Shown: one piece after another, positions 1 to 32,918 of the stretch
Layout of the letters: each line of letters begins with the position of its first letter
How positions within the stretch are numbered: position 1 is the stretch's first letter
NCBI GenBank assembly: GCA_903850545.1
Contig: CAINLW010000017.1
Span: 1-32,918, forward strand
DNA length: 32,918 nucleotides
Source of the DNA: an uncultured bacterium
GTDB lineage: Bacteria; Patescibacteriota; Minisyncoccia; Phycocordibacterales; GWA1-40-21
Direction: 5' to 3'
Translations under genes and position numbers: made by a program
Notes under the pieces: generated by a model
What the model was told of the DNA's origin: nothing
Database searches by the model: none
The model's input: the letters and a program-made list of their open reading frames with translations, nothing else

Positions 1-53
1 ACGAGGAGGAGTCCCGAAGCTGGGGAGAAGATTTCTTCTTCTCCCCAAATAGC

Positions 54-118
54 TGCGGGCGTTTTTCCGAACGGCTCATTTCCTAGGAAATGAGCCGTTC
101 GGAAAAGAAACGCCCGCA
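54..118. repeat. Large near-perfect palindrome
   Basis: The arms at 54-86 and 87-118 are reverse complements apart from a three-base insertion (gaa) in the right arm; the centre is cct|agg. With about 30 bp per arm and no T-run after it, it looks like a mobile palindromic element rather than an ordinary terminator. Its outer 8 bases (tgcgggcg / cgcccgca) recur as the arms of the inverted repeat at 358-392. Confidence 0.85.
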
Positions 119-791
119 CATAGGAACTTAGGCGCGAGTAGCCCTAGCGGAAATGTCCGAGGCGTATGCCGAGGATGGATTTCTTTATTCATGTACTAAA
201 TAGATGGAAGAGGCACAGCTATGGAATTTGTATTTTGAATTTGTCCGCCCCAAATCCCGCAAAAATTTACCCGAGAAAACTTTTGACTGATGGAAAATCA
301 AAGATTTTCCGTGCAGTATGCGTCAGTCAAAACTTTAACGGGTGAAACTGGAATCATCGCCCGCATTCCTTCCCAGACCCTTCCTGCGGGCGAGAGAAAG
401 AGAGAGGTTGAAATTTGGGTAGGGACCCAAATGAAAGACCTTGAACATTTTGTACCCAAAATGTGAAAGGTGTACTGTTCCTGTAAGGAAGGACGAAACC
501 AAATCCCAGAGAAAATGCTCGTCCTGCCGAATCCTTTGTTTAAATTTCTGCATCAGGATTTTGTTCATAATAAGTTCTGACTTTGTCCAAGATTGACCAC
601 AGTGATTAAAAAACTGCGTCTGCACGCGGTTTTTTTATGCACTGTGGAAGCCGCAGCTATATTCCACAAGCTTGTGGAATTGCGAGGCGGGGTCGCGAGT
701 ACTTACGTAGAATTTGAGCAAAGCGAAAAATTATACTTAGTAACTCGTGATACACAAAGTTTTGTGGAACGAAATCGTTGTCGCGGGAGAG

Positions 792-1046
792 AAATGTACT
801 CATGTTCCGCTCGGAATAAATTGAATAGGTCAATACGTTTTGATGTATCCCACATTCGCACGAATGGGAGAATGGCGGAAAAGTACCCGCCACGGTAGGT
901 AGAGAGATGCGCGACCACAATCTCTTGAGTAAAGCGATTAGAGATTGGAAGTACTCTTGTGGTGAAGCGGTCCGCTTGTTCCTACGTTAATAGTCCCACA
1001 TTCGCACGAATGGGAGAATGATGAAAATGTACTCATGTTCCGCTCG
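792..1046. repeat. Two pairs of direct repeats with small palindromic cores
   Basis: A 22-base unit (aaatgtactcatgttccgct plus cg) occurs at 792-813 and 1025-1046. A 27-base unit starting tcccacattcgcacgaatgg occurs at 848-874 and 994-1020. The longer unit contains the near-palindrome cattcgcacgaatg. A related perfect palindrome, attcgcgcgaat, is at 1067-1078 and again inside 3611-3640. The order is short, long, long, short, as if a composite element had been duplicated and rearranged. Confidence 0.85.
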
Positions 1047-1179
1047 TGAAATTTAGAGATGGAACTATTCGCGCGAATGAGCCCATGAATAAGCGGAGAG
1101 ATATTTAAATAAAAAAAAGTGGCTTAACCCCATTTTTTCCGTTAGTGTTTTTTGATTGAAACAGTGGTAATATATAATC

Positions 1180-3333
1180 ATGAGAGGAATTGATTTTTCT
1201 AAAATTGAAGATCTGGAAAAGTTTGCAAAAATACCTAAAGACGAAAGGGATTCTTTGGTTGATAAAGATAGAATTGAAGCTGAAAAACTAAATATAAAAA
1301 TAGATAAAGAAAAAATCCAATCATTCAAAGATCGTTTACAGGAAATAATACAAAGAAGACCCTCTATCGATATCTCTGGATTTTTTGGAAATATGATGAC
1401 TAGTCTTGTCTCACTTTCAAACGAGATAATAGAGGAATATCAAAGAAAAAATAAATCAAAATGTACAGGAAAAGAACTTGAGGACAAAGCATATAGTTTT
1501 TTTAGTATAGATAGCATAGGTAAGATTTTAGATGATATAAAGGAAAAGATAAGGATCTTAAATGATGCTGATGTATATATAGAACAGAGAATTTTGCATT
1601 CGAATCGTGTTATCACACCTCCTGGTACGCTGTCTGCCGAGATTATTACTGGATCTAGGGCTGGTTTCGAACGAGCAGGTATTACTATTAGATTAAAAAC
1701 GTTATTATATGTTCTCAAAGAAAATGGTACCGAATGGGATAATATAATTACAACTGATGGGATAATGCCAGACAATTCCGTTAGGCAACTTAGTTATTAC
1801 AGTATTATAATCTCTGAATTAAATAGATTTGTTTTAATTTGCGATGAAGAATGGAATGCTAGTTATATTTTTGATTTAAAAAAGGTTACTGATTTAAATA
1901 AGTCTACTGAAGAAGTCGGTGATATGACAAAACAAGAGAAGGATGAGTTTATTATTAACAATCTTGGTATCGGTGTTCGTATCATTGAATCATCTAGATG
2001 GATGGAAAATATAAAACGATGTCTATATCAAGATTTACCAATAAAAGGTGAATCGGAAGAAAATACTAATACACCCCAAGTTGAAAAAGAAGGTGAATGG
2101 AAGGGTTTTTATTTAGATCCAAAAACAAATATGCATTATGGAACAATAGCGGCATTTATTGATTATAAAAAAATTAGTTTAGATAATGCTACGCTTCAAA
2201 AAGCGATAGACAAATTAGTTCCAAAAATTAATTCAATAAAAATAAGAGATATAGTTGGAAGACCTAACGATAACGCGTATCCTTTCGAAGTAGTAATTAA
2301 TACAGAATCTATCAAAGAATTAATAAACACTCCTCAAGTTGAAAAAGCTGGTGAATGGAAAGGTTTCTATTTTGATCCGAAAACAAAGATGCACTATGCA
2401 TCAGTAGGAACGCTATCAAATCATAAAATGATTAATTTGACACGCAGAACAGTTCAAAACATTATAAACACTCAAATTCCAAAAATTAATTCTATAAAAA
2501 CAAGAGACTTGGCTGGAAATTCTGGCGATGCATATCCATTCGAAGTTGTAATCAAAGTAGAATCACTGAAGAAATTAATAGATATTCCTAGAGTTGAGAC
2601 GAAAGGTGAATGGAAGGGTTTCTATTATGATCCAAAAACAAATATACATTATGGAATAACAAAAATATTGGCTCAACATAAAACAATTAATTTAGACAAG
2701 GGCGCGCTTCAAAGAACGATAGATAATTTAGTTCCCAAAATTAATTCAATAAAAATAAGGGATTTAACTGGAAAACCCAAGGATGCTTACCCATTCGAAG
2801 AGATAACGAAGATAGAATCTGTCAAAGAATTAATAAACAGTCCTCAAGTTGAAAAAGAAGGTGAATGGAAGGGTTTCTATTATGATCCAAAAACAGATAT
2901 GCATTATGGAGCAATAGGAACATTTGTTGATTTTAAAAAAATTAATTTGGAAAACACTACACTTCAAAAAATGATAGTTAATTTTATTCCAAAAATTAAT
3001 TCAATAAAAATAAGAGATCTAACTGGAAAACCAGGCGATGCATATCCATTCGAAGATGTAATGAATATAGAATCTATCAAAGAATTAATAAACAGTCCTC
3101 AAGTTGAAAAAGAAGGTGAATGGAAGGGTTTCTATTATGATCCCAAAACAAAGATGCATTATGGAGCAATAGGAACATTTGTTAATACTAAAAAAATTAT
3201 AAAAGATTATTATCTTATTCAAAGAGTTATAAAAGAGACAATCCCTAAGATTATTTCAACAAAAATAAAAGATTTAAGTGGAAAACCTCAAGATGCATAC
3301 CCATTCGAAGAGGTAATCAAAAGATTAAATTAA
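1180..3333 (+). CDS. Protein with five tandem 85-86 residue repeats
   Basis: 717 residues. Residues 1-297 form a unique, mostly helical and charged N-terminal part that I do not recognise. From about residue 298 there are five tandem repeats starting near 298, 384, 469, 554 and 639, the last slightly short. Each unit has a PQVE-x-EGEWKGFYxDPKT segment, a MHYG motif, a stretch resembling helix-turn-helix with TLQ near its middle, a block PKINSIKIRDL, and a closing DAYPFE. There is no signal peptide or membrane segment, so it is probably cytoplasmic. The middle of each unit is compatible with tandem DNA-binding HTH modules, but that is inference only. The start is supported by TAATAT at 1168-1173, six bases before ATG. 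Repeats 4 and 5 are nearly identical in DNA, showing recent expansion. Confidence 0.85.
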   Translation: MRGIDFSKIEDLEKFAKIPKDERDSLVDKDRIEAEKLNIKIDKEKIQSFKDRLQEIIQRRPSIDISGFFGNMMTSLVSLSNEIIEEYQRKNKSKCTGKELEDKAYSFFSIDSIGKILDDIKEKIRILNDADVYIEQRILHSNRVITPPGTLSAEIITGSRAGFERAGITIRLKTLLYVLKENGTEWDNIITTDGIMPDNSVRQLSYYSIIISELNRFVLICDEEWNASYIFDLKKVTDLNKSTEEVGDMTKQEKDEFIINNLGIGVRIIESSRWMENIKRCLYQDLPIKGESEENTNTPQVEKEGEWKGFYLDPKTNMHYGTIAAFIDYKKISLDNATLQKAIDKLVPKINSIKIRDIVGRPNDNAYPFEVVINTESIKELINTPQVEKAGEWKGFYFDPKTKMHYASVGTLSNHKMINLTRRTVQNIINTQIPKINSIKTRDLAGNSGDAYPFEVVIKVESLKKLIDIPRVETKGEWKGFYYDPKTNIHYGITKILAQHKTINLDKGALQRTIDNLVPKINSIKIRDLTGKPKDAYPFEEITKIESVKELINSPQVEKEGEWKGFYYDPKTDMHYGAIGTFVDFKKINLENTTLQKMIVNFIPKINSIKIRDLTGKPGDAYPFEDVMNIESIKELINSPQVEKEGEWKGFYYDPKTKMHYGAIGTFVNTKKIIKDYYLIQRVIKETIPKIISTKIKDLSGKPQDAYPFEEVIKRLN
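2071..3333 (+). repeat. Five in-frame tandem repeats (255-258 nt units)
   Basis: Units begin near 2071, 2329, 2584, 2839 and 3094. The spacing of 258, 255, 255 and 255 nt keeps the frame. The first roughly 90 nt of units 4 and 5 differ at only a few positions, while units 2 and 3 are more divergent. Confidence 0.9.
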
Positions 3334-3413
3334 CCTTTAAATTAATTTCTTAAACTGCCTTTATGTTTAGTTAAATAGGTTCCAACTTCGTTCGCTGGGG
3401 TCTACATAAAGAT

Positions 3414-3439
3414 AAAAACCTGCACTTCTGCAGGTTTTT
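3414..3439 (+). terminator. Rho-independent terminator after the repeat protein
   Basis: Perfect 11-bp stem (aaaaacctgca / tgcaggttttt) with a CTTC loop and flanking A and T runs, 80 nt after the stop codon of the repeat protein. It could work in both directions. The same tgcacttctgc core appears on the minus strand after tRNA-Ala(GGC). Confidence 0.85.
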
Positions 3440-3564
3440 ACTTATATGTGGAAGACGCGGTCATATTCTTGTTTGAGCCGAGCGAAAGGCAAAAATGACG
3501 AGTCGGGGTCGAGAAATTTTTCTGTCAGGAAAAATATTTGTGACCATACAAAATAGTAATCAAT

Positions 3565-3602
3565 ATGACATTCTCACATTCTCAAGAATGTGAGAATGTC
3601 AT
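3565..3602. repeat. Perfect 38-base palindrome of the GAATGT family
   Basis: Arms of 18 bp (3565-3582 and 3585-3602) with a 2-base loop; the arm reads atgacattctcacattct. It shares layout and core with the palindrome at 26256-26291, and related half-sites follow at 3641-3657 and 3765-3780. Confidence 0.9.
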
Positions 3603-3610
3603 TATCTTCA

Positions 3611-3640
3611 TATGGAACCATTCGCGCGAATGGTTCCATA
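3611..3640. repeat. Perfect 30-base palindrome centred on CGCG
   Basis: Arms tatggaaccattcgc and gcgaatggttccata meet with no loop. Its centre, attcgcgcgaat, is also at 1067-1078, and a one-base variant lies in the two direct repeats at 848-874 and 994-1020. Confidence 0.9.
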
Positions 3641-3780
3641 AGAATGTCGGAATGTTATTTGGAAGATGGGTTGAGGATGAGATGTTTTTTAATAATTTTT
3701 TGAAATCACTTCAACATAGAGATGTCATACCAACAAACTGGAGTTTGTTGGTATGAGTTGTGTGAGAATGTCGGAATGTC
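3641..3780. repeat. Half-sites and a 14-bp hairpin of the same repeat field
   Basis: agaatgtcggaatgtta at 3641-3657 is identical to the right arm of the palindrome at 26275-26291. A second copy of 16 bases lies at 3765-3780. Between them, 3726-3755 is a perfect inverted repeat with 14-bp arms (cataccaacaaact) and a GG loop. Confidence 0.85.
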
Positions 3781-3911
3781 AGATCTTGTGCAAAATATGA
3801 AAATTAAAGATTTGCCAAAAGTTGATAGAGAAAAAGGTTTCTGACCCCATTTTTCCCATTTTCATTTTTGCTCTACTGTTTTTTGTTAGTTTTTATGATA
3901 ACATTTATGGT

Positions 3912-4259
3912 GTGAAGAACTTAGATGAATTAACACGTAGAATAATAGCTTTCCGTGATGCTCGCGACTGGAAACAATTTCACAATCCGAAAGATTGTGC
4001 CATTTCGCTATCTCTTGAAGCATCTGAATTACTAGAACATTTTCAATGGAAAAATGCAGAAGAAATGAAGGAGTATATTAAAACTCACAAGGAACATATC
4101 GGTGATGAACTGGCTGATGTTTTGTATTGGGTTCTTTTGATGAGTTACGATTTAAATATAGATATAATTGAAGTTTCAAATAAAAAATTGAAACAAAATA
4201 ATGAAAAATATTCTGTTGAAAAAGCAAAAGGTAAGCATACTAAATATAATAAATTGTAA
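3912..4259 (+). CDS. MazG-like nucleotide pyrophosphohydrolase
   Basis: 115 residues from a GTG start. This all-alpha NTP pyrophosphatase family (MazG-like / RS21-C6 type) removes pyrophosphate from (d)NTPs with Mg2+. The metal-binding carboxylates are visible: LEASELLEHFQW in the first helix pair and DELADVLYWVLL in the second. The opening RDARDWKQFHNPKDCAISLS is typical of the small stand-alone members, which are about 110-120 residues. The frame stays open upstream, but the extra residues would be hydrophobic and lie outside the family. I chose GTG 3912 because TAACAT at 3899-3904 sits 7 nt before it, matching the leaderless pattern of neighbouring genes. It ends 2 nt before the nuclease-helicase gene, so the two are almost certainly co-transcribed. 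Family call is secure; the in vivo substrate is unknown. Confidence 0.85.
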   Translation: MKNLDELTRRIIAFRDARDWKQFHNPKDCAISLSLEASELLEHFQWKNAEEMKEYIKTHKEHIGDELADVLYWVLLMSYDLNIDIIEVSNKKLKQNNEKYSVEKAKGKHTKYNKL

Positions 4260-4261
4260 TT

Positions 4262-6574
4262 ATGATTGTTTACGAATCAACAAAATTGCAATTTTTAAAA
4301 GATGCTTCAAATGGAATTGAGGATATTGTCAGAACCCGTGTAAAAGAAAAATTAAAAATTGATATTCAAGTTGGAAGTAGTGAATATAATTCATGGAAGA
4401 ATTCTTTAGGTGATGCTATGTATAAAGTAATGCAAACCGACAAAATTCCAAATGATTCTGTTGTAGCCATTGAATATTCTATTCCAAGAACAAAAAATCG
4501 AATAGATTTTATTATTACAGGAGAAGATGACGACGGTAAAGAAAAAATAGTTATAATAGAATTAAAACAGTGGACCGACATACAAAAAACAGATAAAGAC
4601 GCCGTAGTAACCACTCGTTTTAAGAGTGGACTTAGTGAAGAATTACACCCATCATATCAAGCGTGGTCATATTCTGCTCTTTTGTATGGATTTAATGCAA
4701 CTGTATATGAAGAAAATATAGGGCTTGAACCATGTGCATATTTACATAATCATATTGATAATGATGTTATTTTAAGTCCATATTATGCGGAGTACTTAGC
4801 AAAAGCACCGGCATTCTGTAAAGGCGACAAAGAAAAACTTCAAGATTTTATCGCGAAGTTTATTAAACATGGCGAAAGAAAAAATACGTTGTTTAGAATT
4901 GATAATGGGGAAATAAGACCTTCAAAAAATCTCGCAGATAGCATGGCCTCTATGATAAAAGGTAATCAAGAGTTTATTATGATAGATGCTCAAAAAATTG
5001 TTTATGAAACTGCACTGGCTTTAACAAGAAAGTCTAGCTGTGACAATAAAAATATACTTGTAGTTGAAGGCGGTCCAGGGACGGGAAAATCTGTCGTGGC
5101 CGTAAACTTACTTGTTGCAATTACAAAACTTGGTTTAAATACCCAATATGTTACAAAAAATGCCGCTCCACGAGCAGTGTTTGAGAGTAAACTTACTGGC
5201 ACACTTAAGAAAACAGAAATTTCAAATATGTTTACTGGTTCAGGTTCTTATATAAATTGTGATTCAAATACTTTTGACTGTCTTCTTGTGGATGAAGCAC
5301 ATAGGCTTAATGAGAAGTCTGGAATGTTTAAAAATCTTGGAGAAAATCAGATTAAAGAAATAATAGCATCTGCTAAGTGTTCAGTGTTTTTTATTGATGA
5401 AGATCAAAAAGTTACTTGGCACGATATTGGAAAAAAAGAAGAAATAGAAAAATGGGCGAATAAAATAGGTGCAAAAGTTTGTTATTTAAAATTAGAGTCA
5501 CAGTTTAGATGTAATGGTTCAGACGGATATCTATCATGGCTTGATAACATATTACAAATAAATGAAACAGCGAATACCACATTAGAGGGTGCAAATTATG
5601 ATTTTAAGATTGTAAGTTCGCCAAACGAACTGAAAGATATGATCTTTAAAAATAATGAGATTAATAATAAAGCGCGTATGGTGGCTGGGTACTGTTGGAA
5701 TTGGGTGAGTAAAAAAGATAAAAACCTAAAAGATATAATAATTCCAGAATATAATTTTGAAATGAAATGGAATCTTTCTGAAGACGGAAATGTTTGGATT
5801 ATTTCGCCAAAATCTGTAAATGAAATCGGATGTATTCATACTTGTCAGGGACTTGAAGTTGATTATATTGGAGTAATTGTTGGGCCTGATTTTATTGTTA
5901 GAGACGGTAGGGTTATAACTGATCCAAGTAAACGTGCTAAAACTGACGCTTCTTTAAAAGGATACAAAACTGATTTTAAAAATAATCCAAAGGAATCCTT
6001 TGAGAAAGCGGACAAAATTATAAAAAATACATATCGAACTCTTATGACCCGTGGAATGAAAGGGTGTTATGTTTATTTTACTGACAAGGAAACAGAAAAA
6101 TATTTTAAAAGTATGACAGGAAATGAAAACTTGATAAAAAAAGAAACAAAAACAATTATAGAAAAAATTATCTCTCCTTATTCTGGGGTTATGATTAATG
6201 TTCCTATGTTCGAATCTGTTGGTTGCGGACCTGCAATGTTTGCCGAAACAATTTCCGAAGAAATGATTCCAGTCAGAAGGGACTATTTTTCTAGTGGATC
6301 AAAATATTTTGTTTTGAAAGTATCTGGAGACTCTATGAACAAAGCTGGAATAAATGATGGAGATTTAGTTTTGTGTGTAAAGAATTATCAACCAAGTGAA
6401 GGAAAAAGGGTTGTAGCTCTTATTGGTGATGATGCCACTATAAAGGAATATCATATAGAAAAAGATCAAATTATTTTGAAGCCTTGTTCAACCAATCCAA
6501 CACATAAACCACTAGTATTTAATGAAGATATAAAAATTCAAGGTATTGTTGTGAGGGTATTGGAGAAAAATTAA
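4262..6574 (+). CDS. Nuclease-helicase (DUF2075/Schlafen-like) fused to an S24 LexA/UmuD-type domain
   Basis: 770 residues in three parts. Residues about 1-200 resemble a PD-(D/E)XK nuclease: D82 in RIDFII, then E100 and K102 in VIIELKQW. Residues about 260-620 form an SF1-like DUF2075 helicase with Walker A GGPGTGKS (270-277), Walker B LLVDEAH (341-347), an SQFR motif (413-416), a TCQGLEVD motif (527-534) and a motif VI-like YRTLMTRG (591-598). Residues about 645-770 form a peptidase S24 domain with the nucleophile S691 in SGDSM and the lysine K728 in DDATIKEY. A Cys-Gly pair, C655-G656 in VGCGPAMFAE, stands where LexA (Ala-Gly) and UmuD (Cys-Gly) cleave themselves. The enzyme may therefore be switched or released by autocleavage, as in a DNA-damage or phage response; this is inference. 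It follows the MazG-like gene by 2 nt. There is no HTH, so it is not a LexA repressor. Confidence 0.85.
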   Translation: MIVYESTKLQFLKDASNGIEDIVRTRVKEKLKIDIQVGSSEYNSWKNSLGDAMYKVMQTDKIPNDSVVAIEYSIPRTKNRIDFIITGEDDDGKEKIVIIELKQWTDIQKTDKDAVVTTRFKSGLSEELHPSYQAWSYSALLYGFNATVYEENIGLEPCAYLHNHIDNDVILSPYYAEYLAKAPAFCKGDKEKLQDFIAKFIKHGERKNTLFRIDNGEIRPSKNLADSMASMIKGNQEFIMIDAQKIVYETALALTRKSSCDNKNILVVEGGPGTGKSVVAVNLLVAITKLGLNTQYVTKNAAPRAVFESKLTGTLKKTEISNMFTGSGSYINCDSNTFDCLLVDEAHRLNEKSGMFKNLGENQIKEIIASAKCSVFFIDEDQKVTWHDIGKKEEIEKWANKIGAKVCYLKLESQFRCNGSDGYLSWLDNILQINETANTTLEGANYDFKIVSSPNELKDMIFKNNEINNKARMVAGYCWNWVSKKDKNLKDIIIPEYNFEMKWNLSEDGNVWIISPKSVNEIGCIHTCQGLEVDYIGVIVGPDFIVRDGRVITDPSKRAKTDASLKGYKTDFKNNPKESFEKADKIIKNTYRTLMTRGMKGCYVYFTDKETEKYFKSMTGNENLIKKETKTIIEKIISPYSGVMINVPMFESVGCGPAMFAETISEEMIPVRRDYFSSGSKYFVLKVSGDSMNKAGINDGDLVLCVKNYQPSEGKRVVALIGDDATIKEYHIEKDQIILKPCSTNPTHKPLVFNEDIKIQGIVVRVLEKN

Positions 6575-6657
6575 ATTAGCCTATATCACTTTGTTTCTCG
6601 CAAAAATACTCCTGAGTCTGTGGTTAACTTAAAATTGTTAATAGTATTAGTTACTAA

Positions 6658-6686
6658 TTGTTTTGATATTGTTTATATTATATAAT
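6658..6686 (+). promoter_or_regulatory. Sigma70-type promoter
   Basis: TTGTTT at 6658-6663, a 17-nt spacer, then TATAAT at 6681-6686. The start codon of the next gene is at 6696, nine bases after the -10 box, leaving almost no 5' leader. Confidence 0.75.
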
Positions 6687-6695
6687 AAAAACAAT

Positions 6696-6911
6696 ATGAA
6701 AATATTATCACAAATTGTAGGAGTAATTGTGCTTATAATCGTTATTTATTGGTTTGTTTTCGTCGCACCACAAAGGAAAGAGTGTATTAATAGGGCGTCA
6801 CAAAATTTATCAAACGCAACCACTAACTACCAAGAGGGTCTGATTGACGTAAATGCATATAAAATTGCACAGAATATGTTCGATGTGCAAAATAAGGCGT
6901 GTTTTAAATAA
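6696..6911 (+). CDS. Small single-pass membrane protein
   Basis: 71 residues. Residues about 5-23 form one strongly hydrophobic helix (IVGVIVLIIVIYWFVFVAP), followed by a polar helical tail with two cysteines (C29, C69) that is probably outside the membrane or periplasm-facing. I do not recognise a family. ATG 6696 is preferred over the upstream in-frame codon because a good promoter ends ten bases before it. It stands alone between the nuclease-helicase and the protease. It could be a regulator or toxin-like peptide of the island, but nothing in the sequence proves that. Confidence 0.6.
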   Translation: MKILSQIVGVIVLIIVIYWFVFVAPQRKECINRASQNLSNATTNYQEGLIDVNAYKIAQNMFDVQNKACFK

Positions 6912-7010
6912 ACTTTACTGCTCGAGTCGAGTTGTTTTAGTATACTGGAAAAAGGGTTATGGTTTTTACAAGATAAGAAATTTAATAAATTAATAAAATA
7001 AACTAAATTT

Positions 7011-7070
7011 ATGACACAAATGATTTTGATAATTATTGGAATAGTGATTATTGTTCTTTTACGAACATAA
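7011..7070 (+). CDS. Putative 19-residue hydrophobic peptide before the protease
   Basis: ATG 7011 to TAA 7068-7070 encodes a 19-residue peptide of one hydrophobic run (MILIIIGIVIIVLL) ending in Arg-Thr. Its stop overlaps the leader of the protease gene, whose Shine-Dalgarno box begins at the next base. It could be a membrane micropeptide, a translated leader coupling translation to the protease, or the remnant of a membrane anchor once fused to the protease (the frames differ by one base). Expression is not shown. Confidence 0.35.
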   Translation: MTQMILIIIGIVIIVLLRT

Positions 7071-7077
7071 AGAGGAG
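7071..7077 (+). promoter_or_regulatory. Strong Shine-Dalgarno site fixing the protease start
   Basis: agaggag lies nine bases before ATG 7087 and directly after the stop codon of the small ORF. A strong SD is uncommon among the genes of this window, many of which appear leaderless. It favours ATG 7087 over the TTG at 7051. Confidence 0.7.
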
Positions 7078-7086
7078 AAACATGTT

Positions 7087-7695
7087 ATGAATGAAAAAGT
7101 TTGGATGGTTTTACGACCTAATTATGTAAACGGCACATTAAAAGACATAGGTCTTTGTGGCGCTGGATTTTTAATTAATTCAAATACTTTTATAACAGCT
7201 TACCACTGTTGCAATGAGTCTTGTTTTGTGCCGAAGGAAAATTATAATAATAACTTACTGATACTTTTACCTCCAGGAAAACAGGGATTGAAAATAAATA
7301 TAAATGAGTGTATATTTTGTAAAAATAAAGATATTACATTTATAAAACTAGATAGTAATTTCGATTATATAAAAAAATCCAAACCAGTAGAGGGAGAAAA
7401 AGTTTACAATATTGGATATATATCAGCTAAAATTGAAAGATACGTTAATAATAAATTGGAAATAAATTCGCAAGATAAAAGAAATGGGAGTGTTATAGAA
7501 AAATGTGATAACTATTCTATTTCCGCTCCCGATGTCTCCATAAATAATGTAAAAATTATTAAGTTAGATTATTCATGTGAGGTTGGTTTTAGTGGCGGCC
7601 CCTTATTAAACAACAGAAATGAAGTAATTGGACTAATGTCTCACAAAGATAAAAGTACTGGCAATGTGATTGCTATAAGTAGTGAGGAATTCTAA
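7087..7695 (+). CDS. Trypsin-like serine protease (S1/PA clan)
   Basis: 202 residues. The catalytic triad is visible in order: H40 in FITAYHCC, D82 in KNKDITFIKL, and S169 in VGFSGGPLL. Further signs of the chymotrypsin fold are the opening GAGFLINSN strand pair and the closing NEVIGLMSHK strand after the nucleophile. It is short, about one protease domain, with no PDZ domain and no signal peptide or membrane helix of its own, so as written it would act in the cytoplasm. Proteins of this size and fold occur as effectors in bacterial conflict systems, and its place between the nuclease-helicase and Fic genes fits that, but it may equally be a housekeeping protease. Several cysteines (C24, C41, C42, C46) are notable for a cytoplasmic protein. 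Confidence 0.8.
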   Translation: MNEKVWMVLRPNYVNGTLKDIGLCGAGFLINSNTFITAYHCCNESCFVPKENYNNNLLILLPPGKQGLKININECIFCKNKDITFIKLDSNFDYIKKSKPVEGEKVYNIGYISAKIERYVNNKLEINSQDKRNGSVIEKCDNYSISAPDVSINNVKIIKLDYSCEVGFSGGPLLNNRNEVIGLMSHKDKSTGNVIAISSEEF

Positions 7696-7751
7696 TTGCT
7701 TGAGAAGCGTCGAAAATAGTTAGCAACAATAGTTTTTTCGAGATAACATGT

Positions 7752-7757
7752 TAAAAT
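7752..7757 (+). promoter_or_regulatory. -10 box of a leaderless promoter
   Basis: TAAAAT at 7752-7757 lies exactly six bases before ATG 7764, the same spacing seen at many other genes in this window. No clear -35 element is seen. Confidence 0.55.
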
Positions 7758-7763
7758 ATATTT

Positions 7764-8075
7764 ATGTCTGACAACCAAATACAAACAACCGATGAGATGA
7801 AGCCCGAGGAGTTACCCGTCAAAAGTAATAACTTTTCATCGGGCAGGTCTCCGGCTACTGAAATACCGAACTTTGCACCTATTGACCAAACTATTTCCAC
7901 AACAGATTTCACACCCTCCGACATGCCGTCTGAGCCCCAAAACGGCTCACAGGACGCTTTTACTACGTCGTCTAACGAAGATTCCTCCGTCGCTTCCACC
8001 TTCGCTGAAGCTATGGGGGACAGGAAAGCTATGGAGGACAAGCAAAATGGAGCAGAATTTGCAGAAGAATTGTAA
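7764..8075 (+). CDS. Low-complexity protein, truncated paralogue of the 9527 gene
   Basis: 103 residues, rich in Ser, Thr, Pro, Asn and acidic residues, probably disordered. The segment TPSDMPSEPQNGSQDAFTT is nearly the same as in the protein at 9527-10201, and DNA 7911-7990 matches 9629-9708 almost base for base. It lacks the winged helix that ends the larger paralogue; its frame stops and runs straight into a terminator. A short internal duplication (gctatgg repeated around 8009 and 8028) suggests ongoing decay. The promoter is intact, so it may still be expressed. I read it as a truncated copy, possibly a pseudogene. The hairpin-forming segment around 7805-7847 is also inside the coding region. 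Confidence 0.5.
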   Translation: MSDNQIQTTDEMKPEELPVKSNNFSSGRSPATEIPNFAPIDQTISTTDFTPSDMPSEPQNGSQDAFTTSSNEDSSVASTFAEAMGDRKAMEDKQNGAEFAEEL

Positions 8076-8076
8076 A

Positions 8077-8100
8077 AACGCCGCGGTAACCCGCGGCGTT
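8077..8100 (+). terminator. Hairpin with the GCGG-TAAC-CCGC loop
   Basis: Ten-bp perfect stem (aacgccgcgg / ccgcggcgtt) around a TAAC loop, starting one base after the stop codon of the 7764 gene. It has the same loop and core as hairpins at 10252-10269, 13926-13947 and 16331-16352. Confidence 0.8.
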
Positions 8101-8203
8101 ATGCTTGATATTATACAAAACCCCAAAACAGGCCATATTTAGTGTTTTTCGTGTTTAGTTGACAATTGAATATAGGAGATTGGGTCAACCGCCATTAGCA
8201 ATA

Positions 8204-8255
8204 AGTTTACGCTGTTTGACTTGTGTAAACTGAAATGCTATATTTGTTTACACAA
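8204..8255 (+). promoter_or_regulatory. Operator-like GTTTAC repeats upstream of fic
   Basis: A perfect 10-bp inverted repeat (ttgtgtaaac at 8221-8230, gtttacacaa at 8246-8255) overlaps a second smaller one (agtttac 8204-8210, gtaaact 8225-8231). The three GTTTAC-type half-sites lie just upstream of the Fic gene. A dyad with a 15-nt gap and no T-run looks like a repressor site rather than a terminator. The Fic protein itself ends in a winged-helix-like domain, so autoregulation is plausible. Confidence 0.55.
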
Positions 8256-8288
8256 AGAAATTAGCATAAACTAAGTAATAAGATACAT

Positions 8289-9434
8289 ATGAAAAACATA
8301 ATAGGAACAGTAAAAAATCATCCAAAGGGCTATAATTATTTATCTCTTTTTCCGTTTCCATCAGAAGAGATAAGAAAAGCCACCTCTGTTGATTTAATAC
8401 AAAAATCCAATTATGCCCAGTTCTTGCTAGGCAAACTTTCTGGTATCACTGTGTTACTGCCTGACGTTGACTATTTCATTAGCTCATACGTTATGAAAGA
8501 CGCTTCTTCTTCATCACAAATTGAGGGTACAAAAGCGACGATGATTGATGCCCTTGAATACGCCGCTGATCCAGTAAATAAAGACGATACAGATGCTGAT
8601 GACATTTCACATTATATTGAAGCTTTGAATTATGGTCTTAAAAAATTAAAAGAAGACGATTTTCCATTTGTGCTTAGATTTATTAAGGAATTGCACAAGA
8701 AACTTATGCACAAAGCTCGCAAGACTCATTTTGCTGATCCTGGAGAGTTCAGAACAACACAAAACTGGATTGGAGGAACACGACCAGATAATGCAAGTTT
8801 TGTACCACCCGCACCAGAAGAAATGATAGAGCCCCTTCGTGATATGGAAAAGTTTATGCACACGCCAATGATTCACCCTATCATTGATGCTGGTTTACTT
8901 CATGCACAATTTGAAACAATCCACCCATTTTTGGATGGAAATGGACGTACAGGTAGACTCTTGATAACTTTCTATTTAATTCATCACAAATACTTAGAAC
9001 TTCCGGCATTGTTTCTTTCCTCATATTTTAAAAAGCATCAAAAGGTCTACTATCAGAGACTAAATGAATATCACAATGGAGATATAGCCCCATGGCTTGA
9101 ATTTTTTGTGGATGCTATAACAGAAACGGCACAAGAAGCTATAGAGATATCAAAGAAAATAACAAAATTAAGAGATAGAGACTTATCTATAATTTCTAAA
9201 TTAAGTAAAAAGACCTCTGATATAGCGCTAGGAGTTGTTCAAAGATTATATAAGGACCCTATTGTTTCCTCTACAACTATTCAGGAATGGGTAGGGCAGA
9301 CGAAACCAGGTGCTCTTAAATTTATCGATAAGCTTGTACAGGCAGATATACTTTCTTTGCACAGAAAAGGTGAAGGGACCCGCCCTTCTTTATATGCACA
9401 CAAGGAATACATAAAAATTTTTGCTGAAAAATAA
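8289..9434 (+). CDS. Fic family AMP-transferase with intramolecular inhibitory motif
   Basis: 381 residues. Fic enzymes transfer AMP (or other nucleotide parts) to a hydroxyl group on a target protein. The active-site signature HPFLDGNGRTGR is at 212-223. An inhibitory helix motif of the (S/T)xxxE(G/N) type is present near the N-terminus as S75-SQI-E79-G80, which places it in the class with internal (class II) autoinhibition. The order is an N-terminal Fic_N-like region, the Fic core (about 105-285), and a C-terminal winged-helix-like part (about 300-370) ending in a wing RKGEGTRPSLY. Length is normal for this subfamily. A separate small antitoxin is not needed and none is seen. The promoter region has inverted GTTTAC repeats. 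The target is unknown. Confidence 0.9.
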   Translation: MKNIIGTVKNHPKGYNYLSLFPFPSEEIRKATSVDLIQKSNYAQFLLGKLSGITVLLPDVDYFISSYVMKDASSSSQIEGTKATMIDALEYAADPVNKDDTDADDISHYIEALNYGLKKLKEDDFPFVLRFIKELHKKLMHKARKTHFADPGEFRTTQNWIGGTRPDNASFVPPAPEEMIEPLRDMEKFMHTPMIHPIIDAGLLHAQFETIHPFLDGNGRTGRLLITFYLIHHKYLELPALFLSSYFKKHQKVYYQRLNEYHNGDIAPWLEFFVDAITETAQEAIEISKKITKLRDRDLSIISKLSKKTSDIALGVVQRLYKDPIVSSTTIQEWVGQTKPGALKFIDKLVQADILSLHRKGEGTRPSLYAHKEYIKIFAEK

Positions 9435-9514
9435 ATACCGACTAAATCTCTAAAATTTAACTTATATAAATTTATGATTTATAATATGGTTTAATTTTTT
9501 GAGTATAAATATGT

Positions 9515-9520
9515 TAAACT
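9515..9520 (+). promoter_or_regulatory. -10 box of a leaderless promoter
   Basis: TAAACT lies six bases before ATG 9527. Confidence 0.55.
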
Positions 9521-9526
9521 ATTCTA

Positions 9527-10201
9527 ATGGACGAAAATCAAACACAAATAACGCCAATAGATAACACTCAAGCTTCTGAAACTACCCAGACTATAAATAC
9601 CAATACTCCAGTTATTACAACGGATTCCACACCCTCCGACATGCCGTCTGAGCCCCAAAACGGCTTACAAGACGCTTTTACTACGCCGTCTAACGAAGAT
9701 TCCTCCGTCGCTGAAGCTATGGAGGACAAGCAAAATGGGGCTGTAATAACGGAGAAAAGCGAAAATACAACCTGGATTCCTGCTTCCGCAGGAATGACAA
9801 ATGCAGGGGAAAATAATGAAATTAAAAATTCGGAGACAAACGAGGCGTTTCCACGGGGAGCGGAGCGACCTGAGGAAACGCCTCAAGCTTCGGTCCGACA
9901 ATCTTCAGCCTCGAATATTAATAGTAAAAGTTTTCTCGCTAGCTTACTTTCGAAAATGAAGGAAAAGCTGAGTTTTCGTACTGAAAAGCGTTTGGCGAAA
10001 ATTATGGAATTGGCTAATAGGAAGGCACAACCTAGTCAAATAAAAAGCCAATTTGACGGGGTAAAAATTACAAATGACGATGTTCAAAAACTTTTACGAG
10101 TATCTGATGCGAGCGCGGGGCGTTATCTTGCGAAACTTGTACAGAGAGGAAGTTTGAGAATTGTGGGGGCAAAAAATCACGAAAAATACTCAGCTAATTG
10201 A
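9527..10201 (+). CDS. Low-complexity N-terminus with C-terminal winged-helix domain
   Basis: 224 residues. Residues 1-140 are polar, Thr/Ser/Asn/Glu-rich and carry in-frame repeat elements: a block shared with the 7764 protein, a WIPASAGMT segment derived from a palindromic DNA element (9772-9798), and a segment encoded by an inverted repeat at 9842-9884. Residues about 145-224 form a compact basic domain with a winged-helix look: KITNDDVQKLLRVSDASAGR as the helix-turn-helix, then LAKLVQRGSLRIVG as recognition helix end and wing. I recall similar C-termini in Patescibacteria proteins. It is likely DNA-binding, perhaps a regulator of neighbouring genes. The variable N-terminus seems to tolerate insertions. 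Confidence 0.7.
   Translation: MDENQTQITPIDNTQASETTQTINTNTPVITTDSTPSDMPSEPQNGLQDAFTTPSNEDSSVAEAMEDKQNGAVITEKSENTTWIPASAGMTNAGENNEIKNSETNEAFPRGAERPEETPQASVRQSSASNINSKSFLASLLSKMKEKLSFRTEKRLAKIMELANRKAQPSQIKSQFDGVKITNDDVQKLLRVSDASAGRYLAKLVQRGSLRIVGAKNHEKYSAN
9772..9798. repeat. Palindromic element of the WIPASAGMT type inside a gene
   Basis: attcctgc at 9776-9783 and gcaggaat at 9788-9795 pair around ttcc. The element reads cctggattcctgc on the left and gcaggaatgac on the right and is translated as TTWIPASAGMT. Palindromes of this kind are widespread in intergenic DNA of diverse bacteria and often appear in predicted proteins as this peptide; that comparison is from memory. Confidence 0.75.
9842..9884. 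repeat. Inverted repeat inside the coding region
   Basis: gaggcgtttcc (9842-9852) and ggaaacgcctc (9874-9884) are perfect 11-bp arms around a 21-nt loop containing gcggagcg. It is translated as part of the disordered region of the winged-helix protein. Confidence 0.8.
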
Positions 10202-10205
10202 TTTT

Positions 10206-10275
10206 GGTGGCGGCTCAATCTGGTCCAGATTGAGCCACAAGGAGTGGTGGAGCCGCGGTAATCCGCGGCGTTTTT
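10206..10275 (+). terminator. Double-hairpin element, copy A
   Basis: Hairpin 1 has 12-bp arms (ggctcaatctgg 10212-10223, ccagattgagcc 10225-10236). A linker acaaggagtgg follows, then hairpin 2 (gccgcgg-taat-ccgcggc, 10252-10269) and a T-run. It follows the winged-helix gene by a few bases. A second copy at 13885-13950 has the same layout with paired base changes in both stems, so the structure itself is conserved. Hairpin 2 is a good terminator; the role of hairpin 1 and the linker is unknown. Confidence 0.8.
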
Positions 10276-10303
10276 GTGTATTAATTTGAAATTGTATTTA
10301 TGA

Positions 10304-10309
10304 TATACT
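10304..10309 (+). promoter_or_regulatory. -10 box of a leaderless promoter
   Basis: TATACT lies six bases before ATG 10316; TTAATT 17 nt further upstream may serve as the -35 element. Confidence 0.6.
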
Positions 10310-10315
10310 TTCAAT

Positions 10316-12148
10316 ATGAATATTAATGAACAAGCTCCGTCCAATGATATGACTGGAAAAGAAATAAAGAAAACAGATATATCATCTACTTGGGAGGAAA
10401 AAAGAGAAGAAATCTTGAAAGGACTTGAAAAAAAAGTTGCGGTTTCTTTAGATTTTGAAAAAGTAATTGACTCTTTGTCCATCGAGGATTCTCACGAAAT
10501 GGTGAAAACAACCTTGAGAAATTTTTTTGAAAAAATTAAAACTACGTTTTCTCAGGAGGTTCAAGATGCATTCGAAGAATTGAAAAGAAAGATAAAAGAA
10601 TATAATGAACTAAATACAGAAATAGAAAAAATAGAATACAAAGAAGGAGGAGAAGATAGTGAAGAATGTAATATCAAATCACAGGAAAGCGTAGTATTAT
10701 GCGATGAGATTGAAAAAATCTTAGAAAATAACGACGTCTCGTATATTTTTAGGTTGGAACAACTTATTGAGAGTTTGATATGGAAGAATGAATATGTAAA
10801 AGCTGTTAAGGAAGACAAAATCCAACTTGATGAAAATCTTCTAAAAATTGATCTTACAAAGATTGAAAAAATTATTTATGATACTTTCAATATAAATATC
10901 ATTTTGAATAATAGAGGCTTTGACGAAATTAAAAATGGTAAAAACATAAATGGACGTCATTTATCCAATACCCCCATCAATCTTATAAGAGGAGGAGAAA
11001 TGGATTGGAAAAAAACAATGGAACACGAAAAGATACACAATCTGACCGATGGAATACAGGATATTAGTGGTAGATTTTATGGGAATTTTCTAGGCGGAAA
11101 AATTGATCGCTATGCAAGGTTTCTTAGGCTCAAAGCTCCTAAACCTATGTTGACACGCGAAAAATTTCTTTTTACAAGAGCTCTGTCTCCCCGTCATTTT
11201 TTGAACAATTTGCACGATGAAATGTTGGCAGACATTTTATCTGGAATAAGAGATCCCGGTGCGAAGGATTCAATGGACCAGCTTATGTTTAGGTTGTCCG
11301 GAACATCAAACTTTACAGCTAGTACCAAAGAATATATTCAGCAAACCTTTAAAACACTAATTGAAAAAGTTACAGAAACAGGGGACACAGAATTTGTGGA
11401 TTTAGTGATAGATTTCATTAAACAAGTAGAAGTTGGATTCGAAAGAATAACAAAAGAGATAAAAATAATTACGGACATAAGTTCAAGACTCGGTCCACAG
11501 GCAGAAAAAGAAATTCAGCCACTGCTCTTTTTGTTACGTCCAACTCAGTATCGTCATATTAATGATTATCTTCAATTTAAATATCCTTCAAAATTTACTG
11601 AAATTGATGCTGTTGTTAGGGTCCTTGAAAATTTCGATATGGCGGCTTTAGAATCATTTAATGCATCGAAAGTTGAATTAACCAGACAGGATAAAGAGAA
11701 GATAAAAGGAATAATTAGGGAAAATGCATTTAGCTCCGGGGTTAAAGAATATGGGATTCATTCCTTAGAGGATTTAAGAAAATTTATGTATTTAGTCCAG
11801 ACGCTCGAAGGAAAATTGGAAAACTCGAAAAAAATGATTAAAGACTTGAACCAGCAACTAGTTATTAATTTCTGTGCTCTGAGTTTTAAAAATGGTCTTA
11901 AAGATAATCTTCAAAACTTATCCTCGCTATATGAACGATTGAACGATGAAGAAAAAAGTGGATTTAAGGAAGCGATTAAGAAATCTTTTAATCCCATTAC
12001 AATTGATATTAAATGGAAGGAAATTTTCAATGAAACTTTCGATCTTAAAAAATTCAAAGAGACTCCATCTTGGCAAGTGCTTTCAGCCCTTGGACTTACA
12101 GGTACAATCGAGGCGATGTTTAAAAAGGCTGGTAAAAAGAAAAAATAA
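10316..12148 (+). CDS. Large HExxH-containing protein, possible zinc metallopeptidase
   Basis: 610 residues, helical and charged, no signal peptide or membrane helix. Residues 1-110 are likely coiled coil. An HExxH motif, H237-EKI-H241, sits in KTMEHEKIHNLTDG, preceded by a short strand (INLIRGG). E302 in NLHDEMLADIL could be the third zinc ligand; this is inference. The last 300 residues are helical without a domain I recognise. A possible regulatory or targeting part surrounds the catalytic centre. It starts a four-gene operon: the next gene, also with HExxH, begins one base after the stop codon (12150). The promoter TATACT is six bases before ATG. A peptidase role is likely from the motif alone, and no family can be named. 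Confidence 0.65.
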   Translation: MNINEQAPSNDMTGKEIKKTDISSTWEEKREEILKGLEKKVAVSLDFEKVIDSLSIEDSHEMVKTTLRNFFEKIKTTFSQEVQDAFEELKRKIKEYNELNTEIEKIEYKEGGEDSEECNIKSQESVVLCDEIEKILENNDVSYIFRLEQLIESLIWKNEYVKAVKEDKIQLDENLLKIDLTKIEKIIYDTFNINIILNNRGFDEIKNGKNINGRHLSNTPINLIRGGEMDWKKTMEHEKIHNLTDGIQDISGRFYGNFLGGKIDRYARFLRLKAPKPMLTREKFLFTRALSPRHFLNNLHDEMLADILSGIRDPGAKDSMDQLMFRLSGTSNFTASTKEYIQQTFKTLIEKVTETGDTEFVDLVIDFIKQVEVGFERITKEIKIITDISSRLGPQAEKEIQPLLFLLRPTQYRHINDYLQFKYPSKFTEIDAVVRVLENFDMAALESFNASKVELTRQDKEKIKGIIRENAFSSGVKEYGIHSLEDLRKFMYLVQTLEGKLENSKKMIKDLNQQLVINFCALSFKNGLKDNLQNLSSLYERLNDEEKSGFKEAIKKSFNPITIDIKWKEIFNETFDLKKFKETPSWQVLSALGLTGTIEAMFKKAGKKKK

Positions 12149-12149
12149 C

Positions 12150-13334
12150 ATGGCATTTAAACCGCAACAAATATTTGAAAAACCAATTGAAGAAATCAAC
12201 AATAAAGATGTTGCTGGTGAAATTGTTTCTGGAGTAATTGAAAAAGGAGATGGCAGACTGGTAAAATTCCTAAAAAATGAAGCAGATGTTTTAAAAGATG
12301 TTGTTTCTAATAATATACACACTTTTGAACTGATGACTATCGGTGCTTTTTGCATAGCATTTCCATCTTTTGGTGAAGGTTCGAGTTTACCTCTAGAAAG
12401 TTCAGAAACAGTAAAAACAGAATTAGTGAAAGAAAAGGTGGCGGTGGTAAAAAGTCCTGAGGAAGTAAAATTTTGTAATGATTTAGAAAAACTTGGTTAT
12501 TCTAAAACTGAAGTTGAAGAATTGTTTGATTTTGCAAAAAAAGGAGAAGTGTCTTTTGAAGATATGAAAGAAGTTATTAAAAACGCGAGTGAAAAAACTG
12601 ATAAAATGCTAGCTCTAAAGGCGTTTGCAATAGTTTCTGAAGCTATTAATCATCATAAACTTTCACCAGAGTTAAGAAAACAATTTTTGAAATACATAAT
12701 TCCAAATATTAAAAACGGTGCGATTATTATTAAAAAGGAAATAAGTAAAATGAGGGGAATAGAGGCCACATATAATCCATATGATGACGTGCTTGAGATT
12801 CCAGGTATTGATTTAAAAAATATTAATCAAATAAAGACCATAGTTCATGAGTTGACTCATGCGAAACAAGATGGGGAAAAAAAAGAAGAGAAAGAGATTA
12901 ACTCTGAATTTGAAGCTTATAAAACTATGGCTGAATATGAGTTAAGAAGTTATGGTTATATTAGAGACGATGAAAATGGAGGAATTATTTTTTCTGAAAA
13001 ATTTAAAATTGATAATGCAGCGCCAATGTATCAAATAGTTATGTTTGAATGCGTTTTAAGAAATATAAAAAATAATAAATATAAACAAAACACAGTTACA
13101 TTAGACGGATATAGTCTAGATGATACTGTTGCTACAGAAGAAGATTTAAAAATAATGATCGAACAAGCCTCAGATGAAGTAAAGACTAAAATTGCAGATG
13201 CTGAAGATGGGACGATAAATAAAGAGATTACTATAAACGATCCTAGGTATAAAGAAATATTAAAATCAGATATTAAAAACAAAGATACTTTTCATGATGG
13301 GTTTAAAAGAAATAGAACAAAAAATGATAAATAG
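12150..13334 (+). CDS. Second HExxH protein, HELTH zinc-peptidase-like
   Basis: 394 residues from ATG 12150; the frame is open upstream inside the previous gene but the ATG right after its stop is the natural start. H233-ELT-H237 in KTIVHELTHAKQDG is followed by INSEFEAYKTMAEYE, where E253 or E255 is well placed as the third ligand, as in gluzincin-type peptidases. A hydrophobic stretch around residues 60-73 could be a membrane segment or buried helix. A short pre-motif segment ATYNPYDDVLEIPG looks like the edge strand of the active-site cleft. Gene order and the 1-nt gap mean it is translated together with the 10316 protein, so the two may form a complex or act on each other. Substrate unknown. 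Confidence 0.7.
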   Translation: MAFKPQQIFEKPIEEINNKDVAGEIVSGVIEKGDGRLVKFLKNEADVLKDVVSNNIHTFELMTIGAFCIAFPSFGEGSSLPLESSETVKTELVKEKVAVVKSPEEVKFCNDLEKLGYSKTEVEELFDFAKKGEVSFEDMKEVIKNASEKTDKMLALKAFAIVSEAINHHKLSPELRKQFLKYIIPNIKNGAIIIKKEISKMRGIEATYNPYDDVLEIPGIDLKNINQIKTIVHELTHAKQDGEKKEEKEINSEFEAYKTMAEYELRSYGYIRDDENGGIIFSEKFKIDNAAPMYQIVMFECVLRNIKNNKYKQNTVTLDGYSLDDTVATEEDLKIMIEQASDEVKTKIADAEDGTINKEITINDPRYKEILKSDIKNKDTFHDGFKRNRTKNDK

Positions 13335-13587
13335 AACTCAAAAATTAAAAATAATATTGGATAAATATAAATTAAGCGAAAAGGACAAATCGCTGTGGTA
13401 TTTTTTTGCATTAAAGACAAGTACAAGAATTTTTGATACTGTTTTGGAATTTTTAGAAGAAAAACCTGAAATGATAAAGCTTTTGACTGAAAATTTGAAA
13501 AGTAAATTGGAGATATTTAAAACTAACAATGAGGATGCGTGGAAAAAATTGATGGAGGAAGAGAAGGGGGTTGTGGAGAAATTATAA
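13294..13587 (+). CDS. Small helical protein of the metallopeptidase operon
   Basis: 97 residues if started at ATG 13294, 87 if started at ATG 13324; both overlap the end of the preceding gene (stop 13332-13334), and neither has a clear Shine-Dalgarno site. The protein is all-helical and charged (EKDKSLWYFFALKTSTRIFD, then a Lys/Glu-rich tail). No membrane segment. I do not recognise a family. The overlap shows it is part of the operon, so it may be a partner or inhibitor of the HExxH proteins; that is only an inference from position. Confidence 0.6.
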   Translation: MMGLKEIEQKMINRTQKLKIILDKYKLSEKDKSLWYFFALKTSTRIFDTVLEFLEEKPEMIKLLTENLKSKLEIFKTNNEDAWKKLMEEEKGVVEKL

Positions 13588-13592
13588 AAAAT

Positions 13593-13874
13593 ATGGAAAA
13601 TAATAAAAAATCAAATAAATGGACAATGTTTTTAAAAGATTTAATTATTGGTGTTATTGTATCTCTCGTTTTTTGGTTCGGTCTCAATGGTCTTTTTGGT
13701 AAACAACTTCCAGTTTATGTTTTAATATTTATGCTTTTGGGAACACCAATTATGGCTTATGAAAATTATAAAATTAGAGAAAATAATATGAAAATCATTG
13801 AACAACTAAAAAATAAGGGTGTGAGTGAAGAAGAAATTAATAAACAACTCAGAGATTTACATATGATAAAGTAG
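13593..13874 (+). CDS. Small two-helix membrane protein ending the operon
   Basis: 93 residues from ATG 13593, five bases after the previous stop. Two membrane helices, about residues 16-33 (LIIGVIVSLVFWFGLNGL) and 38-53 (LPVYVLIFMLLGTPIM), are followed by a soluble tail in which EQLKNKGVSEEEINKQLRDL resembles a short SHOCT-like helical motif. It could anchor the operon products at the membrane. No known family is certain. The double-hairpin element follows about 10 bases after the stop. Confidence 0.65.
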   Translation: MENNKKSNKWTMFLKDLIIGVIVSLVFWFGLNGLFGKQLPVYVLIFMLLGTPIMAYENYKIRENNMKIIEQLKNKGVSEEEINKQLRDLHMIK

Positions 13875-13884
13875 CTGTTTTGGC

Positions 13885-13950
13885 GGTGGCTCAATCTAGA
13901 CTAGATTGAGTCACAAGGAGTGGGGGCGTCGCGGTAATCCGCGACGCTAT
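13885..13950 (+). terminator. Double-hairpin element, copy B
   Basis: Hairpin 1 ctcaatctag (13890-13899) with ctagattgag (13901-13910); linker acaaggagtgg identical to copy A; hairpin 2 gcgtcgcgg-taat-ccgcgacgc (13926-13947). Compared with copy A, stem positions change in pairs: GG/CC to AG/CT in hairpin 1 and C:G to T:A in hairpin 2. It ends the metallopeptidase operon. The T-run is poor (ctattcat). Confidence 0.8.
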
Positions 13951-13983
13951 TCATATTTACTAAAATAGATTACACTATTAAAT

Positions 13984-14553
13984 ATGGAAATTAAATCAGC
14001 AAAATTTGTGCGAGGGATTGTGAATATGGATCCGATACTTAAAGACGGTCTACCCCAAGTGGCTTTTATAGGCCGTTCAAATGTGGGGAAGTCCAGCGTT
14101 ATTAATTCGCTTGTAGGAAGCAAGACTTTGGTTAAAATCGGCAAAGTTCCCGGAAAAACAACCGAAATTAACTATTTTCTGATAAACAATAAATTTTATT
14201 TTGTAGACTTGCCAGGTTACGGTTACGCACAAGGAGGCAAAGTGCAAATCGAAAAAATTAGAAATATGATTGTTTTGTATCTCAGAGAAACTGGTACAAA
14301 ACCAACTTTGGTTATACTTATTATTGATATAAAAGCTGGGCTAATGGAATTTGATAAAAATTCACTCGCAGTACTTAGAGAAGAAGGAATAAATTATTTA
14401 GTAGTTGCAAACAAAAGTGACAAATTAAACCAAAAAGAAGCATCTGAACAACTAAAAAAAATCAGACGAGATGCAAATGAAGATGATATTGTTTTATACT
14501 CGTCTACCGAAAAACCCAGGTCAAAATTAATTCTTGATAAAATATTGCTTTAA
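13984..14553 (+). CDS. engB: Ribosome biogenesis GTPase EngB/YsxC/YihA
   Basis: 189 residues, normal for this essential GTPase, which helps assemble the large ribosomal subunit. G1 is GRSNVGKSS at 30-38, G2 T59/T60 in PGKTTEINYF, G3 DLPGYGYA at 75-82 (diagnostic of the family), G4 NKSD at 145-148, and a G5-like YSSTEKP near 172. The -10 box TACACT at 13971-13976 lies seven bases before ATG, consistent with a leaderless message. It stands alone as its own unit between the accessory operon and the ABC exporter genes. Confidence 0.95.
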   Translation: MEIKSAKFVRGIVNMDPILKDGLPQVAFIGRSNVGKSSVINSLVGSKTLVKIGKVPGKTTEINYFLINNKFYFVDLPGYGYAQGGKVQIEKIRNMIVLYLRETGTKPTLVILIIDIKAGLMEFDKNSLAVLREEGINYLVVANKSDKLNQKEASEQLKKIRRDANEDDIVLYSSTEKPRSKLILDKILL

Positions 14554-14637
14554 TTCTATTCTCTTAAAATTAAATTCTGACAATACGGTAATTCTCGCAA
14601 GCTAAAATTTACTCGATATTTTTTTAAATTTTTCCTG

Positions 14638-14643
14638 TATAAT
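14638..14643 (+). promoter_or_regulatory. -10 box of a leaderless promoter
   Basis: A consensus TATAAT lies exactly six bases before ATG 14650. Confidence 0.7.
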
Positions 14644-14649
14644 GTAATC

Positions 14650-15447
14650 ATGAACATCATCGAAGTAAAAAATTTAGTAAAAAAGTTTGGAGATTTCACT
14701 GCGGTGAACGATATTTCTTTTGATGTTAAAAAAGGAGAAATTTTTGCTTTTCTTGGACCAAACGGAGCGGGGAAGTCTACAACGATAAAAATACTGACCA
14801 CACTTTTACATCCGACCTCAGGAAAGATTATTTTGAATGGATATAATCCAGTTTCCGAACCAAATGAAGTTAGGAGATCTTTCGGAATAGTTTTTCAAGA
14901 TCCAAGTCTAGATGACGAGCTCACTGCTTGGGAAAATATGGAATTTCACGGCGTACTTTATGATGTGCCAAAAAAATTGAGGAGAGAAAGAATCGATTAC
15001 CTTTTAAATTTTGTTGATTTGCTCGATAGAAAAGATAGTTTAGTTAAAGAATTTTCTGGCGGAATGAAAAGAAGATTGGAAATCGCCCGCGGACTTTTAC
15101 ATCATCCAAAAATAATTTTCTTGGACGAACCAACACTTGGACTTGACCCGCAGACGAGAAATCATATGTGGAATTATTTGAAAGAGTTAAATAAAAATGA
15201 AGGAACAACAATTTTTTTCACTACACACTATATGGAAGAAGCGGAAAAAATTGCTCAAAGAATAAGTGTAATTGACCATGGGAAAATAATCGCATCTGGT
15301 ACAGCAGTTGAATTAAAAGAAAAAGCGGGTGCGAATACATTGGAAGAAGCTTTTTTGAAGCTTACTGGAAATTCAATTCGCGAAGAAAGCACTGGAGTGG
15401 AAGATAGGATGAGAATGCATAGAAAAGCGTGGACGGGGAGGAAATAG
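14650..15447 (+). CDS. ABC transporter ATP-binding protein (DrrA-like)
   Basis: 265 residues. It powers export by the permease encoded next. Walker A is GPNGAGKST at 36-44, the Q-loop is in VFQDPSLDDELT (81-92), the signature is FSGGMKRR at 135-142, Walker B IIFLDEP at 155-161, and the switch His is in FFTTHYMEE. The D-loop TLGLDPQTR and the DDELTAWEN segment are typical of the daunorubicin-resistance (DrrA) group of ABC-2 exporters, which move lipids, drugs or polysaccharides outward. The last 30 residues are a variable tail. The permease begins 107 nt downstream, behind an AT-rich repeat. Confidence 0.93.
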   Translation: MNIIEVKNLVKKFGDFTAVNDISFDVKKGEIFAFLGPNGAGKSTTIKILTTLLHPTSGKIILNGYNPVSEPNEVRRSFGIVFQDPSLDDELTAWENMEFHGVLYDVPKKLRRERIDYLLNFVDLLDRKDSLVKEFSGGMKRRLEIARGLLHHPKIIFLDEPTLGLDPQTRNHMWNYLKELNKNEGTTIFFTTHYMEEAEKIAQRISVIDHGKIIASGTAVELKEKAGANTLEEAFLKLTGNSIREESTGVEDRMRMHRKAWTGRK

Positions 15448-15554
15448 TATACAGTATAAGTATTTAGTATATAGTATAAAAAATACAAATATTAGTGATT
15501 AAAATTTTCGTAGGATTTCGTTATTATTTGCAGTTAATATTTTCGCATATTAAA
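15448..15554. repeat. AT-rich simple repeats between ATPase and permease genes
   Basis: The first part is a run of AGTATA-like units (agtatacagtataagtattt and following). From about 15505 it reads ttttcgtaggatttcgttat and ends in attttcgcatattaaa before ATG. The same layout stands before the permease at 25009. No promoter or terminator is clear, so the two ABC genes probably stay in one transcript. Confidence 0.75.
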
Positions 15555-16301
15555 ATGACAACAATATATATACTCTGGCTGAGACAACTAAAAAGATATG
15601 TAAGATCAAGATCAAGAATGATCGGCTCTTTGGCGCAACCTCTATTGTTTCTCGTTGCTTTGGGTTTTGGTTTTGGTCCAGTTTTTCAAAAAGCGGGGCA
15701 GGGAAATTATATGAATTTTTTGGTCCCCGGAATTATTGGAATGAGTATTATTTTTTCTGCAGTTTTTTCTGGAATGGAAATAATTTGGGACAGACAGTTC
15801 GGTTTTCTGAAGGAAACTTTGGTAGCACCAGTTTCAAGATTTAATATTATGCTCGGGAGAACTCTCGGAGGAGCAACAATGTCTTTAATGCAAGGATTAA
15901 TAGTTTTTTTTATTTCTATGTTTTTTGGTTTTCGTCCAGAAAACTGGTATCTTTTTCCTATCTTGCTTTTACTGATGCTTCTTGTCGCTTTGCTTTTTAC
16001 CGCACTTGGAACAATGATCACTTGTTTACTCGAGGACATGCAAGGATTTCAATTAATAGTTAATTTTTTGATAATGCCTTTATTTTTCTTGTCTGGTGCC
16101 ATATTTCCTCTGACTGGTTTGCCAAAAATAATGAGTGTAATTTCATCGCTCGACCCGCTTGCTTACGGAATTGATTCATTTAGAGTAATTTTGACTGGTA
16201 GCACTCAGTTTGGCTTGCATATAGATGTTTTAGTGCTTTCTGTTGTAACAGTAATTTTCTTGTCACTTGGAAGCTATTTCTTTTCAAAAATTCAGGTGTA
16301 A
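15555..16301 (+). CDS. ABC-2 type permease
   Basis: 248 residues from ATG 15555. The open frame reaches 15495, but the extra residues would be encoded by the repeat DNA, and the paralogous layout before the permease at 25009 also places ATGACA right after that repeat. The N-terminal cytosolic helix WLRQLKRYVRSRSRMIGSLA is followed by six membrane helices; the loop FSGMEIIWDRQFGFLKETLVAPVSR (residues about 75-99) is the conserved ABC-2 coupling region. FFLSGAIFPLTGLP and LDPLAYGIDSFR near the C-terminus are typical of the DrrB group. It forms the channel for the 14650 ATPase. A TAAT-loop terminator follows the stop. Confidence 0.93.
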   Translation: MTTIYILWLRQLKRYVRSRSRMIGSLAQPLLFLVALGFGFGPVFQKAGQGNYMNFLVPGIIGMSIIFSAVFSGMEIIWDRQFGFLKETLVAPVSRFNIMLGRTLGGATMSLMQGLIVFFISMFFGFRPENWYLFPILLLLMLLVALLFTALGTMITCLLEDMQGFQLIVNFLIMPLFFLSGAIFPLTGLPKIMSVISSLDPLAYGIDSFRVILTGSTQFGLHIDVLVLSVVTVIFLSLGSYFFSKIQV

Positions 16302-16330
16302 AGGTACGAAATAAACACAAAATATGAGAA

Positions 16331-16357
16331 GCGACGCGGTAATCCGCGTCGCTTTTT
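16331..16357 (+). terminator. Terminator with the GCGG-TAAT-CCGC core
   Basis: gcgacgcgg (16331-16339), loop taat, ccgcgtcgc (16344-16352), then ttttt. It ends the exporter operon and belongs to the same family as the hairpins at 8077, 10252 and 13926, here without the first hairpin. Confidence 0.9.
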
Positions 16358-16470
16358 ATGTGCAAATGTTCTAATTATTGTGATATACAAACCAAAAACT
16401 TTTTATAACAGAATTGTTTTTGTTTTAGTAATAAAATAATTTTGTGTTGTAATGATTTCTTTACTCAAAT

Positions 16471-16557
16471 AAGGTTATGTGTTAACCTTTCGAAAGATTA
16501 AATATAGTTTTTGTTGTCGTATAATAAAAAAAAGCTGTAATCTTTTATCTCGAGGAG
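16471..16557 (+). promoter_or_regulatory. Promoter, upstream dyad and Shine-Dalgarno of the 16565 gene
   Basis: A dyad aaggtta / taacctt at 16471-16489 lies upstream of TATAAT (16520-16525). A leader of about 30 nt ends in the strong site cgaggag (16551-16557), seven bases before ATG 16565. This leadered, SD-driven layout contrasts with the leaderless genes around it. Confidence 0.65.
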
Positions 16558-16564
16558 AAACTAA

Positions 16565-16915
16565 ATGAAAAAAACGAAAGAGAAGGTGGTTAGCTACTAT
16601 AGGGAACTTGCCAAACTTTTTCCAAAGTTGATTCCCCAAAGAATGGCGGAATTGGCACCTGGTGTGATTGCGGTTGAGGATACGGTCGGGGAATGTGAAG
16701 CACTGTTCGATATAAAACTGTGGGCGTTCAAAGATCCTAAAATGCAACATAATGGAAATCATCTCGCCAATAACTTTGGCTTGGATGTATACGAGAGTAT
16801 GGGGAAAGAACCGCATATTTCTACCATAAAGCAAATGGCTGATTTTTTGAAATTGCACATCTCACCTAAAGGAAAGCAGATGTGGCATAAAAAGCCCAGG
16901 TTCTTGCAAATCTGA
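16565..16915 (+). CDS. Hypothetical protein, 116 residues
   Basis: I do not recognise this protein. It is soluble, without signal peptide or membrane helix, basic at both ends, and helical in the first third (VVSYYRELAKLFPKLIPQRM). The middle has FDIKLWAFKDPKMQHNGNHL and the end MADFLKLHISPKGKQMWHKK. The conserved-looking Trp and His residues could form a small binding fold, but no catalytic motif is evident. It is a single-gene unit with its own promoter, a strong ribosome-binding site and a strong terminator, so it is probably expressed well. Base composition is less AT-rich than its neighbours, as for the unrelated 20539 gene, which has a similar control layout. Confidence 0.75.
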   Translation: MKKTKEKVVSYYRELAKLFPKLIPQRMAELAPGVIAVEDTVGECEALFDIKLWAFKDPKMQHNGNHLANNFGLDVYESMGKEPHISTIKQMADFLKLHISPKGKQMWHKKPRFLQI

Positions 16916-16933
16916 AAGCTCTTTTATTACGGA

Positions 16934-16975
16934 GTCCCCTGCGAAAACTTTTTCGCAGGGGACGCTTTGTTTTTA
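16934..16975 (+). terminator. Strong Rho-independent terminator
   Basis: Perfect 13-bp stem gtcccctgcgaaa / tttcgcaggggac (16934-16946, 16951-16963), loop actt, followed by gctttgttttt. It separates the 16565 gene from the convergent VanY-like gene. Confidence 0.92.
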
Positions 16976-17902
16976 ATCAAAAATATTTGCTAAGTAAGTA
17001 TCAATATCTCGTTGTTCCATATCTGAAAGATTTTTTCCATTATTATGTAGCATTGTCGCAAGTTGTACCCCTACAAATCTCCAGTGCCAAGGCTCATATT
17101 CATAGTTGGTATTGTCTTTTGGATAGGAAAGTATAAAACCATATTTATATGCATTGTTGGTAAGCCATTTGTATGTTGGTGAATCGGCAAAATCAACCAT
17201 TAAAGGAATTTTTATTTTCTCGGTAGCAATATCTACTGTGGTGCCAAGTTGGTGTTCAGAATATCCTTGGTCAGCTGAAAACTGATTTGACCCACTTCCA
17301 TAAGTAACAGAGTAATCATTTTTAAGACTTGATTGAGCACCAAAAGAACGATAAGCGGAAACAACTTTCATCGAAATACCGTCGTTTGTTGCTTGGTCTA
17401 GCATTTTCGTCAAAAAAGGTAAAGCTGTTGTATGAAAATATATAGTTTTTGTTTTATCAAATACATATTTTTGATTCAAAACAGCAAGACTTAATGGAAC
17501 ATAATTATCGCTAAGAAAATAAACCTTAGAATATTTTTGCAAAAGTTCCTTGTCAGTTTTTGAAAGTTTTTCTAATGTGCCAAGCGTTCCGGAAAGATCA
17601 CTTATTGTAGATTGGAAAGTTTCACTTTTATTTTGCTGGTCAAGCAATTGCAGAGACAATTCATTGCTTGTTAAGGTTGTTGTGGCTAAATCTGCTTCCA
17701 GACTTGCGATTCCTTGTTTTAAAATTTGTGTGGAGGAGGATGTCTCGTTTCTAAGAACACCAAGATCGTTTTTGAGTATGTTTATAGTCTGTGACAAAGA
17801 ATAAATAATATAACCAAGAGCAACGATTGCAATTAAAGCCACCCAGTCTAAAATTATTGGCCAGTTACTTTTATTTGCATGTATTTCGTTTAGTTCATTC
17901 AT
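16973..17902 (-). CDS. Membrane-anchored D-alanyl-D-alanine carboxypeptidase (VanY/M15B)
   Basis: 309 residues from ATG at 17902. A membrane helix at about 17-36 (LDWVALIAIVALGYIIYSL) is followed by a coiled-coil stalk (about 38-120) and a peptidase M15 domain outside the cell. The domain shows SAYRSF (182-187), the zinc motif S-E-H217-QLGTTV-D224, and EPWHW with catalytic E270 and zinc ligand H273. The enzyme trims the last D-Ala from peptidoglycan stem peptides. The frame is open to 18034, but that extension would run through the 17952-17991 terminator hairpin, while TATAAT at 17909-17914 sits six bases before ATG 17902, so the shorter start is right. It follows two cell-wall-type peptidases on the same strand. 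Confidence 0.92.
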   Translation of the reverse strand: MNELNEIHANKSNWPIILDWVALIAIVALGYIIYSLSQTINILKNDLGVLRNETSSSTQILKQGIASLEADLATTTLTSNELSLQLLDQQNKSETFQSTISDLSGTLGTLEKLSKTDKELLQKYSKVYFLSDNYVPLSLAVLNQKYVFDKTKTIYFHTTALPFLTKMLDQATNDGISMKVVSAYRSFGAQSSLKNDYSVTYGSGSNQFSADQGYSEHQLGTTVDIATEKIKIPLMVDFADSPTYKWLTNNAYKYGFILSYPKDNTNYEYEPWHWRFVGVQLATMLHNNGKNLSDMEQRDIDTYLANIFD

Positions 17903-17908
17903 ATAAAA

Positions 17909-17930
17909 ATTATAACACCAATACACATTA
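17909..17930 (-). promoter_or_regulatory. Promoter of the VanY-like gene, leaderless
   Basis: Reading the minus strand: TATAAT at 17914-17909, six bases before ATG; a TTGTTT 16 nt further upstream is a possible -35 box. Confidence 0.7.
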
Positions 17931-17951
17931 AAACAAAAGATAAATATGAAC

Positions 17952-17991
17952 TCAAAGGGGGACCCTTTTTTCAAAAAGGGTCCCCCTTTGA
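17952..17991 (-). terminator. Perfect 19-bp hairpin after the M14 gene pair
   Basis: Arms tcaaagggggaccctttt plus t (17952-17970) and its exact complement (17973-17991) around a TC loop. It lies right after the stop of the 18000 gene on the minus strand and before the promoter of the VanY-like gene. A T-run lies within the stem; it could also act from the other side. Confidence 0.8.
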
Positions 17992-17999
17992 TGGTTGCT

Positions 18000-18893
18000 T
18001 TATTGTGGTGTTGAAGTGCTATTGTAATAATCAAGAAGTGCTTTTATTCCTGCTAAATTTTGCTCCCATTCAACTGTCTCGTGAGTTTTTAACTCGACTG
18101 TTATTGCTGGAATATTTATTGAAGCTAGCCAACCCTCTGAATCACCGGTAATTGCATAGCTATCGAATGTTTTAATTGCATTATATCCAGAAGCTTTTGC
18201 ATATACATTCATTATATTAAGTGTCTCGGGAAGAATACCGTTGTTACATTCAGACGCATATACTGAACCAGACATGCTGTGCCAGAAAATTACAGAAACA
18301 GGATTATCTTTCAAAATAAAATCGCGGATTGTTTGTGTTTCGGGTTCGGAGAAAACTTCCAATCCAGCACTTACAGGATTATTTTTCCAAGTAGCTTTTG
18401 GTTGCCAGTTGCAATCAAAGTTTCGATTAAGGTCTACACCATTTACATTAACTCGTCCTGGATCTTTAGAAATATCACTTGAAATATCTGTAATAGCAAA
18501 ACGTCCTTCTTTTCCTACGATTTTATACACGCCATCAGGATTGGCAGATGGTATTACAGTAACAGTCATATTTTTCTTAATGAAATCTGGATAGGTACTT
18601 AAATAATCAATAAACTGGTATGCCAAAAGCACACTGTTCCATTCATAACCACCATGCATACCACCGACAAAAAGTATATGGGTTTTTCCATTTCCATAAG
18701 TGAAAGCTTCAATTGGTCTTTGTTCTACAGATTTTCCTATAACTTCATGTTTTGGCTCAAGATTGATAACAATCGGAACACTAGGGACGGGTGTAGTTTT
18801 GTTACAGAAAGTAAAATAGGTAAAGGAGCACAAAATAAGCATTGCAAAAATAATACTAAAAATAGTTGTTCGTCTAGAAAAAAACCGTTTCAT
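18000..18893 (-). CDS. M14-like zinc carboxypeptidase, active-type member
   Basis: 297 residues. A signal anchor or lipoprotein-like N-terminus (helix 11-30, Cys30) places it outside the cytoplasm. The M14 landmarks are present: H80 and E84 in GGMHGGYEWN (one residue longer than the usual HxxE), NPDG at 118-121, R157 in GVDLNRNF, H205 as third zinc ligand in FWHSMSG, and the catalytic E267 in TVELKTH. Such enzymes cut amide bonds of peptides, often peptidoglycan stem peptides. The start overlaps the stop of the upstream paralogue (TAATG), so the two are translated together. Substrate is inferred from the neighbouring VanY-like gene, not from sequence. Confidence 0.88.
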   Translation of the reverse strand: MKRFFSRRTTIFSIIFAMLILCSFTYFTFCNKTTPVPSVPIVINLEPKHEVIGKSVEQRPIEAFTYGNGKTHILFVGGMHGGYEWNSVLLAYQFIDYLSTYPDFIKKNMTVTVIPSANPDGVYKIVGKEGRFAITDISSDISKDPGRVNVNGVDLNRNFDCNWQPKATWKNNPVSAGLEVFSEPETQTIRDFILKDNPVSVIFWHSMSGSVYASECNNGILPETLNIMNVYAKASGYNAIKTFDSYAITGDSEGWLASINIPAITVELKTHETVEWEQNLAGIKALLDYYNSTSTPQ

Positions 18894-19810
18894 TATTTAG
18901 TGTAATATTTAAGAATTGCTTTAACTCCTGCAAGGTTTTTGTTCCACTCAACGTCTGTGTGGTTTGTAAGAAGAACGCTTATAGCTGGAATTTTAATTTT
19001 TGCGAGCCAGTTTACCATATCTCCCGTTGTCTCATAAAAATTAAATTCTTCGTTTGCCGGGTAGCCGGATGCTTTAGAATAAATGTTTGTTAGAGTTTTT
19101 GTTTCAGGTAAAATTCCAGCGTGACAATTTGATGAATATACACCACCAGCAGCACTATACCAGACAACAACAGCTTCTATTTTTTGTGTCTCAATATAAT
19201 TTTTAATCGCCAAACTTTCTGCTTCAGAAAATACTGTGCTTCCACCACTCACGGTTTTGTTTTGCCAAGTACCGTTTGTTTGCCAATCACAATCAAAGTT
19301 TCTATTTAGATCGACATTGTTTGAATTGAAACGACCAACAATAGTATTAGCTTCAGATTTTGGAACATCAGCTATTGAAAAGATAGAAGAAGTGCCAACA
19401 ACTTTATTCAAGCCGTCTGGATTTAAAACAGGAATGACCGTTACTTTTACACTTGTAGGAACAATTTCAGGATTTGCCTTTAAGTAATCCATTAAATTAT
19501 AAGCAAGGAGAACTGTATTCCATTCATAACCACCGTGAATGCCACTGACAAATAAAAGTTCTGTACTACCGGTTCCATAATGGTAAGCGGTAATATTACG
19601 CCCTTCTGTCGAAGTTCCAATAACTTGCTCAGTTTTATTTTCTGATTTCAAAGTTTCTTTAACAGTATCGTTTACAGTGACTGTGGTTGTTGCCACATTT
19701 TGATCACCAGTTATTATTGAATCATCTTTTGTAGATGAACTATTAATAAAATAATAAATACCAACACAAACAAGAACGACTACGATACATATAATTAGTG
19801 TCTTTTTCAT
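18893..19810 (-). CDS. M14-like pseudo-peptidase (third zinc ligand and catalytic Glu lost)
   Basis: 305 residues with an N-terminal membrane anchor (about 4-22) and a Thr/Val-rich linker. It is clearly a paralogue of the downstream protein: GIHGGYEWN with H92 and E96, NPDG at 130-133, and R170 in VDLNRNFDCDW. However, the position of H205 of the partner is Y218 (VWYSAAGG) and the catalytic E267 is replaced by L280 (SVLLTNH). With these two losses it should be inactive as an M14 peptidase. It may bind the substrate or regulate its partner. Its stop overlaps the partner's start by one base. The promoter region (TATAAT, nine bases before ATG) is back-to-back with that of the sigma factor gene. 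Confidence 0.88.
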   Translation of the reverse strand: MKKTLIICIVVVLVCVGIYYFINSSSTKDDSIITGDQNVATTTVTVNDTVKETLKSENKTEQVIGTSTEGRNITAYHYGTGSTELLFVSGIHGGYEWNTVLLAYNLMDYLKANPEIVPTSVKVTVIPVLNPDGLNKVVGTSSIFSIADVPKSEANTIVGRFNSNNVDLNRNFDCDWQTNGTWQNKTVSGGSTVFSEAESLAIKNYIETQKIEAVVVWYSAAGGVYSSNCHAGILPETKTLTNIYSKASGYPANEEFNFYETTGDMVNWLAKIKIPAISVLLTNHTDVEWNKNLAGVKAILKYYTK

Positions 19811-19819
19811 AATGTATTT

Positions 19820-19870
19820 ATTATATCATATTTATAAGTTTTGTTTCTATATACGAGTTTGTGTTATGAT
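19820..19870. promoter_or_regulatory. Divergent promoters of the M14 pair and the sigma factor gene
   Basis: Plus strand: TTGTTT (19841-19846), 18-nt spacer, TATGAT (19865-19870), seven bases before ATG 19878. Minus strand: TATAAT at 19825-19820, nine bases before ATG 19810. The two lie within about 70 bp, so one regulator could control both. Confidence 0.7.
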
Positions 19871-19877
19871 GTTGCTA

Positions 19878-20444
19878 ATGCAGAAAACAGACCAAGAAAT
19901 AATAACTGATTATCTAAATGGAGAAAAAGAAGAATTTACTGAAATAGTAAATCGCTATTTGAAAATGGTTTATAACTTTGTATATCGGCTTGTGAGTAGT
20001 GAAAAAGAAGCCGAGGATATAACTCAAGAAGTTTTTTTGAAAGTTTGGAAAAATGTTAAAAATTTTGATGTAGAAAAAAGTTTAAAAACATGGATTTTTA
20101 CAATTGCAAAAAATACAGCATTTGATTATTTAAGGAAAAGAAAAGATATACCGATGTCGGTATTTGACAATGATGAGGGTGAAAATGTTATAGAAGATAA
20201 TCTAGAAGATATTGAAAGAAGACCCGATGAGGTTTTTGCTCTTGCCCAAAACAAAAAACAAATTAATAAAGTTATAAAAGAACTTTCAATTATTCAAAAA
20301 GAAGTTATCATTTTAAAATATGTAAATGAAATGTCGTTATCTGAAGTTTCTGAAATTATGGATATGTCGAAAGATACTGTCAAAAGTCATCATAGAAGAG
20401 CAATATTGAAGATGAGAAAACTACTGTCAAATAAATTGACGTAA
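19878..20444 (+). CDS. ECF-type RNA polymerase sigma factor
   Basis: 188 residues. Region 2 spans about 15-85, with the core-binding DITQEVFLKVWKN and the -10 reading SLKTWIFTIAKNTAFDYLRK; an acidic linker follows; region 4 is at about 125-180 with the helix-turn-helix MSLSEVSEIMDMSKDTVKSH. There is no region 1 or 3, so it is an ECF (group 4) sigma factor that directs RNA polymerase to a small stress or envelope regulon. The frame is open from 19812, but ATG 19878 is chosen because TATGAT lies seven bases before it. A membrane protein resembling an anti-sigma factor and an efflux operon follow at 21245, after one inserted gene. Confidence 0.92.
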   Translation: MQKTDQEIITDYLNGEKEEFTEIVNRYLKMVYNFVYRLVSSEKEAEDITQEVFLKVWKNVKNFDVEKSLKTWIFTIAKNTAFDYLRKRKDIPMSVFDNDEGENVIEDNLEDIERRPDEVFALAQNKKQINKVIKELSIIQKEVIILKYVNEMSLSEVSEIMDMSKDTVKSHHRRAILKMRKLLSNKLT

Positions 20445-20510
20445 ATGATAAATCATGTTATCTTCTTTTTAGATTAGATTTAGGAACGCACTGGCAATAA
20501 AAAGCCAGGC
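20436..20510 (+). promoter_or_regulatory. Promoter and leader hairpin of the 20539 gene
   Basis: TTGACG (20436-20441, overlapping the sigma gene's end), 17-nt spacer, TATCTT (20459-20464). The leader of about 70 nt holds a hairpin ctggc / gccag (20491-20508) inside a weaker GGAA/TTCC pair, then an aagggg Shine-Dalgarno site before ATG 20539. Confidence 0.65.
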
Positions 20511-20538
20511 CTATTCCAAGTGACAAGGGGAAACAATT

Positions 20539-21102
20539 ATGGCTGAAGTAAAAGAGCATTCCACTGAGGTGAATAACGGTAACATTAAACAGATTTGTTC
20601 TTTTTTCTGCAAAGGCAGAAGGAAACAAGCCTATTATGTACATAAAACCGCTGGTGGTTTTTTGAAATTAATCCGGCGTTGCGAAAAAACATCTTATCTT
20701 CAGTTGGATATAGATAAGGCCAAATGCATGGCTGACATCAAGGAATTAATCCAATTGATAGTTGATGACAAAATCCCGCCAAAATTAGATAAAATAGGCA
20801 GTGAGACTCAGTTAGGGCTGTCATACGAAGAACTGAGAAAAGCACACGATATTTTACTTCTTCTTCTAAAAAAAGTTGAGGAAGAGCGGGACAAAGCAAT
20901 CGCTGAAAATAAAAAACTCGATTATCATAATAAGGTTATTGAAGCAGGTTTCAGCGAGCTCAATAAAAAAAGGAGCGATGAGATAAAACGTCTCGACAGT
21001 GTTGTGTCAGGTCTTGATAATAAAAGCTGGCCATATGTGTCAGCAAGTGAAACGGCAGGAAAGATAAATGATATAATACACGGAAGTGTTAAGTTAAAAT
21101 AG
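20539..21102 (+). CDS. Hypothetical coiled-coil protein, 187 residues
   Basis: I do not recognise this protein. It is soluble. Residues 20-60 hold CSFFCKGRRKQAYYVHKTAG with a Cys pair (CSFFC), possibly part of a small fold, and residues 95-160 form a coiled coil rich in Lys and Glu (ILLLLLKKVEEERDKAIAEN). It has its own promoter, a leader hairpin, a strong SD site and a strong terminator, so it is an independent unit placed between the sigma gene and the probable anti-sigma gene. Base composition is less AT-rich than its neighbours. The layout resembles that of the 16565 gene, and both could be later arrivals. Confidence 0.75.
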   Translation: MAEVKEHSTEVNNGNIKQICSFFCKGRRKQAYYVHKTAGGFLKLIRRCEKTSYLQLDIDKAKCMADIKELIQLIVDDKIPPKLDKIGSETQLGLSYEELRKAHDILLLLLKKVEEERDKAIAENKKLDYHNKVIEAGFSELNKKRSDEIKRLDSVVSGLDNKSWPYVSASETAGKINDIIHGSVKLK

Positions 21103-21244
21103 CCCCGCAGTGAACAAAAACCACACGTTTTCGTTCACGTGGGGTTTTTGTTTTATATTTTCCGCGTCAAGTCTGCATATGTTCCGCGTCTTGTCTGCGT
21201 TTAGGACTGCACCCAATTCATTAATATGAACGTATGTATAGTAT
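21103..21244. other. Short intergenic stretch before the efflux cluster
   Basis: Holds the terminator above, two ttccgcgtc(a/t)-tgtctgc-like copies (about 21159-21200) and a small dyad ttcat-taat-atgaa at 21217-21230 just upstream of TATGTA (21233-21238), which lies six bases before ATG 21245. The dyad may be an operator. Confidence 0.5.
21114..21155 (+). terminator. Rho-independent terminator
   Basis: caaaaaccacacgt pairs with acgtggggtttttg (one mismatch) around ttcgtt-type loop sequence, followed by a T-run (ttttat). It ends the 20539 unit. Confidence 0.88.
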
Positions 21245-21649
21245 ATGAATAATTTATATTTTAATACAATTGAGCCAAGTGAAAAACTTAAAAACTCAAT
21301 TTTAAATACTCTTAGAAAAGAAGAAAGAAAAAATGCTATATACAAAATGGTATTAAGTTCAGTTGTTTCATTAGCTTCCATTTCAATGGCAGTTATTTTT
21401 GTAATGAATATTATTAAAGATGCATATCAGTCAGGACTTTCCGAATATCTCTCATTAATTTTTTCAGACGGAGCGTCACTGGTTTCTTATTGGCAAACAT
21501 ATGTGTTGTTAGTTACAGAATCTTTACCAATAATTCCGATTACGATAGTTACCGCTTCAATTTTAGTTTTTGTTTGGTCAATAAACTCTGCTCTCGAGTT
21601 GTTTAAGGGTGTGGAATCAGTTAAAAAGTTTAAAAGCGTAAAGTTATAA
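21245..21649 (+). CDS. Membrane protein, possible anti-sigma factor
   Basis: 134 residues. An N-terminal cytosolic segment with FNTIEPSEKLKNSILNTLRK is followed by two membrane helices, about 36-58 (MVLSSVVSLASISMAVIFVM) and 98-118 (PIIPITIVTASILVFVWSI), joined by a loop of about 40 residues outside the membrane. The short PSEKL...IL..L..EE motif before the first helix is typical of proteins encoded next to ECF sigma factors in Patescibacteria as I remember them. Its job as anti-sigma factor for the 19878 protein is inferred from that and position. It precedes a DUF5666-like gene and MacA/MacB genes. Confidence 0.6.
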   Translation: MNNLYFNTIEPSEKLKNSILNTLRKEERKNAIYKMVLSSVVSLASISMAVIFVMNIIKDAYQSGLSEYLSLIFSDGASLVSYWQTYVLLVTESLPIIPITIVTASILVFVWSINSALELFKGVESVKKFKSVKL

Positions 21650-21676
21650 AGTCGTCAAATATTATTAATAATTTAC

Positions 21677-21704
21677 ATTCTCAAATTCTTAAGAAATTGA
21701 GAAT
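21677..21704. repeat. Perfect 28-base palindrome
   Basis: attctcaaattctt meets aagaaattgagaat (21677-21690 and 21691-21704) with no loop. It resembles the ATTCT/AGAAT palindromes at 3565 and 26256 and stands before the DUF5666-like gene. Confidence 0.85.
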
Positions 21705-21720
21705 ATAAAAAAACAAAACA

Positions 21721-22224
21721 ATGGAACAAATTAAAAATGTTTTAAAAGATTCAAAAGTAAAAAAAGCAATTTATATTTTAAGTTGCATTATCGCTGTTCT
21801 TGTAATTTTTCAAGCTGGAATGTTTGTAGGATTTAAAAAAGCTGGATTCTCATATAGAACAGGGGAACAATATTTTCGTCAGATGAATGGAAGGCCAAAT
21901 GATAAATTTATGGGAATGAATAGAGGTGATTTTGGTAATTCACATGGTGCAACAGGAAAAATATTAAGTATTAATCTTCCGATAGTAGTGGTAACTGATA
22001 GAGATGGCGTTGAAAAAACAATTACAATAAGCACAAGTACTGATATCAAGAAATTCAAAGATTCTGTAAAAGCCGAAGATTTAAAAATAAACGATTTTAT
22101 TACAGTTATTGGGAATCCAAATGATAAAACTGAAGTCGAAGCAAAACTTATTAGAATAATGCCTGATCCAGCAAATATTCCAGCAAATGCTTCAATAGCA
22201 ACAAGCTCACAACAAAAACAATAA
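21721..22224 (+). CDS. Membrane-anchored DUF5666-like protein
   Basis: 167 residues. A membrane helix (about 16-37, AIYILSCIIAVLVIFQAGMF) is followed by a Gly/Asn/Met-rich spacer and a small beta domain (about 78-147) with GKILSINLPIVVVTDRDGVE, ISTSTDIK and INDFITVIGNP, which looks like the OB-like DUF5666 fold. The tail is a Ser/Ala-rich segment. Such proteins commonly precede MacA/MacB genes in CPR genomes (recollection). Probable role: an extracytoplasmic accessory or sensor for the efflux pump. MacA begins eight bases after its stop. Confidence 0.7.
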   Translation: MEQIKNVLKDSKVKKAIYILSCIIAVLVIFQAGMFVGFKKAGFSYRTGEQYFRQMNGRPNDKFMGMNRGDFGNSHGATGKILSINLPIVVVTDRDGVEKTITISTSTDIKKFKDSVKAEDLKINDFITVIGNPNDKTEVEAKLIRIMPDPANIPANASIATSSQQKQ

Positions 22225-22231
22225 TTTTTCT

Positions 22232-24166
22232 ATGAAAAATAAAATCTCCGAGTTTTATCAAAAAACTAAAACTTTTGTAAAAAATAATAAAGTCTGGTCA
22301 GGAATAATCGCCATTGTAATCATAGCTGTCGGTTATTATGTTTATCCAAAAATTTTTCCGACTGCAACAACGACACAATATACTTTTGGAAAAATTACAA
22401 AAGGTGATCTTGTTGTAACAGTTGCTGGTTCTGGACAAGTTTCTACATTGAGTAAAGTTTCTCTCAAACCGCAAACGACTGGACAAACACAAACACTTGG
22501 ACAAATTATTTCAGTCAAAGTAAAAAATGGTGATACAGTAAATGCTGGACAAGTCGTTGCAATTCTTGATGGCAAAAATGCTTTACAAACCCTCAATCAA
22601 GCCAAAGCAAGTTTTACTAGTGCACAAGCAAATTATGACAAAGTGGTTTCTGGTCTAACAGAATCAGAATCGATATCTTTGAATAATAGTATAGATTCTG
22701 CTCAAATTTCATTAAATAATTCAAAACAAAATATTATTTTGAGTTTAAGAAACGCTTACACGAGTGTTTCAAATTTATTTTATTTAACCACCGACGCTTA
22801 CTTTACTGATTCGATGGGCACAAACCCTTTACTTACAATAAGTGGAGTAAGCTTTATCAATCAGCAACTCGAAAACAATGTTAATCAGGGAAGATATGCA
22901 TTTGGTCCAATGTTAAACACTTGGAGAGAGAACGTAAAAATTCAAAATACACTAATTTCTACAGATACTTCAAATGAATACATAGCTGGGGCCATAAATG
23001 ATGTCTTGTCTAATTTAAATTTGATAAGAAATTATTTTGATGATATGACGACTCTCTTCGCACTACACAGTGTAGCCTCAGACTCCACGGGACAAACTTC
23101 AATAAATTCAGCCAAAAGTGCGGCATCAAGTGCAAGAAGTAGTGTGGACTCACTGATTAGTTCGTTTACTTCTTCATTGCAATCATATAACAATTCTATA
23201 ACGTCTTTAGCGCAAGCAAAAGATAGCCTAAGATTAAAAAAAGAACCACCTTTAGCATCTGATCTTGCTACAGCACAAGCTTCCTTAGATAATGCAAAAG
23301 CAAATCTAACAAACGCTGAAACAGCATATGCAAGTAGAATTATTATCGCGCCTTTTGATGGACAAATAGGTGGACTTTCAGCTGAGGTTGGACAACAAGT
23401 TTCTTCATCAGATTCTTTGGGAACACTTATAACATCAGAAAAAGTTGTAAATGTAACATTGAACGAGGTTGATGCAGCAAAGGTTTCTGCTGGAAATCAA
23501 GTTACAATAACATTTGATTCTTTACCGGGCATTTCACTTACAGGATATGTCGGTTATATTGACCCACTTGGAACAGTAACTCAAGGGGTAGTTAGTTATT
23601 CTGTTCAGATAAAAATGAACGACCAAAATAGTCAAATAAAAACTGCAATGACAGCATCGGTTGCAATTGTCACAACACAACATTCAAACACTCTTATAAT
23701 CCCTACTTCTGCCATCACAACAGTTAGTGGAAAGAAATTTGTTTTAATTGCGGATACTTCATCTTCGACTGTTTCAGATTTTGGTGGAAATTTTAATGCA
23801 GGTTCTTCAACAAAAAACTTTGGAACATCCACAAGAAGAAATTTTGCTTCCTCGACATTTGCCTCCACAACAAGAGCATCATCAACAAGACAGTTTGGTA
23901 GTACATCAGCCAACAGATTGTCTTCCGGTATAACTACTCAATTTCCAGTAACTCAAGTTGAAATTAAAATCGGTATTGCAAATAATACAACAACTGAAGT
24001 TTTATCTGGTCTTTCTGAAGGACAACTTGTAGTGACAAAAAAGACTACTGTTAGTGCAGGAGCAACGGTAGTAAAAACAACAGCCGCCTCAGCAACCACA
24101 AATACCAGAGGTGGATTCGGTGGAATGGGAGGGCCAGGAGCAGTGGGGGCACTTAGAGCAGACTAG
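22232..24166 (+). CDS. MacA/HlyD-type membrane fusion protein
   Basis: 644 residues, longer than typical MacA (about 370-400). A membrane anchor (about 21-38) precedes the barrel-sandwich half QIISVKVKNGDTVNAGQVVA, a long helical hairpin (about 115-355), the second half IIAPFDGQIGGLSAEVGQQV, a beta-barrel, and a membrane-proximal domain. Residues about 505-570 form an unusual Ser/Thr/Phe/Gly stretch (NFGTSTRRNFASSTFASTTR) interrupting the last domain, and the C-terminus is Gly-rich. The protein links a MacB-type pump to the outside; in an organism with a single membrane it may feed the wall or surface. It is the third gene of the efflux operon. Start chosen at ATG 22232, eight bases after the previous stop. 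Confidence 0.88.
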   Translation: MKNKISEFYQKTKTFVKNNKVWSGIIAIVIIAVGYYVYPKIFPTATTTQYTFGKITKGDLVVTVAGSGQVSTLSKVSLKPQTTGQTQTLGQIISVKVKNGDTVNAGQVVAILDGKNALQTLNQAKASFTSAQANYDKVVSGLTESESISLNNSIDSAQISLNNSKQNIILSLRNAYTSVSNLFYLTTDAYFTDSMGTNPLLTISGVSFINQQLENNVNQGRYAFGPMLNTWRENVKIQNTLISTDTSNEYIAGAINDVLSNLNLIRNYFDDMTTLFALHSVASDSTGQTSINSAKSAASSARSSVDSLISSFTSSLQSYNNSITSLAQAKDSLRLKKEPPLASDLATAQASLDNAKANLTNAETAYASRIIIAPFDGQIGGLSAEVGQQVSSSDSLGTLITSEKVVNVTLNEVDAAKVSAGNQVTITFDSLPGISLTGYVGYIDPLGTVTQGVVSYSVQIKMNDQNSQIKTAMTASVAIVTTQHSNTLIIPTSAITTVSGKKFVLIADTSSSTVSDFGGNFNAGSSTKNFGTSTRRNFASSTFASTTRASSTRQFGSTSANRLSSGITTQFPVTQVEIKIGIANNTTTEVLSGLSEGQLVVTKKTTVSAGATVVKTTAASATTNTRGGFGGMGGPGAVGALRAD

Positions 24167-24257
24167 AAAGATATAATAATTAATTTATCAAATGGTATTA
24201 CAAATATTTAATTATTCGTAACCATTCGTAAAATTCGAATAATTTTCGTATCCTACA
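24167..24257. repeat. AT-rich ATTCGTA repeat before the MacB ATPase gene
   Basis: From about 24209: units of the type attcgta, cattcgtaaaattcgaat and attttcgtatcctaca, ending right at ATG 24258. Nearly the same string, cattcgtaaaattcgcat and ttcgtatcata, precedes ATG 32604. Confidence 0.75.
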
Positions 24258-24962
24258 ATGATTGAATGCAGAAATATTAAAAAATCTTATATCAACGGTG
24301 ATGTTGAAACAAAAGCTCTCAAGGGCGTATCTTTTACAATAAACGACGGGGAATTTGTCGCAATTATGGGACATTCCGGTTCTGGAAAATCTACTTTAAT
24401 GCACATTCTCGGAGCTCTTGATACACCGACCGGTGGTCAATATTTTCTTGATGGACAGGATGTTTCCAAACTTACGGATGATCAATTAGCGGATATTCGT
24501 GGTGGAAAAATAGGTTTCGTTTTTCAGTCTTTTAATCTTTTGCCAAGAGCCGAAGTTATAAGAAATGTAATTTTACCTCTAGTATATTTACACGTTCCGC
24601 CAGAAGAGAGAGAAAAAAGAGCACAGGAAGCATTGAGGTCTGCCGGACTCGAAGAAAATAGATGGCATCATCTTTCGAACCAGCTTTCGGGAGGACAAAT
24701 ACAGCGTGTTGCCATTGCAAGAGCTCTTGTAAATAATCCATCGCTTATTATGGCAGATGAACCAACAGGAAATCTTGACACACAAACAGGAGAAATTGTT
24801 TTAAAAACTTTTCAGGACTTAAATAAAAAACATGGGCACACTATTATTCTTATTACTCACGAACTTGATGTTGCCGAACATGCCGATAGAATTATTCATA
24901 TTAAAGATGGACTAATATTAAGTGATGAAAAAAACAAAAATAAAAAAACTGTAATTATTTAA
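24258..24962 (+). CDS. MacB-type ABC transporter ATP-binding protein
   Basis: 234 residues, normal for a stand-alone MacB/LolD ATPase. Walker [10 protein letters not shown] is at 38-46, the Q-loop in [10 protein letters not shown] (87-96), the signature LSGGQIQR at 143-150, Walker B LIMADEP at 163-169 and the switch His in LITHE. It energises the 25009 permease together with the 22232 adaptor. The paralogous set at 30164-32918 has the same order. Promoter not evident; it is most likely read from the upstream operon. Confidence 0.93.
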
Positions 24963-25008
24963 TTTTTGTAGGATTTCGTAATTATTCGCATAAATTTTCG
25001 CATATTAA
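24963..25008. repeat. AT-rich repeat before the MacB permease gene
   Basis: ttttgtaggatttcgtaatt, then attcgcataaattttcgcat and attaa, ending at ATGACA. The stretch at 15505-15554 before the ABC-2 permease is the same element, including the ATGACA junction. Confidence 0.8.
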
Positions 25009-26232
25009 ATGACAATAAACGATATATTAAAAGAAACATCATCAGGATTATTATCGAATAAAGTTCGTACTGGACTTACTATGCTTGGTATTGTTATAGG
25101 TATTGCCTCTGTTATTGCCATGCTTGCTGTTGGTAATGGTGCAACAAACTCTATTCAAACTAGAATTGAATCAATCGGAGCGAATCTCGTTGTTATTTCT
25201 CCAGGAGCACCGAGAACAACAGGAAGTAATGTCAGAGCAAGTAGAGGTTCAGCAAATACATTAACAATGGCAGATGTAAATGCTATTTCAAATGGAGTTA
25301 CAAGTGCCAAATATGTTGCACCTTCAGTTTCTACACAGAAACAAATTGTTGCTGCTGGAACAAACACAAACACTTCAATTGTTGGAACAACACCTTCTTA
25401 TGTTGATATAAAAAATATTGTAATTGATTTTGGAACTTTTTTTTCTGACGAACAAGTAAATCAAATGGCAAAAGTTGCTGTTATTGGCCCGACAACAAGA
25501 GACGACCTTTTTGCGACAGGAACAGATGCTGTCGGTCAAACAATAAGAATTAGTGGAAATGAATTTATTGTAATCGGTATAACACAATCTAAAGGTGGAT
25601 CTGGCCCAAGTAGTGCGGATGACATCATATATATTCCAATTACAGTTGCACAACAATTTTTAATCGGAAATAAATATGTTTCTGCAATAAACATTTCCGC
25701 GCAAACTGCAGATTTGGTTACTGATGTTCAAAATCAAGCTACAGATATTTTACTTGCCAATCACAATATTACTGATCCAACAAAAGCTGATTTTAGTACG
25801 ATGAATCAATCGGATATGCTTGCCACAGCCTCCTCCATTACTTCTACAATGACATACTTACTAGCTGCAATCGCAGGTATATCTTTGCTTGTTGGAGGAA
25901 TTGGAATCATGAATATGATGCTTACAACTGTTACAGAAAGGACCCGCGAAATTGGTTTGAGAAAAGCGGTTGGTGCTAAAAAATTTGATATTCAGATACA
26001 ATTTTTAGTTGAATCAATGATGCTTACAATCATAGGTGGAATCATTGGAATCCTTTTAGGAATTGGTATTGCGTGGGCAATAACCCTCACAGGATTGCTT
26101 ATTGCAATAATATCGCCTATGTCTGTAATTTTGTCATTCGGAGTTTCCGCTTTTATAGGAATTGTTTTCGGATATTATCCGGCAGCAAGAGCATCAAATT
26201 TGAATCCGATAGATGCATTAAGGTACGAATAA
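25009..26232 (+). CDS. MacB-type ABC transporter permease (FtsX family)
   Basis: 407 residues. The N-terminal membrane helix (about 22-45, RTGLTMLGIVIGIASVIAML) is followed by a large extracytoplasmic MacB_PCD domain (about 46-270) with the usual IGANLVVISPG and ADVNAI segments, and by three membrane helices of the FtsX domain (about 280-400) with ISLLVGGIGIMNMMLTTVTE, the coupling motif RTREIGLRKAVGAK and the C-terminal PAARASNLNPIDALRYE. Length fits MacB/YknZ-type subunits that lack a fused ATPase. It works with the 24258 ATPase and the 22232 adaptor in peptide, lipid or drug export by mechanotransmission. Confidence 0.93.
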   Translation: MTINDILKETSSGLLSNKVRTGLTMLGIVIGIASVIAMLAVGNGATNSIQTRIESIGANLVVISPGAPRTTGSNVRASRGSANTLTMADVNAISNGVTSAKYVAPSVSTQKQIVAAGTNTNTSIVGTTPSYVDIKNIVIDFGTFFSDEQVNQMAKVAVIGPTTRDDLFATGTDAVGQTIRISGNEFIVIGITQSKGGSGPSSADDIIYIPITVAQQFLIGNKYVSAINISAQTADLVTDVQNQATDILLANHNITDPTKADFSTMNQSDMLATASSITSTMTYLLAAIAGISLLVGGIGIMNMMLTTVTERTREIGLRKAVGAKKFDIQIQFLVESMMLTIIGGIIGILLGIGIAWAITLTGLLIAIISPMSVILSFGVSAFIGIVFGYYPAARASNLNPIDALRYE

Positions 26233-26255
26233 AAACTAAGTTCAAATACACATAG

Positions 26256-26291
26256 TAACATTCCGACATTCTGCAGAATGTCGGAATGTTA
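26256..26291. repeat. Perfect 36-base palindrome of the GAATGT family
   Basis: Arms taacattccgacattct (26256-26272) and agaatgtcggaatgtta (26275-26291) around GC. The right arm is identical over 17 bases to 3641-3657. It follows the efflux operon but has no T-run. Confidence 0.92.
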
Positions 26292-26331
26292 AGTTACACT
26301 AAAAACAACTAGATAAATAATTTAATCTATA

Positions 26332-26337
26332 TATACT
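26332..26337 (+). promoter_or_regulatory. -10 box of a leaderless promoter
   Basis: TATACT lies six bases before ATG 26344. Confidence 0.6.
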
Positions 26338-26343
26338 ATATAT

Positions 26344-26841
26344 ATGGAAATAAAATCACAATTTGATTATTGCGGGAAAATATATAAAGCTCATTGGGTG
26401 GAAAAAGACCCGACTTTAGACTTGGATAAAAATAATGTTTTACGTGGTGTACACGCAATTTGTTTTTATAAAAATAAAATCGTTGTTGTGTATGAAAAAA
26501 AGAAAAATTGCTGGACTCCACCAGGTGGTGGTATTGAACAGAATGAAACATATCAAGAAGCAGTAATTCGAGAAGTTAAAGAGGAGTCAAATATGAAGGT
26601 TTTGCATCAAGAATATATTGGATATCAGGATGTGACAAATTTAGTAGGTAAAACTACCCGACAAGTACGCTCATTCTGTATTGTAGAACCATATGGAGAT
26701 TTTGTTTCAGACCCAGACGGTGACATAACAAAGATTAAACTTATTGATCCAAAAGATTACAAAAAATATTTTGATTGGCTTGAAATTGGCGATAGAATAA
26801 TGGAACTAGCAATCGAATTAAATAACAAATATAAAAAATAA
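26344..26841 (+). CDS. Nudix hydrolase
   Basis: 165 residues. The Nudix box spans about 62-84: GGIEQNETYQEAVIREVKEE, then SNM. It matches GX5EX7REUXEEXGU except that the penultimate Gly is Asn (N83), a tolerated but less common change. The catalytic Glu residues of REVKEE are present. Nudix enzymes hydrolyse nucleoside diphosphates linked to another group; the substrate cannot be told from the sequence. The preceding HAICFYKNKIVVVYEKKKNC and WTPPGG are the usual strand before the box. It stands alone, with a -10 box TATACT six bases before the start. Confidence 0.9.
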   Translation: MEIKSQFDYCGKIYKAHWVEKDPTLDLDKNNVLRGVHAICFYKNKIVVVYEKKKNCWTPPGGGIEQNETYQEAVIREVKEESNMKVLHQEYIGYQDVTNLVGKTTRQVRSFCIVEPYGDFVSDPDGDITKIKLIDPKDYKKYFDWLEIGDRIMELAIELNNKYKK

Positions 26842-26874
26842 TTTATTGAGACAGATTTAGTTTTTATATCGTTG

Positions 26875-27417
26875 TTATTTTTTTTCGTTCTCAACTATCA
26901 CTACACGAGCTTTTGATTCGTCCTTGTGATATGCCTCCATAACTATTTCTCTAACGTATTCTGGATTACCAACCTGACGAATAGTAAATCCTTCTCCTGA
27001 CGAAGCATTTTGCACTATTACGTCACCGATTTTAAGCATTGTGTTGATAAAGCCAAAAACTTTTACCTCCACATCTTGAATATTATTTAAACGGACTTCT
27101 GAAGTTGTTCGTGAAAAAAAACTTATTTGCTCTACATCCACAAGTCTTTTGTTTGTAAGAATCCAAATATCTAAATAATAGTTTACAAAAGAAATAAATA
27201 AAGAAATCCACATACTAATAAGGAATACAATATATAGGAAAGACAAGAGATATTCGTTGTGCAATGTCAAATCAGAAAATAAAAAATTTCTAAATAATTC
27301 AAAAATAAATGGTGGAATTATCATCATTATACACATCATAACCAATTGAAAAGTAAACGGAAGCCAATGTTTTCTGATTATCTTTATTATTTCCTCATCT
27401 TTTTCAAGTTTGATCAT
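26875..27417 (-). CDS. Bacterial PH-domain membrane protein (bPH_2, YdbT-like)
   Basis: 180 residues. The N-terminal KDEEIIKIIRKHWLPFTFQ is the usual lead into two membrane helices (about 17-38 and 47-71). Residues about 75-165 form a PH-like domain: YLDIWILTNKRLVDVEQIS, then SEVRLNNIQDVEVKVFGFIN, LKIGDVIVQNASSGEG and FTIRQVGNPEYVREIV. This order is typical of bPH_2 (YdbS/YdbT) proteins, which are common and functionally poorly defined. It is the second gene of a minus-strand pair; the stop of the upstream gene is nine bases away. A loop or cytoplasmic role is likely for the PH part. Confidence 0.85.
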   Translation of the reverse strand: MIKLEKDEEIIKIIRKHWLPFTFQLVMMCIMMIIPPFIFELFRNFLFSDLTLHNEYLLSFLYIVFLISMWISLFISFVNYYLDIWILTNKRLVDVEQISFFSRTTSEVRLNNIQDVEVKVFGFINTMLKIGDVIVQNASSGEGFTIRQVGNPEYVREIVMEAYHKDESKARVVIVENEKK

Positions 27418-27426
27418 TTTTGTATA

Positions 27427-27675
27427 TTATTTTGCTGAAAACAGCATTAAAAAAGTAAAAGCAAGAGAAATAAATATTACAATTCCGATTACAAATATTA
27501 ATTCAGCTAAAATCGTAAGGGGACTATGATCTTTATATTTATTTAAATGCCATAATACTGCTACTGAGAAAATTACTGTTAATACAAAAACCAACAAAAA
27601 AAGAATTGCCAAATGTGGTGTTTGAACATAATTTAAAATGTCATTTATTGAGAATGTAACTTCACTTTGAATCAC
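27427..27675 (-). CDS. Small two-helix membrane protein
   Basis: 82 residues from GTG at 27675. Two membrane helices, about 19-41 (HLAILFLLVFVLTVIFSVAV) and 56-80 (LAELIFVIGIVIFISLAFTF), are joined by a polar loop LNKYKDHSPLT. No recognisable family. The GTG start is supported by TATAAT exactly six bases upstream on the minus strand. It is the first gene of the pair with the PH-domain protein, so a joint membrane function is likely, but unknown. Confidence 0.75.
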   Translation of the reverse strand: MIQSEVTFSINDILNYVQTPHLAILFLLVFVLTVIFSVAVLWHLNKYKDHSPLTILAELIFVIGIVIFISLAFTFLMLFSAK

Positions 27676-27681
27676 ACTAAG

Positions 27682-27709
27682 ATTATATCACTTTTATTTA
27701 CCAATTCAA
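27682..27709 (-). promoter_or_regulatory. Promoter of the PH-domain gene pair, leaderless
   Basis: Minus strand: TATAAT at 27687-27682, six bases before GTG 27675, with TTGAAT 16 nt further upstream as a possible -35 box. Confidence 0.7.
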
Positions 27710-27748
27710 TATATGGTTTTAATAATTTATTATTAAATACTTATATGT

Positions 27749-27754
27749 TATTAT
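27749..27754 (+). promoter_or_regulatory. -10 box of a leaderless promoter
   Basis: TATTAT lies six bases before ATG 27761. Confidence 0.5.
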
Positions 27755-27760
27755 TTAATT

Positions 27761-28696
27761 ATGAGTATTTTTTCCACAATCTTGATCATTGTAGGTTTGT
27801 GTTTATTTGAAGTCATATCAAGTATAGACAACGCTATTATAAATGCTGAGGTTCTTTCTACAATGAAGCCAAAAGGTAGACGATGGTTTTTAATATACGG
27901 TTTATTTTTAGCGGTTTTTGTTGTTCGTGGACTATTGCCATGGGTAATTGTATGGGCAACAAATCCATCATTGGGTTTTATAGGTTCGTTAACATCAACT
28001 TTCAGTAGTGATCCAAGCGTTCATGATTCTGTTGAAAAATCAGCACCGATACTTCTTGCTGGCGGAGGTATTTTTTTAGTGTTTTTGTTTTTTCACTGGT
28101 TATTTTTAGAAGCAAAAAGTTTTGGTTTAAAACACGAGAAATTTTTTATGGAGCAAGGCGTTTGGTTTTATGCAGTTGTCTCAGTAATTTTATGCGTTGT
28201 TGTTTATTACGGAATGAAAATAAATCCAATGATGGCCTTTGGTGCGGTTGTGGGGTCAACAGCCTTTTTTATTACACATGGTTTTAAACAAAATGCCGAA
28301 AAAAGCGAACAGAATCTTATGAAAGAAGACCTGTCTGATATTAGTAAGATTTTATATCTAGAAGTTATCGATGCAACTTTTTCAGTCGACGGTGTACTTG
28401 GAGCTTTCGCTTTTACTCTCTCAGTTCCTCTAATTTTATTGGGAAATGGTCTTGGCGCTTTGGTTGTTAGACAGTTAACAATAGGAAATATAGATAGAAT
28501 AAAAAAATATATCTTCCTTAAAAATGGAGCAATGTATTCTGTTTTATTTTTGGGTATAATAATGATTGCAGATAGTTTTGGTGTTGAGATACCAAGTTGG
28601 GTGTCTCCAACAATTACTTTTGCTTCAGTCGCGTATTTTTGGTGGAGATCAAAAATTGCAATTAAGTCAGCAAATTTAATGAATATTGGTGTATAA
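27761..28696 (+). CDS. DUF475/TerC-like integral membrane protein
   Basis: 311 residues with about eight membrane helices. The first helix contains FEVISSIDNAIINAEVL, and a later one ILYLEVIDATFSVDGVLGAF; the paired acidic-polar motifs (SSIDNAIIN and DATFSVDGV) are hallmarks of the TerC/DUF475 superfamily, thought to act in metal ion transport or resistance. Length agrees with DUF475 proteins. The next gene, a ZIP transporter, begins 13 bases after its stop, supporting a metal-related operon. The ion is unknown. Confidence 0.88.
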   Translation: MSIFSTILIIVGLCLFEVISSIDNAIINAEVLSTMKPKGRRWFLIYGLFLAVFVVRGLLPWVIVWATNPSLGFIGSLTSTFSSDPSVHDSVEKSAPILLAGGGIFLVFLFFHWLFLEAKSFGLKHEKFFMEQGVWFYAVVSVILCVVVYYGMKINPMMAFGAVVGSTAFFITHGFKQNAEKSEQNLMKEDLSDISKILYLEVIDATFSVDGVLGAFAFTLSVPLILLGNGLGALVVRQLTIGNIDRIKKYIFLKNGAMYSVLFLGIIMIADSFGVEIPSWVSPTITFASVAYFWWRSKIAIKSANLMNIGV

Positions 28697-28709
28697 TGTT
28701 ACATATATT

Positions 28710-29435
28710 ATGATTTTTCTTTTTATTTCAGCTATTGCAATTTTTCTATCAGTTATGTTTGGTGGAACTTTTGCATTAAAATTCAAAGACAAACTTCACT
28801 TGATTTTAGGTTTTTCTGCCGGTTCTGTAATAGGAGTAGCCTTTTTTGATTTATTGCCAGAAGCTTTTGAATCAGGAAAAAATCTTTATCAAACAGAAAC
28901 AATTGCACTTTATATTATTTTGGGTTTTATCATATACATGATTTCTGATAGAACGCTAACTTCACATTCACATCATGAAGAAAATTGTGAGAATCACAAC
29001 CATAGAGGAATTTTAGGAGCAGGAAGTATATCTTTGCATAGTTTGGTAGATGGGCTTGTTGTTGGACTTTCATTTCAAATTTCTACAGCAGTAGGGATAG
29101 CTTTAGCAGTTGCGATTTTTGCTCACGCTTTTTCTGATGGAATTAACACAGTGAATATGATAATTAGATCAGGAGGCGAAACAAAAGAAGCCCGAAAATG
29201 GCTTTTGTTAGACTCACTTACTCCAGTTTTAGGAATTTTTGCTTCTTTACTAATCTCAATTCCTGTAAATGTATTTCCGATATTAATTTCTATATTTTGT
29301 GGTTTTTTTATTTATCTTGGAGCTAGCGACTTACTACCAGAAAGCCATCATAATCATCCAAAAATCTGGACAACGGTTTCTACTATTTTAGGAATAATTC
29401 TAATTTTTATTGTTACAAGAATTGCAGGGATATAG
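28710..29435 (+). CDS. ZIP family metal transporter
   Basis: 241 residues from ATG 28710 (an earlier in-frame TTG at 28686 is less likely). Eight membrane helices. The metal-binding motifs of ZIP helices 4 and 5 are visible: ISLHSLVDGLVVGLSFQ and IFAHAFSDGINTVNMI. A His-rich loop, SHSHHEENCENHNHRG, lies between helices 3 and 4, as in many ZIP proteins, and SDLLPESHHNHP is near the end. It moves divalent metal such as Zn2+ into the cytoplasm, or works in the reverse sense in some families. It follows the DUF475 gene. No terminator is evident before the tRNA on the opposite strand. Confidence 0.92.
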   Translation: MIFLFISAIAIFLSVMFGGTFALKFKDKLHLILGFSAGSVIGVAFFDLLPEAFESGKNLYQTETIALYIILGFIIYMISDRTLTSHSHHEENCENHNHRGILGAGSISLHSLVDGLVVGLSFQISTAVGIALAVAIFAHAFSDGINTVNMIIRSGGETKEARKWLLLDSLTPVLGIFASLLISIPVNVFPILISIFCGFFIYLGASDLLPESHHNHPKIWTTVSTILGIILIFIVTRIAGI

Positions 29436-29474
29436 TTTGTGTATTATAAAACACTAAGTATTTTTTAACCTTTG

Positions 29475-29545
29475 TGGACTTGGCGAGAATCGGACTCGCG
29501 TTTCATCAATGCGAATGATGTGTATTACCACTATACTACAAGCCC
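29475..29545 (-). tRNA. tRNA-Ala (CGC)
   Basis: 71 nt. Acceptor stem GGGCTTG / CAAGTCC with the G3:U70 pair that marks tRNA-Ala, discriminator A, D-arm GTAT / ATAC, anticodon loop TTCGCAT (anticodon CGC) on a CATCA / TGATG stem, T-arm GCGAG / CTCGC. CCA is not encoded. The T-loop reads TCCGATT, so position 55, nearly always U, is C. Confidence 0.88.
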
Positions 29546-29730
29546 AAAATATTAATTGGATATCTATTTATCGTGTATCACGAATTACTAAATATTTTAA
29601 ACCATTCTAATTTTAAAATATATAGGTGTTCGCGACACCAGCTCGCGTTTTGTTCGCTATTGGCTCACAAAATATCGCTCCGCTTTCCACATGCTAAAAA
29701 TCAGCAGAAGTGCAGATTTTTTCACGCCTG
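29546..29730. other. Spacer between two tRNA genes
   Basis: No gene. Contains a small dyad ggtgt-tcgcg-acacc at 29627-29641 and the tRNA terminator at 29696-29722. Confidence 0.6.
29696..29722 (-). terminator. Terminator of tRNA-Ala (GGC)
   Basis: On the minus strand the hairpin aaaaatctgca-cttc-tgctgattttt (one mismatch) begins nine bases after the tRNA end and finishes in a T-run. The loop and core match the terminator at 3414-3439. Confidence 0.75.
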
Positions 29731-29803
29731 TGGACCGCACCGGGATCGAACCGGTTGCCTCTTCCATGCCATGGAAACGCTCTACCAAGTGAGCTAGCGG
29801 CCC
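29731..29803 (-). tRNA. tRNA-Ala (GGC)
   Basis: 73 nt. Acceptor GGGCCGC / GCGGTCC with G3:U70, discriminator A, D-arm with AGCTC / GAGC, anticodon loop ATGGCAT (anticodon GGC) on TTTCC / GGAAG, canonical T-loop TTCGATC. CCA is not encoded. Confidence 0.93.
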
Positions 29804-29946
29804 CTAAAACAAATTATTAAATTTGTTCGGGCGAACAGTTTTTAATAAAACTGTTTTAGCCCTTTTAATTTGACTAAAAAAGTATATTATAAAATACATA
29901 AAAAATAAAGGATGATTTGCTTAGTTTTGTCTACAAATCAAATTCA

Positions 29947-30017
29947 CAGAATATAGTATAGTGGTTGTATACATGCTTCGGGAGCATGAGGCCCGGGTTC
30001 GATTCCCGGTATTCTGA
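29947..30017 (+). tRNA. tRNA-Pro (CGG)
   Basis: 71 nt. Acceptor CAGAATA / TATTCTG, with the C1:G72 pair usual for bacterial tRNA-Pro, discriminator A, anticodon loop TTCGGGA (anticodon CGG) on CATGC / GCATG, T-arm CCGGG / CCCGG with canonical loop TTCGATT. CCA is not encoded. The acceptor stem is unusually AT-rich. Confidence 0.9.
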
Positions 30018-30163
30018 CAATTTTTGGTATGGGGTGTGGTAGCTTGAAACAGGAATTAGATTTTCCCCATCCCGACAATTATTGAATTGTCGTATAAAAA
30101 ATAACCAAAATATGATAAAATGGTTTAGTAAATATTCAAATTACTAATTTAAATAATTGAAAT
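30018..30163. other. Intergenic stretch with two inverted repeats
   Basis: atgggg (30029-30034) pairs with ccccat (30065-30070), and cgacaatt (30073-30080) with aattgtcg (30085-30092). The second may help end tRNA-Pro transcription, but a T-run is lacking. AATAAT at 30152-30157 lies six bases before ATG 30164. Confidence 0.45.
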
Positions 30164-31666
30164 ATGATGATAATAAACATTGTAAAAAATAATAAATGGT
30201 GGACAGCTCTAATAATATTAGTGCTTATTGTTGCCCTGTTTTTTATGTTTGGAGGTAAAAAATCTCCCGTTGTTGAAACGATTGTGGTTGAAAAACACAA
30301 TATAGTTGAAGAGGTGAGTGCTACAGGAAATGTCAAACCCCTTTCAGATTTGAACTTGTCTTTTGAAGCGGGTGGACAAGTTTCTCGTGTCGCAGTTTCT
30401 GTTGGAAACAAAGTTTATCAGGGACAATTTCTTGCGTCACTTTCAAATGCAGATCTTTTGGCATCAGTTGAACAAGCTAAAGCTGGATTAAAAATAGCTG
30501 AAGCCAATTTGTCAGCTATTCAAAAAGGAACAAGACCAGAAGAATTAAATGTGGCAAAAACCTCGCTTGATGATGCAAAAATGACAGTTGATAATAAAAT
30601 AATTGATGCATATACAAAAGCAGACAATGCGATTAGAAATAATATTGATCAAATGTTTGAAAATCCTAGAACAGATTCAGCCAAAATAAACATTGCTTTA
30701 AATGATTCGCAACTTGAAAATGATATCAATAGTTTGAGAATTGTAACTGAAATAATTTTAAGTGATTGGAACATAAAAGGTTCGAGTATCTCATTAAAAA
30801 CCGCTTATTCGAATTTAGATAAAATTAAATTGTTTTTAGAGAAAATGTCTTCGGGTGTAAATTCTCTAACAACAAATTCAAATCTTACTCAAACTACGAT
30901 TGATAAATATAAATTAGCTGTATCAAGTGCTAGATCCGATATTTCTCTTGCTTATTCAAATCTAAATGTTGTCGAATCTGCATACAATTCCGCAAAATCA
31001 AATTATGATTTAAAAATAGCAGGAAATACCGAGGATACAATAAATGCTCAAGTTGCCATGGTAGAACAAGCTAAGGCCAATATTGATTCCGCACAAGCAA
31101 AATTAAATAAATCAATTATTTATTCACCGATTAATGGTGTTATTACAAAAGTTATTGCAGAAAACGGTCAAACAATACAATCCGGTGTGGTTGCGATTTC
31201 TGTAATTTCTTATGGACAATATGATGTCGAATCATTTATTCCTGAAGCTGATATTGCAAAAATAAAAGTTGGAAATGTTGCTACGACCACTCTAGATGCT
31301 TATGGTTCCGATACTTTTTTCGAAACACAAGTTATCAAGATTGATCCAGGAGAAACAGTTATAGAAAATGTACCCACATATAAAATTACTTTGAAATTTG
31401 CTTCATCATCTGATAGCAGAATAAAATCAGGTATGACAGCAAATCTTGATATTCTTACAAATCAAAAAAGTAATGTTATAGCAGTTCCGTCTAGATCAGT
31501 GTATTCTTTGAATAATCAAAAATATGTAAAATTGATTGACCCAAAAGACCTAAAAAATATTATTGAGGTAAAAGTTGAAACTGGTATACGAGGAGTGGAT
31601 GGATATGTAGAAATCATTTCCGGATTAAAAGAAGGTGATAAAATAGTAGCTTCACCAAATATATAA
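30164..31666 (+). CDS. MacA/HlyD-type membrane fusion protein, second copy
   Basis: 500 residues. Membrane anchor at about 13-29 (WWTALIILVLIVALFFMFGG), barrel-sandwich half with VSRVAVSVGNKVYQGQFLAS, a long helical hairpin (about 100-310) rich in Ala, Asn, Ser, second half IIYSPINGVITKVIAENGQT, then beta-barrel and membrane-proximal domains ending DGYVEIISGLKEGDKIVASP. Order and domains match the 22232 protein but without its Ser/Thr/Phe/Gly insertion. The ATPase gene starts one base after its stop, so they are one operon. Confidence 0.92.
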   Translation: MMIINIVKNNKWWTALIILVLIVALFFMFGGKKSPVVETIVVEKHNIVEEVSATGNVKPLSDLNLSFEAGGQVSRVAVSVGNKVYQGQFLASLSNADLLASVEQAKAGLKIAEANLSAIQKGTRPEELNVAKTSLDDAKMTVDNKIIDAYTKADNAIRNNIDQMFENPRTDSAKINIALNDSQLENDINSLRIVTEIILSDWNIKGSSISLKTAYSNLDKIKLFLEKMSSGVNSLTTNSNLTQTTIDKYKLAVSSARSDISLAYSNLNVVESAYNSAKSNYDLKIAGNTEDTINAQVAMVEQAKANIDSAQAKLNKSIIYSPINGVITKVIAENGQTIQSGVVAISVISYGQYDVESFIPEADIAKIKVGNVATTTLDAYGSDTFFETQVIKIDPGETVIENVPTYKITLKFASSSDSRIKSGMTANLDILTNQKSNVIAVPSRSVYSLNNQKYVKLIDPKDLKNIIEVKVETGIRGVDGYVEIISGLKEGDKIVASPNI

Positions 31667-31667
31667 C

Positions 31668-32387
31668 GTGTCTGTAATAAGTATAAAAAATCTTTGGAAG
31701 GTTTATAATAACGAAGGAACAAAAACCGAAGCACTTCGAGGTGTATCTCTTGATATAAAAAAAGGAGAGTTCGTTGCTATTATGGGACCATCTGGTTCTG
31801 GCAAATCCACACTTCTTCAAATTCTAGGACTTTTAGATGACCATACCGAAGGCACATATTATTTTACAGAAAAAGATATTGGTGCTTACAATCAGGAAGA
31901 AATCGCAAAATTAAGAAATCAGAAAATGGGATTTGTTTTTCAAGCTTTCAATCTCTTGCCTCACGAGACGGTTCTTGAAAATGTAAAGTTACCACTTATG
32001 TATTCAAACATACCAGAATCAGAGTGGAATAAAAAAGCAGAAGAGGCTGTTATTTCTGTTGGGCTTGAGCATCGTATGAACTATAAAGCAGTACAACTTT
32101 CAGGTGGAGAAAAACAAAGAGTTGCAATTGCTAGGGCACTTGTAAATAATCCAGAGGTTATTTTTGCTGATGAGCCCACGGGAAACCTTGATTCAAAGTC
32201 AGGTCAAGCTGTTATTGAAATTATTCAGAAACTCAATAGAGATATGGGTCATACAATTATTTTGATTACTCACGAGACATACACAGCACAATATGCTGAG
32301 AGAATAATCAGATTACTTGATGGAGAAATAGAGAGTGACGAAAAAGTTACAAATCGAAAGATGGGTAAGGATGGTTTTATTAAATAA
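31668..32387 (+). CDS. MacB-type ABC transporter ATP-binding protein, second copy
   Basis: 239 residues from GTG 31668, one base after the stop of the adaptor gene. Walker A GPSGSGKST at 40-48, Q-loop FVFQAFNLLP (89-98), signature LSGGEKQR at 144-151, Walker B VIFADEP at 164-170, switch His in LITHE. It resembles the 24258 protein closely. It powers the permease that starts at 32604, 216 bases downstream behind repeats. Confidence 0.93.
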   Translation: MSVISIKNLWKVYNNEGTKTEALRGVSLDIKKGEFVAIMGPSGSGKSTLLQILGLLDDHTEGTYYFTEKDIGAYNQEEIAKLRNQKMGFVFQAFNLLPHETVLENVKLPLMYSNIPESEWNKKAEEAVISVGLEHRMNYKAVQLSGGEKQRVAIARALVNNPEVIFADEPTGNLDSKSGQAVIEIIQKLNRDMGHTIILITHETYTAQYAERIIRLLDGEIESDEKVTNRKMGKDGFIK

Positions 32388-32603
32388 CATACTAATATTA
32401 CTCGAATGATACGAATGAAGTACGAATATTATGCGAATGTTACGAATAATTAACTAAAATAAAAATGAAAAAATCAAATATTAAAAATTGTGTCTTTGCG
32501 AGGAGCTGTGCGACGTGGCAATCCAGATTGAAATGCTATTATTTGTATCATTCGGAAATTATTTGTAATCATTCGTAAAATTCGCATAACAATTCGTATC
32601 ATA
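32388..32603. repeat. Inverted AT-rich repeats around a GC-rich repeat element
   Basis: Left part, about 32400-32450: units such as cgaatgatacgaatgaagta and ttatgcgaatgttacgaata. Right part, about 32545-32603: cattcgtaaaattcgcataa and ttcgtatcata, roughly the reverse complement of the left part. The element at 32494-32526 lies between them. The stretch separates an ATPase gene from its permease gene. Confidence 0.75.
32494..32526. repeat. Half of a TTGCGAGGAG...GGCAATCC dispersed repeat
   Basis: Reads ctttgcgaggagctgtgcga, then cgtggcaatccag. Similar elements (ttgcgaggag near gcaatcc) are common as dispersed repeats in unrelated bacteria; this is from memory. It is markedly less AT-rich than its surroundings. 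Confidence 0.65.
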
Positions 32604-32918
32604 ATGAAATTACAATACAGTATAAAAACAGCGATCACTGGACTTGCGACGCACAAATCGCGTTCGGCTCTTACTATTGTTGGTATAGTTATTGGTGTTA
32701 CTTCCATTATTCTTGTAATGTCTTTAGGACAAGGTGCTCAGAATCTTATTTTGAGTGAGGTCAAAGGTTTGGGGGCAACCACAGTGATTGCACTTCCGGG
32801 GAAAATTTCTATGGGACCATCAATGGCATCTCAGACAATGAACGACTCATTAAAAGAAAATGATTTGAACCTTCTTCGCCAAAAAGCGAATGTTCCAAAT
32901 GCAAAATATATTATGCCG
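32604..32918 (+). CDS. MacB-type ABC transporter permease, 5' part
   Basis: 105 codons, cut by the window end. Residues 1-45 hold the usual start MKLQYSIKTAITGLATHKSR and a membrane helix ALTIVGIVIGVTSIILVMSL, followed by GQGAQNLILSEVKGLGATTV and the beginning of the MacB_PCD domain. It matches the start of the 25009 permease in layout and completes the second MacA-ATPase-permease set. ATG 32604 directly follows the ATTCGTA repeat. Confidence 0.88.
   Translation, partial: MKLQYSIKTAITGLATHKSRSALTIVGIVIGVTSIILVMSLGQGAQNLILSEVKGLGATTVIALPGKISMGPSMASQTMNDSLKENDLNLLRQKANVPNAKYIMP

What the first reader, a model, noticed from the sequence alone, without database searches (positions are those of the whole stretch)
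4262..6574. Nuclease-helicase carrying its own LexA/UmuD-type self-cleaving switch
Seen: a PD-(D/E)XK-like start (D82, E100, K102), DUF2075-type helicase motifs, then an S24 domain with S691/K728 and a C655-G656 pair at the place where UmuD (Cys-Gly) and LexA (Ala-Gly) cleave. Known: S24 domains of LexA and UmuD self-cleave on RecA-ssDNA. Inference: DNA damage or phage DNA triggers cleavage that turns the nuclease-helicase on or off. I do not know of a characterised system with this fusion.
Basis: partly seen in the sequence, partly recalled or inferred. Interest (0 to 1): 0.75.

Follow-up and report, generated by a model that had tools for sequence, protein, structure and literature searches.

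The report
Nuclease-helicase with LexA-type self-cleaving tail
A probable bacterial anti-invader DNA-cutting motor protein carries on its tail the same kind of self-cutting domain that bacteria use to sense DNA damage, and related enzymes appear to have swapped this tail among themselves, which points to a defence enzyme wired directly to a DNA-damage alarm.

Summary
ORF 4262-6574 (770 aa) is a PD-(D/E)XK nuclease (D82, E100, K102 invariant), an SLFN-g3 (former DUF2075) helicase and a LexA/UmuD-type S24 domain. S691 and K728 align with the LexA dyad, and the C655|G656 spacing matches UmuD. It sits 2 bp behind a MazG-like pyrophosphohydrolase gene, a pairing kept in 73 of 81 homologous loci.

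The fusion is not a one-off: 29 of 79 homologs, from at least seven named phyla, carry it (Ser 29/29, Lys 28/29). The rest end about 15 residues after the helicase, so the tail was added to an already complete enzyme.

In Patescibacteria the same S24 lineage rides on two nuclease types (PD-(D/E)XK and GIY-YIG), both with MazG, and has been exchanged between them: the window's S24 is 70% identical to that of a GIY-YIG enzyme whose remainder is only 29% identical. The host genome encodes RecA but no other detectable S24 protein, so no LexA.

Most likely, RecA-ssDNA triggers self-cleavage that frees a complete nuclease-helicase (on-switch). An off-switch, like restriction alleviation, is not excluded. 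No description of this architecture was found in the open-access library searched. Nothing here tests cleavage or defence directly.

The parts
3912..4259 (+). MazG-like NTP pyrophosphohydrolase gene (GTG start at 3912), ends 2 bp before the nuclease-helicase ATG
   Evidence: PF12643 MazG-like E=2.5e-16; adjacent homolog in 73 of 81 loci
4262..6574 (+). PD-(D/E)XK nuclease - SLFN-g3 helicase - S24 fusion protein, 770 aa
4379..4816 (+). PD-(D/E)XK-like nuclease part, about residues 40-185, with D82 (4505-4507), E100 (4559-4561), K102 (4565-4567)
   Evidence: catalytic residues invariant in 53 homologs; beta strands 67-73, 80-88 and 94-102 in the model; weak NERD hit
5048..6085 (+). SLFN-g3 (DUF2075) SF1 helicase, residues 263-608; Walker A G270-S277, DEAH 344-347
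   Evidence: PF09848 E=1.4e-106; RecD2 and SLFN11 as fold neighbours
6125..6184 (+). flexible linker, residues 622-641, at the place where S24-less homologs end
   Evidence: pLDDT below 50; S24-less proteins end a median of 15 aa after D608
6188..6571 (+). LexA/UmuD-type S24 self-cleaving domain, residues 643-770
   Evidence: PF00717 E=4.4e-24; LexA fold TM 0.83
6224..6229 (+). predicted scissile bond C655-G656
   Evidence: alignment and spacing; flexible segment 656-665 in the model
6332..6334 (+). S691, predicted catalytic serine
   Evidence: aligned with LexA S160 of 6a2s; 29 of 29 fused homologs
6443..6445 (+). K728, predicted catalytic lysine
   Evidence: aligned with the LexA Lys of 6a2q; 28 of 29 fused homologs

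Best explanation
This is a two-gene cassette, probably anti-phage or anti-plasmid: a MazG-like nucleotide pyrophosphohydrolase followed by a PD-(D/E)XK nuclease fused to an SLFN-g3 helicase. In this branch a LexA-lineage S24 domain has been added through a flexible linker as a built-in damage switch. When ssDNA accumulates (phage or plasmid replication, foreign DNA processing, chromosomal breaks), RecA polymerises on it; the filament docks on the S24 domain and stimulates attack of S691 (base K728) on the C655-G656 bond. The 115-residue tail is released and leaves a 655-residue fragment that corresponds to the complete S24-less enzymes of the same family. I think cleavage more likely arms the nuclease-helicase than disarms it. 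Shown here: domains, intact catalytic residues, modular addition and exchange of the S24 domain, MazG pairing, RecA present and no other S24 protein in the host. Inferred: that cleavage happens, that RecA is the trigger, the on direction, and the anti-invader role.
For: S24 sequence and fold with LexA dyad and scissile Gly. Ser is the most conserved column and Lys among the top four across fused homologs, against a mean column conservation of 0.57. 50 of 79 homologs lack S24 and end where the linker begins, so the N-terminal product is a complete enzyme. S24 exchanged between PD-(D/E)XK and GIY-YIG backbones (window and L109: S24 70%, rest 29%); one clade for the PD-(D/E)XK S24s rejected, AU p=1.9e-92. 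The window's S24 is the only one in its genome and RecA is present. MazG pairing in 73/81 loci and in GIY-YIG loci. RhuM (7) and Fic (7) among 110 neighbours, plus plasmid and phage-record copies.
Against: No cleavage, nuclease or defence assay. RecA docking on this S24 could not be tested at residue level. Neighbourhood counts have no matched control. MazG could equally serve nucleotide housekeeping. In the second S24 subtype the N-terminal fragment would often end in -AA, like the LexA fragment, which is cleared by ClpXP (own knowledge); this fits an off-switch.
Confidence: 0.5

Rival explanations
1. Off-switch (restriction-alleviation type): the full-length protein is the active defence enzyme, and RecA-triggered cleavage after damage to the cell's own DNA removes the S24 domain so that the nuclease-helicase is inactivated or degraded, sparing the damaged chromosome.
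For: Cleavage inactivates LexA and CI, and DNA damage alleviates restriction in E. coli (own knowledge). In the second S24 subtype the N-terminal fragment would often end in -AA, like the LexA fragment. LexA-S24 is repeatedly fused to DNA methyltransferases in the same order.
Against: S24-less homologs of the same extent as the fragment are common and keep all motifs, so loss of S24 need not inactivate. The window's fragment would end in -GC, not -AA.
Confidence: 0.25
2. Oligomerisation only: the S24 domain is kept as a dimerisation or docking platform and does not cut in the cell.
For: S24 domains of LexA and UmuD dimerise (own knowledge); the copy L030 keeps the domain but has lost Lys and the scissile Gly.
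Against: Ser 29/29, Lys 28/29 and P1' Gly 26/29 conserved well above the column mean; a platform would not need the dyad. L030 looks like a decaying copy.
Confidence: 0.1
3. Self-cleavage without RecA: the same S24 chemistry is set off by ssDNA bound to the protein's own helicase, or by a phage protein such as SSB.
For: Nhi, Hachiman and Eco8 are thought to respond to phage SSBs (PMC12904381); the effector carries its own DNA-binding motor.
Against: RecA is the established trigger for this domain type (own knowledge), and the host has RecA.
Confidence: 0.1
4. DNA-repair enzyme: the cassette is a damage-regulated repair nuclease-helicase with a nucleotide-pool cleaner, not a defence system.
For: MazG partner; RecA-linked domain; helicase fold near RecD2.
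Against: Patchy distribution: of 197 genomes of the order only the window's and G529 have a near full-length fused match. Nuclease swapping, RhuM and Fic neighbours, plasmid and phage-record copies, one beside a restriction-modification system.
Confidence: 0.1

Closest known systems
LexA / UmuD / CI (peptidase family S24)
   Same: Fold, Ser-Lys dyad, scissile X-Gly, spacing
   Different: The domain sits at the C-terminus of a nuclease-helicase; no HTH and no UmuC partner; LexA and UmuD equivalog cut-offs not reached
Nhi (nuclease-helicase immunity) and other single-gene nuclease-helicase defences
   Same: Nuclease plus SF1 helicase; weak partial match of the helicase part to the PADLOC Nhi, AbiO and PDC-S41 models
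   Different: Partial matches only (E 1e-10 to 6e-15); MazG partner and S24 tail are not part of those models; Nhi is thought to respond to phage SSB
Hachiman (HamAB)
   Same: Nuclease-helicase defence described as a genome-integrity sensor (PMC12278908, abstract)
   Different: Two separate proteins; release by helicase action, not proteolysis
AbpAB
   Same: Defence set off by phage SSB or host DNA damage (PMC10732053)
   Different: Reported to be independent of RecA and LexA; no S24 is mentioned in that paper

Membership tests
S24 self-cleaving (LexA/UmuD) domain | S24 fold | tested here: met
   PF00717 E=4.4e-24; TM to LexA 0.81-0.84
S24 self-cleaving (LexA/UmuD) domain | Ser-Lys dyad and scissile X-Gly at the right spacing | tested here: met
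   S691, K728, C655-G656, spacing 35/37
S24 self-cleaving (LexA/UmuD) domain | RecA-stimulated self-cleavage | not testable with these tools
   needs protein; RecA gene present
LexA repressor | N-terminal wHTH DNA-binding domain | tested here: not met
   no HTH family in the Pfam scan; NCBIfam LexA 82.3 bits, below its cut-off 110.95
UmuD | short protein with UmuC partner, UmuD equivalog score | tested here: not met
   57.3 bits against cut-off 110; 770-aa protein with a MazG partner
SLFN-g3 (DUF2075) helicase | full-length PF09848 match above cut-off with helicase motifs | tested here: met
   357 bits against cut-off 24, profile 1-354 of 354; Walker A and DEAH residues invariant
PD-(D/E)XK nuclease | D...(D/E)XK catalytic residues on the core beta strands | tested here: met
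   D82, E100, K102 invariant in 53 homologs and on strands 80-88 and 94-102; Pfam only sub-threshold NERD
Nhi defence system | full-length match to the Nhi model | tested here: not met
   partial match only, 198-343 of 470, E=1.2e-10
anti-phage defence system | protection against phage | not testable with these tools
   only context: RhuM and Fic neighbours, mobile-element copies

The most novel reading that the evidence does not exclude
A bacterial immune effector under direct post-translational control of RecA: the SOS self-cleavage module was lifted off a LexA-type protein and became an exchangeable switch for MazG-linked nuclease-helicases (PD-(D/E)XK and GIY-YIG types). RecA filaments on invader or damaged DNA would release the nuclease without any transcription step, even in cells that lack LexA.
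Probability: 0.4. Interest if true: 0.88.

Novelty: new variant of a known kind. Interest (0 to 1): 0.72.

Why it matters
If true, RecA, the sensor of the SOS response, directly controls an anti-invader nuclease by proteolysis. That would give S24 self-cleavage an effector-control role beside repressors and UmuD, would offer an answer to how a promiscuous nuclease-helicase stays silent in a healthy cell, and would show damage sensing working in a small CPR genome in which no LexA was found. It is directly testable with one protein, RecA, ssDNA and two point mutants; fused versions exist in named isolates (Geobacter sp. OR-1, Geomobilimonas luticola, Geomesophilobacter sediminis).

Tried and rejected
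UmuD-specific origin suggested by Cys-Gly: rejected, LexA proteins of the same phylum also have C-G. Single freak fusion or assembly join: rejected by 29 fused homologs in many genomes. Separate S24 gene beside S24-less homologs: generally absent; exceptions are S24 on other nuclease-helicases (L045, L074) and a LexA beside the interrupted L060 copy. Strict descent of S24 with its enzyme: rejected (AU p=1.9e-92 against one clade for the PD-(D/E)XK S24s). Halomonas PA16-9 copy: S24 lies in another frame, not counted as fused. Viral-contig scan with the window protein: nothing. Literature: no open-access paper holds DUF2075 with MazG, DUF2075 with S24 and helicase, DUF3427 with LexA, or peptidase S24 with helicase, fused and defense systems; most subscription journals and bioRxiv preprints are not in that library.

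Full report
CHECK. Pfam gives a full-length SLFN-g3 (DUF2075) helicase (E=1.4e-106, residues 263-608) and a Peptidase_S24 domain (E=4.4e-24, 649-764); the N-terminal nuclease is only a weak NERD hit, but D82, E100, K102 and Q133 are invariant over 53 homologs. phmmer aligns the tail with LexA: S691 falls on the mutated catalytic Ser of 6a2s and K728 on the Lys of 6a2q. The G656-S691 and S691-K728 spacings are 35 and 37, the same as UmuD (own knowledge). AlphaFold2 on the alignment gives mean pLDDT 84.8 with low-confidence segments 622-641 (linker) and 656-665 (just after the scissile bond). Foldseek pairs the tail with LexA, including RecA-bound LexA 8gms (TMt 0.82), and the body with RecD2 and, over part of it, human SLFN11.

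FAMILY. A genome-collection scan returned 80 homologous loci besides the window's own. In 73 of these 81 a MazG-like gene adjoins the nuclease-helicase, both in fused (26/29) and in other loci (47/52). Of 79 alignable proteins 29 carry the S24 tail, from at least seven named phyla (six further rows have no phylum in their record). On a tree of the nuclease-helicase part the tail needs 8 gains or losses (at least 4 forced by starred branches). S24-less proteins stop a median of 15 residues after D608, so the tail is an addition to a complete enzyme. Two S24 subtypes occur: one in the window and its CPR relatives (Ser-Lys spacing 37-38) and one elsewhere (43-45). The Omnitrophota copy L005 has a core from the first group (64% identical to the window) with a tail of the second subtype. 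The catalytic Ser is invariant (29/29), Lys 28/29, P1' Gly 26/29, against a mean column conservation of 0.57; the one copy without Lys (L030) has also lost the scissile Gly.

EXCHANGE. In the window's genus, family and order other genomes encode MazG plus a GIY-YIG-SLFN-g3 helicase with the same S24 tail (L109, L110, L175, L176, L177, L180; L179 is a partial further case without a MazG hit in the stretch fetched). Window and L109: S24 70% identical, remainder 29%. Window and its PD-(D/E)XK sister L002: S24 46%, remainder 80%. L002 and the GIY-YIG enzyme L113: S24 77%, remainder 31%. In an S24 tree the effector tails group apart from 27 LexA proteins of the phylum (support 87/78, not decisive), PD-(D/E)XK and GIY-YIG tails are mixed, and one clade for the PD-(D/E)XK tails is rejected (AU p=1.9e-92). 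The tail, or equally the part in front of it, has therefore been exchanged as a module. S24 tails also sit on a PLD-DEAD-DUF3427 protein next to a family member (L045) and on a UvrD-HSDR_N protein (L074).

HOST. The 985-kb, 97%-complete genome has RecA, and this is its only S24 domain; most sampled relatives have a LexA-like protein. Near fused loci, 110 sampled neighbours include 7 RhuM and 7 Fic proteins; the window has a SoFic-type Fic gene and a trypsin-like gene downstream. No matched control was run, so this is suggestive only.

MECHANISM. The chemistry for self-cleavage is intact and selected for, and RecA is the established trigger of this domain type (LexA, UmuD, CI; own knowledge). 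Cutting at 655/656 leaves a protein close in extent to the S24-less family members. I therefore favour a RecA-released on-switch, at 0.5 overall. An off-switch that protects damaged host DNA is the main rival: in the second S24 subtype the N-terminal fragment would often end in -AA like the LexA fragment, whereas in the window it ends in -GC. MazG probably removes nucleotides or a nucleotide signal needed by the invader (inference).

NOVELTY. No open-access paper found describes the architecture, but that library lacks most subscription journals and bioRxiv preprints. The parts are known kinds; the combination, its recurrence across phyla and the swapping between nuclease types appear undescribed.

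Noticed in passing
L084, L085, L103, L094, L086, L156, L157, L163, L165, L167-L173 (genomes of the window's family and order): LexA-like proteins (HTH plus S24) fused at their C-terminus to DNA methyltransferases of several kinds (C5 and N4/N6 motifs by eye) are common; about 30 S24 hits in the order lie in open frames of 420-909 aa. A damage-linked control of modification enzymes may be a theme of these bacteria.
   Followed up: partly
L159, L160, L161, L162, L155: LexA-S24 fused to another recurring enzyme (DYSWDYRGEKTKTYTHGIHTYPAMFIPQ...DIFCGSG), probably a further methyltransferase type.
   Followed up: no
L045:10247-13708 (+); L074:15246-17708 (+): Two other nuclease-helicase types with a C-terminal S24: PLD-DEAD-DUF3427-S24 (type IV restriction-like) directly downstream of an S24-less family member, and UvrD-HSDR_N-S24.
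   Followed up: partly
window 3563-3784: Several perfect or near-perfect short palindromes with almost no loop (3565-3602, 3607-3644, 3725-3756) and a repeated GACATTCTCACA motif upstream of the cassette.
   Followed up: no
window 1180-3333: 717-aa protein with about five tandem repeats of a roughly 70-residue unit (EWKGFY.DPKT..HY...); no convincing Pfam match.
   Followed up: no
window 7051-7695 and 8289-9434: A trypsin-like protease (like the protease part of RT-Protease_XI models) and a SoFic-type Fic protein follow the cassette.
   Followed up: no
L143 (PP438423.1, Microcystis phage Mwe-JY31) 5657-7863: A 22-kb record named as a phage carries the MazG plus S24-less nuclease-helicase pair (46% and 60% identity), annotated only as hypothetical proteins.
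   Followed up: partly
L109:1437-3422 (+): A second SLFN-g3 helicase without S24 directly upstream of the MazG/GIY-YIG/S24 pair in a genome of the window's genus.
   Followed up: no
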